From Thermobifida fusca NBRC 14071 = JCM 3263 (lineage in GTDB: Bacteria; Actinomycetota; Actinomycetes; Streptosporangiales; Streptosporangiaceae), in NCBI RefSeq assembly GCF_001592045.1, contig NZ_BCWB01000046.1, positions 1 to 64,000 on the forward strand: a stretch of DNA of 64,000 nt. The letters run 5' to 3'. The translations under genes were made by a program, and so were the position numbers. This document shows, piece after piece, positions 1-64,000 of this stretch. Each line of letters opens with the position of its first letter. Position 1 is the stretch's first letter. A model generated the notes under the pieces. It saw only the letters and a program-made list of their open reading frames with translations. It was not told where the DNA came from and searched no databases.

Positions 1-583
1 GGGCCTCAGCCCCTGCTCCGGTCTGGGACTGCTGCCAGGCACCTGCCTGTCCCGCGGACTGCTGGGCGCCGGTGACGTATCCGGGGGTCTGCTGCTGGTT
101 GAAGGCTTGCTGGGTACCGCTGGGGTACGAGGAGGCGGTGGCGCGGGGCACCAGGTTGGGGTCGTTGAACGCCCGGATCAAGAAGATCCCGGTGAAAACC
201 GCGACCGTCAGGTAGGCGCCTATGGTGAAGAAGTGCTGGAAGGCGCCGGCGAGGTTGAGGTCGCCGTAGGCCACAAAGCCCATGATGAGCGAGATGACGC
301 CGAGGAGCGCACCGACACCCAGTTCGATGATCGCCATCATCACGATGCCGAAGGTACGCGGCGAACGGTTCGGTGCGGTCAGCACGAGCGCCACAGCGGC
401 CAAGATCAGCGCAACGGTGCCGGGACCGATCACGCTGCCGCCGACGTCCGCGAACCGGGCCGATGTATCGGGTCCAGGCCCACCGAAGATGTGGATCAGT
501 GCGCCGAGCAGGACTGCTGCCGTGGCGCCGAGGAGCGCCCAAGCGGCCGGCTCACGCAACCGTTGAATGGATTCGTTATTCAA
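1..583 (-). CDS. Four-helix membrane protein with Gln-rich tail (3' end outside window)
   Basis: The reading frame runs leftward off the window edge, so the C-terminus is missing; 194 codons are visible. I place the start at a TTG (583) because GGAGGGG lies about 8 nt upstream. Four hydrophobic segments are evident (about residues 10-30, 50-75, 80-110 and 120-140), followed by a hydrophilic tail rich in Gln, Ser, Gly and Ala with repeated QQ pairs. No catalytic motif is visible and the family is not recognised. It is divergent from fbiA, with 215 bp between the two starts. It is probably an integral membrane protein of unknown role. Confidence 0.6.
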   Translation of the reverse strand, partial: MNNESIQRLREPAAWALLGATAAVLLGALIHIFGGPGPDTSARFADVGGSVIGPGTVALILAAVALVLTAPNRSPRTFGIVMMAIIELGVGALLGVISLIMGFVAYGDLNLAGAFQHFFTIGAYLTVAVFTGIFLIRAFNDPNLVPRATASSYPSGTQQAFNQQQTPGYVTGAQQSAGQAGAWQQSQTGAGAEA

Positions 584-798
584 GAGAGGTTCCCCTCCGC
601 AGGCTACTTCTTGTCGCGTCGGTGGAAGCTTTACATATCCGTGGTGTGGCTTGGGAAATCAGGCGAAAGGGTCTCCACGAGGCCAAAGCCTGATCACCAT
701 TCGACATGCCGCCCGTGTCCGTGTTTCCGCCGGAGACCGGACGGACATGCGGCACCGTGGGGCGCGGCGCGCAATCCCAGACTGCCAGACTTGACCCT

Positions 799-1767
799 AT
801 GCGGATAGTCGTACTGGCTGGCGGCATCGGTGGCGCACGTTTTCTCCGCGGCCTCAAAGATGCCCTGCACCACCGTGCTGAACAGGGGGAATCCCCGTCC
901 TCGATCACGGTCATCGGGAACACTGGAGACGACATCACTCTTTTCGGGCTCCGGGTCTGTCCCGATCTGGACACGGTGATGTACACCCTGGGGGGCGGGA
1001 TCAACGAGGAGCAAGGCTGGGGACGCGCCGACGAGACGTTCACGGTGCGCGAAGAGCTCATCGCCTACGGCATGCATCCCCAATGGTTCGGGCTCGGTGA
1101 CCGGGACATCGCCACCCACATCGTGCGATCGCAGATGTTGGCGGCCGGATACCCGCTCTCTGCGATCACTGAGGCGCTGTGCGACCGGTGGAAGCCGGGG
1201 GTGCGGCTGCTGCCGATGACCGACGACCAGGTAGAGACCCACGTGGTCGTAGCGGATGAGAAGGGTCGCCGCGCGATCCACTTCCAGGAGTGGTGGGTGC
1301 GGTACCGCGCCCAGATTCCCGCGGAGTCGTTCGTGAGCGTCGGCGCGGATTCCGCCAAACCCGCGCCCGGCGTCCTCTCCGCGATCGACGAAGCCGACTT
1401 CGTCCTCTTCCCGCCGTCCAACCCCGTGGTCAGTATCGGGTCTATCCTCGGCATTCCCGGAATCCGGGATGCGGTGGCCGCCAAGACCGTGGTGGGGGTC
1501 TCCCCCATCATCGGCGGGGCCCCGGTGCGGGGGATGGCGGACGCCTGTCTGCGCACGATCGGGGTGGAGACCAGCGCCCGGGCGGTGGCTGAGCACTACG
1601 GCGCCGACCTGTTGGACGGCTGGCTGGTCGACGAGGCCGATGCGGACACCGTCGTCGCGGGGGTGGAAGTGCGGGCCATGCCGCTGTACATGAGCGATCC
1701 GGAGCGCACCGCGGCGATCGCGGGCGCCGCCGTGGACCTGGCGCTGGAGCTGAAGGAACGGTCATGA
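799..1767 (+). CDS. fbiA: 2-phospho-L-lactate transferase (CofD/FbiA)
   Basis: CofD/FbiA transfers the phospholactyl (in mycobacteria, phosphoenolpyruvyl-derived) moiety of an activated guanosine diphosphate donor onto FO, giving (dehydro-)F420-0. The 322-residue product has the family hallmarks: an N-terminal [14 protein letters not shown] loop, then GNTGDD around residue 40 and a [11 protein letters not shown] stretch. The length is normal for the family. I chose ATG 799 over an in-frame upstream start because the N-terminus then begins directly with the conserved strand. The stop overlaps the fbiB start (ATGA), so the two are translationally coupled. No strong ribosome site is visible upstream. 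Confidence 0.95.
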
Positions 1768-3035
1768 TCACGATCTGGGGAGTCGAGGGGATCCCCGAGG
1801 TGCAGCCCGGGGACGACCTTGCCGCGCTGATCGCGGAGCGGACGGAGCTCGCCGACGGCGACATCCTCGTCGTCACTTCCAAGGTGGTGAGCAAAGCCGA
1901 GGGGCGGATCCGCGCGATGAGCCGCGAGGAGGCCATCGACACGGAGACCGTGCGGGTCGTGGCCCGCCACGGCAGTACGCGGATCGTGCAGACCCGGCAC
2001 GGTCTGGTGATGGCGGCGGCCGGGGTGGACTCCTCGAATGTGGCCCCGGGGCACGTGCTGCTGCTGCCCGAGGATCCGGACGCGTCGGCGCGGCGGATCC
2101 GCGCCGGGCTGCGGGACCGCGCAGGCGTGCAGGTCGCGGTGATCATCTCGGACACGTTCGGGCGGCCGTGGCGGATGGGCCAGACCGATATCGCGATCGG
2201 GGCCGCGGGCATCGCCGCCCTGGAGGACATGCGCGGGCAGCGCGACACCCACGGCAACGTGCTCGAAGTGACGCTGAACGCGGTTGCTGACGAGCTCGCC
2301 TCCGCCGGGGAGCTGGTGAAAGGCAAGGCCTCGGGGATCCCGGTGGCTGTGGTGCGCGGCCTAGGCCACATGGTCACCGCGGAGGACGGGGAGGGTGCGC
2401 GAGTCCTGGTACGCCCCGCCGACCAGGACCTGTTCCGCTACGGTTCCCGGGACGTCATCCACGCGCGCCGCACCATCCGCGAATTCACCGACGACCCCGT
2501 GGACCCGGAGGCGGTGCGCCGCGCGGTGGCCGCGGCCATTACCGCGCCTGCCCCGCACCACACCACGCCGTGGCGGTTCGTGCTCCTGGAGTCCGCGGAC
2601 GAACGCACACGGCTGCTGGACGCGATGGCGGAAGCGTGGGTTGCGGACTTGCGGGCGGACGGGCTGTCTGAGGAGCGCATTGCGCGGCGGATCCGGCGCG
2701 GGGATGTGCTACGTCGCGCCCCCTATCTGATCGTGCCGTGCCTCGTGGCGGAGGGCGCGCACAGTTATCCGGATGAGCGCCGCGCCTCCGCGGAGCGCGC
2801 CATGTTCCTGGTGGCCATGGGTGCGGGGGTGCAGAACCTGCTCCTGGCCTTGACGGTTGAGGGCCTGGGTTCGGCGTGGGTGTCGTCCACGATGTTCTGC
2901 CCCGACGTGGTCCGCGAAGTGTTGAAGCTTCCCGAGGACTGGCAGCCGATGGGGGCGGTCGCGGTTGGGCATCCCGCGGCGCCGCCCAAGCACCGGCCGC
3001 CGCGCGACCCGGAAGCGTTCATCGAAGTGCGGTAG
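1764..3035 (+). CDS. fbiB: F420-0:gamma-glutamyl ligase with FMN-reductase domain (FbiB)
   Basis: This is a bifunctional 423-residue enzyme. Residues about 1-245 form the CofE-type ligase that adds glutamates to F420-0. About 245-423 is a nitroreductase-fold domain that in mycobacterial FbiB binds FMN and reduces dehydro-F420-0. The domain junction is visible where the [21 protein letters not shown] segment, typical of a nitroreductase N-terminus, begins. The fused form is characteristic of Actinobacteria. It overlaps fbiA by 4 nt and is followed by a strong hairpin. A GTP/metal-dependent ligase role is inferred from the family. Confidence 0.95.
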
Positions 3036-3052
3036 CCCGCGAGAACCGGGGA

Positions 3053-3090
3053 CGTGGCGGCCGCGCTTCCGGGGAGGCGCGGCCGCCACG
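3053..3090. terminator. Bidirectional terminator between fbiB and fbiC
   Basis: A perfect 14-bp stem (3053-3066 with 3077-3090, core GTGGCGGCCGCGC) closes a 10-nt loop between the two convergent F420 genes. There is no T-run, which is common in high-GC actinomycetes. It can serve both strands. Confidence 0.8.
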
Positions 3091-3105
3091 GGCAGCAAGC
3101 CCGGA

Positions 3106-5751
3106 TCAGACCACGGGCAGCCGGGTGCGGCGCAGGCTCGCGGCCACCCCGTCGTTGGCTTCGGCGATGGCGCGGCGCTCCGCGGGCACTTCCCGGTAGA
3201 GGGTGTCGCGCTGGCGCAGAGGGCGTCCGAGCGGTTCTACCATGGCGCGCATCTCGCTGATGGTTTTGAACGACCCGTTGGTGGAGCCCGCCATCCGGCT
3301 GATGGTCTCTTCCATCAGGGTGCCGCCGATGTCGTTGACGCCGCCGGCGAGGAGGCGCCGGCACTGCTCCTCAGACAGTTTCACCCACGAGCACTGGATG
3401 TTGTCGATCGCGCCGTGCAGCAGGAGACGGGCGAGGGCGTGCACGGCCCGGTTCTCCTGTTCGGTGGGCCCGGTCCGCGACAGCCCGGCCAGGTAGATGG
3501 GCGCGTTGGTGTGCACGAAGGGGAGCAGCACGAATTCGGTGAACCCGGGGCGGCCGTTCTGTTCCAGGGAGCGTTCCTGCAGCGAGCGGATGAGCCGGAT
3601 GTGGGCGACCCAGTGGTGCGGGGCGTCCACGTGCCCGTACATCATCGTGGCCGTGGTGGGGATGCCGAGGTCGTGGGCGGCGGTGATGACCTCGATCCAC
3701 TGGGCGGTGGGCAGTTTCCCCTTGGTGAGGACCCAGCGCACGTCGTCGTCGAGGATCTCCGCGGCAGTGCCGGGAAGGGAGTCGAGTCCGGCTTCGCGGG
3801 CCCGGAGCAGCCATTCGCGGATCGGGAGGTTGGTGCGGGACACGCCGTTCATGACCTCCATGGGGCTGAACGCGTGGATGTGCATGTCGGGGGTCCGCTC
3901 CCGGACTGCCCGGGCGATGTCGAAGTAGGCGGTTCCCGGCAGGTCGGGGTGGATCCCGCCTTGCATGCACACTTCGGTGGCCCCGGCCTCCCACGCTTCG
4001 GCGGCCCGGTCTGCGACCTGTTCGAGGGAGAGGGTGTAGGCGTCGGCGTCGGTGCGGCGCTGCGCAAAAGCGCAGAACCGGCATCCCGTGTAGCAGACGT
4101 TGGTGAAGTTGATGTTGCGGGTGACGACGAAGGTGATCTCGTCGCCCACGGTGTCGCGGCGGACCCGGTCGGCGAGGTCGGCGAGCGCTTCCAGTTCGGG
4201 GCCGTCCGCGGCGAGCAGGGCCAGGGCGTCGCGGTCGGTGATCCCGGCAGGATCGTCTTCGGCACGGCGCAGGGCGGCACGGATCTCCGGGTCGAACCGG
4301 TGGGGTGCCCGCGTGTCGCGGGCGGGTTGGGCGATGCGTGCGCGGAGTTCCGACCAGTCGCCGTAGACGGAGTCGAAGTCGCCGCGCCGGTCGCTGCTGC
4401 GGCCTGCGGTGTCGATGTCCTTGTGGAGGTTGGTCCGGCCCCCGGATTCGAGGCTGGCGGGCTCCTGCCAGGGGCGCCCAGTGATGACGGCGTCGGGGCG
4501 GGCCAGCCCGGTCTCCGGGTCGGCGAGGACAGCGACGTGGTCGTGGAGGCGCGGGTCGATCCACGGTTCGCCTTGGCGCACGTATTCGGGGTAGACGGTG
4601 AGGCGTTCCCGGAGGGTGAAGCCTGCCGCGGCAGTGCGTTCGGCGAGCAGGTCGATCTGCGGCCAGGGGCGTTCCGGGTTGACATGGTCGGGGGTGAGCG
4701 GTGAGACCCCGCCCCAGTCGTCGATGCCGGCGCGCAGCATGAGCGTGAACTCGTCGCCTGTGCCCTGCTCCGGGTTCCCGTCGTCGGTGATGAGGTTGGG
4801 CGGCGCTTGGATGTGGGCTTTGGGGCCCAGCAGGATGCGGGTGACGGCGATGGTGGCGGCGAGGTCTTCGAGGTCGGCGTCGGGCCAGTCGCGCAGCGCG
4901 GTGTCCGGTTTGGCGCGGAAGTTCTGCACGATGACTTCCTGGATCGCGCCGTACTGGCGGGCGATCTTGCGGATCGCGAAGATCGAGTCGACGCGTTCCG
5001 CGAGGGTTTCGCCGATGCCGATGAGGATGCCCGTGGTGAAGGGGACCGTGGAGCGTCCCGCGTCTTCGAGGACGCGCAGCCGCACCACGGGGTCTTTGTC
5101 CGGGCTGCCGTAGTGGACTTGGCCGCGTTCCGTGAATAGCCGCCGCGCCGTGGTTTCCAGCATCATGCCCATGGACGGGGCGACCGGCTTGAGGCGTTGG
5201 AAGTCGCTCCAGGTGAGCACTCCCGGGTTGAGGTGCGGCAGCAGCCCGGTTTCTTCGAGGACGCGGATGGCCATGGCCCGCACGTAGGAGAGGGTGTCGT
5301 CGTAGCCTTGCTCGTCGAGCCAGGCGCGGGCTTGCGGCCAGCGGTCTTCCGGCCGGTCCCCGAGGGTGAACAGTGCTTCTTTGCAGCCGAGGGCCGCGCC
5401 TTGGCGGGCGATCTCGAGCACCTCGTCCGGGGACAGGTAGGGGGCGGACAGTTTCGCGGGGGCGGTGGCAAACGTGCAGTAGTGGCAGCGGTCCCGGCAC
5501 AGCCGGGTCAGGGGGATGAAGACTTTGCGGCTGTAGGTGATGACGCCGGGGCGTCCAGCCGCGGCAAGCCCAGCATCGCGGATGCGGGAGGCGTGGTCGA
5601 GGAGGGCCTCCAAGTCGTCGCCGCGGGCGTGCAAGAGGATTTCCGCTTCGGTCGGGTCCAGGGTCTTGCCGTCCCTGACCCGGGCTAGTGCACGCCGCAG
5701 AGCAGCGGCCGAGGGAACCACTTCCTTCATCCCGTTTCCAGAACCACTCAT
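3106..5751 (-). CDS. fbiC: FO synthase, fused CofG-CofH (FbiC)
   Basis: This radical-SAM enzyme builds the deazaflavin FO from tyrosine and 5-amino-6-ribitylaminouracil. The 881-residue protein carries two radical-SAM halves. The CofG-like N-terminal half has C85-x3-C89-x2-C92 ([12 protein letters not shown]). The CofH-like C-terminal half has a second cluster motif around residue 550 ([13 protein letters not shown]). The length matches mycobacterial FbiC (about 856). ATG 5751 has no Shine-Dalgarno but sits 6 nt after a TATTGT hexamer, so it may be leaderless. The alternative ATG at 5730 has a weak GGAAACGGG site. It is convergent with fbiAB. Confidence 0.95.
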
Positions 5752-5757
5752 GGGCGC

Positions 5758-5763
5758 ACAATA
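5758..5763 (-). promoter_or_regulatory. Candidate -10 of a leaderless fbiC promoter
   Basis: On the minus strand TATTGT fits the actinobacterial TANNNT -10 hexamer and is separated from ATG 5751 by 6 nt, placing the predicted transcription start at or next to the start codon. No clear -35 was seen. Predicted only. Confidence 0.4.
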
Positions 5764-5838
5764 CGCCGTGGGCTTCACCGTTGAGCGCGCGGGCCCGCCG
5801 GTATGTCCCGTCTGTTTCTTCCCTTCCACCACCCCACC

Positions 5839-5852
5839 ATATTCATGATTAT
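5839..5852. promoter_or_regulatory. AT-rich near-palindrome upstream of fbiC
   Basis: ATATTCATGATTAT matches its own reverse complement at 12 of 14 positions. It lies in an unusually AT-rich stretch (about 5835-5865) between the fbiC start and the methyltransferase stop. It could be an operator for fbiC; no regulator can be named. Confidence 0.3.
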
Positions 5853-5870
5853 TGTTAGAAGGGTAAGGGG

Positions 5871-6572
5871 TTACTGTTTGCGGGCGTGGCAGAGCACGAT
5901 GCTGCCCTGGGTGTTCGGGTGGCGGCGGTCGCTCCACGCGACGAACGGGATGAGCGGGGCCGCAGCGTTGAACCCGACCCGGCCGCCGTAGGCGGACAGG
6001 GTGAGATAGGCGCGCTCCATGCGGCGCGACCGGAACTGGTAGCGGTAGTCCACCAGGGTGAAGCCGCACGCGCCGAGCAGGGCTTGCAAGGTCTCGTGGG
6101 TGTAGGTGCGGTGCACGTGGTAGCGGCGGCAGTGCGCGTCGAACAGGTGCGGCCATTCGGCGCGGCGGGACAGGCAGTCCGCGGACAGGACAAGGTCGCC
6201 GCCGGGTTTGAGGACTCGGGCCATTTCACGGAGGGCCGCGGGCCCGTCAGTGAAGTGCTCAAGAGCACAGACCGACATGATCTTGTCGATACTGGCGTTG
6301 GCGAACGGCAGCCGCAGGGCGTCGCCTTCGATGAGCGCCGGCGCGTGGGAGATCCGCTGGCCGCGCAGCATCTTGTGCCGGGCCAGGTCGAGGGAGACGG
6401 CTCGCGCGCCGCGGCGGCGGGCCTGCGCCGCCCAGTAGCCGTCGCCGCCCGCGACGTCGAGCACCACCTGCCCGGTCAGGTCGCGGCCCAGCCACCGCAG
6501 CAGTGTGCCTGCTTCCCGGTAGCGGCACACGTGGATCTGGTGGCCCAGGAAGGCTACGGCGTCAGCGAACAC
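5871..6572 (-). CDS. Class I SAM-dependent methyltransferase
   Basis: The 233-residue protein has a Rossmann methyltransferase core. Motif I is [16 protein letters not shown] (about residues 36-51), an acidic residue follows in [11 protein letters not shown], and [21 protein letters not shown] covers motifs II and [20 protein letters not shown] is typical of UbiE/Methyltransf_11 proteins. The substrate is unknown. It starts with GTG preceded by TAGGGT at 6-nt spacing and no Shine-Dalgarno, and is divergent from the membrane protein at 6668. Its position at the edge of a glycosyltransferase locus suggests an envelope lipid or glycan target; this is inference. Confidence 0.8.
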
Positions 6573-6578
6573 GGGCCC

Positions 6579-6584
6579 ACCCTA
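6579..6584 (-). promoter_or_regulatory. Candidate -10 of a leaderless methyltransferase promoter
   Basis: TAGGGT on the minus strand lies 6 nt upstream of GTG 6572. It faces a second TANNNT element (6656-6661) for the divergent gene. Confidence 0.35.
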
Positions 6585-6655
6585 CTGGCCCTGTCGGACA
6601 GCCGGAAAACAGTAGTGGTGCGCCCAGGACTGCTCCCCGGGCCGACGCGGCGGCT

Positions 6656-6661
6656 TAGGCT
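6656..6661 (+). promoter_or_regulatory. Candidate -10 of a leaderless promoter for the 6668 gene
   Basis: TAGGCT lies 6 nt before GTG 6668. No ribosome binding site is present, so the transcript may begin at the start codon. Confidence 0.35.
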
Positions 6662-6667
6662 GGCCGG

Positions 6668-7603
6668 GTGGTGAGCCGTCTCCGCGTCCAGCGACGGGTG
6701 CGCAGTGCCGTGGTGGTCGTCGTCCTCGGCTGTGCTGTGCTTGCGCTCCGCGCCCGGTGGGACGAGGCCGGGGCCGCGCTCGTCGCCCTGTCCCCGTGGA
6801 CCGTGGCCGGTGCGCTCGCTGCCGCACTCGCCGGGCTGGGCACGCAGATGCTGGCGTGGCGGGCCCTGCTCGCCGACCTGGGTTCTCCCCTGCCCGTCCC
6901 GGTCGCGGCCCGGGTGATGTTCGTCGGCCAGCTCGGCAAGTACGTACCCGGGTCGGTGTGGGCGTTCCTCGCCCAAGTAGAACTCGCCCGGGACCGCGCG
7001 GTGCCGCGCTACCGGGCGGCCGCCGCCACCGTCCTGGCGATCACGGTGACATTGACCGTGAACTTGCTGGTCGCCGCGGTGCTGCTGCCGATCGCGGCCC
7101 AAGAGGCGGCACGGCGCTGGTGGTGGGTGCTGGCCGCGGCTCCGCTTCTGCTGCTCTTCACCCACCCGCGGCTGGTGACCTGGGTGTTGCACGGGGTGCT
7201 GCGCCGGATCGGCCGGGTGCGCACCGACGTGGACGCGGAACTCGACCGGGTGAGCGGGCGGGGCATGGCCGCCGCCGTGGGCTGGTCACTCCTGTCCTGG
7301 CTGCCGCTCGGGGCGCACGTGTGGCTGCTGGTGGCAGGGGTGGGCGGCGGCTGGGATTCGTGGGCTGCCGCTACCGGCGGCTACGCCCTGGCGTGGACCC
7401 TGGGCCTGCTCGTCGTGTTCGCGCCTGCCGGGCTGGGAGTCCGGGAAGCGGTCCTGGTGACCGCGTTGGCCCCGCTCCTCGACGCGGGGGCAGCGCTGGT
7501 GGTGGCCGCCCTGTCTCGGCTGGTGATGACCGTTGCCGACCTCCTGTGGGCCCTGCTCTGCCTGGCCGCGGTACGCCCCCCGGCTGCTCCGGATCCGCAA
7601 TGA
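6668..7603 (+). CDS. Flippase-like (LPG synthase/AglD-type, UPF0104) membrane protein
   Basis: The 311-residue protein is mostly hydrophobic, with about eight helices. It contains features of the lysylphosphatidylglycerol-synthase transmembrane family: a GQLGKYVPGSVWAFLAQVELAR segment near residue 85 and an FAPAGLGVREAVL segment near residue 255. Such proteins accompany glycosyltransferases in archaeal N-glycosylation and actinomycete envelope loci, where they are thought to move or handle lipid-linked intermediates. The catalytic domain of MprF is absent. The stop at 7603 lies only 3 bp from the convergent GT4 gene stop. The start is GTG (a second GTG follows immediately). Confidence 0.75.
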   Translation: MVSRLRVQRRVRSAVVVVVLGCAVLALRARWDEAGAALVALSPWTVAGALAAALAGLGTQMLAWRALLADLGSPLPVPVAARVMFVGQLGKYVPGSVWAFLAQVELARDRAVPRYRAAAATVLAITVTLTVNLLVAAVLLPIAAQEAARRWWWVLAAAPLLLLFTHPRLVTWVLHGVLRRIGRVRTDVDAELDRVSGRGMAAAVGWSLLSWLPLGAHVWLLVAGVGGGWDSWAAATGGYALAWTLGLLVVFAPAGLGVREAVLVTALAPLLDAGAALVVAALSRLVMTVADLLWALLCLAAVRPPAAPDPQ

Positions 7604-7606
7604 CCC

Positions 7607-8701
7607 CTATCCGGCCGTGTCGGTGAGGGCCGCAAGGTACCGGTCCCAGGAGGCGTCGGTGTCGACCGGCCGGACCCCCGCCCGCAGCGCGTCCAGACGG
7701 CCGGGCGCATAGCAGTCGGCGATCGCTCGCGCCAGATCCGCGGGATCGTCGGGGCGGCACAGCAGTCCGTCCACCCCGTCGCGGACCTGGTCGGGCAGGG
7801 TGCCCACGCGGGTGGCAATCACCGGCACGCCGTGGGCGTGGGCCAGCCACACGTTCTGGGTGGCGGTGGCCGAGCGGTAGGGCAGCACCACCGCGTCACA
7901 CTCAGCGAACAGGGCGGGCAGCTCCCCGGCGGGCACGTATCCTTCCCGCCACTCCACCCGGTGGGCGACGCCGAGCTGCTCGGCGAGCGCCCGCAGCTCC
8001 GCGGAACCGCCCCAGAACTCGCCCGCCACGGTCAACGCCACCTCCGGCGGCCCGGCCGCGAGCGCCCGCAGCAGCACGTCCACCCCCTTGTAGGGGCGGA
8101 CGATCCCGAAGAACAGCAGGCGGTGCCGCACCCCCGGGGGCCGCGGCTGGCGCGGGCCGATGTCCGGCAGGTGCGGGGGCAGTTCCGCCATGCGCACGGG
8201 CGGGCCGCTGCCGCCCAGCAAGCGGTCGGCGAGAGCACGCTGCTGCGGCGAATGGGTGAGGACCGCGTCGACGCGGCGGAGCAGGGCCCGCATCAGTGCG
8301 GTGTCCCCGGGCCGCTGTTCGTGCGGCAGGACGTTGTGGCAGAGCGCCACCACGCGGGCTGCTGTCCCGCAGCCGGCGCGCAGGACGAGATAGGGGGGAA
8401 CCTGGACGGGAGAGAAGACGGCGAGTGCGACGAGGTCGGCTTCACGGCCCGCCCTGCGGCCGACCCGGTACCAGCTGTCGGGCCGGTACCAGGCGAGGTC
8501 GCGGCGGGTGCCGGGGTAGGGCGGGCCTTCCGGTTCTGTGACGGTCTGCTGCCCCGGGTACAGCAGCGCCGGGTACTGGGCACGCCACGATTCGATGACG
8601 ACCCGGTGTCCTGCAGCGGCCAGCCGGTGGGCGAGTTCGGTGGTGTGCCGGGCCCCTCCGCCCTTGTACGGGTGGGTCGGGCCCACCAGGGTGATCCGCA
8701 T
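7607..8701 (-). CDS. GT4-family glycosyltransferase
   Basis: The 364-residue protein has a GT-B fold of family 4. The N-terminal glycine-rich loop HPYKGGGARHTTELAHRL binds acceptor or donor, and the C-terminal half contains FFGIVRPYKGVDVLLRAL and an AECDAVVLPYRSATATQNV stretch at the E-x7-E position. It probably adds a sugar from a nucleotide donor to a lipid-linked acceptor on the cytoplasmic face. AGGGAAG lies 6 nt upstream of ATG 8701. It is downstream of and co-oriented with the GT2 (13-bp gap) and the GT-C protein, forming a three-gene leftward unit. Confidence 0.85.
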   Translation of the reverse strand: MRITLVGPTHPYKGGGARHTTELAHRLAAAGHRVVIESWRAQYPALLYPGQQTVTEPEGPPYPGTRRDLAWYRPDSWYRVGRRAGREADLVALAVFSPVQVPPYLVLRAGCGTAARVVALCHNVLPHEQRPGDTALMRALLRRVDAVLTHSPQQRALADRLLGGSGPPVRMAELPPHLPDIGPRQPRPPGVRHRLLFFGIVRPYKGVDVLLRALAAGPPEVALTVAGEFWGGSAELRALAEQLGVAHRVEWREGYVPAGELPALFAECDAVVLPYRSATATQNVWLAHAHGVPVIATRVGTLPDQVRDGVDGLLCRPDDPADLARAIADCYAPGRLDALRAGVRPVDTDASWDRYLAALTDTAG

Positions 8702-8714
8702 GGCTGCTTCCCTG

Positions 8715-9632
8715 TCAGGAGTCGCGGGACCGCACGATGAGATCGGCCAGCAGCCCCATTGCGGCGACGATGAGCCCGGTCATGAGCAGCATGATCGTGT
8801 TGTTGCGGATGTAGACCGGATCGGTGACCACGTCGTAGACGACCTTGAGCACGCCGGTGCCGAGCAGGAACAGGGCAGGCGGCATGAGCACCTTCAACGG
8901 GTTGAAGTACATGACCATCCGCAGCACTTGCAGCAGGTAGCGGTAGGCGTCGCGCACGGGCCGGAATTTGGAGCGCCCGGCCCGCTTGGCGTAGCTCACC
9001 GGTTCGTAGTGGATGGCGTGCTGGTTGGACAGGAAGGCCAGGGTGATGGTGGTGACGCAGGAGAACCCCGGGGGCAGCAGCCGCAGGTAGGGCAGGGACA
9101 CGTCGCGGCGGAAGGCGCGCAGCCCCGAGTTCAGGTCAGGGATGTGCGAGTTCGTGAGGAGCTCGGCGAGCTTGCGGACCAGCCACTTGGCGGGGACGCG
9201 CAGGAACCGGTAGCTGCCCATCTCCTGGTCGCGGGCCCCCACCACCTGGTCGATGGTGTCGTCCTTGAGAAGGATGTCCACGAGCTCGGGGATGCGCTCA
9301 TTGGGATAGGACATGTCCGCATCGGTCCACACGACGATCTCGCCGCGAGCGCGCTGGGTTCCGATGCGGCGCACAGTTCCCGCCCCGCCGTTGGTGGAGA
9401 ACGCGATGACCTTCAGGTTCGGGAAGTGGAGTTCGGCGTCGCGCAGTCGGGCAAGGGTGTCGTCGGTGGAGGCGTCGTCGAACGCGAGCAGTTCATAGGA
9501 ATGGCCGCTGGCGTCCATTGCCGCACAGATCCGTTCGATCTCGGCGACCACGTGGTCCTGCTCGTTATAGCAGGGCAGGACGATCGTGACGCGGGGATCG
9601 GCGTGCTGCGGGCTGGGGGCGGTCTCACTCAC
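8715..9632 (-). CDS. GT2-family glycosyltransferase with two C-terminal membrane helices
   Basis: The 305-residue protein has a GT-A domain with VTIVLPCYNEQDHV (about residue 15), FDDASTDDT and a WTDADMSYP metal-binding DxD region, as in dolichyl/undecaprenyl-phosphate mannosyl- or glucosyltransferases. Two C-terminal hydrophobic segments (about 245-265 and 275-297) probably anchor it. Such enzymes charge polyprenyl phosphate with one sugar, which a GT-C enzyme then uses outside the membrane. The neighbouring GT-C-like protein (9640-11676) fits that pairing. It starts at GTG, 7 nt after the upstream stop, with no ribosome site visible, suggesting coupling. Confidence 0.85.
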   Translation of the reverse strand: MSETAPSPQHADPRVTIVLPCYNEQDHVVAEIERICAAMDASGHSYELLAFDDASTDDTLARLRDAELHFPNLKVIAFSTNGGAGTVRRIGTQRARGEIVVWTDADMSYPNERIPELVDILLKDDTIDQVVGARDQEMGSYRFLRVPAKWLVRKLAELLTNSHIPDLNSGLRAFRRDVSLPYLRLLPPGFSCVTTITLAFLSNQHAIHYEPVSYAKRAGRSKFRPVRDAYRYLLQVLRMVMYFNPLKVLMPPALFLLGTGVLKVVYDVVTDPVYIRNNTIMLLMTGLIVAAMGLLADLIVRSRDS

Positions 9633-9639
9633 GGTGCGA

Positions 9640-11676
9640 TCAGGATATCGAGGGAGTTGCCGCGGTCGCGGGGATGACCGCGATCCACAGGTCCCCGTTG
9701 AACCGCCATGCTCCCGTGGGCGGCTTCATCAGCGTGCTGGGGTCCTGCTCGGTGTGGACGTCGAACGAGTGGCGCGGGACGATCCACGGCGGCAGGTACG
9801 GGTGGAGCCGTTCGGCTCGGTCGGCGGCGAGCACCGCGTCGCGGCCGCGATCGTGGACTTCAGCGACGATCCGGTGCACGGTCTCCGGGTCGGTTTCCAC
9901 CACCTGCGCTGTGGGCACCCCGCACATACCGCGGATGAGCTGCATGAACTTGGCGGCAGTGTTGGGGTCGACGATGAGCACGCTGGCCGTGTCCGGAAGC
10001 TCTGCACAGGTCTGCCGGGTGGCCGCGATCGACCCGACGTCCATGCGATAGGTCATGATCCCGGCTGCGGTAGCCGCAGTGGGCAGCAGCAGGGTAGCCG
10101 CGCCCAGCACGGCCAGGGGAGTGCCCAGCCGGCGCAGCCGGTGCGGCGCACGGTCGCGGACCCGGCGCCGGGCCCAGGCGAGGAAGAAGACCGCGAACAG
10201 GATGAACGCCGGGAGCACCAGGGTGACCAGGCGGCGGCTGGCCCACGGATGGTCGGGGGTGATGGCAGGGCGCAGCAGCGTGGTGCCGACCGTCCAGGAC
10301 AGCACCATCAGCGGCAGCACCCACTGGGGAGTGGGGCGCAGCGCCATCCGGCGCACCAGGAGAGCGACGCTGAGCGTCGCCAACAGCACCGTGGCCCAGC
10401 CGACGTACCAGCCGACCCAGGTCAGGCTCATCTCCTCGTAAGTGCGGTCGGGGTCGACAGGCAGCCCTTCGATCTCCTGGACTTGCCCGATATAGATGCC
10501 GGTGGCTTCGTCGCCGTGGCCACGCTGGACGAACAGCAGCGGGCGGGCGGCAATCGCCGCCATAGCGACGACGACGAGGACCGCCCCCGCGGTAGGCAGC
10601 CAGGGAGGGCGGTCCAGGCGAGGGATGCCGCGCCGCCACAGCAGAAGCACGCCCGCGGCCGTGCCGCCCACCACGATCCCGCTGATGAACAGGAGAGGAT
10701 TGAGCGAGTCCGCGAGGTAGTTCAGGTAGGGGCGGGAGTATCCGAATCCGGCCACGAACCCGTAGCCGGCCCCGACTGCCAACCCCAGCCCCAAGGGGGT
10801 GGCCTCCCGGCGCCGGGCGACAAGCAGCAGCCCCACAAACCCCACCACGGGCAGCAGGTCGCGGAGCGCATCGATGCGCACCAGCAGCCCCAGTCCCAAG
10901 CTCAGCCCCGCGGCAAGAGCGAGCGTGTGCCCTGCCGACCACCGGCCCCGGGCTCTTCTCTCCAGCGCGTCGTAGGCAAGCACGAGCCCGCCGAGCAGCA
11001 TGATCTGGGCGACCGGTTCGCTGTACGTGGAGCGGCTGATCCACTGCTGGGGCAGGCACACCGCGAGGAGGAGGGCGGCCAGCGGCGCCCATCGGGCACC
11101 GACGAGCCGCGCGACGAGTCCCGCGAACGTCAGCACCGCGAGAGCACCCGTGACCGGCGGTGCCAGCACAAGTCCTTCCAGGTCCGCGGCCCAGAACCCG
11201 AGCGCGTACACCAGGGGGGCGCCGGCGAGGAACTGCGGCCAGACCACGTCGTCGACCTGGTAGTAGGCGAGGCTGTGGTAGGTGAGCGCCGGATCGTTCC
11301 CGGCGATGAGCTCCCGCTGCTGGGGGATCGGCAGGAAACCGTACTCGGCGATCCACGCGGTGTACTGGGCGTAGGAGGCGGCGTCCCGCCGGACGACGAG
11401 CTGCTCGGAGTGGTAGGCGAGCTGCACCGCGGCAAAGGCGGCGGTGACCAGGACCACTAGGAGCAGCGCCCACCACGGGGTGTCGTCAATGTCCGGGGCC
11501 AGCCGGGGCAGGAGGACGAGCGCGGCGACGAGTGCGGGTCCTCCCAGCAGCACTCCGAGGAGCGGCGTGAAGTGGCCGAGGCAGAGCAGAGGGAACGCGA
11601 CCGCCAGCCAGGCGGTGGCGGCCACCACCGGAACCAGTGTGACCCGGGCGAGCAGGGTGCCGGGAGACAGGTGCAT
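9640..11676 (-). CDS. Polytopic GT-C-like membrane glycosyltransferase (putative)
   Basis: The 678-residue protein has roughly 12 hydrophobic helices and an early extracytoplasmic loop containing VVRRDAASYAQYTAWIAE (about residue 80). This resembles the loop-1 acidic region of polyprenyl-phosphate-sugar-dependent transferases. The C-terminal ~150 residues are soluble. It is the first gene of a leftward unit with a GT2 and a GT4. ATG 11676 was chosen because the upstream extension is non-hydrophobic and overlaps the promoter region of the divergent gene. The family assignment rests on topology and context, not on a diagnostic motif. Confidence 0.55.
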   Translation of the reverse strand: MHLSPGTLLARVTLVPVVAATAWLAVAFPLLCLGHFTPLLGVLLGGPALVAALVLLPRLAPDIDDTPWWALLLVVLVTAAFAAVQLAYHSEQLVVRRDAASYAQYTAWIAEYGFLPIPQQRELIAGNDPALTYHSLAYYQVDDVVWPQFLAGAPLVYALGFWAADLEGLVLAPPVTGALAVLTFAGLVARLVGARWAPLAALLLAVCLPQQWISRSTYSEPVAQIMLLGGLVLAYDALERRARGRWSAGHTLALAAGLSLGLGLLVRIDALRDLLPVVGFVGLLLVARRREATPLGLGLAVGAGYGFVAGFGYSRPYLNYLADSLNPLLFISGIVVGGTAAGVLLLWRRGIPRLDRPPWLPTAGAVLVVVAMAAIAARPLLFVQRGHGDEATGIYIGQVQEIEGLPVDPDRTYEEMSLTWVGWYVGWATVLLATLSVALLVRRMALRPTPQWVLPLMVLSWTVGTTLLRPAITPDHPWASRRLVTLVLPAFILFAVFFLAWARRRVRDRAPHRLRRLGTPLAVLGAATLLLPTAATAAGIMTYRMDVGSIAATRQTCAELPDTASVLIVDPNTAAKFMQLIRGMCGVPTAQVVETDPETVHRIVAEVHDRGRDAVLAADRAERLHPYLPPWIVPRHSFDVHTEQDPSTLMKPPTGAWRFNGDLWIAVIPATAATPSIS

Positions 11677-11860
11677 GAATGCAACAATGCCAGCTCCCCT
11701 GCGCGGCGGCTCCGGAACCGGAATCTTTCCCCGGCCAGGAACGGCCGGCGCGGGCACGGCCCCGGCATTGGCCCGCCCCGGCAGCGGTGTTCTGCTTTCC
11801 CCGCCCTCCCGCAGGTACGATGTGCCCCGATTCGCCACCAAACCGAGAAAGGGCCTGCTG

Positions 11861-12661
11861 TTGTCAGCGCACACTCCGGGAGAGCTGTGGTGGGCGGCGA
11901 AGAGCGTCGACGCTACCCGCCCTTTCCTCACCTCCTACGACCCTGCCACTGACGTCCGGGTGGAGATGTCGTTCGCCACCTTCGACAACTGGGTGGCGAA
12001 AACAGCCAACATGCTGGTGGACGGGCTGGGCGCACTGCCCGGGGACACGGTGGCGCTCGCCCTGCCCCTGCACTGGCAGAGCCTCGCCTGGACGGTGGCG
12101 TGCTGGGTGACGGGGACGACCGTGGTGCTCGCTGAAGCAGACATCCCGGAAGCGGACGTGGTGGTGGCCGACGCGTCCCGGGTGGACGCCGCACTCGCCT
12201 CGGGGGCCCGCGAGGTGGTTGGGGCCTCCCTGCACCCGCTGGGCTTGCCGATGGACGACTGCCCGCCCGCGGCGACGGACTACACGCAGGAGGCCCGCGG
12301 GTACGGCGACGTGTTCGCTCCGCCTAAGGGTGATCCCCAGGCGGCGGCCCTGGTGCACGGCGGCCGCTCCTGGACGGGGGGTGAGCTGGCCGACAGGGGC
12401 CGGGACGCTGCGCGTCTCGGAAAGCTGACAGCCGAAGACCGAGTGGCTATCATCACTTCCGATCATGCCCCTCTTGCGGCGCTGGGGGATGATCTGTCCA
12501 AATTTTTGGGCGTACTGTCCGCGGCCTCCTCACTTGTGCTCATTCCGAGCCGTGACTCCACTACTCTGCAATCGCGGCTCGACATGGAGCGCGTGACGGC
12601 AGTCGTCGGTGATTTCCCTTCTCCTCTGCCGCCGCAGGCTTCTTACAGGTCGCTTCCCTGA
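11861..12661 (+). CDS. TIGR03089-type protein (partial adenylation-domain fold)
   Basis: The 266-residue protein resembles the N-terminal part of acyl/aryl-CoA synthetases: SFATFDNWVAKTANMLVDGLG corresponds to the start of an AMP-binding domain, and ALPLHWQSLAWTVACWVTGT follows. The P-loop-like TSGTTG signature and the C-terminal lid are absent, so it should not adenylate by the standard mechanism. Actinobacterial TIGR03089 proteins share this layout and often sit beside LCP genes, as here. Start TTG 11861 has GAGAAAGGG about 7 nt upstream. The function is unknown. Confidence 0.7.
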   Translation: MSAHTPGELWWAAKSVDATRPFLTSYDPATDVRVEMSFATFDNWVAKTANMLVDGLGALPGDTVALALPLHWQSLAWTVACWVTGTTVVLAEADIPEADVVVADASRVDAALASGAREVVGASLHPLGLPMDDCPPAATDYTQEARGYGDVFAPPKGDPQAAALVHGGRSWTGGELADRGRDAARLGKLTAEDRVAIITSDHAPLAALGDDLSKFLGVLSAASSLVLIPSRDSTTLQSRLDMERVTAVVGDFPSPLPPQASYRSLP

Positions 12662-12686
12662 CCCCTATCTCCCCTCCTGGTGTTCG

Positions 12687-14123
12687 ATGCCGAAGAGATC
12701 CTCCTCCCGACGGTCCGCAGGATCGCGTGCCCTGCAACGCAAGCTCAGCCTCGGCGGCTGGGTGGCAATAGGGGCGACGGCACTCGTCATCGCCAGTAGC
12801 CTGACCGCCTACGGCGCCTACTACGACATCTACGGCAACATCAGCCAGGAGACGGTCGACACCGACGCCTGGGATCGGCCCACCAAGGTCGAGGGCGCGA
12901 TCAACATCATGATCATCGGCTCCGACGTGCGCAGCGGCGCGAACGCGGAGTACGGCGGGGAGATCGAAGGCGAACGCCCCGACACGCTACTCATCGCGCA
13001 CATCTCCCCCAACCACGACGGCGCGATCCTGGTCAACCTGCCCCGCGACTCCATCGTGGACATGCCGGCGTGCGAGCCCAACGGGGATCGCCCGGGCATG
13101 GAAGCGCACCGCGGCATGCTCAACTCCGCGATGAACTACGGCGGCATCCAGTGCCAGTGGAAGGTCGTGGAGCAGCTCACCGGCATCCACATCGACCACT
13201 TCGTCAGCGTGGACTTCACCGGGTTCAAGGAGATGGTCGACGCGATCGGCGGGGTGGAGATGTGCATCCCACACCCGATCGACGACCCTAAAGCGCATCT
13301 GAAACTGGATGCGGGGCGGCAGACCCTCAACGGCGAGCAGGCACTGGGCTACATGCGTTCCCGCTACGGCCAGGGCGACGGCAGCGACCTGAGCCGTATC
13401 GACCGCCAGCAGGTGTTCCTCGGCGCCATGCTGCGGAAGGTGATGAGCGGGGAGATCATGTCGAGCCCCAGCAGCATCTACGCATTCCTCAGCTCGGTCA
13501 CGGACTCCATTACCGTCGACGACCAGTTCACCGTCGACAAGATGACCGACATCGCCATCCAGATGCGCGAGGTCGACATGAGCAACATCCGGTTCGTGAC
13601 CGTCCCCAACGGGGCGCACCCTGACGACGCGAACCGGGTGGCGTGGACCCAGCCTGACGCCGACCGGCTGTTCCAGGCGATCGCCAACGACACGGAGATC
13701 ACCGACGAGAAGTCCGACGACGAGGAGAAGGACGAGGAGAAGGAGGACGTGCCCACCGTCGACCCCGCCGAAGTCTCGGTGGAGGTCATCAACGGCACGA
13801 CCACCTCGGGCCTGGCCGGCACGGTGGGCGAGGAGCTCCAGGCACGAGGGTTCGTGGTGGCGGGCACGGGCAACCCGCAGGGGTCGGTTCCCGGGCGGAC
13901 CACCGTCTTCTACGGTCCCGGTATGGAGGCGCACGCCCACACGGTCGCCGCGCAGGTGAAGAAAGCCGTCGTTGAGGAGAGCCCGTATCTGGGCTCCACC
14001 GTGCAGCTGGTGATCTCCATGGACTGGGACGGGCTGAAAGGGCAGTCCTCCGGGGATTCCAGCAACGTGCTTGACTCGCTCAACGCGAAGACCGCCGAGG
14101 CACCCGAAGACGACGCCTGCTGA
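12687..14123 (+). CDS. LytR-CpsA-Psr (LCP) ligase with LytR_C domain
   Basis: LCP proteins transfer lipid-linked glycopolymers onto peptidoglycan outside the membrane. This 478-residue member has a basic N-terminus, one membrane helix (about 24-45), and the LCP domain with IMIIGSDVR, GERPDTLLIAHI and LVNLPRDS (polyprenyl-phosphate and metal-binding Asp/Arg residues), plus SRIDRQQ near residue 235. An acidic linker rich in D/E/K (about 365-380) leads to a LytR_C domain (VEVINGTTTSGLAG). It follows the TIGR03089 gene by 25 bp without an obvious ribosome site, so it is likely co-transcribed. Confidence 0.9.
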   Translation: MPKRSSSRRSAGSRALQRKLSLGGWVAIGATALVIASSLTAYGAYYDIYGNISQETVDTDAWDRPTKVEGAINIMIIGSDVRSGANAEYGGEIEGERPDTLLIAHISPNHDGAILVNLPRDSIVDMPACEPNGDRPGMEAHRGMLNSAMNYGGIQCQWKVVEQLTGIHIDHFVSVDFTGFKEMVDAIGGVEMCIPHPIDDPKAHLKLDAGRQTLNGEQALGYMRSRYGQGDGSDLSRIDRQQVFLGAMLRKVMSGEIMSSPSSIYAFLSSVTDSITVDDQFTVDKMTDIAIQMREVDMSNIRFVTVPNGAHPDDANRVAWTQPDADRLFQAIANDTEITDEKSDDEEKDEEKEDVPTVDPAEVSVEVINGTTTSGLAGTVGEELQARGFVVAGTGNPQGSVPGRTTVFYGPGMEAHAHTVAAQVKKAVVEESPYLGSTVQLVISMDWDGLKGQSSGDSSNVLDSLNAKTAEAPEDDAC

Positions 14124-14148
14124 CCGCCTCCTGCCGGGTAGCGGTCAG
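14120..14148. terminator. Hairpin overlapping both convergent stop codons
   Basis: CTGACCGC (14120-14127) pairs with GCGGTCAG (14141-14148). The arms contain the stop of the LCP gene (14121-14123) and of the opposing glycosyltransferase (14145-14147). Confidence 0.55.
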
Positions 14149-16325
14149 GCGCGGGGAGCAGCCTCGGGTGGCTCGCCCGCCACGATCAAGCGGACCCACT
14201 GTTCGAGGATCTTCGGTAGCGCATAGCGTTCCGCGACCTCGGCACGGGCTGCGGCACGTTCCGCGTCGAACCGCTCCTCGGTGACGATGGTGTGCACCGC
14301 GTCCGCCATCTGCGCCACGTCGCCGTGGACCCAGCGCGGCGCGTAGACGGTGTCGGCGCCCGGCCACGCCCACACCACGGGGACGCTGCCTGAGGCCGCC
14401 CCTTCGGCTACCGCCCGGTGGAAGCTCTCGTCGTCACTGGTGGAGAGCACGAAGCCGACCCGGCGCAGCCATACCGCCACATCCGGGCCGTACGGGTCGA
14501 ACACGACAGCGTCGGAGAGCGTCCTGGACCGTTGGATACGCCGGTAGACGTGCTCGTAGTGGGCGCGCTCCTCGGGCCGGTTCCACACCCACCAGTAATC
14601 CCAGGGCTGCCGGGTTTTGAGCGCCAGCGTGTAGCGGGGGTCGCGGGCACGCAGTGCGGCAAGGACGTCCAGCGCCCGGTCCAGCCGCTTGCGGGAGGGG
14701 ATGACTCCGAGCATGCCCAGCGTGTAGCGGGCGCCGTCCAGTTTGGGCCGGGACAACTGGTCCACGTCGATGCCTTCGGGGAGCACCACCATCCGGTCGG
14801 CGGGCCAACTAGCGTGCTCTCGGGCGCGGTCCGCGTAGTGCTGGCTGACGCAGATGACCGCGTCGACTTTTTCGATGTCGAGGCGGCGCGGCCACTCCGT
14901 GGCGAGTTCGAACCGGTGGAGCCGCACCAGCAGCCGCTGCCCGGACCGTTTGTACTTGGCGTAGAACAGGGCGTGCGGGCCGCACCACTCGCAGATCACC
15001 ACGTCGGCCCAGGCCGCCAGTTCCCGGCTGAGGTACTCGTCGTGGGTGTGCGGGCCTTCCCATTCGTCGAGCCGCAGCTCGATACCGGGCAGGCTCCTCA
15101 GATGCTGGATGAGCCGGTCGAGACCGCTGAGGTCGGTGCCGGCGATCGCGACTTTCAGCGGCAGGTCCGGGTTGGTTCCCCGGGGTGGCGGCGGCAGGGC
15201 TGCCTGCAGGAGGGAGCGGAGGACCTGGATTCCTTGGTCGAGGGTGAAGCGGGCGGCCGCGGCCGCGCAGCGTTCCCCTGCTGTGCGGTAGACCTCCGGC
15301 TGGCCAGCCCGTTCCACCGCGTCCGCCAGACTCTGCAGGTCCGGGGCGGCGAAGAGCGGATAGTCGGCGCCGAGCAGTCGCTCGTAGAGCGGGGTGCGGT
15401 TGACGACGACGGGAATCCCCAGCGTGCCGGGCTCCAGTGCCGTCAACGCGGGCACCAGGGCAGCGTCGATGTCCGAGCGGTGCCAGGACACGGCGAGGTG
15501 GCAGCGGGCGAGCAGGTCGAGGGCTTCTTCGTGGGAGCGGCCGCCGTGCCAGACCACGTTGGGGGTATCTTTGAGTGCTTTGGTGGCTCGTCTCACCCAC
15601 TCCGGGGAGCCGTTGCGGATAGCGTCGCCGACCACGTGCAGCTCCGCGGGGATACCGCGGGAACCGAGCGCCGCGGGAAGCTGGGTGAGCGTCACCATGT
15701 TGCGGGTTTCCGCGATCGACCCGGCATAGCCGATACGCAGCGGCACGCCGGGCCGGTCTGCTCTGCGGGGTGCCGCGGTGAGCATGGGGGGAAGCAGCAC
15801 GGCGCGGCCGGAGGCGGCGGGCACGGTGGATTCCACGAAGCAGCGCAGTTCTTCGCTGGCGCACAGCAGGTACCGGGAGGCCAGGGCGATCTCGGTGAGC
15901 TCGGAGACCACGCTGGGGGTCATCCGGGCCAGGGTGTGCGGTACGTCGTCCACACAGGTCCACAGTCGTCCAGCGAGTTCTTCGGCGTGGGCGGCGACCG
16001 CGGCGACGCGCTGCCCGCGGATGACGATGAGGTGGAAGCGCCGTTCCGCGTCGAGCCGGGTGATCAGTTCCACCGCCTGCTCAGGGTCGAGCCCGTGCGG
16101 ACCGGGGTCGATCCGGTGCGCCCCGGTCTTGGGATGTCTTACCGTGACGTTCGGCAGCCCGGCCAAGGGGGCGGTGAGGACGTCCGTGCCCGGCTGGTTG
16201 CGGAGCAGCAGCATGGTGGCACACCCGGCTGCGGCCAGTGCCTGGGTCATGGACTGCGCCCACCGGGCGGTGGCGTCCATGGAGTCAGGGTCAGCATCGC
16301 CGTAGACGAGTGCGCGGATGTTCAC
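14145..16325 (-). CDS. Large two-part GT4-type glycosyltransferase
   Basis: The 726-residue protein appears to hold two GT-B-like units. The first (about 1-385) contains LRIGYAGSIAETRNMVTL and a C-terminal GTLGIPVVVNRTPLYERLL segment. The second (about 390-720) contains YTLGMLGVIPSRKRLDRALDVLAAL, the donor-site signature of GT4 enzymes, and DDESFHRAVAEGAASGSVPVVW at the E-x7-E position. The start at GTG 16325 has AGAAAGGA 5-6 nt upstream. The product probably adds one or two sugar types during synthesis of a surface glycan. It lies downstream of the coiled-coil gene, 96 bp away. Confidence 0.75.
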   Translation of the reverse strand: MNIRALVYGDADPDSMDATARWAQSMTQALAAAGCATMLLLRNQPGTDVLTAPLAGLPNVTVRHPKTGAHRIDPGPHGLDPEQAVELITRLDAERRFHLIVIRGQRVAAVAAHAEELAGRLWTCVDDVPHTLARMTPSVVSELTEIALASRYLLCASEELRCFVESTVPAASGRAVLLPPMLTAAPRRADRPGVPLRIGYAGSIAETRNMVTLTQLPAALGSRGIPAELHVVGDAIRNGSPEWVRRATKALKDTPNVVWHGGRSHEEALDLLARCHLAVSWHRSDIDAALVPALTALEPGTLGIPVVVNRTPLYERLLGADYPLFAAPDLQSLADAVERAGQPEVYRTAGERCAAAAARFTLDQGIQVLRSLLQAALPPPPRGTNPDLPLKVAIAGTDLSGLDRLIQHLRSLPGIELRLDEWEGPHTHDEYLSRELAAWADVVICEWCGPHALFYAKYKRSGQRLLVRLHRFELATEWPRRLDIEKVDAVICVSQHYADRAREHASWPADRMVVLPEGIDVDQLSRPKLDGARYTLGMLGVIPSRKRLDRALDVLAALRARDPRYTLALKTRQPWDYWWVWNRPEERAHYEHVYRRIQRSRTLSDAVVFDPYGPDVAVWLRRVGFVLSTSDDESFHRAVAEGAASGSVPVVWAWPGADTVYAPRWVHGDVAQMADAVHTIVTEERFDAERAAARAEVAERYALPKILEQWVRLIVAGEPPEAAPRA

Positions 16326-16421
16326 GGATGTCCTTTCTGCGCCCCGGGGGTACGCCTGTGGCGTGGCACCATCCACGGTGGTGGCCTTGTCAGCGCTTCT
16401 CCGTTTGTTCCAGTGTGCCGC

Positions 16422-18077
16422 TTAACCGCCGGGTGTGTGCTCCGGGACAGGGCTCGAGGCTGCGGGGCCCGCGGCACTGAGAGCGAGCAGGCGCGCCCCA
16501 TGCCGGCTCCACTGCTGGGGCGGCAGTCCTTTGCGGACCAGTTCGCGGCGGGCGAGGACAGGGCGTACTGCGCTGACGAAGACGTAGTCGGCTCCGGAGG
16601 CTGCCGGGTCGACGGCGGGGCCGACCGCGTCCGCTCCGGAGCATTCCGCGGCGCAGAGTGCATCGGCAAGGAAGAATTCCCCCGCGGGCTGGTCCCACAG
16701 TGCCGTCCAGGGGGTGGTTGCGGCGGCGGCGAGCTGGGCCCATTCAGCCGCAGACCAGCGGTCCTCCGGAGCGGTGGCGACGGTACGCACGGGGATGCCA
16801 CGGTCTTTCAACCGCTGGATCCCGGCGAATGCGGCGCGGGAGTCAGGCACGACGACTTCGGCAGGCGGGTGCTGTTGGCGGAACATGTCGTCGGCGAGGG
16901 CAAGCGATTCGGTGTCGTCAAACGGGCAGGCGAGGACTGTGGTGGCCCGTCCCGCCAGCGGCTGGGTGGCGGAGCCTCCCCCCGCGGGAAGCGAGACCCG
17001 TTCCAGGAGGTCCGCCAGGACTACCGGGGTGGCCCGGGTCAGGAAGAGCGTGCGGAGGGCCAGGCGGAGCTCGGCGGGGCTGAGGGGCCCTTCAGCAACG
17101 GCTTGGATGAAGTCGGCTTCGTCGGCAGCGGTGCGCGCCGCAGTGTCCGGCAATCCGGGACCGGGGGCGGTTCCGGCGAGGAGGGCCCGGGTTCCGCAGG
17201 CGAGTGCCTGGTCGGCGAGCGTCGGCGTGTCCACGACCGCGACTGCGGCGGCGCGCAGCAGTTCCGGCAGTTCTTCCCATCGCGCGTCGGCGCGCACCCC
17301 TCCTTTGCTTTCCGCGACGAGAGGGTGGCAGTAGGGGGCAGCTCCGCTGACCCGCAGCAGGGTGGCGGCGCGATCTTCGGGGGCGGCGATCGGGTTGTAG
17401 CGGTGGAGGGGGACGCCGAGGTCGCCCTGGTGGACGTAGTCGAAGCCGAGCCCGGCCAGTGCGGGGGGTGCGGGCGCGTCGCAGACGAGGATGGTCGCCA
17501 CTCCGCGGGCAGCGGCCGCGTCCAGCACCCATCGCAGGGCCCGGGTGCGGTCGACCGCGGCCGGGTCGCCCACGTGCGCCCACAGGTTTCCGGGTTGGGC
17601 GGCTGAGGCGGTGACCATGACCGCGTCGACGTCGGCGGAGTCGAAGACGATCTGGACGTCGTGCGGGCGCAGCGGGACGAGCCGCGCGTACGGTTCCACG
17701 GCCGCGCGGGCTACGGCGGAGAACACCCCAGCGATGACGACCCGCTCGTCTTTGAACGCTGGCTGCCCGGCAAGCAGCCGGGCTTCCTGGCGTTCGGTCT
17801 CATAGGAACGGACCGGTTCGGGGGACCGTACGCGCTGTTTCGGCGTGCTGCCCGCTGAGCGGCTGCTGCTGTCCCGCCACAGCCGGTACAGTTCCCGCGG
17901 CAGGTTCACCAGTCCTCGGGCGGGGCGCCGGGCAGCCCCGGCCAGGGCGCGGCCCACCTGGAGCGAGGTGGATCCTTCCAGGGCAGCGAGGCGCGCCTGG
18001 GCTTCTTGGAGCTGCGCTTCCCGTTCGGCGAGCGCTTTGCGGAGTTGCTCGGTCTGGCTCTGCTCACGCCGTTTCAT
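16422..18077 (-). CDS. Coiled-coil protein of glycan locus, unknown function
   Basis: The 551-residue protein starts with a charged heptad-like segment (about residues 1-45: QTEQLRKALAEREAQLQEA) followed by SLQVGRALAGAARRPARGL, a pattern seen at the N-termini of actinomycete and Gram-negative glycosyltransferases with coiled-coil leaders. The remainder has alternating alpha/beta character without a clear nucleotide-sugar site; a DDTESLALADDMFRQQHPP segment recalls a GT2 core without its DxD. ATG 18077 has GGAAGG 3 nt upstream. It may be a non-catalytic scaffold or a very divergent glycosyltransferase. Confidence 0.6.
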   Translation of the reverse strand: MKRREQSQTEQLRKALAEREAQLQEAQARLAALEGSTSLQVGRALAGAARRPARGLVNLPRELYRLWRDSSSRSAGSTPKQRVRSPEPVRSYETERQEARLLAGQPAFKDERVVIAGVFSAVARAAVEPYARLVPLRPHDVQIVFDSADVDAVMVTASAAQPGNLWAHVGDPAAVDRTRALRWVLDAAAARGVATILVCDAPAPPALAGLGFDYVHQGDLGVPLHRYNPIAAPEDRAATLLRVSGAAPYCHPLVAESKGGVRADARWEELPELLRAAAVAVVDTPTLADQALACGTRALLAGTAPGPGLPDTAARTAADEADFIQAVAEGPLSPAELRLALRTLFLTRATPVVLADLLERVSLPAGGGSATQPLAGRATTVLACPFDDTESLALADDMFRQQHPPAEVVVPDSRAAFAGIQRLKDRGIPVRTVATAPEDRWSAAEWAQLAAAATTPWTALWDQPAGEFFLADALCAAECSGADAVGPAVDPAASGADYVFVSAVRPVLARRELVRKGLPPQQWSRHGARLLALSAAGPAASSPVPEHTPGG

Positions 18078-18642
18078 CGTCCGTCCTTCCGGAGCGCGGG
18101 TCGCCCGTGGGGGCCAGGTGCGCACGTCACTGTGCCACTCCTTCACCTTGGCGGACGCGGATGAACGGGTGTTGAACCGGATGACACGCTTCAGGTCGCT
18201 CCGGTAGTGCCACCGCGCCGCATCGGGCGTGGCGCACCGCCATCGTAGTGCCCGATCCGGTTACAGCCAGGAAAACCCTGTCGCCCTGCGACGGTAAGCA
18301 AATACAAACCGTAGCAGCATCTCCGTAAACAGAATCACTAAATTTGCCGATGACACCCGCGGGAGTCTTTGACTCTCAGGTAATTCATCAATCTTCGCGA
18401 AATCGTTTCCCTGCCCTACTTTCCCCCTTCTTACCGCTGGTAGAAGCGCTATCATCGATCGCACGCCGAGAGCAGCCCGCAGCCGCATACCCAGATATCG
18501 ACCTTCTTATGTCTCCGGGAACAAGAATGTCCTGAACAGGCCAGAAAGATATCGGAAGGCAACGCGGTACCAATCTCGCGCGTCTAGCTACCGGGAAAAT
18601 GAACACCCCGAGGGCACGTTTTCCATATGAGGGAGATCAACT
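18078..18642. other. 565-bp intergenic region, low G+C
   Basis: This divergent promoter region lies between the coiled-coil gene and the UDP-sugar dehydrogenase. From about 18250 to 18640 the base composition drops to near 50% G+C, well below its neighbours. Short open frames on both strands have no ribosome sites and no plausible protein composition. A TTGACT (18368) has no convincing -10 partner. No structured RNA or repeat was recognised. Confidence 0.6.
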
Positions 18643-19962
18643 GTGGGCGTCTCGACCTACACCTCTGACCTGGTGGTCGTCGGCTTGGGTTATGTCGGGC
18701 TTCCGTTGGCGCATGAAGCATGCCGGTCCGGTCTGAAGGTGACCGGCCTCGACGTGAACCAGCGCGTGGTCGACGGGCTGAACGCCGGAAAGTCGCATAT
18801 CGACGACCTCTCCGAGCTGGACATCGCGGATATGCGGGCTGCCGGGTTCACCGCAACCTCGGACCCCAGCGTGCTCCGCAACGCCCAAACAATCGTGATC
18901 TGCGTCCCTACGCCTCTCTCGGAGGAGGGTTCTCCCGACCTCAGCGCGGTCACCTCCGCGGCTGAGACCATCGCTGCCCACCTGTCCCCGGGAACCCTGG
19001 TCATTCTGGAGTCCACGACCTTCCCCGGCACCACCGACGAGGTGCTCCGGCCGATTCTGGAACGCTCCGGCCTGGTCGCGGGGAAAGACTTCCACCTGGC
19101 GTTCTCCCCCGAGCGGATCGACCCGGGCAACACGCTGTTCGGCGTGGCTAACACACCGAAGGTCGTCGGCGGGTACACCGAACTCTGCGGCGAGATCGCG
19201 GCCGCCTTCTACGGCAAGTTCGTGCGCACGGTGGTGCGGGCGCGCGGCACTCGGGAAGCGGAGATGGCCAAGCTCCTGGAGAACACGTACCGGCACGTCA
19301 ACATCGCCCTGGTTAACGAGATGGCGATCTTCTGCCGCGAACTGGGGGTGGACCTGTGGGACGCCATCGCCTGCGCTGCCACTAAACCCTTCGGCTTCCA
19401 GGCGTTCTACCCCGGGCCAGGGGTGGGCGGCCACTGCATCCCTATCGACCCCAACTATTTGTCGTACAAGGTCAAGACCCTGGGCTACCCCTTCCGTTTC
19501 GTGGAGCTCGCCCAGGAGATCAACTCGCGCATGCCGGACTATGTGCTGTGGCGGGTCCAGGACATGCTCAACGAGGCCGGGCTGGCGCTGTCGCGGTCGA
19601 CGATCCTGCTGCTGGGGGTCACCTACAAGGCGAACATCGCTGACCAGCGGGAGTCTCCGTCCCGGGCCGTGGCAGCCAAGCTCATGCAGAAAGGCGCCAC
19701 GCTGCTCTTCCACGACCCGCATGTTCCGGAGTGGCAGGTGAACGGGTCTCCGATCCCGCGCGCGGACGACCTGGAGCAGGCACTGGGTGAAGCGGACCTG
19801 ACGGTGCTCCTCACCGACCACTCCGAGTACACGCCCAAGATGCTGCTGGAGCGGTGCCAGCGCCTCCTCGACACCAGGGGGGTGCTGCGCCGCGCTGACT
19901 CCGAGCTGCCCGGGGGCCGTCTCACTGCTTCGATCAGCCGCAAGGGCGTCCAAGTCCTCTGA
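18643..19962 (+). CDS. Nucleotide-sugar (UDP-GlcNAc/ManNAc-type) 6-dehydrogenase
   Basis: This enzyme performs NAD-dependent four-electron oxidation of a UDP-hexose(amine) to the uronic acid. The 439 residues show the N-terminal NAD fold (VVVGLGYVGLPLAHEA, about residue 11), the SPERIDPGNT segment, and the catalytic cysteine in GPGVGGHCIPIDPNYL (about 260-275). The C-terminal UDP domain has LLLGVTYKANIADQRESPS. The SPERIDPG and GGHCIPIDP signatures favour the WbpA/WecC/TviB branch over UDP-glucose dehydrogenase, of which a second gene lies at 33.5 kb. GTG 18643 has GAGGGAG 6-7 nt upstream. It supplies amino-uronic acid for envelope glycan. Confidence 0.9.
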   Translation: MGVSTYTSDLVVVGLGYVGLPLAHEACRSGLKVTGLDVNQRVVDGLNAGKSHIDDLSELDIADMRAAGFTATSDPSVLRNAQTIVICVPTPLSEEGSPDLSAVTSAAETIAAHLSPGTLVILESTTFPGTTDEVLRPILERSGLVAGKDFHLAFSPERIDPGNTLFGVANTPKVVGGYTELCGEIAAAFYGKFVRTVVRARGTREAEMAKLLENTYRHVNIALVNEMAIFCRELGVDLWDAIACAATKPFGFQAFYPGPGVGGHCIPIDPNYLSYKVKTLGYPFRFVELAQEINSRMPDYVLWRVQDMLNEAGLALSRSTILLLGVTYKANIADQRESPSRAVAAKLMQKGATLLFHDPHVPEWQVNGSPIPRADDLEQALGEADLTVLLTDHSEYTPKMLLERCQRLLDTRGVLRRADSELPGGRLTASISRKGVQVL

Positions 19963-20004
19963 TCGCCTGTTCTCGGCTAGCTGTTTGCGCCCGGTACGGT
20001 TCCC

Positions 20005-20055
20005 GGTCCCGTTTTCAGAGCTTCCGCAACGGCGCGGAGCTCTGGATGCGGGACC
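20005..20055 (+). terminator. Nested hairpin after the dehydrogenase
   Basis: Outer arms GGTCCCG/CGGGACC (20005-20011, 20049-20055) are separated by symmetric 5-nt gaps from inner arms AGAGCT/AGCTCT (20017-20022, 20038-20043). Inside these, CCGC pairs with GCGG across a 6-nt loop. It lies 43 bp after the stop at 19962, so it is probably a terminator or structured 3' element. Confidence 0.5.
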
Positions 20056-20207
20056 GCAGCCGGGGGTGCGCGCCTCATCGGCGCTGGGTGAGCGGAAACA
20101 CACGAAACCCCGGAATCCTTTCCTGGGAAGATAAGTTGTACGTTGCTGATCCGGCCTGCACCGCCGGACAGCCCCGTATTCGACGTACTTTCTTTCCAGG
20201 AGAGACC

Positions 20208-20822
20208 TTGTCCCAGATCTCCGAACCGCTGGAACTCGCCAAGGACGCCCAGGACCTCCTGTTCCGGGAGGCGCGGACCGCGAACACCTTCAGTGGCGAA
20301 CCCGTCTCCGAAGAACAGGTCCGCGCGATCTACGACCTGGTGAAGTACGGTCCCACCGCGATGAACACGCAGCCGCTGCGCATCGTGCTGCTGCGTTCCC
20401 GCGAAAGCCGGGAGCGTCTCGTCCAGCACATGGCCGAGGGGAACCAGGCCAAGACCCTGTCGGCTCCGCTCACCGCCATCCTCGCCTACGACAGCGAGTT
20501 CCACGAGAAGGCCGACCGCTTCTTCCCCGACCGTGCCCAGGGCATCCGGGACATGTTCTCCAGCAGCGCTGAAGCCCGCGCGACGACCGCGAAACTCAAC
20601 GCGTCCCTGCAGATCGGGTACTTCCTTATCGGAGTCCGCGCGGCCGGGCTGGCAGCGGGGCCGATGACCGGTTTCGACGCCGCCGCGATCGACGCCGAGT
20701 TCTTCCCTAACGGGCGGTACCGCACGCTCGTCGTCATGAACATCGGCAAGCCTGGCGCGGACCATCCCCAGTTCCCGCGGCTGCCCCGCCTCGACTACGA
20801 GGATGTGGTGACCGAACTCTAG
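20208..20822 (+). CDS. RutE/HadB-like nitroreductase (malonic semialdehyde reductase family)
   Basis: The 204-residue FMN protein has a layout closely matching RutE: FREARTANTFSGEPVSEEQVRAIYDLVKYGPTAMNTQP at the N-terminus (FMN-phosphate contacts), EGNQAKTLSAPLTAILAYDSEF in the middle and LGLAAGPMTGFD-type residues near 145. RutE reduces malonic semialdehyde to 3-hydroxypropionate in pyrimidine catabolism, but no other rut gene is nearby, so the substrate here is open. TTG 20208 is preceded by AGGAGAG at 3-4 nt. It is bounded by hairpins on both sides, so it is a single-gene unit inside the envelope locus. Confidence 0.8.
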   Translation: MSQISEPLELAKDAQDLLFREARTANTFSGEPVSEEQVRAIYDLVKYGPTAMNTQPLRIVLLRSRESRERLVQHMAEGNQAKTLSAPLTAILAYDSEFHEKADRFFPDRAQGIRDMFSSSAEARATTAKLNASLQIGYFLIGVRAAGLAAGPMTGFDAAAIDAEFFPNGRYRTLVVMNIGKPGADHPQFPRLPRLDYEDVVTEL

Positions 20823-20838
20823 GCCCGCCGCATGCACA

Positions 20839-20869
20839 GTGGCCCACTCCGCCGCGCGGGGTGGGCCAC
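20839..20869. terminator. Strong convergent terminator
   Basis: A 14-bp stem (20839-20852 with 20856-20869, one G-U pair) closes a 3-nt loop. It lies between the nitroreductase stop and the convergent GT2 stop. Confidence 0.75.
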
Positions 20870-20895
20870 ACCTCGTTCTACGCCGCTGCGACCGT

Positions 20896-21753
20896 TCAAA
20901 TGATCGGCGGCCGTCCAGCGAGAGTCATCCGCCAGGCCGTGGACCATCGGATCGGCCGGCGCTCCCCCGCGTCGGTCCGCCACCCTTCCCAGAACCCGGA
21001 GAACCAGGGACGCAGTGCGCTGAGGGAACGTTCGCGCAGCACGGTCAGCGCCACCCAGACCGCCACGTAGACCACGGCCAGCGGCCAGGGCAGGTTCCGC
21101 TTGGCCAGCCACACGCGGTTGCGGGCGTTGAGCCGGTAGAAGTCGGCGTGCCGGGTCGGGGACGTCGCCGGGTGGTACATGACCGCCTCAGCGTCGTACT
21201 CGATGTGGTATCCCGCATCCAGGATGCGCCACGCCAAGTCTGTTTCCTCGTGCGCGTAGAAGAACGCGTCAGGCAGCCCGCCGCCCTGTTCGAACGCGGT
21301 GCGCCGGATCGCCGACGCCCCGCCGAGGAACGTGGTGACCCGGCTCGACCTGCCCGGGTCGCCCACTCTGAGTCGAGGCACGTGCCGCCGCTGGTCCGGG
21401 CCGCCGTCAGGGTCGGAGATCCGGAAGGACAGCGCACCGAGCGAGGGGTCTGCTGCGAACCGGTCGTGGACGTGCCGTCCCAGGTTGCGGGACCGGTACC
21501 ATCCGTCGTCGTCGAGGAACAGGATGATGTCGCCGGTACTGACCCGCACTCCCGCGTTCCGGCCAGCCGGGATTCCAACATTCTCGGGAAGCCGCACGGT
21601 GACCACCCGCTCATCCAAGTCCGGGAGGTCTGCGCCGTTCCCGACGACGACCACCTCGATGTCGACACCCTCCTGTTCGAACACGCTGGCGATGGCCCGG
21701 CGCAGCTCTGCCGGCCGATTGCCCATCGTCAGCAGCACACAGGAGAGCTTCAA
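20896..21753 (-). CDS. GT2-family glycosyltransferase
   Basis: The product is a 285-residue GT-A protein if started at TTG 21753, which has GGAGG 10 nt upstream and gives the conserved beginning MKLSCVLLTMGNRP. An ATG at 21909 would add 52 Ser/Gly-rich residues and has no ribosome site. Motifs include LPENVGIPAGRNAGVRVSTG and the metal-binding LFLDDDGWY (DDD), plus FFYAHEETDLAWR (catalytic ED). A C-terminal hydrophobic segment (about 230-250) may attach it to the membrane. It belongs to the rhamnosyl/galactosyl-like GT2 group; the sugar is unknown. It is the last gene of the leftward CDP-alcohol cluster, 268 bp from the phosphotransferase. Confidence 0.85.
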   Translation of the reverse strand: MKLSCVLLTMGNRPAELRRAIASVFEQEGVDIEVVVVGNGADLPDLDERVVTVRLPENVGIPAGRNAGVRVSTGDIILFLDDDGWYRSRNLGRHVHDRFAADPSLGALSFRISDPDGGPDQRRHVPRLRVGDPGRSSRVTTFLGGASAIRRTAFEQGGGLPDAFFYAHEETDLAWRILDAGYHIEYDAEAVMYHPATSPTRHADFYRLNARNRVWLAKRNLPWPLAVVYVAVWVALTVLRERSLSALRPWFSGFWEGWRTDAGERRPIRWSTAWRMTLAGRPPII

Positions 21754-22021
21754 CTGTTGTTTACCTCCGCGCTGGGGAACGGATGGCTCCTGCCCCGGCG
21801 CGGCCCGTACTGATCCGCCGGAGGGGAGCGCGTCCTGGGAGGACCCCGTGTCCGCTCCGGATGCCTCACCCTGCCGTGTCGCGCTAGGGGAGGGGACGGA
21901 ACCGCTCATCGACAACCGTTCAACACACCAAAGATGGATGACAGGACAACGGAATTCAACGGTCTCATGAACCAGGTAACGACCGTATCAACACCGGCAG
22001 GGTGAGCGGAACGCCCGCGCG

Positions 22022-22792
22022 TCACCGCAGCCGGCTGGAGGCCAGGATGCTCACCAAGTGCAGCACGGTCTGCAGCGCTGCCACCGCCACACAGGCAGCC
22101 ATGAGCACCTGGGTGGCAGCCAGGTCGCCACGGACCGCATCCACCACTGCGGCCACCACGACCAGGAGGGAGAGCTCCACTGCCTGGATGATGCGGTGGA
22201 AACGCAGCGCAGAAGCGATCCGGCGCGCCAGGCTCAGGCCCGAGGACCGGGGATTCAGGGCTGCGGCCGGCACGTGGTCGCTCAACCCCGCCTTGGCCCG
22301 GGCCACCACCACGTTGTCGGTCTCCGCCTTGATCAGTGCGGCGCCGAGTGCCGCGGCCAGTCCGGCGACCACCCAGCCTCCGGCCGTGAACTCTCCTTGC
22401 GCCCGGATCCCTACCCCGACCAGCAGGGCGACCTCAGCGAAGTAGTGGCCGATGCGGTCCAGGTAGACACCGGTCACGCTGGTACGCCCGGTGAACCGGG
22501 CGACCTCGCCGTCAGAGCAGTCCAACAGCAGGTAGACCTGGATGAGCAGGGCCGCGAGCAGGGCCGACCACAGCCCGCCGAAGGCCACGACGATCCCGGC
22601 GAGCACACCGCAGACCACCATCAGGTAGGTGATCGGGTTCGGGGGCACCCCCAGGCGCACGAAGAACGTGCTCGCATAGGGCGAGATCGCCCGCATGTAG
22701 AGGCGTCCCGCCCAATGCTCCTCGTTGACCCGCTCTTTGATTCCTTCCGGCTGGCCGCCGGCCCGCACCTCAGCGACCGAAGGTTTGGACAT
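22022..22792 (-). CDS. CDP-alcohol phosphotransferase with atypical catalytic motif
   Basis: This 256-residue membrane protein has about six helices. The family motif D(x)2DG(x)2AR(x)8G(x)3D(x)3D is present as D91, D94-G95, A98-R99, G108 and D112, but the last position is H116 (LDRIGHY) instead of Asp, the residue normally considered the general base. It should transfer a phospho-alcohol from a CDP-alcohol to an acceptor hydroxyl or phosphate. ATG 22792 overlaps the upstream dehydrogenase by 23 nt, so expression is coupled. Partners suggest CDP-glycerol (from sn-glycerol-1-phosphate) as donor; this is inference. Confidence 0.8.
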   Translation of the reverse strand: MSKPSVAEVRAGGQPEGIKERVNEEHWAGRLYMRAISPYASTFFVRLGVPPNPITYLMVVCGVLAGIVVAFGGLWSALLAALLIQVYLLLDCSDGEVARFTGRTSVTGVYLDRIGHYFAEVALLVGVGIRAQGEFTAGGWVVAGLAAALGAALIKAETDNVVVARAKAGLSDHVPAAALNPRSSGLSLARRIASALRFHRIIQAVELSLLVVVAAVVDAVRGDLAATQVLMAACVAVAALQTVLHLVSILASSRLR

Positions 22793-23837
22793 AGTCGCGA
22801 ACGCTCCGCCTGATCTCGTCTTCGGAGAGGTTGAGGTGCTCCAAGACCGTGTAGCGTCCCGGCCGAGTGGACGGCGCGTGGACCACGGCTTTGACGAACT
22901 GCTCTTCGTCCAGCCCCACGTCCGAGGGGAGAGTCGGAAGCCGGTGGCGGAGCAGGCTGGCGCGGATGTCCTCGAGCTGCTGTTCCCCGTGGCCCAGGTA
23001 GCGGGAGCGGAGGAAGAAGGCGAACAGCGTGCCCAGCCCAGCCAGTTCTCCGTGGTTGCTGGTCCCCGGGTAGAGCTGGTCGATGGCGTGGAGGATCTCG
23101 TGGTCAGCGCCGCTAGCGGGCCGGCTCGACCCGGCCACCGACATGGCCATCCCCGACAGCACCAGGGCCTCGGCGAGCGCGGTGAGGAAGCTCTCGGATT
23201 CCACGGAGTCGCGGCGGTGCAGCACGGACTCGGCGGCCACCCGGGCGAAGGTGACGGCCATCCCGTCGACCGGTTCGTCCATCTCCTTGCCGGCCAGCTC
23301 CCAGTCGGTGATCGCGGACAGGTTGCTGAGCACGTCCCCGATCCCCGAGCGGACCAGCCGGTCAGGTGCGGAGCGGACGTAGTCCACATCCACCACGACG
23401 GCGACCGGCATGTTCACCCCGTAGGAGCTCTTGCCGCTCTCGTGCTCCAGCGAACTCACCGGGGAGGCGATGCCGTCGTGGGAGAGGTTGGTGGCGACCG
23501 CGATCATCGGGATTCCCGCCATGGTGGCGGCGAATTTAGTGACGTCGATGGTCTTGCCGCCGCCGATCCCCGCGACCGCTTCGAAAGCCTCCGTCCGCAG
23601 CTTCTTGCCGAGTTCGTTGGCGACGTCGACGGTACCTTCGTCGACCTGGAAGACCTCGCAGTGGGGAAGGTTGAGGTCCGCGACGATCCGGGCGCCCTGG
23701 CCGGGGCCGACCGCCACCGCGATCCGTCCCTCGTTGGCGATCCTCCGGTCCGCGAGGAGAAGTCCCAGGTCCGCGATCGCTCCCCGCCGCACGTCAATGG
23801 AGAGCGGCGAGGCCAGCATCCGGGCTAGTAGCGGCAT
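22770..23837 (-). CDS. sn-Glycerol-1-phosphate dehydrogenase family (EgsA/AraM-like)
   Basis: This family reduces dihydroxyacetone phosphate to sn-glycerol-1-phosphate, the stereoisomer used for archaeal lipids. The 355-residue protein has the NAD(P) loop GIGGGKTIDVTKF (about 90-102), the family signature ATNLSHDGIASP (about 115-126), and metal ligands inferred as D168 (GIGDVLSN), H246 (GSSRPASGADHE) and H262 (NHGE). These motifs separate it from glycerol dehydrogenases and other iron alcohol dehydrogenases. It overlaps the nucleotidyltransferase stop by 13 nt and the phosphotransferase start by 23 nt, so the three form a tightly coupled set. In bacteria such enzymes are uncommon. Confidence 0.85.
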   Translation of the reverse strand: MPLLARMLASPLSIDVRRGAIADLGLLLADRRIANEGRIAVAVGPGQGARIVADLNLPHCEVFQVDEGTVDVANELGKKLRTEAFEAVAGIGGGKTIDVTKFAATMAGIPMIAVATNLSHDGIASPVSSLEHESGKSSYGVNMPVAVVVDVDYVRSAPDRLVRSGIGDVLSNLSAITDWELAGKEMDEPVDGMAVTFARVAAESVLHRRDSVESESFLTALAEALVLSGMAMSVAGSSRPASGADHEILHAIDQLYPGTSNHGELAGLGTLFAFFLRSRYLGHGEQQLEDIRASLLRHRLPTLPSDVGLDEEQFVKAVVHAPSTRPGRYTVLEHLNLSEDEIRRSVRDYVQTFGR

Positions 23838-24556
23838 GCGATCTCCCGAGCGCGAGCCAGATCGTCGTGATTGTCCACCTCAACCCAGTCGACCTCGCCG
23901 ATCGGCGCCACAGCGATCCTCTCGCCTCGGTCGACCAGTTCCTGGTAGCCGTCCTCGTAGTAGAGCTGGGGGTCGCGTTCCCAGGTGGCACGGAGCGCGT
24001 CTGCCAGGCGGCCGGCGATGCTCCCCTCGATGAGGGTGACTCCGATGTACTCGCCTGCGGCTGTCGCGGGGTCCATCAGCTTGGTGATCCGCTGCAGGTG
24101 TCCGGAGGAGTCCAGAGCCACCTTCATCTCTTCATCAGCAAGTGTTTTCACGGTGTCTACCGCGAGGACGATCTCCGGTCCCCTGTTGGCGAGTAGTGTT
24201 TTTTCCACGCTGGCCGGGTGCACGGTGTCACCGTTGACCAGCACCACGCCCTCAGCGAAGTAGTCCCGTGCAGTCCACAGGGAGTAGGCGTTGTTCCACT
24301 CCTCAGCCTTGTCGTTGAAGACGGTGGTGATCTTGACGCCGTGGCGGCGTTCCAGTGCCTCGCGCCGCTCCTCCACCGCCTCGGAGCGGTAGCCGACGAT
24401 CACCACTACGTCGGTGAGCCCCACCGAGGCCAGGTTCTGCAGGGCGATGTCCATGATGGTGGTGTCACCATCGACCGGCACCAGAGCCTTGGGCAGCGTG
24501 TCGGTGTACGGGCGCAGCCGGCGCCCTGCCCCAGCGGCAAGAATCATGCCGAGCAT
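23825..24556 (-). CDS. Nucleotidyltransferase (phosphocholine/polyol-phosphate cytidylyltransferase-like)
   Basis: This 243-residue enzyme has the sugar-phosphate nucleotidyltransferase fold. The signature ILAAGAGRRLRPYTDTLPKALVPV spans residues 5-28, and VLVNGDTVHP holds the metal-binding Asp near residue 110. YLGV-like features of hexose enzymes are weak, and the sequence looks closer to LicC-type and inositol-phosphate cytidylyltransferases. Given its overlap with a glycerol-1-phosphate dehydrogenase and a CDP-alcohol phosphotransferase, the likely reaction is CTP plus glycerol-1-phosphate giving CDP-glycerol. GAGGGAGGG precedes ATG 24556. Confidence 0.75.
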   Translation of the reverse strand: MLGMILAAGAGRRLRPYTDTLPKALVPVDGDTTIMDIALQNLASVGLTDVVVIVGYRSEAVEERREALERRHGVKITTVFNDKAEEWNNAYSLWTARDYFAEGVVLVNGDTVHPASVEKTLLANRGPEIVLAVDTVKTLADEEMKVALDSSGHLQRITKLMDPATAAGEYIGVTLIEGSIAGRLADALRATWERDPQLYYEDGYQELVDRGERIAVAPIGEVDWVEVDNHDDLARAREIACRY

Positions 24557-24573
24557 GTCGGCGCTTCCCTCCC

Positions 24574-25212
24574 TCAGTTGTCGGAGGCCACAGCGCCCCC
24601 TTGTCCTTCACGTGGTTCTACCGCCACCGCGGTCACCGGTGCCGAAAGCCAGCTTGTGGTGGTCTCCCACGCCAGCAGGACCGCCAGATAGCCCAGGAGC
24701 AGACCGTAGGTGAAGGGCAGCCATCCCAGCGCCCCTCCGGCCGCGATGAGGAGCATCCGACCGTCCCAGCCCAGCATAGCCAGCCTGGCCCACTCGGAAG
24801 GGGGAATACCGTGGCGTACCCGGCGTACGGCGGAACCGTGATGGAAGATGACTAACGCGACAAGTGCGAATACTAGGGGACCTGGTACGCCGGAACCGTA
24901 GCCCAGCGCACAGAGGTACAGGTATTCGGCTGCTCGCAGCAATGGCGGAACAATCCAGTCGAACCGCCCATTGTGCGGATGCGCGGAAGCCACTCCCGAC
25001 AAGAGGAGTGCCGCCGCCGGTGCGAACAGGGTAACCCCGTTCAGATCCTCAAAACCGGTGAATAACAAGACTCCCATCACCAGGATTCCGGCGAAAGCCG
25101 GCAGAACCGGCGGGAGCGCGCCCTGGACGAGAACGCCGATGCCCGTGCTCAAATGCCCGTCGTCTCGAAGAAAACGCAGGTCAACGTGGGGAGACTGCGT
25201 CGCAGAGCTCAT
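24574..25212 (-). CDS. Membrane protein, C-terminal half of DUF5941-type protein
   Basis: This 212-residue membrane protein has about five hydrophobic helices. The segment NGRFDWIVPPLLRAAEY (about residue 85) and a later WDGRMLLIAAGGA segment resemble the C-terminal domain of actinomycete DUF5941 proteins, which from memory are longer and carry a CDP-alcohol phosphotransferase domain upstream. Here that upstream part is a separate gene (25221-26081), 8 bp away. ATG 25212 was chosen because the extension upstream overlaps the neighbouring gene. It is co-oriented with the nucleotidyltransferase (17 bp gap). Function unknown. Confidence 0.65.
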   Translation of the reverse strand: MSSATQSPHVDLRFLRDDGHLSTGIGVLVQGALPPVLPAFAGILVMGVLLFTGFEDLNGVTLFAPAAALLLSGVASAHPHNGRFDWIVPPLLRAAEYLYLCALGYGSGVPGPLVFALVALVIFHHGSAVRRVRHGIPPSEWARLAMLGWDGRMLLIAAGGALGWLPFTYGLLLGYLAVLLAWETTTSWLSAPVTAVAVEPREGQGGAVASDN

Positions 25213-25220
25213 GGTGGGCC

Positions 25221-26081
25221 TTACCGGGAGTCGGATTGCGGAAGCAATGTGGCAACTGCCATAGCAGCCACGGATCCGGCGATCAACGCCCCGAAAGCCA
25301 CCGATGCATGCCAAATCGTTACCGAAACGGCAATGACGAGGAAGCGCTCCGACGGGCCGAACCGGGCCACGTCGCGGAGGAGCCTCCCCGCGCGTCCGCG
25401 GGACACGGCCTGCCGCCTCCGGCGGGGTGGGGCGGCGTTCCCGGGCGCCGCGCCACGGTCCCTGGTCTTCTGGGACGCAGGGGCCGGGCGCAGCCGGACG
25501 GTTCCGGGCGGCTCAGCGGTGTCGTCCGGGTCGCGGGCCAGGCCGAGGAGCTCCGCGGTGAAGTCGGGGTCGGCCGGTTCCCGGCTGCGGTAGCTGGGGT
25601 CGATCGCTTCGATCGGCGGGGGCGCTCCCCTGGACGCGTCCCGGGGCTGAGCCTCCGGGCGGTGTGCCGCGCGGGCCTCCGCCACTGATTCGCGGACCGC
25701 GTGGGCGGTCAGTGCCCCCGCCGCCCAGAGCCAGACGTCGGTCTGGCCTGCCAGGGACGCGCCGAGCGCCAGTCCTAGGAAGAGCACGTATTCGCGTACC
25801 CGGCTGAGCATCGCGACCGCCCAGGCGTTGAGCGCATCGCAGCGGTGTTCCGCTATGCGAGAGCCGACCGCGTCGCAGTAGAGCACCAGCGCCAGCGCGA
25901 GCGTCCCGACGAGGCTGCCCATCAGGGCAGTGTCGGTGAACCACACGGCCGCCACTGCGGTGAGGACGGCCCCGGCCCGGGCCATGGCAGCCGGAGTGGT
26001 GCCTCGCCGCACCGCCCAGCGCACCACGGGCTCGGCCAGCGGCCGCATCCCGTAGGCGGTGAGTACTCCGGTCTCCGTCAC
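25221..26081 (-). CDS. Degenerate CDP-alcohol phosphotransferase-like membrane protein
   Basis: The 286-residue protein begins with the hydrophobic layout of a CDP-alcohol phosphotransferase, and the catalytic region is recognisable (LYCDAVGSRIAEHR, residues 68-80, then MLSRVREYVLFLGLALG). Only the first Asp (D70) of the four and not the DG or AR pairs are kept, so catalysis is unlikely. Residues about 130-235 form a Pro/Arg-rich hydrophilic insert, and a C-terminal pair of helices follows. GTG 26081 has GGGAAAGG 9-10 nt upstream. It probably pairs with the DUF5941-like product encoded 8 bp downstream. Confidence 0.6.
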   Translation of the reverse strand: MTETGVLTAYGMRPLAEPVVRWAVRRGTTPAAMARAGAVLTAVAAVWFTDTALMGSLVGTLALALVLYCDAVGSRIAEHRCDALNAWAVAMLSRVREYVLFLGLALGASLAGQTDVWLWAAGALTAHAVRESVAEARAAHRPEAQPRDASRGAPPPIEAIDPSYRSREPADPDFTAELLGLARDPDDTAEPPGTVRLRPAPASQKTRDRGAAPGNAAPPRRRRQAVSRGRAGRLLRDVARFGPSERFLVIAVSVTIWHASVAFGALIAGSVAAMAVATLLPQSDSR

Positions 26082-26176
26082 TCGCCGCGCCTTTCCCACA
26101 CACGTTCTGTAGGTGTCAACGGTTACCCGGCCACAGACCGCTTGGCAAGGGGCCACACGGGGCGGAACGGGACGGC

Positions 26177-26962
26177 TTAGGCGGCTTTGCTCTTCTTCTT
26201 CCGCTTGGCGATCTCCGCCTTGGTGTCGGCGTTGTAGGCGTCCAGGGCGGCTTTGATGTCGGTGTCCAACACCAGTTCGCCGTTCTTGATGTACAGGCCG
26301 CGGTCGCAGAAGCGTTTGAGGTCGCCTTCGTTGTGCGAGACCAGGACCATGGTGCGCTGGTTTTGCAGCATTCGCTCAATGGCGTCGTAGCATTTGTTGC
26401 GGAAGGATTTGTCCCCCACCGCGAGCACCTCGTCCACCAGCATGATGGGGTGTTCCAGTTGGGAGATGAGCGCAAATCCGAGCCGCACCTTCATGCCGCT
26501 GGAGTAATGGCGCACCGGGGTGTCGATAAACCGCGACTCGATCTCGGCGAACTCGATGATCTCGTCGAACCGCTCCTGGAGCATCTCGTTGCTCATCCCG
26601 TGCAGGGCGCCCACCAGGTAGACGTTCTCCCGCCCGGTGAGGTGGTCGTTGAACCCGGCCCGCAGCTCCAGCAGCGGAGCGACTTTTCCGCGGACAGTGA
26701 CTCTGCCCTCGTCGGGGATCAGCACCCCGGCGATCAATTTGAGCAGAGTGGATTTACCCGTCCCGTTCTTGCCGACAATACCGACACACTCGCCTTTAGT
26801 GATCGTAAAGGAGACGTTGCGCAGCGCCCAGAAATCGGAGGCACCTCGGTTGGGGTCACGCCGGTTTCCGTGAATAAACATCTCCCGCAGACTGCGTTTG
26901 CGCCGGCGGTTCGTCGCAAACTTGATACCGAGCCTTTCAGCCTCGATGATCGGCTCCGCCAT
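26177..26962 (-). CDS. ABC transporter ATPase for polymer export (TagH/RfbB-like)
   Basis: This 261-residue ATPase has Walker A GKNGTGKS (64-71), the signature YSSGMKVRLGFAL (about 165) and Walker B IMLVDEVLAVGD with its catalytic Glu. SFTITKGECVGIVGKNG and the length are typical of the TagH/Wzt class that energises export of teichoic acids and O-antigens. The C-terminal extension of Wzt that recognises capped O-chains is absent. Its ATG shares one base with the permease stop (TAATG), so the two subunits are made in a fixed ratio. The substrate is inferred to be the polymer of this locus. Confidence 0.92.
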   Translation of the reverse strand: MAEPIIEAERLGIKFATNRRRKRSLREMFIHGNRRDPNRGASDFWALRNVSFTITKGECVGIVGKNGTGKSTLLKLIAGVLIPDEGRVTVRGKVAPLLELRAGFNDHLTGRENVYLVGALHGMSNEMLQERFDEIIEFAEIESRFIDTPVRHYSSGMKVRLGFALISQLEHPIMLVDEVLAVGDKSFRNKCYDAIERMLQNQRTMVLVSHNEGDLKRFCDRGLYIKNGELVLDTDIKAALDAYNADTKAEIAKRKKKSKAA

Positions 26963-27792
26963 TACAGCTCCTTAAGGACGGCGCTCTCCAGTCGTCGGAA
27001 CGTGACGTACCCAACCAACATCACCAGGATGGCTCCGCCGACCGTCGTCCACAAGACGGACGCCGGAGGCGCTTCGCTGGCGTACCACACCGCGTGGTGC
27101 ATCTGGAAAATCCCTGCCAGCGGATTGTGCTGGTAGAGCCACTTGAACCAGTCGGGCAGCGCGTCAATCTCCGTGACGCGGAACAGCGGGTAGATGACGG
27201 GCGTGCTGTAGAACAGCACTCGATTCAGGATACGAACGATCCGTTCCACGTCGCGCAGCAGCACGTTGATGGAGGAGAGCAGCAGAGTCATCCCCAGCGA
27301 CAGGATGAACTGCACCGCGATCGCCGGGATGACCCAGAAGAAGTTCCACCCGGTCTCGCCCCGCAGCACCACGACGAACATCAGCAGGACAGGCCAGGTG
27401 AGCAGGTACTCCACGAATTTGGTCTGCACGATGGCCAGGGGGAAGATCTCCCGGGGCACTTTCATCGTGGTGATGAGCTTGGAGTGGGTGGTGAGTGCGC
27501 GGGGCGCGTCGCTGAGCGCCGCACTGAACCACATCCACGGCAGCAGCCCTGACAGCAGGAACAGGGCGTAGCCCCCGGGCGCGTCCGGGCCGCCCGGTGC
27601 CTCGCGCGCTCCGCCAGTCGCCGCGAACACCACGCCGAAGACGAAGTAGTAGACGCAGGCCATCGCCAGCGGCTCTAACATCGACCAGGCGTAACCGAGG
27701 ATCGAATTCTGGTACTTGACTTTGAGGTCACGGCGGACCAGGTGTCTGACGACTTTCCGGTGTTGCCAGACGTCCAGCGTCCTCGACGCCAC
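26962..27792 (-). CDS. ABC-2 permease for polymer export (TagG/RfbA-like)
   Basis: This 276-residue permease has six hydrophobic segments. The cytoplasmic start HRKVVRHLVRRDLKVKYQNSILGYAWSML is the conserved amphipathic entry of polysaccharide ABC-2 permeases. GTG 27792 is preceded by GAGGAGG at 4 nt. It forms the membrane channel with the ATPase. It is the promoter-proximal gene of the leftward run, divergent from the IspD/TarI gene. Confidence 0.92.
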   Translation of the reverse strand: MASRTLDVWQHRKVVRHLVRRDLKVKYQNSILGYAWSMLEPLAMACVYYFVFGVVFAATGGAREAPGGPDAPGGYALFLLSGLLPWMWFSAALSDAPRALTTHSKLITTMKVPREIFPLAIVQTKFVEYLLTWPVLLMFVVVLRGETGWNFFWVIPAIAVQFILSLGMTLLLSSINVLLRDVERIVRILNRVLFYSTPVIYPLFRVTEIDALPDWFKWLYQHNPLAGIFQMHHAVWYASEAPPASVLWTTVGGAILVMLVGYVTFRRLESAVLKEL

Positions 27793-28219
27793 CGCACCTC
27801 CTCAGGATGCAGTCGTATGGAAACGATCGCGCGATAGAGATCGCCGTGGGATTCGTAGGGGTTTGCCTGTGGCATCCGAAGTCTCCGACGGGGCCGCTAG
27901 TGCGCCACGGCGGATATTTCGAGGCCACCGTCATGACATGCCACATCTGTGGCGGGGATGCTCAGGAGTGAGCGGCGCCGCTGACGAAAGCTGGGGCACG
28001 TCCGCCGCCTCTCCGGGAGAACACCGGGACCAGATCCATGGTTGCACGACCGGTGGCCCTGTGATTCCAGGCGTCCTAAGGTTACCGGTGATACCGCCCT
28101 GCTGTCCCATTCGCGGTGAATTGTTCCTCCATTGTTGAATCGCTGCCCAGAGTGTTCCGGAACCGTGGGCTAGCCTCTCCTTGTCACGCCGCTGTGTTGC
28201 TGTCACCCCGGGAGAGGCC
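27793..28219. other. 427-bp divergent intergenic region
   Basis: This region lies between the exporter and the cytidylyltransferase genes and should hold both promoters. A TAGCCT (about 28171-28176) is the only -10-like element seen for the rightward gene, and its spacing to a -35 is poor. No conserved RNA, repeat or credible small gene was recognised. Confidence 0.5.
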
Positions 28220-28969
28220 ATGTCGCTCGATCAGCCCGCGCACCGCCGGCCGCGGGTCGCCGCTGCTGTCCTCGCCGGCGGCGTAGGGTCGCGCATGGGC
28301 AGTGCGCACCCCAAACAGCTCCTGCGGCTGGCCGGGCAGACCATCCTGGAACGCTCGGTCGCCGCCCTGTGCGCCGCCCCAGAGGTGGACGAGGTCGTCG
28401 TGGTCATGAACGCCGCCCACCTCGCGGAAGCGGAGAAGATCCTCGCCGAAGGCAGGTACGACAAGGTGTCCCGGATCGTTCCGGGAGGAGCGAGCCGTTC
28501 CGAGAGCTCTCTCGCCGCCCTGCAGGCAGTCGACGACTACGACGACAACGACCTGCTGCTCCTGCACGACGCCGCGCGTCCGCTGGTCAGCGGCCGCACG
28601 ATCACTGCCTGTGTGACTGAACTTACCGAAGTCGGCGCGGTCGGCGTGGCTGTACCGTCCAGTGACACCGTGGTCCAGGTCACCTTGGACGCCTCTGGAC
28701 GCGAAGTGATCGCCGCGGTCCCCGACCGCGCTGCGCTGCGTCGGATGCAGACCCCGCAGGGTTTTCGGCTCGGCGTGATCCGCCGGGCCTATGCGCGAGC
28801 GTTCGCCGAACCCGGGTTCACCGCCACGGACGACTGCGGTGTCGTCCTGCGCTACCTGCCTGAGGAACCCGTGCGTATCGTCACCGGGGAGGAGAGCAAC
28901 ATCAAAGTGACCCATCCCAGCGACCTTGCCGTGGCTGAAGCCCTGCTCCGCACCGGGGTGGCGCAGTGA
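28220..28969 (+). CDS. IspD/TarI-family cytidylyltransferase
   Basis: This 249-residue enzyme transfers CMP from CTP to a polyol phosphate. Motifs are AAVLAGGVGSRMGSAHPKQLL (about 12-32), LLLHDAARPLVS (about 113), and RRMQTPQGFRLGVI (about 175), followed by DDCGVVLRYL. These are shared by IspD (methylerythritol-phosphate pathway) and TarI (ribitol-5-phosphate, for teichoic acid). Sequence alone does not separate them here. The wall-polymer neighbourhood and the absence of ispF argue for a possible TarI role. ATG 28220 has GGGAGAGG 2 nt upstream, and the stop overlaps the phosphodiesterase start (GTGA). Confidence 0.8.
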   Translation: MSLDQPAHRRPRVAAAVLAGGVGSRMGSAHPKQLLRLAGQTILERSVAALCAAPEVDEVVVVMNAAHLAEAEKILAEGRYDKVSRIVPGGASRSESSLAALQAVDDYDDNDLLLLHDAARPLVSGRTITACVTELTEVGAVGVAVPSSDTVVQVTLDASGREVIAAVPDRAALRRMQTPQGFRLGVIRRAYARAFAEPGFTATDDCGVVLRYLPEEPVRIVTGEESNIKVTHPSDLAVAEALLRTGVAQ

Positions 28970-29733
28970 TATTCGTCCCGACCGAGGTCATCGGCCACCG
29001 CGGCTTCGGCCGCGGCACCGTTGCCGGCCTGGTGGAGAACACCCCCGAATCGTGCGCCGCGGCTGTGGCGCACGGCGCCTCCTGGGTGGAGATCGACGTG
29101 CGGCGCAGCGCCGACGACGTCCTGCTGGCGTACCACAACGCTGCCCTGCCTGACGGGCGGCTCATCGTGGACCTGCCCGCCGCGGAAGCCCGGGCCGCCG
29201 GGGTCGCCACCCTCGACGAGGTCCTGGAAGCGATCCCCTCGGACATCGGCCTGGACTTCGACGTGAAAACTGTGCTGGAGGACGCTGTCGACCCGCCTGC
29301 CCGGCGCACGGTCAGCCTGCTCGCGCCGTACCTGAAGCGGCACGCGCGCCTCCAGCGGGTCTTCGTGTGCTCCTTCGACCCCTCTGCCCTGCTCGCAGTG
29401 CAGGAACAGGTGCCCGGGGTGGCCACCGCTTGGATGCCGTTCGTCCGCAACCCCGTCGACCACGCCCTCGCCGGGGCCGTGGCCCTGGGTTGCGCCCTGG
29501 TCGCCGTCGATGCCCGATCGTTCGGCCTGGGCGGCGAACCGGAGCGCCCGGGGCGGCGCTCGATTGAGGAGACGGTTGCGACCGCGCACCGCGCCGGTCT
29601 GCAGGTGGTGTCGTGGTGCCCCGACCCGGCGGACTCGGCGCGCCTCGCCGCTGCCGGAGTGGCCGCCGTGGTCGTCGACGATGTTCCCGGCACCGTGCAG
29701 GCCCTCACCGCTACGGCCGCGTCCTCTGCATAG
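28966..29733 (+). CDS. Glycerophosphodiester phosphodiesterase (GlpQ/UgpQ family)
   Basis: This 255-residue TIM-barrel enzyme has the signature VIGHRGFGRG (about 8), ENTPESCAAAVAHGASWVEIDVRRSADDVLLAYHN with catalytic His/Glu/Asp, and LDFDVKT. It hydrolyses glycerophosphodiesters to glycerol phosphate and an alcohol. There is no signal peptide, so it acts in the cytoplasm. It overlaps the cytidylyltransferase gene by 4 nt, implying linked function: it may supply or recycle the polyol phosphate used for CDP activation. Confidence 0.85.
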   Translation: MIFVPTEVIGHRGFGRGTVAGLVENTPESCAAAVAHGASWVEIDVRRSADDVLLAYHNAALPDGRLIVDLPAAEARAAGVATLDEVLEAIPSDIGLDFDVKTVLEDAVDPPARRTVSLLAPYLKRHARLQRVFVCSFDPSALLAVQEQVPGVATAWMPFVRNPVDHALAGAVALGCALVAVDARSFGLGGEPERPGRRSIEETVATAHRAGLQVVSWCPDPADSARLAAAGVAAVVVDDVPGTVQALTATAASSA

Positions 29734-29739
29734 GACACC

Positions 29740-29768
29740 GGTCCTTTCCCCAGGCTGGGGAAAGGACC
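29740..29768. terminator. Bidirectional terminator
   Basis: A perfect 12-bp stem (GGTCCTTTCCCC, 29740-29751, with 29757-29768) with a 5-nt loop lies between convergent genes, 7 bp from either stop codon. Confidence 0.85.
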
Positions 29769-29774
29769 GTGCAC

Positions 29775-30794
29775 TCAGTTGGCTTGGGCTTTCTGCTGGC
29801 GCCGCGCCTGCGCAGTCCGCGAGTCGGAGCCCAGGCTCGGCGGACTGGTGAGGAAGCCCGCCCCCCACGCCATGTGCATGGTGGCCAGCGCCACCGGGAG
29901 CGCGAGGCGGGAAGCCAGCGGCAGTCCGGAGCCCAGCGGAATCGAGGCGAGGAGGATCGCCGCCACATAGCCGCCGGGGATCAGCCACGCCGGCCAGAAG
30001 AAGAACCCGCCCACCAGGCCCAGGACGATCGCGGTCAACGCAACCGGCGGAGCCAGGTAGCGGAAGTTGAGGGTGCCCGGGTGCTGCCGGGCCACAACCC
30101 GGCGCCACCGCCCGTAGTGGAAGTACTGTTTGGCGAGCGCCCGGACGTTGGGGCGCGGCCGGTAGGACACCCGCATCCGCGGCTGGAACCACACGGTCCC
30201 GCCGGTCATGCGGATCCGGTAGTTCATCTCCCAGTCTTGAGCCCGCAGGAACGCCTCGTCGTAGCCTTGGACCCGCTCCAAGGCGGAGCGCCGGAACACG
30301 CCCAGGTAGACGGTGTCAGCGGGCCCGCTCTCCCCACCGGTGTGGAAGCGGGCGTTGCCCACGCCGATCTTCGACGTCATCGCGGCGGCCACCGCTTTCT
30401 CCCACGGGGTTTCCCCCTCCGCGGCCATGATGCCGCCCACGTTGTCCGCGCCGGTCTCCTCCAGCGTCTCCACCGCGATCCGCAGATAGTCGGAGGGCAT
30501 CATGGCGTGGCCGTCGATGCGCGCAACGATGTCGTGGGAGGACGCAGCGATAGCCGCGTTGAGTCCGGACGGGGTACGGCCTGACGGGTTGGGCACCACC
30601 TTGACCCTCGGGTCCGCCGCAGCGAGTCCGTCAGCGATCTCCTGTGTGCGGTCGCTGGACGGCCCCACGGCCAGGACGACCTCGATTTCACCTGGATAGT
30701 CCTGTTCCAGAACGTGGCGCACGGCGGAGGCGAGGTGGCGTTCCTCGTTCAGGACAGGCATGACAACCGAAACGGCAGGCCAGCTCACGGGCAT
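29775..30794 (-). CDS. GT2-family glycosyltransferase, ExoA-like
   Basis: The 339-residue protein has an N-terminal GT-A domain: VSVVMPVLNEERHLASAVRHV (about 8), GPSSDRTQEIA, and RIDGHAMMPSDYL as the DxD-equivalent. FLRAQDWEMNYRIR carries the catalytic acidic residue and QYFHYGRWRRVV the QxxRW-like end. Two or three C-terminal helices (about 235-310) anchor it. This architecture matches ExoA-type succinoglycan enzymes. ATG 30794 lacks a good ribosome site. It is divergent from the second LCP gene (256 bp between starts), which likely attaches the resulting polymer. Confidence 0.85.
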   Translation of the reverse strand: MPVSWPAVSVVMPVLNEERHLASAVRHVLEQDYPGEIEVVLAVGPSSDRTQEIADGLAAADPRVKVVPNPSGRTPSGLNAAIAASSHDIVARIDGHAMMPSDYLRIAVETLEETGADNVGGIMAAEGETPWEKAVAAAMTSKIGVGNARFHTGGESGPADTVYLGVFRRSALERVQGYDEAFLRAQDWEMNYRIRMTGGTVWFQPRMRVSYRPRPNVRALAKQYFHYGRWRRVVARQHPGTLNFRYLAPPVALTAIVLGLVGGFFFWPAWLIPGGYVAAILLASIPLGSGLPLASRLALPVALATMHMAWGAGFLTSPPSLGSDSRTAQARRQQKAQAN

Positions 30795-31050
30795 ATCCAC
30801 AAGATTTTCACGCGATCCGGGAAGGAATCTGGGTATGTGAGTGCGGGAATCCGCTGTCGCAACGGTACTGCATACAGCGGTGCCCGGGATCCGCTCGACG
30901 ACCGTCCCATCCCGGTGGACGGGACGTGGAGGCAACACGCCGTAACCGGATTTTCCCGATCCGGAAGGGTGGTGCTGCCACTCTGGAAGAGTCGGCGGCT
31001 CGGACTGCTCCCGCGGCAGCGGCGGGCCGGATGGTTCGGGAGGACAACCG

Positions 31051-32580
31051 GTGAACGAGGACGGTAACGACACACCCCGCCCGTTAGGGGAAGTACCCGA
31101 GTTTCGACGGATCCGGTCGGGACCGCTCCCCCCGCATCAGAACATCCCGCCCCGTCGCCGCGCCCCCGCAGACCAGCTGCCGTGGCTGCCCAGCGCGGCC
31201 GCCCGACGGCGCCGCGCCGCACTACTGCTGTGCGGGTTCCTGTCCGCTGTGGTCCTGCTGGTGTCGGGAAGCTCATGGGCGGTCACCGGCTGGCTCTCTG
31301 ACCAGTTGCACCGTTACGACGTCTTCACGGGCCTGCTGGACGAGAACCGTCCCCCGGCCTCCCAGGGCGCGTTGAACTTCCTGGTGATCGGCTCCGACGA
31401 CCGCAGCGGTCTGGACTCCCGCCAACGCTCCGAACTGGGGGTGGGCAACGTCGAAGGGCGGCGCTCGGACACCATGATGCTGGTCCACCTCAACCACCAG
31501 CGGGAGCACATCACCGTGGTGGGCATCCCCCGGGACTCCTGGGTGCGGATCCCCGGCCACGGCCCTGACAAGATCAACGCCGCCTACTCCCTGGGCGGAC
31601 CGCAACTGGCCGTGCAGACCGTGGAAGCGGCCACGGGGGTGCGCATCGACCACTACGTGGAGATCGACTTCACCGGGTTCGTGGAAGTGGTGGACACGCT
31701 CGGCGGGATCACCGTCTGCCTGCCCGAGGCGATCCACGACGAGAAGGCCCACCTGTCCCTCGAAGCCGGAACCCACCGCCTGCAGGGCACCCAAGCGCTG
31801 GCTTTCGCCCGCACCCGTAAAAGCCCGCACGGCGACTTGGACCGCATCGACCGGCAGCAGCAGGTGCTGGCCGCACTGCTCGACGAGGCGCTCAATGCGC
31901 AGATCCTCAGCGACCCGGCCCGGCTCGCCCAGTTCGTGGAGACCGCGCTCGGCTCGATCACGGTCGACGACACGCTGGACACCGCTGCCCTCATCCAGTT
32001 GGGCACGCAGCTGCGTTCCCTCGGCCTCGACGACGTCACGTTTACCCAGGTTCCGGTGGACCGGATCGACTTTTGGACGCCGAGCGGCGAAGTCGCGGTC
32101 ACCTGGCATGAACAGCACGCCACCGAACTGTTCACCGCGATCGCTGCGGACCGGCCCATCCCCCAGCCGCAGTCCGCGGAAGACTCAGCCCTCCCCTCCC
32201 CGGACGAGGTGACCGTGGAGGTCTACAACGGCACCACCATTCCCGGGCTGGGCGCCCAGGTGCGTGTCGAACTGCTGGAGTCGGGGTTCCAGGTGCCGGA
32301 GAGCGCCGGGAACTGGCCGCAGCAGGACCTCGCCGAGACCCTGGTCCGCTACTCCCCGGAGCGCGAGGACGCCGCCACCCTGCTCGTGGAGAGCATTCCG
32401 GGGGCGCGCGCCGAAGTCGACCCGGGGCTGGGAGGCCGCCTCCAAGTGATCGCCGGCGTGAACCACACCGGGGTAGCCGTACCCGCCCACGCCGCCTCCC
32501 CGATTGCCGAGCAGCCGGTGGACGTCGGCGGCCGGGAGACCGTGCACACGCGCACCGCAGCGGAGAACGTGTGCCGGTGA
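31051..32580 (+). CDS. LytR-CpsA-Psr (LCP) ligase with LytR_C domain
   Basis: This second LCP enzyme is 509 residues, with a Pro/Arg-rich cytoplasmic tail (1-55), one helix (about 56-80), and the LCP domain: NFLVIGSDDRSG (about 108), RRSDTMMLVHL, VVGIPRDSWV, DKINAAYSLGG and DLDRIDRQQQ. A LytR_C domain (VEVYNGTTIPGLGAQV, about 390) and a low-complexity tail ending in Cys-Arg follow. GTG 31051 has GGGAGGA 6 nt upstream. It should transfer a polyprenyl-linked polymer to peptidoglycan; the neighbours suggest the CDP-polyol or ExoA-like product. Confidence 0.92.
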   Translation: MNEDGNDTPRPLGEVPEFRRIRSGPLPPHQNIPPRRRAPADQLPWLPSAAARRRRAALLLCGFLSAVVLLVSGSSWAVTGWLSDQLHRYDVFTGLLDENRPPASQGALNFLVIGSDDRSGLDSRQRSELGVGNVEGRRSDTMMLVHLNHQREHITVVGIPRDSWVRIPGHGPDKINAAYSLGGPQLAVQTVEAATGVRIDHYVEIDFTGFVEVVDTLGGITVCLPEAIHDEKAHLSLEAGTHRLQGTQALAFARTRKSPHGDLDRIDRQQQVLAALLDEALNAQILSDPARLAQFVETALGSITVDDTLDTAALIQLGTQLRSLGLDDVTFTQVPVDRIDFWTPSGEVAVTWHEQHATELFTAIAADRPIPQPQSAEDSALPSPDEVTVEVYNGTTIPGLGAQVRVELLESGFQVPESAGNWPQQDLAETLVRYSPEREDAATLLVESIPGARAEVDPGLGGRLQVIAGVNHTGVAVPAHAASPIAEQPVDVGGRETVHTRTAAENVCR

Positions 32581-32708
32581 ACTCCGGGCCGTACGCGGTC
32601 CCGGAAACCACGGGCGGCTACCGCGCGTTGTCCCGGTGAGGCGGACAGAAGTGAGTTTCCTGCCTCCCGGTGGTAGGGAGAGAGAACACCGGTTGTTAAG
32701 GAGGGCCC

Positions 32709-33338
32709 GTGGTACGCCACCTGCTCGGTCTGCTCGCCGGAGTCGCGGTCACCCCGCTGCTGTGGGTCGGCGTGGCATGGGCGGGCGATCAGATCGCTCG
32801 ACACGCCGCTGGACAGGAGTCCAGCGTCCCGCTGCCCACCGCCTGCGCCGTCCTGATGGGGGTCGGCCTGCTCGGCGCAGTCCTCGCTGCAACCCGGTTC
32901 TCGCCGCTTGCTGCGTTCGTCTCCGGCGGAGTGCTTCTCGGCGGCCCCCTGTGGGCGCTCCTCGACCCCGGCTCGCTGACGCAGCTCCTCCCGGCGTGGC
33001 TGGTAGGCTCCGACTCGCTGGTCCATCCGCTGGGCCCCGGGCTGCCGCTCTTGTGCACGCTCGGCACGCTGCTGTTCCTCTCCGCGCTCGTGCCGTCCCG
33101 ATGGCGTTCGCGAAGCCAGCCCTGGTCCGAGGAGGTGTACCCGCCGCTTCCGCCCCCGGCCCGGGAACACGGCCCCACGCCGACCCCGCCGCCTCCCGCA
33201 GACCCGCCTCCCGCCTCCGACCAGGCCGACGACCTGGCTACTCGGACGACTCTCCCGTTCCGCCGCGGCGAGGACGGCATCCATCCGCTGGCGGGGGATG
33301 ACGACCATCACACTCGGGTGTTCGGCGACGGACGGTAA
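32709..33338 (+). CDS. Membrane protein with Pro-rich cytoplasmic tail, unknown
   Basis: The 209-residue protein has four hydrophobic segments (about 1-22, 40-60, 65-85 and 110-130) and then a hydrophilic tail with long Pro runs and an acidic/His end. GTG 32709 has AAGGAGG 4 nt upstream. It lies 128 bp after the LCP gene and is co-oriented with it. The family is not recognised; proteins of this shape occur near LCP genes in actinomycetes, but no function is claimed. Confidence 0.7.
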   Translation: MVRHLLGLLAGVAVTPLLWVGVAWAGDQIARHAAGQESSVPLPTACAVLMGVGLLGAVLAATRFSPLAAFVSGGVLLGGPLWALLDPGSLTQLLPAWLVGSDSLVHPLGPGLPLLCTLGTLLFLSALVPSRWRSRSQPWSEEVYPPLPPPAREHGPTPTPPPPADPPPASDQADDLATRTTLPFRRGEDGIHPLAGDDDHHTRVFGDGR

Positions 33339-33559
33339 ACCACGGTCCTGCCTCACCAGACGCTGTCCAATTTCTTGCAGTCTGTTGTGCTGTGCGGGAG
33401 TTCGACAGGGTTCAAGCCGACTACCGTGTTGGGATTAACCGCCCCTCGTGCACGCCAGTGAGCGGTCGTGGCGGCACGTGACCCGGAGGGGGCCCTGGGG
33501 CGGTGGAACAGCCCGCAGATAGCATTCCTAGGCCGGTCGGTGAGGAAGGACTGATTCCA

Positions 33560-34891
33560 TTGGCGGAGAAGCAGCGCCTCAGAATCGCGGTGCTCGGCAC
33601 CGGATACCTCGGAGCGACCCACGCCGCGTGCATGGCGGACCTGGGGTTCGACGTCCTCGGGCTCGACACGGACCAGAGCAAGATCGCAAGCCTCTCCTCC
33701 GGTCGGGTGCCGTTCTACGAACCGGGTCTCGAAGAGGTGCTCAACCGCAACCTGGCCGCTGGCCGGCTGCGCTTCACCACCGACTACGCCGAAGTCGCGG
33801 CCTTCGCTGACGTGCACTTCATCTGTGTCGGGACCCCGCAGCAGGCCAACTCCAACGCAGCCGACTTACGGTATGTCGACGCCGTGGTCGACACGCTGGC
33901 CCCCCTGCTGACTCGGCCCGCCGTCATCATCGGAAAGTCCACGGTGCCGGTGGGTACCGCGGCCCGCCTCGCCGCCCGGTTCCGGGCCCTCGCCCCCGCG
34001 GGTGAAGCCGTGGAACTGGGTTGGAGCCCGGAGTTCTTGCGGGAAAGCCACGGGGTGGAAGACACGCTCAACCCGAACCGGATCGTCCTCGGCACCGACT
34101 CCCCCCGGGTCGAGCAGGTGATGCGGGAAATCTGCGCCAGCCAGATCGAACGGGGCATCCCGTTCCTGGTCACCGACTTGCAGACCGCGGAACTGGTCAA
34201 AGTCTCCGCCAACGCGTTCCTCGCCACCAAGATCTCCTTCATCAACGCGATGGCCGAGGTGTGCGAAGCGGTGGGCGCGGACGTGATCCAGTTGGCCAAG
34301 GCGCTCTCCTACGACGACCGGATCGGCGGCAAGTTCCTCGGCCCTGGCCTGGGTTTCGGCGGCGGCTGCCTGCCCAAGGACATCCGCGCGTTCATGGCGC
34401 GCGCCGACGAGCTGGGAGTGGAATCGGCCCTGTCGTTCCTGCGCGAGGTCGACGCCATCAACCAGCGGCGCCGTGCCCGCACGATCGACATCGCGCGCGG
34501 CCTCATCGGCGGGAGCTTCGCCGGACGCACCGTCGGTGTGCTGGGCGCGTCCTTCAAACCGAACTCCGACGACATCCGGGACTCTCCCGCACTGGACGTG
34601 GCGGCTACGATCAACTCGCTGGGCGCCCGGGTCACGGTCTACGACCCGGAGGCTTTGGAGAACGCCAAGCGCGCCTACCCGCAGTTGAACTTCGCGCACA
34701 CGATGCTGGAAGCGGTCCGGGACGCCGAAGTGGTTCTCCTCCTCACCGAGTGGGCCGAGTTCCGGGATGCCGACCCGGACGAGCTCGGCAAGGTGGTGGC
34801 TGAGAAGCGGATCGTGGACGGCCGCAACGCGCTGGACCCCGACTACTGGCGTTCCCGCGGCTGGACGTACCGGGCTCTTGGGCGCCCGTGA
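33560..34891 (+). CDS. ugd: UDP-glucose 6-dehydrogenase
   Basis: This enzyme oxidises UDP-glucose to UDP-glucuronate. It is 443 residues from TTG 33560, which has AGGAAGGA 9 nt upstream; a GTG at 33503 would add 19 residues with a poorer site. The NAD loop is IAVLGTGYLGATHAACMA, WSPEFLRESHGVEDTL follows in mid-protein, the catalytic Cys is in GLGFGGGCLPKDIRAF, and the UDP domain carries LGASFKPNSDDIRDSPAL. These signatures fit Ugd rather than the amino-sugar branch at 18.6 kb. It supplies glucuronate for the envelope polymers. Confidence 0.93.
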   Translation: MAEKQRLRIAVLGTGYLGATHAACMADLGFDVLGLDTDQSKIASLSSGRVPFYEPGLEEVLNRNLAAGRLRFTTDYAEVAAFADVHFICVGTPQQANSNAADLRYVDAVVDTLAPLLTRPAVIIGKSTVPVGTAARLAARFRALAPAGEAVELGWSPEFLRESHGVEDTLNPNRIVLGTDSPRVEQVMREICASQIERGIPFLVTDLQTAELVKVSANAFLATKISFINAMAEVCEAVGADVIQLAKALSYDDRIGGKFLGPGLGFGGGCLPKDIRAFMARADELGVESALSFLREVDAINQRRRARTIDIARGLIGGSFAGRTVGVLGASFKPNSDDIRDSPALDVAATINSLGARVTVYDPEALENAKRAYPQLNFAHTMLEAVRDAEVVLLLTEWAEFRDADPDELGKVVAEKRIVDGRNALDPDYWRSRGWTYRALGRP

Positions 34892-34927
34892 CCGGCCCGT
34901 TGCTGTTCCGCACGAGGGGGACACGGT

Positions 34928-35344
34928 ATGGCACAGCTCAATGATCCGGAAGCGATCCGCCGGCTGCTCGTGGACACCGAGGTGTGGGCGATTGTGGGGC
35001 TGGGCGCCAATCCGCACCGCCCCGCCTACTCGGTGGCCCGGTTCCTGCAGGAGCGCGGCAAACGGATCGTGCCGGTGCACCCCACCGCGGCAACAGTGCA
35101 CGGTGAGCGGGGGTACGCCTCGCTCACCGACATTCCCTTCGACGTGGACGTGGTGGACGTGTTCCGCCGCTCCGCAGAGGCGGGCGCGGTTGCCGACGAG
35201 GCGCTCACCCGGCCTGAAGTCCAGGGCGTGTGGTTCCAGTTGGGAGTGGTGGATCCTGCCGCTGCCGACCGGGTGCTGGCCGCGGGGCGCACCATGGTGA
35301 TGGACCGCTGTCCCGCGATCGAATGGCCGCGCCTGGTGGGATGA
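34928..35344 (+). CDS. CoA-binding domain protein (YccU-like)
   Basis: This small 138-residue Rossmann protein has VWAIVGLGANPHRPAYSVARFLQERGKRIVPVHP (about 18-52), the CoA_binding_2 pattern, and PAADRVLAAGRTMVMDRCPAIE near the end with the conserved D-x-C. Such proteins bind CoA or a related nucleotide; their cellular role is unknown. ATG 34928 has GAGGGGG upstream. It follows ugd by 36 bp and is convergent with purE across a strong hairpin. Confidence 0.85.
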   Translation: MAQLNDPEAIRRLLVDTEVWAIVGLGANPHRPAYSVARFLQERGKRIVPVHPTAATVHGERGYASLTDIPFDVDVVDVFRRSAEAGAVADEALTRPEVQGVWFQLGVVDPAAADRVLAAGRTMVMDRCPAIEWPRLVG

Positions 35345-35382
35345 GCCCGGCCGACGAGACTGCTCGATCCAGGGCCGGGCTC
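35343..35382. terminator. Convergent terminator between CoA-binding gene and purE
   Basis: GAGCCCGGCC (35343-35352) pairs perfectly with GGCCGGGCTC (35373-35382), leaving a 20-nt loop. The left arm begins inside the upstream stop codon. Confidence 0.65.
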
Positions 35383-35410
35383 GGAATGTCGCTGGGCGGG
35401 TGCTCCGGGC

Positions 35411-35944
35411 TCAGCGGGCGCCGAAGCCGAACGAGGAGCCTTCCGTGAGTTTGCGGCGCAGCCGCTCCCCCTTGGCTTTGGCCTGCTGGTTGAGGTCGTC
35501 CTGGAAGTCGGCCATCTTCGCGCGCAGCTCCTCGTCGTGGGCGCCGAGGATCCGCACTGCCAGCAGGCCCGCATTGCGGGCCGCGCCCACCGCCACCGTG
35601 GCCACCGGGACTCCCGCGGGCATCTGCACGATGGACAGCAGCGAGTCGAGCCCGTCGAGGTACTTCAGCGGGACCGGCACCCCGATGACCGGCAGCGGAG
35701 TGACCGAGGCGAGCATGCCCGGCAGGTGGGCTGCCCCGCCGGCCCCGGCAATGAGGACTTTCAGGCCCCGCTCCGCTGCCTGGGAGCCGTAGGCGATCAT
35801 CTCGTGCGGCATCCGGTGCGCCGAGACCACGTCAACCTCGTAGGGGACACTGAACTCGTCCAGTGCCTCGGCTGCCTCTTCCATGAACGGCCAGTCGGAG
35901 TCGCTTCCCATCACGATGCCGACGGCGGGCGGGCTCTGGCTCAC
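35411..35944 (-). CDS. purE: N5-carboxyaminoimidazole ribonucleotide mutase (PurE)
   Basis: This enzyme moves the N5-carboxyl of N5-CAIR to C4 in purine synthesis. The 177-residue protein has [18 protein letters not shown] (phosphate loop), [12 protein letters not shown] (active-site His), and [18 protein letters not shown], all class I PurE features. Its ATG overlaps the purK stop by 4 nt, so the pair is coupled. Confidence 0.95.
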
Positions 35945-37098
35945 TGTGCGTCTCCCTTGAGGTAGGCGGCGGCAGTTCTAGCTCTCTCCAGCAGGGCTTC
36001 GGGGTCGTCCCCGACCACGGTCACGTGTCCGATCTTGCGGCCGGGCCGGACTTCTTTGCCGTAGAAGTGCACTTTCAGCTCCGGGTCCCGGGCCATGACA
36101 TGAATGTAGCGGTTGAACACGTGGGGGTCGTGCCCGCCGAGCAGGTTCGCCATCACCGTGAAGGGGGCCACAGTGCGCGGCGACCCCAGGGGCAGGTCCA
36201 GGACGGCCCGCAGGTGCTGTTCGAACTGCGACGTGCAGGCGCCGTCGATCGTCCAGTGGCCGGAGTTGTGCGGCCGCATCGCCAGCTCGTTGACGACGAC
36301 ACCCGTGTCGGTTTCGAACAGTTCCACGGCGAGCAGCCCCACCACGTCCAACGCAGCGGCCAGTTCGATGGCGAGCTCCTGGGCGGCCACCGCCCGGTCT
36401 TCGGACAGGTGGGGGGCAGGAGCGATCACTTCGTGGCAGATTCCGCCGCGCTGCACGGTCTCCACCACCGGGTAGGCCGCGACCTGGCCGTAGGGGGAGC
36501 GGGCGACCTGGACCGCGAGTTCCCGGCGGAACGCGATCTTCTCTTCGACCAGCAGCGGGACCTGCTCGCGGGCGGCGCGCTCTACGACGGCCGCGGCCTC
36601 TGCTGCATCGCCGACTACCCACACGCCTTTGCCGTCGTAGCCGCCGCGGGCCGCTTTGAGCACCACCGGCCAGCCGGTCTGCCCGGCGAACTCGGTGACC
36701 TCGTCCAGGCTGGTGATGCCGCGCCACCGCGGGCAGGGGGCGCCGAGTTCGCTCAGCCGGGTGCGCATGACCAGCTTGTCTTGGGCGTGGTGCAGCGCTT
36801 CCGGGCCGGGGCGCAGCACGATCCCGGCGTCGTGGAGTTCCCGCAGCACCGGCTGGGGGACGTGCTCGTGGTCGAACGTCACCACGTCGCTGTCTTTGGC
36901 GAAGGCGAGCAGGTCGTCGCGGCCCCGGTCGTCGCCGAGGTGCACGTCGGCGACGACCCGCGCCGCACTGTCGGTGGGGCGGGCCGCCAGGACGCGGAAG
37001 TCCACGCCCAGCGCGATCGCCGCCTGGTGGGTCATCCGGGCGAGTTGGCCGCCTCCCACCATGCCGACGACGGGGACGGTCCGGTTAGTCTCGCTCAC
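35941..37098 (-). CDS. purK: N5-carboxyaminoimidazole ribonucleotide synthase (PurK)
   Basis: This 385-residue ATP-grasp enzyme makes N5-CAIR from AIR, bicarbonate and ATP. It shows [21 protein letters not shown] (about 10-30), the ATP-grasp segment [21 protein letters not shown] (about 145) and a metal site [24 protein letters not shown] with its Glu and Asn. GTG 37098 is preceded by GAGAGGTGAGG. The divergent neighbour is a GtrA-family gene, an arrangement frequent in Actinobacteria. Confidence 0.95.
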
Positions 37099-37205
37099 GG
37101 CTGCCTCACCTCTCGTTCACGGATACTGGGGTGCGGCCCCGCTTTCCACCGACGCGGGAACCCGGAAAAGTCTAGTAATCCTCTTGGTTCAGATCGGAAC
37201 GGCTC

Positions 37206-37673
37206 GTGCGGTTGCTCTCCACGGTGTACCAGCGTTTCGCCCAACTCATCCACGAGCTGGCCAAATTCGGCGTGGTCGGCGCGGTGGCCTATGTGACGCA
37301 ACTGGTCGCCACCAACGTGTTCTGGTATGCGCTGGGCCTTCCGGAACTCGTGGGGCAGGCGCTGGGCACGGTCTGCGCCACCGTGGTGGCGTTCCTCGGC
37401 AACCGGTTCTGGACGTTCCGGCACCGTTCGCACGGCCATCTGCTGTGGTCGTATGTCATGTTCTTCGGGTTGAACGCGGTGGGGTTGGGGATCCAGGTCG
37501 CCTGCCTGTGGTTCACGATCGCGGTCCTCGGGCTGGACGGCCCGCTGGCACGGAACATCGCAGGCAATGTGGTGGGGGTGGGCCTGGGCACCCTGTTCCG
37601 GTTCTGGAGCTACCGCCGGTGGGTGTTCCGCGCCCCGCACCGGGTGTCTGCCGCAGAAGCGGAGCAGGGGTAG
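37206..37673 (+). CDS. GtrA-family membrane protein
   Basis: The 155-residue protein has four helices. It begins with the GtrA pattern ELAKFGVVGAVAYVTQLVATNVFWYAL, and GNRFWTFRHRS and FRFWSYRRWVF are the two conserved basic-aromatic loops. GtrA proteins are thought to translocate or assist polyprenyl-phosphate sugars. GTG 37206 has a weak GGAACGG upstream. It is divergent from purK. Confidence 0.85.
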   Translation: MRLLSTVYQRFAQLIHELAKFGVVGAVAYVTQLVATNVFWYALGLPELVGQALGTVCATVVAFLGNRFWTFRHRSHGHLLWSYVMFFGLNAVGLGIQVACLWFTIAVLGLDGPLARNIAGNVVGVGLGTLFRFWSYRRWVFRAPHRVSAAEAEQG

Positions 37674-37693
37674 CCCTATTCACTCAATTTTTC

Positions 37694-37709
37694 GTAAAAA
37701 GGTTTTTAC
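37694..37709. promoter_or_regulatory. AT-rich perfect palindrome (possible operator or terminator)
   Basis: GTAAAAAGGTTTTTAC consists of 7-bp inverted arms around GG. It lies 21 bp after the gtrA-family stop in a 100-bp AT-rich island (about 37680-37780) that contrasts sharply with the surrounding DNA. It could terminate the gtrA transcript or bind a regulator of the two-component genes. Confidence 0.35.
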
Positions 37710-37897
37710 TTACTTTCGACAAGGCCAACAACAAAAAGGATTATTTGCTCAGTAAACTTCTTTTTTCACAGAGCCGCTATCTCTAGGACCAGAGGACTGC
37801 GCGAAATAGGCAGCACCTGGCGAAGACAGGAGTTGCACATTTTTAGGAAATCTCTGGTCCATCGGCGAGCGTAACCCGAAAATCTCAGCGAGAGTCT

Positions 37898-37903
37898 TAC
37901 GAT
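37898..37903 (+). promoter_or_regulatory. Candidate -10 of a leaderless response-regulator promoter
   Basis: TACGAT lies 7 nt before ATG 37911, with no Shine-Dalgarno in between or upstream. This predicts a transcript starting at the start codon. Confidence 0.45.
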
Positions 37904-37910
37904 CAGTGCT

Positions 37911-38579
37911 ATGACCTGCGTTTTGCTGGCCGAAGACGATGCTTCGATCTCTGAACCGTTGGCCCGCGCGCTCCGGCGGGAAGGATATTCAGTCGACGTC
38001 ACCGTCGACGGTATGGAAACACTCGACCGTGCCCGTAGCGGCGACATCGACCTGCTCGTCTTGGACTTGGGATTGCCCGAACTGGACGGGCTCGAAGTAG
38101 CCCGGCGGCTGCGTTCCGAAGGGCACGGAACTCCGATTCTCATCCTCACCGCCCGGGCCGACGAGGTGGACACCGTCGTCGGACTGGACGCGGGGGCCGA
38201 CGACTACGTCACCAAACCCTTCCGCCTGGCAGAGCTGCTGGCCCGGGTCCGGGCCCTGCTGCGCCGCGGCGGCGGCGAAGTCCCCGTCGTCCACGGGGTG
38301 CGCATCGACACGGACTCCCGCCGAGCCTGGCTCGGCGACCGCGAACTGCAACTGACCACGAAAGAGTTCGACCTGCTGCGGGTCCTGGTCCGCGAAGCGG
38401 GCAAGGTGGTCACCCGGGAGCAGATCATGCGGGAGGTATGGGACACCAACTGGTGGGGGTCCACGAAAACACTGGACATGCACATTTCCTGGCTGCGCCG
38501 GAAGCTCGGCGACGACGCCAACCAGCCCTCCTACATCACTACGGTGCGGGGGGTCGGCTTCCGGTTCGAGAAGGAGTGA
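37911..38579 (+). CDS. OmpR-family response regulator
   Basis: The 222-residue protein has a receiver domain (1-115) with acidic pocket D9/D10, phosphoacceptor D52 (LVLDLGLPELDG) and K102 (TKPF), and an OmpR/PhoB winged-helix domain (about 130-220: TTKEFDLLRVLVREAGKVVTREQIM, DMHISWLRRKLG, VRGVGFRFE). It is a typical DNA-binding activator or repressor controlled by the histidine kinase encoded 26 bp downstream. Target genes are unknown. Confidence 0.93.
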   Translation: MTCVLLAEDDASISEPLARALRREGYSVDVTVDGMETLDRARSGDIDLLVLDLGLPELDGLEVARRLRSEGHGTPILILTARADEVDTVVGLDAGADDYVTKPFRLAELLARVRALLRRGGGEVPVVHGVRIDTDSRRAWLGDRELQLTTKEFDLLRVLVREAGKVVTREQIMREVWDTNWWGSTKTLDMHISWLRRKLGDDANQPSYITTVRGVGFRFEKE

Positions 38580-38605
38580 GGCGCCCGCGGCGTTGACGAG
38601 GCACT

Positions 38606-39889
38606 ATGCGCAGGAGGATGCTGTTCTCCACCCTCGTGGTGGCCATCGTCGCGGTACTACTGCTCGGGCTGCCCTTGGGGGCGCTCACCTACCAACAGGT
38701 GAACAACGCGAACATCGACCAACTCCAGCGGGAAGCCGAGATCATCGGCACCGAGGTGGACACCCAGCTCATGCGCGAGGGCCGCGTCGACGCCGCCTAC
38801 TTCGCCAAGGTCTACCCCCAGCGGCATATCCAGATCACTCCTAGCGGCTCCTCCACCGTGGTGACCGGAGGCTGGGAGTACGATCCGCACGCTTCCGACG
38901 CGCCTGCAGCGCTCAACGCGACTGTGGTCTCCGCCAGCGGAGCCTCCATCTCGGTGTGGCGGGACACCCGGGGGGTGCGCGAGGAGATCATCAGCGCCTG
39001 GTTGGGGATCGCTTCCCTGTCCCTGCTGGCGATCGGCGTGGCGGTAGGACTGGCGATCTTGCAGGCGAGACGGCTCACCCTGCCGCTCGTGGACTTGGCG
39101 GCAGCCGCAGAACGGCTCGGTTCCGGATTCATCAGCCCCTGGGGTCACCGCTACGGCATTCCCGAAGCCGACGCCGTGGCTGAAGTCTTAGACCGCAGCG
39201 CCGAACGCATCGCCAGCCTGATCTCCACTGAGCGGCACTTCGCTACCGACGCCTCCCACCAGTTGCGCACTCCGCTGACCGCGCTGTCGATGCGGCTGGA
39301 AGAGATCATCGCTGAAGCAGACAAACCCGATGTGGTCCGCGAGGAGGGCGAGGCCGCGCTCGCCCAGACTGAACGGCTCGTCGACATCGTGGAAAGCCTG
39401 CTCGGACGAGCCCGCCGCACCCAGAACCCCAAACTGGAACCGGTCGCGATCGACGATGTGATCGAGCAGTTCATGGAAGAGTGGCGGCCGGTGTTCACCC
39501 AGGCCGGGCGGAAGATCCAGCTCGCCGGCCAGCCGGGGCTGACCGCGATGACCGTGCCCACCGACCTGGCCCAGATCCTGGCGACCCTCGTGGAGAACGC
39601 CTTCAAGCACGGGGCTGGCACGGTGACTGTCCGCCGCGTCGAAACCGGACAGTCCGTGCGGATCGAGGTGAGCGACGAAGGCGAAGGGATTCCGGAAGAC
39701 CTCGTCCCCCGCATTTTCGAGCGTGAAGTGACGAGTGGCAACGGCACCGGACTGGGGTTGGCGCTGGCTCGGCACATCGCCGAGTCCGAAGGCGCCCGGG
39801 TGGAGTTCATCCAGTCCAAGCCGACGACGTTCGCGCTCTTCCTCCCCCCGGGCCGGGCCACTCTGGCGCGGACCACGGGGCCTGCCTGA
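38606..39889 (+). CDS. Membrane sensor histidine kinase
   Basis: This 427-residue kinase has a signal-anchor helix (5-28), an extracytoplasmic sensor of about 100 residues, a second helix (about 130-152), HAMP, and a HisKA box ATDASHQLRTPL with H218. The ATPase domain contains LVENAFKHG (N box), DEGEGIPED (G1) and GNGTGLGLALA (G2). It probably autophosphorylates and passes the phosphate to D52 of the adjacent regulator. The sensor region shows no named domain. Confidence 0.93.
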   Translation: MRRRMLFSTLVVAIVAVLLLGLPLGALTYQQVNNANIDQLQREAEIIGTEVDTQLMREGRVDAAYFAKVYPQRHIQITPSGSSTVVTGGWEYDPHASDAPAALNATVVSASGASISVWRDTRGVREEIISAWLGIASLSLLAIGVAVGLAILQARRLTLPLVDLAAAAERLGSGFISPWGHRYGIPEADAVAEVLDRSAERIASLISTERHFATDASHQLRTPLTALSMRLEEIIAEADKPDVVREEGEAALAQTERLVDIVESLLGRARRTQNPKLEPVAIDDVIEQFMEEWRPVFTQAGRKIQLAGQPGLTAMTVPTDLAQILATLVENAFKHGAGTVTVRRVETGQSVRIEVSDEGEGIPEDLVPRIFEREVTSGNGTGLGLALARHIAESEGARVEFIQSKPTTFALFLPPGRATLARTTGPA

Positions 39890-39904
39890 CCCGCCGCTCC
39901 CGTC

Positions 39905-40534
39905 TCACTCCGCTTGGGCTGCCCAGGCGGAGATCGGGGCCGCGGCGCCGTGCCCGGAGTAGACCGTGGTCTCCGGCGGCAGGGTGAAGAGGCGTCCCGC
40001 CACCGAAGTGCGGAGCGTCTCCGGGTCGTCCGGAGCATACTCTCCGCTCGCGCCGTGCCCGAGCAGGGTGTCACCGGTGAACACGGTGGCGAGCGCAGGC
40101 ACATACAGGCAGACCGAGCCAGGGGTGTACCCGGGGGTGTGCCGCACCTCCAGTTCAACCGCACCGATCTGGAGGACTTCCCCGTCCAGCAGGGGCGCAT
40201 CCGGTTCGCGGCGGGGGTGGCGCCGGTACCACAGCGGCAGGTCAGCCGGGTGGAGCAGAATCGGTGCGCTGGTGAGGTCTGCGAGGGTTTCCGCTGCGTT
40301 CACATGGCTTTCGTGGGCGTGCGTGCACACGACTGCCATCAGTTCGCGGTCACCGAGACCGCGGGAGATCGCCACCGGGTCGTGCGCCGGGTCGATCACG
40401 ATCGCGCCGCGGTCGTCCCCGATGATCCACACGTTGGCGCTGCCTTCCCGGGTCCGGGCTTCGGGAGGCAGCACTCCCGAGGTGACGACCCCGCTGACCG
40501 TGACGGGAACTGCCGTGTCAGGACTGTCGGTCAT
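39905..40534 (-). CDS. Metallo-beta-lactamase-fold hydrolase with altered metal motif
   Basis: This 209-residue MBL-fold protein is glyoxalase II-like in layout. The expected HxHxDH motif reads H72-A-H74-E-S76-H77, so the metal-2 Asp is Ser. The other ligands are present (RHTPGYTPGSVCLY for the next His region, FTGDTLL for the bridging Asp, YSGHG for the last His). Loss of the Asp suggests a mononuclear site or changed activity. ATG 40534 was preferred over GTG 40564. Substrate unknown; it is convergent with the kinase gene. Confidence 0.8.
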   Translation of the reverse strand: MTDSPDTAVPVTVSGVVTSGVLPPEARTREGSANVWIIGDDRGAIVIDPAHDPVAISRGLGDRELMAVVCTHAHESHVNAAETLADLTSAPILLHPADLPLWYRRHPRREPDAPLLDGEVLQIGAVELEVRHTPGYTPGSVCLYVPALATVFTGDTLLGHGASGEYAPDDPETLRTSVAGRLFTLPPETTVYSGHGAAAPISAWAAQAE

Positions 40535-40631
40535 GGGATGTACCACCGCTTTCCGTCGTCTCACGGCACCGCGCGGGCGACCTCTTCGTTCAAGGCCTTC
40601 CCGGCAGCCGTGGGAGAGTAACGCGGCGGGG

Positions 40632-41642
40632 TCACCCGCGTGCGGCCGCTGCCGACCCGAAACTGCGCCGCAGCGCGTAGGGCTGGAGCTGCCCCAGGCC
40701 GTGCGCGTGGCGGGCGCGCACCGCTACGACCTGGAAGCCCTCTTCGTCTTTGAGCTGGGCGGCGAGGGCCTCGTCGATGAGGACCGTGCCGGGGCGGGCG
40801 AAGGAGGTGAGCCTGCTGGCCCGGTTGACCGTGGTGCCGAACACGTCGCCGAGGAGGGCCAGCACCGGACCGTAGGCCACTCCGACCCGCACGTCCGGCA
40901 CTTCGACGTGGGTTTTGACGCCGGCGGCGAGCTGCAGGGCGATGTCCGCGGCCGAGCGGGCGTCGTCGGCGACGTAGAGGATCTCGTCCCCCAGGGTTTT
41001 GACGATCCGGCCGCCGCAGGAGGCGACGATGTCGGCGGAGGTCGCTTCGAACCCCTCCACCACGTCGGCGAGGGCGACCTCGTCCAGTTCCCTGCTGAGC
41101 GTGGTGAAGGAGACCAGGTCCGCGAAACCGACGATGAGCGGAAAGTAGTGGGGGGAAGCGTCCTCGCTCTGCTGTTCTTGGACTGCCAGGCTGCGCGAGA
41201 CAGCCGCCACGAGCTGGCGGCGCCACACATGCAGCAGCAGGGTCTCCATGTCGGGCAGCAGCTCTTTGGCGAGCCCCACCAGCGGTCCCAGATGCCCGTC
41301 GGTGTCGACCTCCGGTTTGTACGACAGGGTGGTGAGGATGCTGGTCTGCCATTCGGCGAGGCGGATCATCGTCTGGCCCATGGCGCGGGCGAGACGGATA
41401 GAGGCCTCTTCGGTGAGGAGACCGTCGCGGATCAGCCGGGCGGTGACCCGCATCGCCTCGACATCGCTGTCGGTGTAAGCGGGAACGTCGTCCTCGCGGG
41501 CAGCGAATCCCAGCGCCCGCCAGATCCTGGCGGCGAACTCAGGCGAGGTTCCCGCGAGTCGCACCACCTCATCACGGGTATACCGCGCCTCGCCTCCCAT
41601 GAGGACGGCTTCGGTCTCCTTGGGGTCAGGACGAGACGGCAT
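40632..41642 (-). CDS. Class III adenylate cyclase with N-terminal regulatory domain
   Basis: In this 336-residue protein, residues about 1-165 form an alpha-helical regulatory part like the pH-sensing autoinhibitory domain of the mycobacterial cyclase Rv1264. About 170-330 is the cyclase homology domain. Metal-binding residues are seen in FADLVSFTTLS (first Asp) and TLGDEILYV (second Asp), and transition-state residues in FGTTVNRASRL (Asn/Arg). The catalytic set is complete, so cAMP synthesis is expected. ATG 41642 has GAGAG 5 nt upstream. It follows birA on the same strand. Confidence 0.88.
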   Translation of the reverse strand: MPSRPDPKETEAVLMGGEARYTRDEVVRLAGTSPEFAARIWRALGFAAREDDVPAYTDSDVEAMRVTARLIRDGLLTEEASIRLARAMGQTMIRLAEWQTSILTTLSYKPEVDTDGHLGPLVGLAKELLPDMETLLLHVWRRQLVAAVSRSLAVQEQQSEDASPHYFPLIVGFADLVSFTTLSRELDEVALADVVEGFEATSADIVASCGGRIVKTLGDEILYVADDARSAADIALQLAAGVKTHVEVPDVRVGVAYGPVLALLGDVFGTTVNRASRLTSFARPGTVLIDEALAAQLKDEEGFQVVAVRARHAHGLGQLQPYALRRSFGSAAAARG

Positions 41643-41824
41643 GGGTTCTCTCGTATTCGAGGTCGGGGCGGTAGGGGTGACGCCCGCTGGACATGGGTGA
41701 GCCGACACCCCTCCTAGCGAGGTGAGGCGCGCATGACTGTCGGTTTAGCCCTTCTCGGGCTTCCCCGTCAAGAAACACCTGCTTGAAGGGCTGCGGGCCG
41801 GCGGATGGGCGAAGCGGGAGGTGG

Positions 41825-42664
41825 TCAGGGGCCGGCGAAGCGGACGTGGACGACGTCTCCCACGGTCAGGGCGTGGTCGCGACCGCCGTCGGAGCGTACC
41901 TGGAGTCGCCCGTCCGTGTCGATCCCCATGGCCGTACCCTCCACCACGCTGTTGCCGGGGAGGTGGACGCGCACCTGTTGACCAAGAGTAGAACACACAG
42001 AACGATACTCCGCGGCCAGTCCACTGCGCTCAGCGTCCCCATCGTGCTCGACCCAGCGGGTGTAGCGGTCCGCGAACGCCTGCAGGATCGCGCAGAGCAG
42101 GAGGCCGCGGTCGACGCAGGACGCTCCGGCGAGCGCCAGCGAGGTGGCCGTGGGCACGGGGAGTTCCGCCGCGGTCTGGGTGACGTTGAGCCCTGTGCCG
42201 ATCACCACGGCCGGCCCGGACGGGCCGAAGACGGCTTCGGAGAGGATGCCCGCAATTTTGCGGTCTTGGGCGAGAACGTCGTTGGGCCATTTCACCTGGG
42301 CGTCGACCGCGGCGACCCGCCGCACCCCGGCGGCGGTCGCCGCCCCCATGAGCAGGGGCAGCCACCCGTAGCGGGCGGACGGGACCGTGGGGCGCAGCAG
42401 GACCGAGAAGGTCAGTGCGGCCCGCGCCGGGGTGTGGAACGACCTGCCGAGCCGGCCGCGTCCCGCGGTCTGGTGCTCGGTGACGAGCACCGTGCCCGCG
42501 GGAGCGCCCTGCCGCGCCTGGGCGAGCAGCTCGGTGTTGGTGGATCCGAGCGACGGCACGACGTGGACGCTGGTCCACAGCGCTCCCGGCTGGACCAGGG
42601 CCTGGTGGAGCGCCTGCTGGTCCAGGGGCGGCCTGCTCAGGTCGGAGTGGAGCGAAGAAGGCAT
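41825..42664 (-). CDS. birA: Biotin--[acetyl-CoA-carboxylase] ligase (BirA)
   Basis: This 279-residue ligase attaches biotin, through biotinyl-AMP, to the carboxylase carrier lysine. Motifs are VPSLGSTNTELLAQARQGAPAG (about 36), TEHQTAGRGRLGRSFHTP (the nucleotide loop GRGRxGR), and VKWPNDVLAQDRKIAGIL. There is no N-terminal helix-turn-helix, so it is a class I ligase without repressor function. Its likely client, the alpha subunit at 47.5 kb, lies close by, and PEP carboxylase is immediately upstream on the same strand. Confidence 0.93.
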   Translation of the reverse strand: MPSSLHSDLSRPPLDQQALHQALVQPGALWTSVHVVPSLGSTNTELLAQARQGAPAGTVLVTEHQTAGRGRLGRSFHTPARAALTFSVLLRPTVPSARYGWLPLLMGAATAAGVRRVAAVDAQVKWPNDVLAQDRKIAGILSEAVFGPSGPAVVIGTGLNVTQTAAELPVPTATSLALAGASCVDRGLLLCAILQAFADRYTRWVEHDGDAERSGLAAEYRSVCSTLGQQVRVHLPGNSVVEGTAMGIDTDGRLQVRSDGGRDHALTVGDVVHVRFAGP

Positions 42665-42685
42665 AGTCCCATTCAAGCAACGGCG

Positions 42686-42718
42686 AAGCCGCCTTCCCCC
42701 GCAGGGAGAGGGCGGCTT
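42686..42718 (-). terminator. Hairpin after ppc
   Basis: AAGCCGCC (42686-42693) pairs with GGCGGCTT (42711-42718), and the interior CCC/GGG runs can extend the stem. It lies 28 bp downstream of the ppc stop and just ahead of the birA start. Confidence 0.55.
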
Positions 42719-42745
42719 TGCCATGGAATTGCCGCAGCTCGGCGC

Positions 42746-45373
42746 TCACCCAGTGTTCTGGAGCCCTGCGGCCACACCGTTGACCGAGAGCAGCAGGAGC
42801 CGTTCCAGGTGGTTGCGGTCCTCCTCGGACAGCCGGTCGGCTTCCCCGGTGCGCAGGGCTTCCAGAGCACGCAGCTGCAGGTGCGAAAGGGCGTCCACGT
42901 AGGGGTTGCGCAGGTCGACCGCGCGGGACAGCACCCGGCGGTTCTCGAGGAGGCGGGTGTGCCGCGTGACTTTGAGGACCAGTTCCCGGGTGCGGTCGTA
43001 TTCGGCGAGGACCTGTTCGGTGAGCTCTGGACGCCCGCCCAGCGCGAGGTAGCGCTCGGCGATCACCCGGTCGGTCTTGGCCAGGCTCATCTCGGCGTTG
43101 TCCAGCAGCGAGGCGAACAGCGGCCACTCCTTGTAGGCGGTGTGCAGCGCTTCCAGGTCGTCGACCGCGGCCAGGCCGCTGCCGAGCCCGTACCAGCCAG
43201 GCAGATTGACCCGGGTCTGGGTCCAGGCGAACACCCACGGGATAGCGCGGAGGTCGTCGAGGCCGCGGGCAGCCGAGCGGCGCGCCGGACGCGACCCCAG
43301 CCGCAGCTCACTCAGCTCCTCCAACGGGCTGACCCGGGAGAACCACTCCGCGAACCCTTCAGTGTCGACGAGGGCGCGGTAGGCGGCGTGGGCGGCTTCG
43401 GCGATGCGGTCAGCCATACCGCGGAACCGGGCGGCTGCCTCGGCGGCTCTCCGCTGCACGCTTTCGGTGGAGGCCATGAGCACGGCGTGGCCCACCTGTT
43501 CGATGTGGCGGTGGGCGATCGCCCGCTGACCGTAGCGGGCGAAGATGACTTCGCCCTGCTCGGTGACCTTGAAGCGGCCGTCCACCGATCCGGGGGCCTG
43601 GGCGAGGACGGCCCGGTTGGCGGGCCCGCCGCCGCGGCCCAGGGCACCGCCGCGGCCGTGGAACAGGGTGAGTTTGATGTCGTGCTCGCGCGCCCATTCG
43701 GCCAGCCGCGCCTGGGCGTCGTAGAGCCGCAGGGTGGCGCTGACCGGGCCGACGTCCTTGGCGGAGTCGCTGTAGCCGAGCATGACTTCCATGCGGCGGC
43801 CGGTCTGCTCGAGGCGGCGCTGGACGGCGGGCAGGCGGAGCATGCCGTCGAGGACCTGGGGGGCCGCGTCCAGGTCGGCACCGGTTTCGAAGAGCGGGAT
43901 GACGTCGAGGATGGGCGCCTTGCCCGGGGGCATGGCGTGCTCGGCGAGCTCGTAGACGGCGGCGATGTCGTCAGCGGACTGGGTGAAGCTGACGATGTAG
44001 CGGCGGCATGCTTCCACGCCGAACCGCTCCTGAATCCAGGCGACGACCCGCAGGGTGGCGAGGACTTCCTCGGTACGTTCGGACAGTTCCCCGCCAGCGC
44101 GTATCTCCTTGAGTGCGGCGGCGTGGACTGCGCTGTGCTGGCGGATTTCCAGTTCCGCGAGGTGGAAGCCGAAGGTTTCGGCCTGCCAGATGAGGTTTTG
44201 GAGTTCGCCGTAGGCTTGGCGCACAGCGCCCGCGGCAGCAAGCGACTCTTGGACGGTCCGCAGGTCGGCGAGGAACGCTTCCGGGTTGGGGTAGCCGAGG
44301 TCGGCGTTGCGCAGCCGGGTGGCGCGGAGCCGTTCCGCGGCGAGCAGCAGGAGCTGGCGGTGGGGTTCGTTGGGCGAGCGCTTGATGATCTCCTGCATCA
44401 GGCGCGGGTAGGCAGCCCGGGCGCTGCTCAGCGCGGCGCGCAGTTCCGCGCTGGGCGGGGTGAGGCCGGTGTACTCGGTGTGGGTGCGGCCGATGCGTTC
44501 GCAGGCGTTTTCCAGGGCGCGCAGCACGTGCTCGGACTGGATGGTGATGGCTTCCCGCGTCACTTCGTGGGTGACGAAGGGGTTGCCGTCGCGGTCACCG
44601 CCGATCCAACTGCCGTAGCGGACGAAGGCTTTCGCCAGCGCGGGGCGCCGTCCGCAGCCTTCGGGGTCGAGCGCCCGGTCGAGGCTGCGGTAGACCTCGG
44701 GGATGACGGTGAAGATGGTCTCGTCGAAGGCGGCCATGGCGGTCCGCACTTCGTCGAGCGGGTCCATCTTCGTATAGCGGAGCTGTGATGTTCGCCACAG
44801 CAGGTCGATTTCTTCGAGGAGTCTGCGACGCGCCTCGGCTTCGGCGCCGCTTCCCGGGTGGGCCGCGTGCAGGCGTTCCAGTTGGGCACTGATGCGCTGG
44901 ATCGCGGTGGAGACGGCGCGACGGCGCGCTTCGGTGGGGTGCGCGGTCAGGACCGGGTGGAATTCCATGCCCGCGATGAGTTCGCGCAGCCGCTCTGGCC
45001 CGGCGTCTTCGCGGATGGAGTGCACTGCGGCAGCCAGCGATTCGCGCTGCGGTGTGGCCGCGTCGTCGCGTTCCCGCAGGGCGCGCATACGGTGGTGCTC
45101 TTCAGCCAGGTTGACCAGGTGGAAGTAGACGGTGAAGGCACGCGCCACCTGCTTGGCGCGTTCCAGTGGCCACGAGGCGACGAGCTCGGTGATCTCTTTG
45201 CCCTCGACCGTCCCCTCGCGAGCTCCGATGACGGCGCGGCGGAGTCGTTCCACATCGTCAAGCAGGTCTTGACCGCCACTCTCGGCAAGTACGGTGCCGA
45301 GCATTTCGCCGAGCAACCGGACGTCGCGGCGAAGCTGGTCGGGCATCTCCTGGCGGGCGCTGTCGCGTGTCAT
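42746..45373 (-). CDS. ppc: Phosphoenolpyruvate carboxylase
   Basis: This 875-residue enzyme carboxylates PEP with bicarbonate to oxaloacetate, replenishing the citric acid cycle. Visible catalytic motifs are FHPVLTAHPTEARRR (His, about 140), GYSDSAKDVGPVSATL, LFHGRGGALGRGGGPANRA (the mobile Arg/Gly loop), and near the C-terminus VLKVTRHTRLLENRRVLSRAVDLRNPYVDALSHLQ-type residues ending in NTG. The length fits the family. ATG 45373 lacks a Shine-Dalgarno but is 7 nt after TATCGT. It is divergent from the carboxylase beta gene. Confidence 0.96.
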   Translation of the reverse strand: MTRDSARQEMPDQLRRDVRLLGEMLGTVLAESGGQDLLDDVERLRRAVIGAREGTVEGKEITELVASWPLERAKQVARAFTVYFHLVNLAEEHHRMRALRERDDAATPQRESLAAAVHSIREDAGPERLRELIAGMEFHPVLTAHPTEARRRAVSTAIQRISAQLERLHAAHPGSGAEAEARRRLLEEIDLLWRTSQLRYTKMDPLDEVRTAMAAFDETIFTVIPEVYRSLDRALDPEGCGRRPALAKAFVRYGSWIGGDRDGNPFVTHEVTREAITIQSEHVLRALENACERIGRTHTEYTGLTPPSAELRAALSSARAAYPRLMQEIIKRSPNEPHRQLLLLAAERLRATRLRNADLGYPNPEAFLADLRTVQESLAAAGAVRQAYGELQNLIWQAETFGFHLAELEIRQHSAVHAAALKEIRAGGELSERTEEVLATLRVVAWIQERFGVEACRRYIVSFTQSADDIAAVYELAEHAMPPGKAPILDVIPLFETGADLDAAPQVLDGMLRLPAVQRRLEQTGRRMEVMLGYSDSAKDVGPVSATLRLYDAQARLAEWAREHDIKLTLFHGRGGALGRGGGPANRAVLAQAPGSVDGRFKVTEQGEVIFARYGQRAIAHRHIEQVGHAVLMASTESVQRRAAEAAARFRGMADRIAEAAHAAYRALVDTEGFAEWFSRVSPLEELSELRLGSRPARRSAARGLDDLRAIPWVFAWTQTRVNLPGWYGLGSGLAAVDDLEALHTAYKEWPLFASLLDNAEMSLAKTDRVIAERYLALGGRPELTEQVLAEYDRTRELVLKVTRHTRLLENRRVLSRAVDLRNPYVDALSHLQLRALEALRTGEADRLSEEDRNHLERLLLLSVNGVAAGLQNTG

Positions 45374-45380
45374 GGCACAG

Positions 45381-45386
45381 ACGATA
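45381..45386 (-). promoter_or_regulatory. Candidate -10 of a leaderless ppc promoter
   Basis: TATCGT on the minus strand fits TANNNT and is 7 nt from ATG 45373. The divergent interval to pccB (45374-45597) is AT-rich around 45425-45485. Confidence 0.4.
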
Positions 45387-45597
45387 CCCAGATTGGTCTA
45401 CTCCACTTGAACGTAGGGGTGTTCTTTTTATCGCGCAGCGTAGGCACCTCGAGCGATAAACATGAGAACTGTTATCATCAAAAGAAGTCCCGTGGAGACG
45501 GAATGTGCCAGGTCAAAGACCCGCGCACCGACACCACCGATGAGTAACCCGTATCTCCCCAGTTGAACGAAGAACCGGACTAATACTCTGAGGCCTT

Positions 45598-47202
45598 ATG
45601 GCGACCCAAGCCCCTGAACCGCTGCCCGCGGACCAGATCGACATTCGCACCACCGCGGGCAAACTCGCAGACCTGCAGCGACGCCGCTACGAGGCGGTCC
45701 ACGCAGGCTCCGAACGAGCCGTAGCAAAACAGCACGCCAAGGGCAAGATGACCGCCCGCGAGCGCATCGACGCCCTGCTCGACCCGGGCTCCTTCGTGGA
45801 GTTCGACGCCTTCGCGCGTCACCGGTCCACCAACTTCGGCTTGGAGAAGAACCGCCCCTACGGCGACGGCGTCGTCACCGGCTACGGCACCATCGACGGC
45901 CGACCGGTCGCCGTGTTCAGCCAGGACGTCACCGTCTTCGGCGGTTCCCTCGGCGAGGTCTACGGCGAGAAGATCGTCAAAGTCCTCGACCATGCGCTCA
46001 AAACCGGCTGCCCGGTCATCGGCATCAACGAAGGCGGCGGCGCGCGCATCCAAGAGGGCGTGGTGGCGCTGGGCCTCTACGCCGAGATTTTCAAACGCAA
46101 CACCCACGCCTCCGGGGTCATCCCCCAGATCTCGCTCGTCATGGGGGCAGCAGCAGGCGGCCACGTCTACTCGCCCGCCCTCACCGACTTCATCGTCATG
46201 GTCGACCAGACCTCCCAGATGTTCATCACCGGGCCCGACGTCATCAAGACGGTCACCGGTGAAGACGTCACCATGGAGGAGCTGGGCGGCGCACGCACCC
46301 ACAACACCAAGTCGGGCGTGGCCCACTACATGGCCTCCGACGAGCACGACGCCCTGGAGTACGTCAAGGCGCTGCTGTCCTACCTGCCCTCCAACAACCT
46401 GGACGAGCCGCCCGTCGAACCCGTCCAGGTGACCCTGGAGGTGACCGAGGAAGACCGGGAGCTGGACACCTTCATCCCCGACTCGGCCAACCAGCCCTAC
46501 GACATGCGCCGCGTCATCGAACACATCGTGGACGACGGGGAGTTCCTGGAAGTCCACGAACTGTTCGCGCAGAACATCATCGTGGGCTTCGGCCGGGTCG
46601 AAGGCCACCCGGTAGGTGTCGTCGCCAACCAGCCGATGAACCTCGCGGGCTGCCTGGACATCGACGCCTCCGAGAAAGCCGCCCGGTTCGTCCGCACCTG
46701 CGACGCCTTCAACATCCCCGTGCTGACCCTGGTCGACGTCCCCGGCTTCCTGCCCGGAACCGACCAGGAGTTCGGCGGCATCATCCGGCGCGGCGCCAAA
46801 CTGCTCTACGCCTACGCTGAGGCGACCGTCCCCCTGGTGACCATCATCACCCGCAAAGCGTTCGGCGGCGCCTACGACGTCATGGGCTCCAAGCACCTGG
46901 GTGCAGACATCAACCTGGCGTGGCCGACCGCGCAGATCGCGGTCATGGGAGCCCAGGGTGCCGTCAACATCCTGCACCGGCGTACCCTCGCCGCCGCCGA
47001 CGACGTCGAAGCGACCCGCGCCCAGCTCATCGCCGAATACGAAGACACTCTGCTCAACCCGTACAGCGCGGCCGAACGGGGCTACGTCGACAGCGTCATC
47101 ATGCCGTCGGAAACCCGCACGTCCGTCATCAAAGCCCTGCGTGCGCTGCGCGGCAAACGCAAGCAGCTCCCGCCCAAGAAGCACGGGAATATCCCACTCT
47201 GA
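45598..47202 (+). CDS. pccB: Acyl-CoA (propionyl-type) carboxylase beta subunit
   Basis: This is the carboxyltransferase subunit that moves CO2 from biotin to acyl-CoA. The 534-residue protein has both crotonase-like halves, with oxyanion glycine pairs in [11 protein letters not shown] (about 142) and [20 protein letters not shown] (about 385). The specificity residue equivalent to Asp422 of Streptomyces PccB is Asp427 here ([11 protein letters not shown]), which predicts propionyl-CoA preference, possibly with acetyl-CoA also used. Weak GAGG lies 4 nt before the ATG. It heads a beta-epsilon-alpha operon. Confidence 0.93.
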
Positions 47203-47447
47203 TGACCAGCGACCACACCCAGCCCACTCCCGCCCCCTTCCTGCGGGTCGTGCGGGGCTCCCCCACACCTGAGGAGACGGCGGCGCTCGTCGCAGTCCTC
47301 ACCGCCCGCGCCCGGGCCATCCAGGCCGCCCGCAGCCGGGCCGCGGGCGCTGCCCCCCGCTCAGGCTGGCGCGACCGCGCCCGGTTGCTCGGCGTGCCGC
47401 CGCGGCCCAGCCCTGACGCCTGGCGCCGCAGCTTCCACCCGGGATAA
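47202..47447 (+). CDS. accE: Acyl-CoA carboxylase epsilon subunit
   Basis: The 81-residue protein starts by overlapping the beta-subunit stop by one base (TGATG). It has the short actinobacterial epsilon pattern FLRVVRGSPTPEETAALVAVL (about 13-33), an Ala/Arg-rich middle and the end WRRSFHPG. Epsilon subunits stabilise or stimulate the beta hexamer with its alpha partner. Position and length make the assignment firm. Confidence 0.85.
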   Translation: MTSDHTQPTPAPFLRVVRGSPTPEETAALVAVLTARARAIQAARSRAAGAAPRSGWRDRARLLGVPPRPSPDAWRRSFHPG

Positions 47448-47474
47448 CCCGCCGGCCCCTCTGCCCGCACCCCG

Positions 47475-47495
47475 CTGCGGGCCTGCAGCCCGCAG
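47475..47495 (+). other. Intra-operon hairpin between accE and alpha-subunit gene
   Basis: CTGCGGGC (47475-47482) pairs with GCCCGCAG (47488-47495) around a 5-nt loop, 28 bp after the accE stop. It may tune alpha-subunit expression by partial termination or by protecting an RNA end. Confidence 0.4.
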
Positions 47496-47546
47496 ACTTG
47501 CCCACGGCATCGACGCCCGATGCCCCTCCAGGAGGAATGTTCGACC

Positions 47547-49310
47547 GTGCGTAAAGTTCTCATCGCCAACCGAGGCGAGATCGCTGTCCGGGTGGCGCGC
47601 GCCTGCCGGGACGCAGGCCTCGGCAGCGTCGCGGTCTACGCCGAACCCGACATCGACGCGCTCCACGTCAAAGTCGCCGACGAAGCCTACGCCCTCGGCG
47701 GGCAGACCCCCGCCGACAGCTACCTCGACATCGACAAGATCCTGGCGATCGCGGCCAAGTCGGGGGCGGACGCCGTCCACCCCGGCTACGGATTTCTCGC
47801 AGAAAACGCTGACTTCGCCCAGGCCGTGATCGACGCTGGACTGACCTGGATCGGCCCTCCCCCCGAGGCGATCACCGCCCTGGGCGACAAGGTCAAGGCC
47901 CGCCACATCGCGCAAAAGGTCGGCGCGCCGCTGGTCGCGGGCACCCCGGACCCGGTGTCCGGCGTCGACGAAGTGCTGGCCTTCGCCGAGCAGCACGGCC
48001 TGCCCATCGCAATCAAAGCCGCGTTCGGCGGCGGTGGGCGCGGCCTGAAGGTCGCCCGCACCATGGAGGAGATCCCCGACCTGTACGAGTCGGCGGTACG
48101 TGAAGCAGTCACCGCATTCGGCCGCGGCGAATGCTTCGTGGAACGCTACCTGGACCGGCCGCGCCACGTGGAGACCCAGTGCCTGGCCGACGCCCACGGC
48201 AACGTGGTCGTGGTCTCCACGCGCGACTGCTCGCTCCAGCGCCGCCACCAGAAGCTGGTCGAAGAGGCCCCCGCCCCCTTCCTCACCGACGAGCAGGTGG
48301 AACTGCTGTACTCCTCCTCCAAGGCGATCCTGCGGGAGGCCGGCTACGTCGGCGCGGGCACCTGCGAGTTCCTGGTCGGCGCCGACGGCACCATCTCCTT
48401 CCTGGAAGTCAACACCCGCCTGCAAGTGGAGCACCCGGTCACCGAAGAAGTCACCGGTATCGACCTGGTGCGGGAGATGTTCCGCATCGCAGCCGGGGAA
48501 GAACTGGGCTACGACGACCCTGAGGTACGCGGCCACTCCTTCGAGTTCCGCATCAACGCCGAAGACGCCGGCCGCAACTTCATGCCCGCCCCCGGCACGA
48601 TCACGTCGATGCGGCTGCCCGGCGGACCGGGCGTGCGCGTAGACACCGGCTGCGAGCCCGGTTTCACCGTGCCGCAGGCGTTCGACTCGATGGTGGCCAA
48701 GCTCATCGTCACCGGCCGGACCCGCACCGAAGCCCTGGAGCGGGCGCGGCGCGCCCTCGCCGAGTTCGAAGTCGGCGGCATGCCCACCGTGATCCCGTTC
48801 CACCAGGCGGTCGTCCGCCACCCGGCGTTCGCCCCGGCCGACCCGGAGCAGCCGTTCAGCGTGCACACCCGGTGGATCGAAACCGAATTCGACGGGGTGA
48901 TCGAGCCGTTCTCGGGCGACGTGGAGCAGACCGAAGCCGCGGAACGGGAGAAGGTCACCGTCGAAGTCGACGGCAAACGGCTCGAAGTGGTCCTGCCTGC
49001 CGGCTTGGGTGCGGACCTGTCCGCTTCCGCCCCCGCGAAGAAGTCGGGCAAACGCGGCGGCTCACGGAAGAAGTCCGCGGCAGCGGTGAGCGGCGACGCC
49101 CTGGTCAGCCCGATGCAGGGCACGATCGTCAAAGTCGTGGCTTCCGACGGCCAGGAGGTTTCGGAAGGCGACACGATCGTCGTCATCGAAGCCATGAAGA
49201 TGGAGCAGCCGTTGACCGCGCACAAGTCCGGTACCGTCACCGGCCTGTCGGTGAGCGCCGGCGAGACCGTCGGAAACGGCGCGGTGATCTGCGAGATCAA
49301 AAGCTCCTGA
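47547..49310 (+). CDS. Acyl-CoA carboxylase alpha subunit (biotin carboxylase + BCCP)
   Basis: This 587-residue bifunctional subunit has a biotin carboxylase domain at about 1-450 ([19 protein letters not shown] start, ATP-grasp loop [15 protein letters not shown], catalytic [18 protein letters not shown]). A Lys/Ser/Ala-rich linker (about 490-515) and the BCCP domain follow, with the biotinylated Lys551 in [11 protein letters not shown] 47547 has AGGAGG 11 nt upstream and gives the canonical N-terminus. It works with the beta and epsilon subunits to make methylmalonyl- and possibly malonyl-CoA. Confidence 0.95.
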
Positions 49311-49327
49311 CCCGTAGCGCTCCTCAC

Positions 49328-49364
49328 CAGGCCGGGCGGACCGTCCAGCGGCCCGCCCGGCCTG
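49328..49364 (+). terminator. Terminator of the carboxylase operon
   Basis: CAGGCCGGGCGG (49328-49339) pairs perfectly with CCGCCCGGCCTG (49353-49364), 17 bp after the alpha-subunit stop. Confidence 0.75.
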
Positions 49365-49606
49365 CGCGCACTCCCGCCCGAGGTGGATGTCCTCTCGCCC
49401 TGGCCGCCCTGGGCCCGCAGCGAGGAAGATAGACGCCACGAGGTAAGGCTCCCCCGCTCCCTCGCACGGGCGCAGCAGCACAACCGCCCGGCACGGCTCC
49501 CGCCGGCTTTTCCGAGCTTGCGCGGTCATGGACCGCCCGCGCGGGAACCCAAACCCCCACCCCATTCGTCGTCATAGGTGAGAGAGGCGAGAGGAACGGA
49601 CGGATC

Positions 49607-50893
49607 ATGGTGCGCCGACTAGCAATCACCACACTCGCCGCGGTGGCCGCTGCCGCCGTGGCTGCCGCACCCGCATACGCGGACCCCAGCGTGGACGAAG
49701 TCGCCGACGCGCTGAACAGCTCCCACGTCTACATCGACCCGGACGCCACCGGTGTCACCGACCGCGACGCGGAACTGATGAGCCAGGCCGCGGAGAACGT
49801 CGACACCCCGGTCTACTTTGTCGTCTTCCCCGAAGAAGAGTTCACGTCGCAGGCGGAGCTCGGCTCCTTCATGGCGGAAGTGCAGCAAGACGTCGGCGAC
49901 GGCTCCTACCTGGTCTTCATCGGCAACACCACCGCGGCTGACTCCACCGTGCTCTCTCCCTCCGATGTCGCCGCGGCCGAGGAGGCCGCCCAGCGGATGA
50001 GCACCGTCCCCGACGCAGCCGTGGCTTTCGCCAACGAAGCCGAAGCCCAAGCGGACGCGGCCGCAGCCTCGGGCATCTTCGGCATGGTGCTGCTGGGCCT
50101 GTTCATCCTCGCCATCGTCGGCACCGGCTTCTTCCTCTACCGGTCGAAGAAGAAGCGGGAAGCCCAGGCAGCCCGGGAGCTGGCGGAAGTCAAGAAGGCT
50201 GTCGCCGAGGACGTGACCCTGCTCGGCGAGGACATCGCCCGCCTCGACCTCGACCTCAGCACAGCCGACGAGGCGACCCGCGAGGACTACGCCAAAGCGC
50301 TGAACGCCTACGACCGGGCCAAGGCGGAGCTGGAGACCATCACCCGCGCCGACGAGATCCAGCGGGTGACCAACGCTTTGGAAGACGGCCGCTACTACAT
50401 GACCGCGACCCGCGCCCGGCTGGCGGGTGAACCGGTGCCGGAGCGCCGCGCCCCCTGCTTCTTCAACCCGCAGCACGGCCCGTCGGTGCGGGACATCGAC
50501 TGGGCGCCCCCGGGCGGCGCAGTCCGCTCGGTTCCGGCATGCCAGGCCTGCGCCAGCGCTGTCCTGTCCGGCATGCACCCCGATGTGCGCATGGTCGACA
50601 TGGGCGGCCGCCGGGTGGCCTACTACGACGCGGGCCCCGCCTATGCGCCGTACGCGGGCGGCTACTTCGGTATGGACATGATGATGGGCATGTTCACCGG
50701 CATGATGATCGGCAACATGATGGGCTCGATGATGGGAGCCAGCATGCTGGGCGCCGGTATGGGCGCTGGCATGGACGACTTCGGTGGTGACGACGGAGGC
50801 TTCGGCGACTTCGGCGGCGACGGAGGCGGTTTCAGCGACTTCGGCGGCGGCGGATTCGACGGAGGAGACTTTGGCGGTTTCGGCGACTTCTGA
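49607..50893 (+). CDS. Secreted/anchored protein with Met/Gly-rich tail, unknown
   Basis: The 428-residue protein has a cleavable-looking signal (1-25, APAYA|DP) and an extracytoplasmic domain (about 26-155) with alternating strands reminiscent of TPM-type domains (PVYFVVFPEEEF). A membrane helix (about 158-182) and a charged coiled-coil-like segment (about 185-265) follow, then a small domain with two Cys pairs (PCFFNP, PACQACAS) and finally a tail. The tail has dense Met (MDMMMGMFTGMMIGNMMG) and then Gly/Asp/Phe repeats to the end. GAGAGG-type ribosome site precedes ATG 49607. It is monocistronic, with a terminator after it. Function not known. Confidence 0.75.
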   Translation: MVRRLAITTLAAVAAAAVAAAPAYADPSVDEVADALNSSHVYIDPDATGVTDRDAELMSQAAENVDTPVYFVVFPEEEFTSQAELGSFMAEVQQDVGDGSYLVFIGNTTAADSTVLSPSDVAAAEEAAQRMSTVPDAAVAFANEAEAQADAAAASGIFGMVLLGLFILAIVGTGFFLYRSKKKREAQAARELAEVKKAVAEDVTLLGEDIARLDLDLSTADEATREDYAKALNAYDRAKAELETITRADEIQRVTNALEDGRYYMTATRARLAGEPVPERRAPCFFNPQHGPSVRDIDWAPPGGAVRSVPACQACASAVLSGMHPDVRMVDMGGRRVAYYDAGPAYAPYAGGYFGMDMMMGMFTGMMIGNMMGSMMGASMLGAGMGAGMDDFGGDDGGFGDFGGDGGGFSDFGGGGFDGGDFGGFGDF

Positions 50894-50922
50894 CCGTCGG
50901 TCTCCGGCACACCAGGCAGCGT

Positions 50923-50955
50923 AGGGGTCTCGGCTGATCCGGCCGGGACCCCTTT
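50923..50955 (+). terminator. Rho-independent terminator
   Basis: An 11-bp stem with one G-U pair (50923-50933 with 50943-50953) is followed by a short T-run. It ends the 49607 gene. Confidence 0.75.
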
Positions 50956-50989
50956 CTCCTCGGGCAGGAGTCGCGCCCCGCGCTGCTCC

Positions 50990-52372
50990 CTATTCAGGGA
51001 AGCCCTGCATGAGGGAGCGGGCCGCCTCGGTCACGCTTCCCGACAGCGACGGGTAGACCGCGAACGTGTGCGCGACGTCGTCGACGGTGAGCCGCTGCTG
51101 GACCGCCAGGGAGACCGCGAGGATGAGCTCGCTGGCTCGCGGACCGACAATAACGCCGCCGAGCACGATCCCGGTGTGCTGGCGGCAGATGAGCTTGACG
51201 AAGCCGTCGCGCGTGTTGTGCATCTTGGCGCGCGGGTTGGTGGCCAGCGGCAGTTTGACGATGCGGCCGTCCACCCGGCCCGACACCACGTCGTCCTCGG
51301 TAGCGCCGACTGCGGCGAGCTCGGGATGGGTGAACACCGTGGAAGCGACAGTGGACAGGCGCAGCGGGGACACGGCAGCCCCGAGCGCGTGCCACATCGC
51401 GATCCGCCCCTGCATGGCGGCCACGGAGGCAAGCATGTTGACGCCGGTGCAGTCCCCGGCTGCATACACCCCGGGGGTGGAGGTCCGCGACACCCGGTCG
51501 ACTTGGACGAAACCCCGCTCGTCCAGCCGGATTCCCGCTTCTTCCAGGCCGAGGTTGGCGGTGTTGGGCACCATGCCGACCGTCATGAGGCAGTGACTGC
51601 CTTCAATGACCCGGCCGTCGGTGAGCCGGACCAGCACCCCGGCATCGGTGCGGGTCACCGACTCGGCGCGGGAGTTCCCCAGCACGGTCATGCCGCGGCG
51701 GGCAAACACGTCTTCCAGCACGCGGGCAGCGTCCGCATCCTGGGTGGGCATGACCCGGTCCCGGGAGGAGACGAGGGTCACGTCGGATCCGAGGGCCTGG
51801 TAGGCGTTGGCGAACTCGGCCCCGGTCACTCCGGATCCAACCACGATAAGTTTCTCAGGCAGCTCGTTGAGGTCGTACAACTGCCGCCAGGTGAGGATGC
51901 GCTCACCGTCCGGGCGGGCCGTGGGCAGTTCGCGCGGATGCGCCCCGGTAGCGATGAGCACGACATCGGCGCGGATCCGCTCGTCGCCGACGGCGACGAT
52001 GTGCGGATCGACCAGTCTGGCCTCGCCGATGATGATCTCGACGCCTTCCGTCCTCAGCCGGTTCGCGGTGTCGACCGACTGGGCTTGCGCCAAGCGTTTG
52101 ACTCGCGCATTGACGGTTTTGAGCTCGACCCGGACAAGGTCTTTGTCCTCGGGTTCGTTGCCCACGTTGATACCCAGTGTCGCTGCCTCTTTGACGTACG
52201 AGGTGCGCACGGACGTGGCGATCAGTGTTTTGGAGGGTACGCAGTCGGTGAGTACGGATGCACCACCGATACCGTCGCGTTCGATGACCGTGACGTCGGC
52301 TCCCAGTTGCGCAGCGACGAGGGCCGCCTCGTAACCTCCGGGTCCGCCTCCGATAATGACGACCTTCGTCAC
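50990..52372 (-). CDS. lpdA: NAD(P)H-quinone dehydrogenase, LpdA-type flavoprotein
   Basis: The 460-residue protein has the fold of dihydrolipoamide dehydrogenase: FAD loop VVIIGGGPGGYEAALVA (4-20), NAD loop IVVGSGVTGAEFANAY (about 178), and GVYAAGDCTGV for the FAD end. The redox pair is broken: the first Cys position is S39 and only C44 remains (GGASVLTDCVPSK). Mycobacterial LpdA (Rv3303c) has the same loss and reduces quinones instead of disulfides, so I assign that role. GTG 52372 has AAGGAG 10 nt upstream. It is divergent from the 52548 gene. Confidence 0.88.
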   Translation of the reverse strand: MTKVVIIGGGPGGYEAALVAAQLGADVTVIERDGIGGASVLTDCVPSKTLIATSVRTSYVKEAATLGINVGNEPEDKDLVRVELKTVNARVKRLAQAQSVDTANRLRTEGVEIIIGEARLVDPHIVAVGDERIRADVVLIATGAHPRELPTARPDGERILTWRQLYDLNELPEKLIVVGSGVTGAEFANAYQALGSDVTLVSSRDRVMPTQDADAARVLEDVFARRGMTVLGNSRAESVTRTDAGVLVRLTDGRVIEGSHCLMTVGMVPNTANLGLEEAGIRLDERGFVQVDRVSRTSTPGVYAAGDCTGVNMLASVAAMQGRIAMWHALGAAVSPLRLSTVASTVFTHPELAAVGATEDDVVSGRVDGRIVKLPLATNPRAKMHNTRDGFVKLICRQHTGIVLGGVIVGPRASELILAVSLAVQQRLTVDDVAHTFAVYPSLSGSVTEAARSLMQGFPE

Positions 52373-52535
52373 GTCCCATCCACTCCTTAATGTTCTTCGG
52401 CCGCGAGGTCCGCTCGTGGTGGACACGCCCCAGCCGGGTAGGCCGCGGGCGCCGGTATCGCCTACTGGTCGGTGCCCTCCATTGTCGCGCATCCCCAAGC
52501 GGCGATTTGGCAGGCGCGAAAGGGAGAAGAGGTCG

Positions 52536-52541
52536 TAACAT
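52536..52541 (+). promoter_or_regulatory. Candidate -10 of a leaderless promoter for the 52548 gene
   Basis: TAACAT is 6 nt before GTG 52548, with no adjacent Shine-Dalgarno. Confidence 0.4.
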
Positions 52542-52547
52542 GGCCCC

Positions 52548-52997
52548 GTGCCCCTCTACGCCGCATACGCCACCACGCTCGACCCGGATCAGATGGCCAG
52601 GTGCGCGCCGCATTCCCCGCTGTGGGACACCGGGTGGCTGGAAGGTTGGAGGCTGACATTCGGCGGCGGCCGAGCGCAGGGCGACGGTGCTCTGGCCACC
52701 GTGGTGGAGGACGTGACGTCCAGCGTGTTCGTGGCGCTCTACGACGTCACCGAGCGGGACCTGCACGCGCTGGACAGCTGGGAGGGGAGCGACATCGGCC
52801 TGTATTCCAGGATCAAAGTGCGGGCAACCACCCTGTTCAACGGGGAGGTGACCGCGTGGATCCACATCCTCAACGACTACGAGGGCGGGCTGCCTTCCGC
52901 CCGGTACCTGGAGATGATCGCTTCTGCAGCGCAGAAGGCCGGAGCGCCGGCCGACTATGTCCAGGCGCTGCGTTCTCGGCCGTGTGAACCGCGGTAA
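52548..52997 (+). CDS. Gamma-glutamylcyclotransferase-like (AIG2 fold) protein
   Basis: This 149-residue protein has the AIG2/GGCT layout: an N-terminal strand YAAYATTLDPDQMARCAPH in place of the usual Y-G-S-N loop, ATVVEDVTSSVFVALYDVTERDLHALDSWEG (about 50-80, conserved turn before the catalytic region), and VTAWIHILNDYEGG-like end strands. The glycine-rich substrate loop is modified, so activity on gamma-glutamyl peptides is uncertain. It starts at GTG behind a TANNNT hexamer. It is followed by a structured non-coding region. Confidence 0.75.
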   Translation: MPLYAAYATTLDPDQMARCAPHSPLWDTGWLEGWRLTFGGGRAQGDGALATVVEDVTSSVFVALYDVTERDLHALDSWEGSDIGLYSRIKVRATTLFNGEVTAWIHILNDYEGGLPSARYLEMIASAAQKAGAPADYVQALRSRPCEPR

Positions 52998-53022
52998 CCG
53001 GCTGCGCAGAGTTCCGGCCCCA

Positions 53023-53086
53023 GCTTTCGGAGGAGAAGCGCCACGCCCGCATGGTCGTGGCGGACGTCCGCCTCCCCTCCGAAAGC
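53023..53086. repeat. Two-tier inverted repeat, possible RNA hairpin
   Basis: GCTTTCGGAGG (53023-53033) is the exact reverse complement of 53076-53086. Inside, CGCCAC and GTGGCG can form a second stem. It lies 25 bp past the stop at 52997. It may terminate that gene and also a leftward RNA from the iron box region. No T-run follows on either strand. Confidence 0.55.
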
Positions 53087-53277
53087 CGCGGAGCCCCGAT
53101 CCGCCGGGTCGGCACCTGGCGCGGCGTGGCGAGCAGCATCCCGTGCCGAGATGTTTCCGCACCGGTGCCGTGCCGACGGTCTGTGACGCTGTACATCCCG
53201 GCGCTGATCCGCGCAACCCTTGCCGGGCTGTACTCACCGTTCTCGGGCGACCCGCGTTTCACCCGAGACAGCCGAGC

Positions 53278-53301
53278 GGTTGTGGTCCGCGCCCCACAAC
53301 C
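53278..53301. repeat. Perfect 8-bp hairpin beside the iron box
   Basis: GGTTGTGG (53278-53285) pairs with CCACAACC (53294-53301) around an 8-nt loop. It starts 12 bp left of the iron box, so it would be near the 5' end of any leftward iron-regulated transcript. Confidence 0.5.
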
Positions 53302-53313
53302 ACCCCGTTCTCT

Positions 53314-53332
53314 TTAGGCATGCCTAACCTAA
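53314..53332 (-). promoter_or_regulatory. Iron box (IdeR/DmdR1-type operator)
   Basis: Read on the minus strand, TTAGGTTAGGCATGCCTAA matches the 19-bp actinobacterial iron-box consensus TTAGGTTAGGCTAACCTAA at 16 positions and keeps both terminal half-sites. IdeR/DmdR repressors bind such sites with ferrous iron. No siderophore, uptake or storage gene is adjacent: the sequence on both sides is non-coding for about 300 bp left and 35 bp right. Confidence 0.65.
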
Positions 53333-53366
53333 CCCGACTTGGGTGTGGGGGTCAAGGGGACGTCCA

Positions 53367-53939
53367 TCACATCACGATCAGCGACGCCAGCCACAGCGCC
53401 ACCGGAACCGCAAGAGACGCCACCGCATCCGGCGACCACGCCACGGTCGGCCCCGCCCCGGCACCTGCCCCCTTCCCCGCGCGGGCCTTGCGCTGCTCCG
53501 CCTGGGAGCGCAGCGTCCACGCCACCCGCTCGGCGGGACGCATCTGACGCGGGTCGTCCGGCCCCTCCCCGTAGCCGTTGAGCCGCCGCAGGTTCTCCCG
53601 CACCTCGGCGCGCTTGTTCTCCCGCACCGCCCACGAGCGGAACACCTGGTCGTCGGCGTGGACCCGCAGCACGTCGGAGACATCAGCCCACGTGAAAGCC
53701 GACCACGGCACAAAGACTTCCCGCAGCGGATTGACCAGGCGGACCCCGTCCTCGGTCGCCACCACCTTGGGGCGGATCGCCACCACGTAGGCCACCCCCA
53801 CCGTGATGAGCAGGACCGCACCCGACACCACCGCGCTGAAATCCTTGCCCCGCACCACCAGGTCGACGAGCAGGAGCGCGGAGATCACCAGCCACGCCCA
53901 CCCCATGAAGTGGGAGAAAGGCTGCCGGAACGTCGTCAC
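53367..53939 (-). CDS. PH-domain membrane protein
   Basis: The 190-residue protein has two N-terminal helices (about 10-27 and 33-50), then a bacterial PH-like domain (about 55-105: [24 protein letters not shown]), a charged Arg/Glu/Gln-rich stretch (110-160) and a C-terminal helix. This is the usual layout of actinomycete bPH-6 proteins of unknown role. GTG 53939 overlaps the adenosine deaminase stop (GTGA), so the two are coupled. The frame ends 34 bp from the iron box but points toward it, so it is not its target. Confidence 0.75.
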
Positions 53940-55039
53940 CGCCCGCCCCACTTGAGCTGCGCAAACCCCGGCTTGATCCGGCCGTTGACCAGCACCAACC
54001 GCTCATCGAACGACGCGAAAGCCGACTTCATCGCGTTCACCGTGAAACTCTCCAAGTCATCCCACCCGTAACCGAACGTGTCCACCAGCGCGGCAAACTC
54101 GTCAGATAGCGTAATTCCTCCCAACAACCGGTTATCGGTGTTGACCGTGACCCGGAACCGCAGCCGGTGCAGCAGATGGATCGGGTGGGCTTCCAACGAA
54201 GGAGCCGCCCCGGTCTGCACATTCGAACTCGGGCAGATCTCGAGCGGGATCTGCTTGTCCCGCACATAGGAGGCGAGCCGCCCCAGCCGTGCCCCGTGCA
54301 GGTGCTCGTCCGCCGCCTCAATGTCCTCGACGACGCGCACCCCATGGCCTATCCGGTCCGCACCGCACCACTGCAGCGCCTCCCAGATCGACGGCAGGCC
54401 GGACGCCTCCCCCGCGTGGATCGTCAAATACGCGTTCTGCTGCCGCAGGTACGTGCACGCGTCCACGTGCCGACTGGGGGGAAAGCCCGCTTCGGGCCCG
54501 GCAAGGTCGAACCCCACCACGCCCTCGTCCCGGTAGCGCACCACAAGCTCGGCGATCTCCCGGGAGCGCGCCGCCTGCCGCATCGCGGTCAGCAGCGTCC
54601 GCACCTGGATCACCGCGCCGCGGTGCGCCACCCGCCGGACTCCCTCCGCGAACCCTGCCTGGACGGCTTCCACCACCTCTTCCAGGCGCAGCCCGCCGCG
54701 CAGATGCTGTTCTGGGGCGTAACGGACCTCGGCGTAGACGATCCCGTCTGCTGCCAAGTCCTCCACGCATTCGGCGGCGACCCGCTCCAACGCTTCCCGG
54801 GTCTGCATCACCGCGACCGTGTGCCGAAAAGTCTCCAGGTAGCGTTCGAGGCTCCCCGAATTGGCCGCCGCCACAAACCAGGCGCCCAGCTCTTCCGGGT
54901 CGTCGGTCGGCAAGTCGGTATAGCCGGCAGCATCAGCGAGTTCGACGATCGTCTGCGGCCGCAGCCCGCCGTCGAGGTGGTCGTGCAGCAGCACTTTGGG
55001 GGCGCGGCGGATCTGTTCCAGGGTCGGCTTAGCATCCAT
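53936..55039 (-). CDS. add: Adenosine deaminase
   Basis: This zinc enzyme deaminates (deoxy)adenosine to (deoxy)inosine for purine salvage. The 367-residue protein has H19/H21 in [12 protein letters not shown], the mid-region [11 protein letters not shown] (zinc His and catalytic Glu), [10 protein letters not shown] (catalytic His) and [12 protein letters not shown] (final zinc Asp). ATG 55039 was chosen because the frame upstream belongs to the neighbouring gene. It is upstream of and coupled to the PH-domain gene. Confidence 0.93.
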
Positions 55040-55103
55040 GGAAATCAGCTTCCCACCGGAACCGCGCCGCACCCTGGCATACTGCGGCGCGCGTCCTCCC
55101 TGG

Positions 55104-56336
55104 TCAGTCCGCTTCAGCGGTGTCGTCCAGGCCGCCGCGCTGCTCGGCGCGGAGCGCGGCCAACGCGGTGGCGACCATGAACCGTGTCCCCACCCCGATC
55201 GCGGTCTCGTCCACGTCGAACGTGCCGCGATGCAAGTCGAGCATGGGACGGTCGGAATTCCCCCAGTGGGTGCCGAGCCGCGCATACGCGCCCGGCGTGG
55301 TCTCCAAATACCAGGCGAAGTCCTCGCCGCCCAGGCTCTGCGGAGTGGCTGCCACCGCCTGCTCGCCCAGCACCTGCACGCAGGCAGCGCGGAAGATCTC
55401 CACGCTGTTCGGCTCATTGATGGTGGGCGGCACGCCTCTGCGGTAGTCCAGTTCGGCCTGCACACCGTAGGCGGCGACCACCGAGTCCAGCAGTTCCTTC
55501 ACCACATCGGGGGCGGCATGCCAGGCCTCGTCGTCCAGGCAGCGCAGCGTCCCCTCCACCACCCCGTCGTCGGGGATAGCGTTGGGCGCGGAGCCGGCGC
55601 TGATCCGCCCCCATACCAGGCTGAGCCCGGCTCGGGGGTCCACCCGCCGCGACAGGGCGGCGGGCAGCTCAGTGACGATCTTGCTGAGGGCGTAGACCAG
55701 GTCTGCGGTCAAATGAGGCCGGGCGGTGTGCCCGCCAGGCCCGGACAGCCGCACCAGCACCTGGTCGCAGGCCGCGGTAATCGGCCCCGACCGGAGCCCC
55801 ACCTGCCCCACGGGAAGCCGCGGGTCGCAGTGGAGCGCGAAAATCCGGTCGACCCCTTCCAAACCGCCCGCGTTGATCACTTCGCGGGCCCCTCCCGGCA
55901 GTTCCTCGGCCGGCTGGAAAAGCAGCCGGACCCGGCCGGGCAGCGCACCGGCCCGCTCCTGCTGGGCGAGGAACAGGCCGGCGGCCAGCACGATCGTGGT
56001 GTGCACGTCGTGTCCGCAGGCGTGTGCCACGCCCGGGACAGTAGACCGGTAGGGAACGTCCTTCTCGTCGTTGAGGGGCAGCGCGTCAATGTCGGCACGC
56101 AGTGCCACCGTCGGACCCTCACCGGTACCGATATCGCAGATCAACCCAGTGCCCTGGGGGAGACGCAACGGTTTGAGCCCGGCGTCGATGAGCCGCTCCT
56201 CGATCCGCTGCGTCGTGCGGTGCTCCGCAAAAGCGAGCTCGGGATGCCGGTGAAGGTCGCGGCGGAACTCGACAAACTCCCGTTCCCGGTGCGCCAGGAA
56301 CACGGCCAACTGTTCGCGCAGGTCACGCCCCTGCAT
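55104..56336 (-). CDS. M20-family amidohydrolase (hippurate hydrolase-like)
   Basis: This 410-residue zinc peptidase-type enzyme hydrolyses N-acyl amino acids or related amides. It shows [35 protein letters not shown] (metal ligands), [17 protein letters not shown] (catalytic Glu) and [11 protein letters not shown] near the end. The start is uncertain: ATG 56336 overlaps the ligase stop by 14 bp and has a GGGGG run, whereas ATG 56375 would overlap by 53 bp. It is co-transcribed with the carboxylate-amine ligase. Substrate unknown. Confidence 0.85.
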
Positions 56337-57522
56337 GCGAGGGACCCCCATTTCTCGATGGATCTGTTCGACCATGGCTCGACCCGACCGCGGGTGCCCC
56401 AGCCCGGAACTCTTTGACCAGCGCGTCGACTACGTCCTTGAGGACGCCTCCCTGCCGGATAATGGCCCGCTGGCGTTCGTAGGATGCGCCGTAGTGGAGA
56501 ATCTCCGCGACCACGTCGAGGTCTTCGGCACACCCCAGGCGCTCAGCGATCGGCCGTAGTTCATGGAGCAGTTCGTACAGGTCGTCGCGCAGGGGGACGG
56601 TGCTCCCGCGCTCATCGATGATGATCCGGGCGTCCAACCCGTACCGGGTGGCTCGCCACTTGTTGTCGGTGACTACCCAACTCGACGGACTGGGCAGCCG
56701 GTATCCCCGATCGAGCTGCTGCTCGAACAACTGCACCAGGCTCTGCGACAGCGCGGCGGCCATGCCCACCTCGCGCACCGTGGGGATTCCGTCGAACATC
56801 CGGATCTCGACCGTGCCGAACTCCGGATGCGGCCGGATGTCCCACCACACTTCTTTGATGCTGGTGATGGTGCCTGCCCGCAGCAGCGTGTCCATGTACT
56901 CCTCGAACGCCCCCCAGTGCGCGAGCCGCGGCGGCGGCCCCGCCGTAGGCAGCGCACCGAAGACGATGGAACGGCTGGAAGCCAGTCCGGTGTCGTGCCC
57001 GCTCCAGAACGGGCTGGACGCGGTCAACGCGAGAAAATGCGGCAGGTAGCGGGAGAGCGCATTGACGATGGGGATGACCTTGTCGCGGTCGGTCACCCCC
57101 ACGTGGACATGGACCCCGAAGGTGAGGATGCGCCGGGCCAGCCACTGCATCTGTTCGATCAGTTCGCTGTAGCGCTGACTCGGGGCGAACTCTTGGTCCC
57201 GCCAGTCGTCGATCGGGTGGGTGCCGGCGCACGCCAGTTCGATTCCGCGGCCGTCCGCGGCCTGCGTGAGCCGTGCGACCGTGGCTGAGAGGTCTTCCTT
57301 GACTTCGTCCACGGTCTCGCAGATGCCGGTCACCACCTCGATCGTGCTCTGCATCAGCTCATGGCGCAGCGGGGGGTTGCTTTCGGCGCCACTGAGCTCC
57401 GGGAGTTCTTCCAGGAGTTTCTGGGCGTCCTGGCGCAGGTGGCCGCTGTCGCGGTCCACCAGTTGCAGTTCCCACTCCACTCCGAGGGTGGCCCGCTTCG
57501 AGGGGTTGAATTCAATGGTCAT
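56323..57522 (-). CDS. Carboxylate-amine ligase (YbdK / glutamate-cysteine ligase 2 family)
   Basis: The 399-residue protein has the GCS2 pattern: ATLGVEWELQLVDRDSGHL at the N-terminus (metal/ATP acidic residues), PPLRHELMQSTIEVVTG, GVHVHVGVTDRDKVI and DIRPHPEFGTVEIRMFDGIPTV. Members have weak glutamate-cysteine ligase activity in E. coli (YbdK), and the true amide product is often unknown. Pairing with an M20 amidohydrolase suggests synthesis and turnover of one N-acyl compound. GGAGGG is 5 nt before ATG 57522. Confidence 0.85.
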   Translation of the reverse strand: MTIEFNPSKRATLGVEWELQLVDRDSGHLRQDAQKLLEELPELSGAESNPPLRHELMQSTIEVVTGICETVDEVKEDLSATVARLTQAADGRGIELACAGTHPIDDWRDQEFAPSQRYSELIEQMQWLARRILTFGVHVHVGVTDRDKVIPIVNALSRYLPHFLALTASSPFWSGHDTGLASSRSIVFGALPTAGPPPRLAHWGAFEEYMDTLLRAGTITSIKEVWWDIRPHPEFGTVEIRMFDGIPTVREVGMAAALSQSLVQLFEQQLDRGYRLPSPSSWVVTDNKWRATRYGLDARIIIDERGSTVPLRDDLYELLHELRPIAERLGCAEDLDVVAEILHYGASYERQRAIIRQGGVLKDVVDALVKEFRAGAPAVGSSHGRTDPSRNGGPSHAGA

Positions 57523-58129
57523 GTCCGCCCTCCGCGCTGTTCGGCAGGAAACCGCTCCGGGTGCACGGCGCATCGGACATCGGGGTCGATGCCCTGTGCG
57601 CAGCGCATAGCCGTTTCGCTCCCTGTTGCTCGCCGACGCGTGTGGCGGACCGCGAGGGACCGGATCGCGGGGTCAGCGAAACGCCGTTTCCTCCTCGACG
57701 GCGAGAAAACGCGGGAATCGCACCGGGCTCGCGGAAAAGCGGCGGAGCGTGCTCTAAGGCCGTGCCGCCCCGTTCCGTTTGGGTTGCCGTCGCCGGGCCG
57801 CTCCGGTCGGGACTCAGTCCGCGGTGACGGCACTCGGGTGCAGCCGGTCGCTGCCGAACACTGCAACGCGTCGCCTCCCACCACGCTACCGAAAGAACCC
57901 GGAAACCGCTCGGAAGTGACCAACACGTAATGCCTCCGTCACACTCCAGCAGCGTGTTCCACCACACACGCCGCTTCTGTCCCTACCCAGGCGGCACGGC
58001 CCTCCCCCGCGTAGACCGGGCGCTCTCTTCCCGCTCCTACAGTGAACAACGACGCCCCCGCCCACAGCCCCGCGATGAGCTGCGGGTCTGTGGTCTGCGC
58101 CGCACCGAGTCACCGGGGAGGACGACACT
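57523..58129. other. 607-bp divergent intergenic region
   Basis: This region lies between the ligase and the galactokinase-like gene. Open frames in it have no ribosome sites and Arg/Pro/Ser-biased composition typical of non-coding high-GC DNA. Only short GC stems were seen. A promoter for each flanking gene is expected, but no convincing -35/-10 pair could be picked. Confidence 0.55.
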
Positions 58130-59317
58130 GTGAAGCTGTTGAGGTCCGACCGAAAACCAATTCCGGTGGATGCTTCCACGGTCGCGGCATCCCGGGCCGC
58201 AGACCGGGCGGAAACCGCGTTCCGCGCCGCCTACGGCCGCGCCCCGGCCGGCGTGTGGTGGTCCCCCGCCACACTCCCCCTCCTCGGCGACTATGCGGGC
58301 GGCCACGACGCACGAGTGCTGTCAGTCGCCCTCCCGTGGGGAGTCGCGGCCGCGCTCGCCCCCGCCCCAGCGCCCGCCGTGGACATCCGCACTACCCGGT
58401 CCCCCAACCGTGCCGTGCGCTTCACCGCCCCGCGCCTCCCCCGCCGGCTCCCCGACTGGGCGGCAGCACTGCCCGCGGTCCTCACCGCAGCAGCGCACCA
58501 GGGACGCGGGCTGCAGATCATGCTCGACCTCGGCCCGTTCGACGCTGCCCCGGCTCTCACCGCCGCCTACGCGGTGCTGCTCGCCGCCACCGAACTCCAC
58601 CAGGGGGCGGACGCCGCAGCAGATAGGTCCGCGCTAGCCCGCACCGCGCGGGAGCTCCTCGCCGACCACCTCGTCCCGGATGCCGCCGAGGCCATCCCCG
58701 ACACCGCGCTGCGCGCCACCGCCGACCACGCGTTCCTTGCCGACTTCTGGACGGGCCGCGGCCGCCTGCTACCGCTGCCCCTTGCCCAAGCGGGACTGCG
58801 GCTCCTCGTCGTGGACGCCGGGACCGGACCGCTACCGAAACGGACCCTCGCCCAGCGGCGGGAGGAATGCGCGCGGGCCGCCCGAGCCCTCGGCGTGTCC
58901 TCGCTGCGCGAAGTCTCCGACCTCGCCGCTGCCCTGGCCCGCATCGACGACGCGGCGCTGCGGCACCGCATCAGGCACGCGGTCGCGGAAACCCACCGGG
59001 TCAACGCGGTCGTGGGCCTGCTGCGCGCAGGCTCCGCCGCGGAGATCGGTCCCGCGCTCAACGCGGGGCACCTGTCGCTGCGGGACGCCTTCGCCACGGT
59101 CTGCCCCAGGCTGGACACTGCGGCGGACACCGCCGTCCGCAAAGGTGCACGGGGCGCCCGCATGGCCGGTTCTGGCCACCGCGCGGCCGCTCTCGTCCCC
59201 GCCGAACGGGTCGACGCGGTGCGTGCGGGCATCCACGCCGCTTTCACCGCGCGCCGCTGGTCTGCGCCGCTGCTGGGGGTCGCCGACCCCGCCCCCGGCG
59301 CGCACCGGCTGCGCTGA
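58130..59317 (+). CDS. Degenerate galactokinase-like GHMP protein
   Basis: The 395 residues follow galactokinase from end to end: R-x-x-E-C-x-x-A-A-R-x-L-G-V and SLR-V appear at about 245-265, and HRVNAVVGLLRAG and HLSLRDAFATVCPRLD at about 285-325. All three GHMP signatures are eroded: the sugar loop is PATLPLLGDYAGG, the ATP loop lacks the GLSSSAA serines (GPFDAAPALTAA), and the C-terminal MxGGGFGG is MAGSGHRAA. Catalysis is doubtful. GTG 58130 has GGGGAGG 8 nt upstream and the frame is intact, so it is expressed rather than a pseudogene. Confidence 0.75.
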   Translation: MKLLRSDRKPIPVDASTVAASRAADRAETAFRAAYGRAPAGVWWSPATLPLLGDYAGGHDARVLSVALPWGVAAALAPAPAPAVDIRTTRSPNRAVRFTAPRLPRRLPDWAAALPAVLTAAAHQGRGLQIMLDLGPFDAAPALTAAYAVLLAATELHQGADAAADRSALARTARELLADHLVPDAAEAIPDTALRATADHAFLADFWTGRGRLLPLPLAQAGLRLLVVDAGTGPLPKRTLAQRREECARAARALGVSSLREVSDLAAALARIDDAALRHRIRHAVAETHRVNAVVGLLRAGSAAEIGPALNAGHLSLRDAFATVCPRLDTAADTAVRKGARGARMAGSGHRAAALVPAERVDAVRAGIHAAFTARRWSAPLLGVADPAPGAHRLR

Positions 59318-59425
59318 ATCCGGACATCAACCCGCACGCCGCCGCATTGAACCCACATAGCATGTGGCACGTCCAAAAGGACAACGACCAGGCGAACCGC
59401 CGTCAACGAAAAGGCGAGCGACACG

Positions 59426-60640
59426 ATGGCTGACAGACCCCACCCCTACGACCGCGCCCCCGGCGGATCGTCGGGAAGCCACGACCGGACCGGCGTGTTC
59501 CGACGCAACCCCGACGGTGGCCTCCCCGACCGGATCGACAGCCTCTACCGGCCGGAACCCGCGGCGCGCTCCGCATCGGACGCTGCCGCGACCCGACGGC
59601 TCTCCCGGACCAGCGGCACCCCGCCCCGCCGCCCCACCCCCCGCAGCCGGGGCCGGGACAGCGGCGGATGGGAACGCCGAGAGCGCGAACGCCGGGCCCG
59701 GCGCCGCAAGAAAGCGGCGGTGCTCGTCCTGGTGCTGCTCCTCCTGCTTCCCACAGTCGGCTACCTGTGGGCGAACTCCCGCCTGAACCGCGTGGCAGCC
59801 CTGGTCCCCTACGAGGGCCGCCCCGACGACCAGCCGGGCACCACCTACCTCATCGTCGGATCCGACAGCCGAGAAGGCCTCAGCGACGAGGACATGGAGG
59901 CGTTGCGGACCGGCAAAGCCGAGGGGAAGCGCACCGACACGATCATGGTGCTCTACGTGCCCACCGAAGGCCGGCCCGCCATCATCAGCGTGCCCCGCGA
60001 CTCTTACGTGGAGATCCCCGGCATCGGAGCCAACAAGATCAACGCCGCCTACGCGGAGGCGCTCGGCGGCGGCCCCGCCACCCTGGTGCGCACCTTCGAA
60101 CAGGCCAGCGGGGTGCGGATCGACCACTACGTGGAGATCGGATTCGCGGGTTTCGTCGACATCGTCGACGCCGTGGGCGGGGTAGAGTTGTGCCCGGAAG
60201 AAGCGATGGAAGACCCCAAGGCCGGCTTGGACATCGAAGCGGGCTGCCAGGTGATGGACGGCCCCACCGCCCTGGGCTATGTGCGGACCCGGGCAACCCC
60301 CCGCGCCGACTTGGACCGCATCCAACGCCAGCGCGAGTTCTTCAGTGCCCTCATCCAACAAGCCACCGCCCCCAGCACCCTGTTCAACCCGTTCCGGTCG
60401 ATTCCGCTGGTCCTCAGCGGCACGTCGACGTTCAGCGTGGACGAAGGCGACAGCCTGATGGACTTGGCGTGGCTGGCGCTGGCCATGCGCGACTCTCCCG
60501 CGACTACGGCGGTCCCGGTCGGCTCCACCCCGACACTGGACGTCGGCTCGGTAGTGCTGTGGGACGAGGCCCGCGCCGAAGAGATGTTCGCTGCCATGCG
60601 GGAAGGCCGGCCGATCCCCGAGTCGGCGATGCAGGACTGA
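59426..60640 (+). CDS. LytR-CpsA-Psr (LCP) ligase without LytR_C domain
   Basis: This third LCP protein is 404 residues. It has a long Arg/Pro-rich cytoplasmic tail (1-90), one helix (about 95-112), and the LCP domain with TYLIVGSDSREGL (about 138), KRTDTIMVLYV, IISVPRDSYVEIPG, NKINAAYAEALGG and DLDRIQRQREF. It lacks the C-terminal LytR_C domain seen in the two others. A AAGGCGAG site precedes ATG 59426. It is likely an envelope polymer ligase; it follows the galactokinase-like gene by 108 bp. Confidence 0.92.
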   Translation: MADRPHPYDRAPGGSSGSHDRTGVFRRNPDGGLPDRIDSLYRPEPAARSASDAAATRRLSRTSGTPPRRPTPRSRGRDSGGWERRERERRARRRKKAAVLVLVLLLLLPTVGYLWANSRLNRVAALVPYEGRPDDQPGTTYLIVGSDSREGLSDEDMEALRTGKAEGKRTDTIMVLYVPTEGRPAIISVPRDSYVEIPGIGANKINAAYAEALGGGPATLVRTFEQASGVRIDHYVEIGFAGFVDIVDAVGGVELCPEEAMEDPKAGLDIEAGCQVMDGPTALGYVRTRATPRADLDRIQRQREFFSALIQQATAPSTLFNPFRSIPLVLSGTSTFSVDEGDSLMDLAWLALAMRDSPATTAVPVGSTPTLDVGSVVLWDEARAEEMFAAMREGRPIPESAMQD

Positions 60641-60671
60641 CCCCCGGTCCGCAGTGGACGTGACCAGTAGA

Positions 60672-60702
60672 GAGGCCCCGCGCGTGCTCGCTGCGGGGCC
60701 TC
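60672..60702 (+). terminator. Terminator after third LCP gene
   Basis: GAGGCCCCGC (60672-60681) pairs with GCGGGGCCTC (60693-60702) around an 11-nt loop, 32 bp past the stop. The rest of the 300-bp gap to icd holds only the icd hairpin (60890-60930) and no gene. Confidence 0.75.
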
Positions 60703-60889
60703 CCTGGTGACGCTCCTCGTCGCGTGCCTACCCCCCAGCGGCAACGCGACGGGCCACGTCGCTTTCGGAAAGAAAGTCCGTATTCTGTGGTGCTCGTGTC
60801 TTCCACCCTAGGGGCGGCCAGGTAAAACGCGCTGGGGGGTTCTCACCAAGAGTGCGCAAACCACTGCGCGGCCGCTCCGGGCGTCGCGC

Positions 60890-60930
60890 CGTGGCACCGG
60901 GCCGCCGAACAGGCGAGCCCCGGTGCCACG
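60890..60930 (-). terminator. Terminator after icd
   Basis: CGTGGCACCGGG (60890-60901) pairs perfectly with CCCGGTGCCACG (60919-60930), 11 bp beyond the leftward icd stop. Confidence 0.7.
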
Positions 60931-60941
60931 CGCCACACAGA

Positions 60942-62162
60942 TCAGGCCGCCAGGCGCTTCTGCAGGTTCTCGTCGAGCACGGCGAGGAACTGCTCGGTGG
61001 TCAGCCACTCCTGGTCGGGGCCGATCAGGATCGCCAGGTCCTTGGTCATCTGGCCGCTCTCCACGGTCTTGATGACCACGTCCTCCAGGGTGCGGGCGAA
61101 CTCGATGACCGCGGGGGTGTTGTCGAGCTTGCCCCGGTGCTCCAGGCCCCGCGTCCACGCGAAGATCGACGCGATCGGGTTGGTGGAGGTGGGCTTGCCC
61201 TGCTGGTGCTGCCGGTAGTGGCGGGTGACCGTACCGTGCGCGGCCTCGGCCTCCACGACCCGGCCGTCGGAGGTGCGCAGCACCGAAGTCATCAGACCCA
61301 GCGAACCGAAGCCCTGCGCGACCGTGTCCGACTGCACGTCACCGTCGTAGTTCTTGCAGGCCCACACGTAGCCGCCCTCCCACTTGAGCGCGGCGGCCAC
61401 CATGTCGTCGATCAGCCGGTGCTCGTAGGTCAGCCCGGCCTTCTCGAACTTCTCCTTGAACTCGTTCTCGTAGATCTCCGCGAACACGTCCTTGAACATG
61501 CCGTCGTAGGCCTTGAGGATCGTGTTCTTGGTGGACAGGTAGACCGGGTAGTTGCGGTCGAGACCGTAATTGAAGCAGGCCCGCGCGAAGTCCTCGATGG
61601 ACTTGCGGAAGTTGTACATGCCGAGCGCAACACCGCCGCCCTCGGGGAACTTGGCGACCTCCATCTCGATGGGCTCGCCGCCGTTCTCCGGGGTGTAGGT
61701 GATGGTCACGGTACCAGGACCGGGCACCTTGAAGTCGCTGGCCTTGTACTGGTCGCCGTGGGCGTGCCGGCCGATGATGATCGGCTTGGTCCAGCCCGGG
61801 ACCAGGCGAGGCACGTTAGAGCAGATGATCGGCTCGCGGAAGACCACACCGCCGAGAATGTTCCGGATCGTGCCGTTGGGCGACCGCCACATCTTTTTCA
61901 GCCCGAACTCTTCAACCCGAGCCTCGTCCGGGGTGATGGTCGCGCACTTGACGCCGACACCGTACTTCTTGATGGCGTGGGCCGCGTCGATCGTCACCTG
62001 GTCCTCGGTGCGGTCGCGCTCCTCAATACCCAGGTCGTAGTACTTGAGGTCGATGTCGAGATACGGCAGGATCAGCCGCTCCTTGATGAAGGACCAGATG
62101 ATCCGGGTCATCTCGTCGCCGTCGAGCTCTACTACGGGGTTCTCAACCTTGATCTTGGCCAT
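60942..62162 (-). CDS. icd: NADP-dependent isocitrate dehydrogenase
   Basis: This enzyme oxidatively decarboxylates isocitrate to 2-oxoglutarate in the citric acid cycle. The 406-residue protein is of the homodimeric type II class found in eukaryotes and many Actinobacteria. Features are [16 protein letters not shown] (about 8), [36 protein letters not shown] (substrate Ser/Asn/Arg) and [20 protein letters not shown] (NADP region). ATG 62162 has AAAGGGA upstream. Confidence 0.96.
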
Positions 62163-62381
62163 GGCTCGTGGCTGTCCCTTTCGTATGGCGTGTGGCCGGA
62201 CCGCGAACGCGGCACCGTCTGAGGTTTCCTGGTCCGCGGCTCATGGATCGCCGCAAGAACGTCCCGGTCAGCGCGCTTCCAGGCCCGCCCGGAAGGCTGC
62301 TCCTCCCCGGGGACGCTCCGATCAGTCATACACGACGCTGTGCGGTATCTCGATATCAAGCTTATTAGTCGCGGACATATG

Positions 62382-62711
62382 TCATAGCTGCGGGGCTACC
62401 CAGGCCAAAACAATGAGAAGCACCGCCAAGGTGACGAACGTGACCACGTCCACCCAGCGGCTGCGCACCGCCAGCATGCCCACCCGTTCAGTAGGCAGGA
62501 CAGCCCGCAGCACCGCACCCAGCAGCAGAGAACCGGCGATAATCGCGGGCCCCCGTTTGAAGTGGGCTGCAGCGACCACGACGATGCCCGCGCTCATCGT
62601 GGCGAGAACCAGCAGATAGGGCACCTGGTTCAACCAGCCTGGCCCGCTATCCGCGGCCGTCCCTGGCCCCTCCGGGTCAACCGGCTCATTCTCCCCTGTG
62701 GGCTGTGGCAT
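62382..62711 (-). CDS. DUF3017-type small membrane protein
   Basis: The 109-residue protein has an acidic N-terminus (1-25) and three helices (about 30-48, 55-75 and 85-107), ending in AWVAPQL. Actinobacterial DUF3017 proteins have this shape and usually lie next to folD, which is at 63.9 kb here. ATG 62711 has GGAG 9 nt upstream; GTG 62756 is a possible longer start. Function unknown. Confidence 0.7.
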   Translation of the reverse strand: MPQPTGENEPVDPEGPGTAADSGPGWLNQVPYLLVLATMSAGIVVVAAAHFKRGPAIIAGSLLLGAVLRAVLPTERVGMLAVRSRWVDVVTFVTLAVLLIVLAWVAPQL

Positions 62712-63230
62712 GTCCGACCGCTCCGCTGTCGCCGCCTCCACCGTTTCCTGGCTCACCGCACACCTCACGCTCGCGCATACCTGCCCCGGGGACCGGCCGA
62801 GGCGACAGGGCCCGCCGCGGCGCAACGGGTTCGCACACGCCCGAGCTGACGCACTCTGTGGGAGCGCCCTACGCCGCCTGCCGACAGCCCATGCTGCTGT
62901 CGGCCACACGTGGCCCCAATTCTATTGACCGCCACGGTCACGGCCGGGTGGAGAATCGGGCTCGTCGAAAACTGGGGAATCGTGACCTGATTACCAGAAA
63001 AACGCTGGAGACACCCCACCTCACCGCCTTACTGGCGGGTAAGGGCATAGAAATCCTACCTCGCGGGTAACCAGACAGGAGATGAGTGCCACGGGCGAGC
63101 GAGGACAAAAACCCCTATGAATCCCACTCAATCGACGGCATCCCGCCGTGCCGCGGTCGGCACGGCAGCCCCCGCTACCCCCCGTCGCAACCATCCACAC
63201 CGGTCGCGCTCCACAACAGGAGGAACAGCC
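62712..63230. other. 519-bp intergenic region upstream of FHA gene
   Basis: This region contains a TTGACC (about 62925) that could be a -35 for the FHA gene and a short CCGCC/GGCGG stem near 63030. A 12-codon open frame at 63082-63120 has its purine run abutting the ATG and is not credible. No other element was recognised. Confidence 0.5.
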
Positions 63231-63836
63231 GTGGACGGCCCCCACATACGGGTCGAGGAGACCGGCGAGATCCACCCCCTCACCGCGGAAGTGACGACAG
63301 TCGGACGCGGCAGGGGTGTCGACATCATCCTCTCCGACCCGAGTGTCTCGCAACTGCACGCGGAGATCGTCCGCCGCGGCCCGTACGTGTACGTCGTCGA
63401 CATGGGTCTGTCCCGCAACGGTACCCGTGTCAACGGCCGCCCCATCGCCCAGCGGGTTCTCCGTGAAGGCGACGTCATCAGCTTCGGCGCTGCTCGGTGC
63501 AGAGTCGGCGGACTGCCGGAAGAAGACCTCCGCCCCGAGGTGGAACTGCGCCGGGGCGGCACCCCCGAACTCACCCGCCGCGAGATCGACGTCCTGACCT
63601 CACTGTGCCGCCCCGCCCTGTCCGACGACGCCTTCGTTGCCCCCGCGACCGCCCGGCAGATCGCGGAGGACCTCGTGGTCACCGAAGCGGCGGTCAAACA
63701 GCACCTGCTCCGCCTCTACCAGAAGTTCCGCATCGCGGAGGGGGTCAACCGCCGCACCCGGCTGGCCAACGAGGTGGTGGCGTTGGGACTGATCCGCCCC
63801 ACACCGCCCTCCGAACGGCAGCGTCAGGCAAGCTGA
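63231..63836 (+). CDS. FHA-domain regulator with C-terminal helix-turn-helix-like region
   Basis: The 201-residue protein has an FHA domain (about 5-95: TTVGRGRGVDIILSDPSVSQLHAEIV, then LSRNGTRVNGRPI, the phosphothreonine-binding loops). About 110-190 resembles a LuxR/SARP-like winged helix (LTRREIDVLTSLCRP, ATARQIAEDLVVTEAAVKQHLLRLYQKFRI). It probably links Ser/Thr kinase signalling to transcription. GTG 63231 has AGGAGG 7 nt upstream and is preferred over ATG 63117, which has no ribosome site. It is convergent with folD. Confidence 0.8.
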   Translation: MDGPHIRVEETGEIHPLTAEVTTVGRGRGVDIILSDPSVSQLHAEIVRRGPYVYVVDMGLSRNGTRVNGRPIAQRVLREGDVISFGAARCRVGGLPEEDLRPEVELRRGGTPELTRREIDVLTSLCRPALSDDAFVAPATARQIAEDLVVTEAAVKQHLLRLYQKFRIAEGVNRRTRLANEVVALGLIRPTPPSERQRQAS

Positions 63837-63841
63837 CCGTC

Positions 63842-63877
63842 CGGTGGGAGGTCCGACCCACGTCGGGCCTCCCACCG
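63842..63877. terminator. Very strong bidirectional terminator
   Basis: A 16-bp stem (63842-63857 with 63862-63877, one G-U pair in the plus-strand RNA) has a 4-nt loop. It lies 5 bp after the FHA gene stop and 6 bp before the folD stop. Confidence 0.85.
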
Positions 63878-63883
63878 ACCGGT

Positions 63884-64000
63884 TCAGGACAGCGACCGCT
63901 CCGCAGCTTCCACCACGTTCGTCAACAGCATGGCGCGGGTCATCGGCCCCACCCCGCCCGGGTTGGGGGACAGGTACCCGGCGACCTCGGCCACGTCCGG
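63884..64000 (-). CDS. folD: Methylenetetrahydrofolate dehydrogenase/cyclohydrolase, C-terminus (partial)
   Basis: Only the last 38 codons are inside the window. They read as the FolD C-terminal signature ([20 protein letters not shown] and ERSLS-stop), which is highly conserved. The enzyme interconverts methylene- and formyl-tetrahydrofolate. The co-oriented DUF3017 gene nearby supports the call. Confidence 0.9.

Follow-up and report, generated by a model that had tools for sequence, protein, structure and literature searches.

A degenerate galactokinase homologue in Thermobifida remains under purifying selection after loss of its active-site motifs

The stretch of DNA considered here, referred to as the window, covers 64,000 nucleotides of one contig of Thermobifida fusca NBRC 14071 = JCM 3263. 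It carries a gene related to galactokinase (GalK), flanked on the left by the gene of a GCS2-type glutamate-cysteine ligase and on the right by that of an LCP-family protein (Table 1). According to the list of open reading frames and the translation, the frame is uninterrupted from its start to its stop, as a sequence-only reading had stated, and the strong ribosome site of that reading is likewise present. The aligned Thermobifida orthologues also possess a purine-rich stretch 5' of the start. Further upstream, the motif TACAGTG is possibly a -10 element; a scan for the sigma-70 consensus gave no promoter-like site, a terminator scan was likewise empty, and a short-repeat scan returned nothing of note. 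Positions 63117-63836 of the window encode a protein with an FHA domain and weak helix-turn-helix matches, which occurs in this neighbourhood in many of the fetched family genomes as well.

Table 1. Features of the galK locus, in window coordinates.
Feature	Position	Strand	Basis or remark
GCS2-type glutamate-cysteine ligase, left neighbour	56323..57573	-	Syntenic; gal genes lie between GCS2 and galK in relatives
TACAGTG, candidate -10 element (TACAGT)	58038..58044	+	Identical in four aligned Thermobifida genomes
Ribosome-binding site GGGGAGGA	58115..58122	+	7 bases 5' of the GTG; read from the sequence
GalK-homologous putative pseudoenzyme gene	58130..59317	+	395 aa; GTG start at 58130, TGA stop at 59317
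Former sugar-binding loop SPATLPLLGDYAGGHDAR, eroded	58262..58315	+	Alignment to intact copies
Former ATP-binding GLSSSAA loop DLGPFDAAPALTAA, eroded and shortened	58526..58567	+	Alignment; PF00288 without match
Former catalytic loop HLVPDAAEAIPDTALRA, Asp replaced by Ile	58667..58717	+	Alignment; 0/10 conserved positions
C-terminal half, residues 216-395, more constrained	58775..59314	+	48/59 non-motif conserved positions
Former C-terminal glycine motif, GARGARMAGS--GHRAAALV vs GARGARMTGGGFGG...	59144..59197	+	Alignment
LCP-family protein (LytR_CpsA_Psr), right neighbour	59426..60640	+	Syntenic

Against the PDB, the best match of the window protein is the galactokinase 6tep, at E 9e-23 when it is searched as a single sequence, and at E 2e-38 over residues 25-392 when a profile is built from it and three orthologues. 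By ancestry and chromosomal position, the frame is judged to be a real galactokinase homologue. The family-level scores present a different picture. Five NCBIfam galactokinase models give 68-107 bits against cut-offs of 227-509, and the curated model TIGR00131 gives about 73 bits against 226.65. Among the Pfam models, GHMP_kinases_C (PF08544) reaches 30.5 bits, above its cut-off of 21, and the galactose-binding signature 22.3 bits with a cut-off of 23.1. The ATP-binding GHMP_kinases_N (PF00288) is not matched by the window protein even with E values up to 1 admitted, nor by the orthologues of G001, G003 and the LCP-side copy of Actinorugispora; the three intact relatives that were scanned give 57-59 bits. 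The window protein is therefore set apart from the GalK described by TIGR00131 and by 6tep and other solved galactokinases: it is homologous to them and occupies the chromosomal site of its relatives' intact galK, which adjoins gal genes, but it lacks the ligand and catalytic loops. The sequence-only reading held that the fold is followed throughout; homology over nearly the whole protein stands, but as a statement about sequence, AlphaFold with three sequences being uninformative on the fold (mean pLDDT 36).

In galactokinases, catalysis and the binding of galactose and ATP depend on a sugar loop, an ATP loop, a catalytic Asp and a C-terminal glycine motif. The corresponding motif set (sugar loop GRVNLIGEHTDYN, GLSSSAA, catalytic Asp and GGGFGG) is not found in the window protein. 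When aligned to an intact relative, the sugar loop has gone from APGRVNLIGEHTDYND to SPATLPLLGDYAGGHD, the ATP loop from PVGAALSSSAA to PFDAAPALTAA with more residues missing around it, and the glycine motif from TGGGFGG to AGSGH; the catalytic Asp of ILDQ/IMDQ is aligned with Ile. The erosion of the sugar loop, GLSSSAA and GGGFGG that had been read from the letters is thus confirmed in all three places by the alignment. The four lost loops and the missing PF00288 match support the view that the protein is a catalytically dead galactokinase homologue, as was proposed, and the label "galactokinase" in Thermobifida would be no guide to activity.

The losses are not spread evenly over the protein. 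For motif counts and dN/dS, 33 sequences were used (the window and 32 copies), the nearest and the weakest-scoring from 200 family genomes, leaving out G002, which is split, and G029/L092, where the hit crosses a stop near the start. The reference comprises 135 columns that are at least 90% conserved among 21 intact copies. The share of these retained by the window protein is 7/18 for the sugar loop, 6/12 for the ATP loop, 0/10 for the catalytic loop and 6/11 for the glycine motif; outside the motifs it is 11/25 in the N-terminal vs 48/59 in the C-terminal half. The 12 degenerate copies keep 45-58 of these 59 C-terminal positions outside the motif, with loops down to 0/10; four over-cut-off copies, taken for comparison, keep 52-59. 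Loss is concentrated in motif rather than other conserved columns at Fisher p < 0.05 in 10 of the 12 degenerate copies, the exceptions being G149 (0.10) and G024 (0.058). The loops have eroded unequally, with G024 retaining 12/12 of the ATP loop and G009 11/11 of the glycine motif. G024 represents an intermediate stage, in which GLSSSAA is still present but the catalytic Asp is gone and the sugar loop is partly lost; judged from this copy, the sugar and catalytic loops would have gone there before the ATP loop. The LCP-side copy of G009 has few changes and scores slightly under the cut-off.

The source genome is 3.64 Mb in size, and a protein search of it returned no second homologue of the window protein; the galactokinase profile gave one further weak match, of 33 positions around the ATP loop (E 0.02). 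Profile and protein searches did not find GalT in any of the four Thermobifida genomes, and in all four GalE lies elsewhere in the genome. With GalK dead by its sequence and GalT not found, the galactose pathway in Thermobifida therefore appears broken at two steps. In relatives, more DNA lies between GCS2 and LCP than in the window. In G013, galT and galE stand immediately before galK within this interval, and GalT lies 1.1-1.3 kb from the site-matched galK in all seven genomes whose single GalT match shares a contig with it (G013, G026, G128, G045, whose contig stops short of LCP, G033, G047 and G058). In Thermobifida and Actinorugispora, GCS2 is about 0.6 kb from galK. Because the relatives have galT, and galE where checked, beside galK at this site, the window gene is read as the remnant of a lost gal operon. 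The earlier remark that no gal operon is nearby is true of the window, but relatives carry gal genes at exactly this place. A BrkB-family membrane protein gene is found in some relatives between galK and GCS2, at L078:8649-9830, L071:9458-10627 and L070:3788-5002, and is absent from that place in the window and in Actinorugispora.

Some genomes carry two copies of galK. In Actinorugispora (G044) and G009, a single GalT was found, next to an intact second galK at another site; it is the LCP-side copy that is degenerate. In G074 and G051, GalT also accompanies a second galK copy, and the LCP-side GalK is still over the cut-off; separation from GalT alone thus does not kill GalK. The LCP gene adjoins the dead galK in Thermobifida, Actinorugispora and G056, and the comparison with orthologues suggested by the sequence-only reading shows the same losses beside the LCP gene in the first two genera. 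This adjacency is inherited synteny, since the order GCS2-(gal genes)-galK-LCP-ICD also holds for intact galactokinases. No LCP gene was found within about 7 kb on either side of the dead galK in the genomes of another genus, g38, and no neighbour common to all lineages with a dead GalK was found among the fetched stretches. A functional link between GalK and LCP is rejected on account of the old synteny with intact GalK and of the g38 copies. In G163 and G111, the two g38 genomes checked, a galE-like epimerase gene lies directly upstream of the degenerate galK; with GalT absent and GalK degenerate, the g38 epimerase is read as having outlived its operon partners in place.

Across the family, 194 of 200 genomes have a match to the window protein, with up to nine candidates scored per genome. 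GalK exceeds the TIGR00131 cut-off in 181 of the 200, leaving about 19-20 without, and the PF02744 profile finds GalT in 175, leaving 25, among which G153, G163, G176, G180 and G191 are placed by elimination. Eleven of the 25 GalT-less genomes keep only a degenerate GalK (G000-G003, G024, G078, G056, G111, G149, G163 and G191), the motif evidence coming from the alignment in ten and from the separate pieces of G002 in the eleventh. All four Thermobifida genomes keep the degenerate orthologue, with common losses and in a common place. In g38, the degenerate GalK without GalT occurs in G191, G163, G149 and G111 (L079-L082), and the genomes G087, G131, G182 and G197 have GalK over the cut-off. 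Five further genomes are GalT-less yet have GalK over the cut-off (G007, G042, G049, G064 and G072); their galactose 1-phosphate may be handled by a divergent GalT or by a different route. Absence of GalT is therefore not always paired with a dead GalK. In the remaining GalT-less genomes, G090 and G176 have GalK matches with strong E-values, G057, G094, G117, G153 and G180 have none at E 0.001, and G084 and G144, which are 67% and 72% complete, have weak matches only. With 6 of the 25 showing no match at E 0.001 or a trace (G144), albeit in draft genomes, GalK would thus be dispensable in some lineages, and some lineages of the family seem to have lost galK outright. Only low-scoring GalK despite a GalT is seen in two genomes: G076, which is 74% complete and has its match at the edge of a contig, and G054, which is in 380 contigs (E 3.5e-55).

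The orthologue of T. cellulosilytica TB100 (G002) lies in two pieces, and its sugar and ATP loops are changed in the same way as those of the other orthologues. On C8 (L065:7960-7985), a truncated gene from a different locus is joined to the second part of galK with an overlap of about 24 bases. Contig C10 breaks off within galK, and the remainder of that other gene opens contig C6. Judged from the arrangement of these pieces, the split is probably an assembly misjoin, and a true rearrangement is not favoured. A broken galK orthologue in G002 was set aside on the ground that the rest of each gene sits at a contig end.

Thirty-two derived residues, motif losses included, are fixed in four sequences, three from Thermobifida and one from Actinorugispora, so the active site died before these genera split. 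A tree was built from the ICD, GCS2 and LCP proteins of 27 genomes, in which fewer than half of the columns are available for the outgroup and for the g38 rows other than G149. The degenerate state requires three changes on this tree, two of them forced by well-supported branches, if G009 is taken as intact, and four changes, three of them forced, if G009 is counted as degenerate. Support for placing G056 with Thermobifida and Actinorugispora is no more than moderate (83/99). By parsimony, the family has seen about three separate losses of the active site in total. That g38 lost it separately is also favoured because four g38 genomes have GalK over the cut-off.

The selection acting on the gene was measured as dN/dS by the Nei-Gojobori method, uncorrected for GC-biased codon use. 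Start codons were set by a length rule, and the first part of several copies is unsure; because the g38 starts overlap galE, the N-terminal values were recomputed on residues 40-215 and 66-215. For the whole gene, dN/dS is 0.26-0.37 in three Thermobifida pairs (G000, G001 and G003) and 0.45-0.48 against Actinorugispora. In the same pairs, the LCP gene gives 0.20-0.27 and 0.25-0.35, and the neighbouring membrane protein 0.29-0.41 and 0.33-0.49; the window gene lies above LCP, GCS2, M20 and ICD in every genome pair compared. The hyp623 rows, whose frame contained internal stops, were excluded from these comparisons, as were the rows of an out-of-frame ADA query from the comparison of neighbourhoods. 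The degenerate gene is still under purifying selection after the loss of the active site in Thermobifida, and the earlier view of a frame kept intact is supported by dN/dS below 1 among orthologues.

The constraint differs between the two halves of the protein. The C-terminal half has dN/dS of 0.19-0.27 among the Thermobifida pairs, 0.36-0.41 (upper bounds no higher than 0.62) in comparison with Actinorugispora, and 0.24-0.46 in four pairs from g38. For the N-terminal half, the same three comparisons yield 0.27-0.47, 0.50-0.59 and 0.50-0.79, or 0.27-0.50, 0.55-0.56 and 0.33-0.78 on residues 40-215 only. The N-terminal half exceeds the C-terminal half in all 13 pairs of degenerate copies, which are not independent of one another, and in 10 of 11 pairs on residues 40-215. 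The exception is seen in G163-G149, where residues 40-215 (0.33) are tighter than the C-terminal half (0.45). In the pair of the window and G001, the halves are about equally constrained (N-terminal 0.27, C-terminal 0.23), and for G111-G163 the N-terminal value is as high as 0.79, its interval including 1 (0.78 on residues 40-215). Six intact pairs give 0.15-0.46 for the C-terminal and 0.18-0.34 for the N-terminal half, the latter being looser in only one of the six (G033-G146).

Selection that persists, mainly on the C-terminal half, despite a dead site suggests a second, non-enzymatic job. On balance we favour the explanation that a former galactokinase has been kept as a pseudoenzyme, acting mainly through its C-terminal half, probably by partner binding without galactose or ATP. 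Comparison shows that the ancestral galactokinase stood in a gal operon between GCS2 and LCP, that GalT was lost from the genome, with galE surviving elsewhere, and that the death of the kinase site came before Thermobifida and Actinorugispora separated. The retention of the protein as a pseudoenzyme since then is shown by dN/dS below 1 and by orthologues in frame, and its job would lie mainly in the C-terminal half, probably in binding another protein or itself. The family galactokinase may already have had this second role while still an enzyme.

The main rival, which we regard as a serious though less probable account, is a relic in slow decay, in which GalT is gone, the kinase is useless and the site erodes, while the frame survives through the few stops of high-GC DNA and the mild harm of folding damage. 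All eleven degenerate-only genomes lack GalT, and the losses form graded stages, from few in G009 through G024 and G078 to most in g38 and Thermobifida; dN/dS above that of LCP, GCS2, M20 and ICD, the loose N-terminal half of G111-G163 and the high-GC antisense frames of the window, which are also long and open, point the same way. However, simple decay fits poorly with dN/dS well below 1 in both halves in Thermobifida, with a C-terminal half whose range in 13 degenerate pairs (0.19-0.46) is that of the six intact pairs, and with losses concentrated in the active-site loops. That these loops were instead rebuilt, in a kinase or ligand-binding enzyme of changed substrate, is improbable. Parts of the replacement loop (D.GPF..AP) are shared by four sequences from two genera, the same four in which the 32 derived states are fixed, but in Thermobifida the catalytic Asp has become Ile or Val and the loop Arg Thr, and the phosphate-binding Ser/Ala run is gone together with any PF00288 match. 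It is very doubtful that the sequence is retained as DNA and not for its protein, for instance to supply a promoter or leader to the downstream LCP gene; galK and LCP share a strand in the window with a gap of about 110 bases, but dN/dS is below 1 in the protein frame, in G056 and G026 galK lies opposite to the LCP strand, and in the fetched g38 stretches no LCP gene turned up around galK.

The sequence-only reading had compared the protein with yeast Gal3. Gal3p differs from Gal1p in the GLSSSAA motif. In favour of a Gal3-type sensor of galactose and ATP, the window protein is of the same family and has been kept despite the loss of catalytic residues; the likeness is that of a galactokinase-family protein with a role other than catalysis. 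According to PMC7556753, however, the yeast sensors (the co-inducers Gal3p and KlGal1p) act by binding galactose and ATP. Both sites are destroyed in the window protein, and without GalT there is no complete Leloir pathway to regulate. Gal3-type sensing is therefore unsupported here and was dropped as the leading reading; we hold it to be extremely unlikely, since the window protein could not work like the yeast sensors without new sites. XOL-1 of Caenorhabditis may offer a closer analogy, with no descent implied; the window protein has lost the ATP loop, and its modelled fold has a pLDDT of 36. In PMC11349215, XOL-1 is described as a sex-determination protein with very little sequence homology to non-nematode genes, which has a GHMP-kinase fold, acts as a regulator and showed no detected ATP binding in vitro (citing Luz et al. 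2003). Regulators on sugar-kinase-type folds are thus known from yeast and worms. Our literature searches, with most subscription papers outside their scope, found no described regulator derived from a bacterial galactokinase, nothing by title on this gene under Thermobifida fusca and galactokinase, and nothing on such a protein under actinobacterial galactokinase pseudogenes and the Leloir pathway.

Returning to the retained pseudoenzyme, an older second role is suggested because other GalT-less lineages show the same outcome. We tentatively extend the explanation to the family, as a possibility that is more likely wrong than right: a non-catalytic function of the C-terminal half of GalK may predate the death of the enzyme and have been kept in several GalT-less lineages, about three times. 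If true, this would give bacteria a counterpart, working by a different mechanism, to the galactokinase-derived regulators of yeast. The repeated death of the site with retention of the C-terminal half would then represent a natural experiment that locates a hidden function of an ordinary enzyme and makes it testable.
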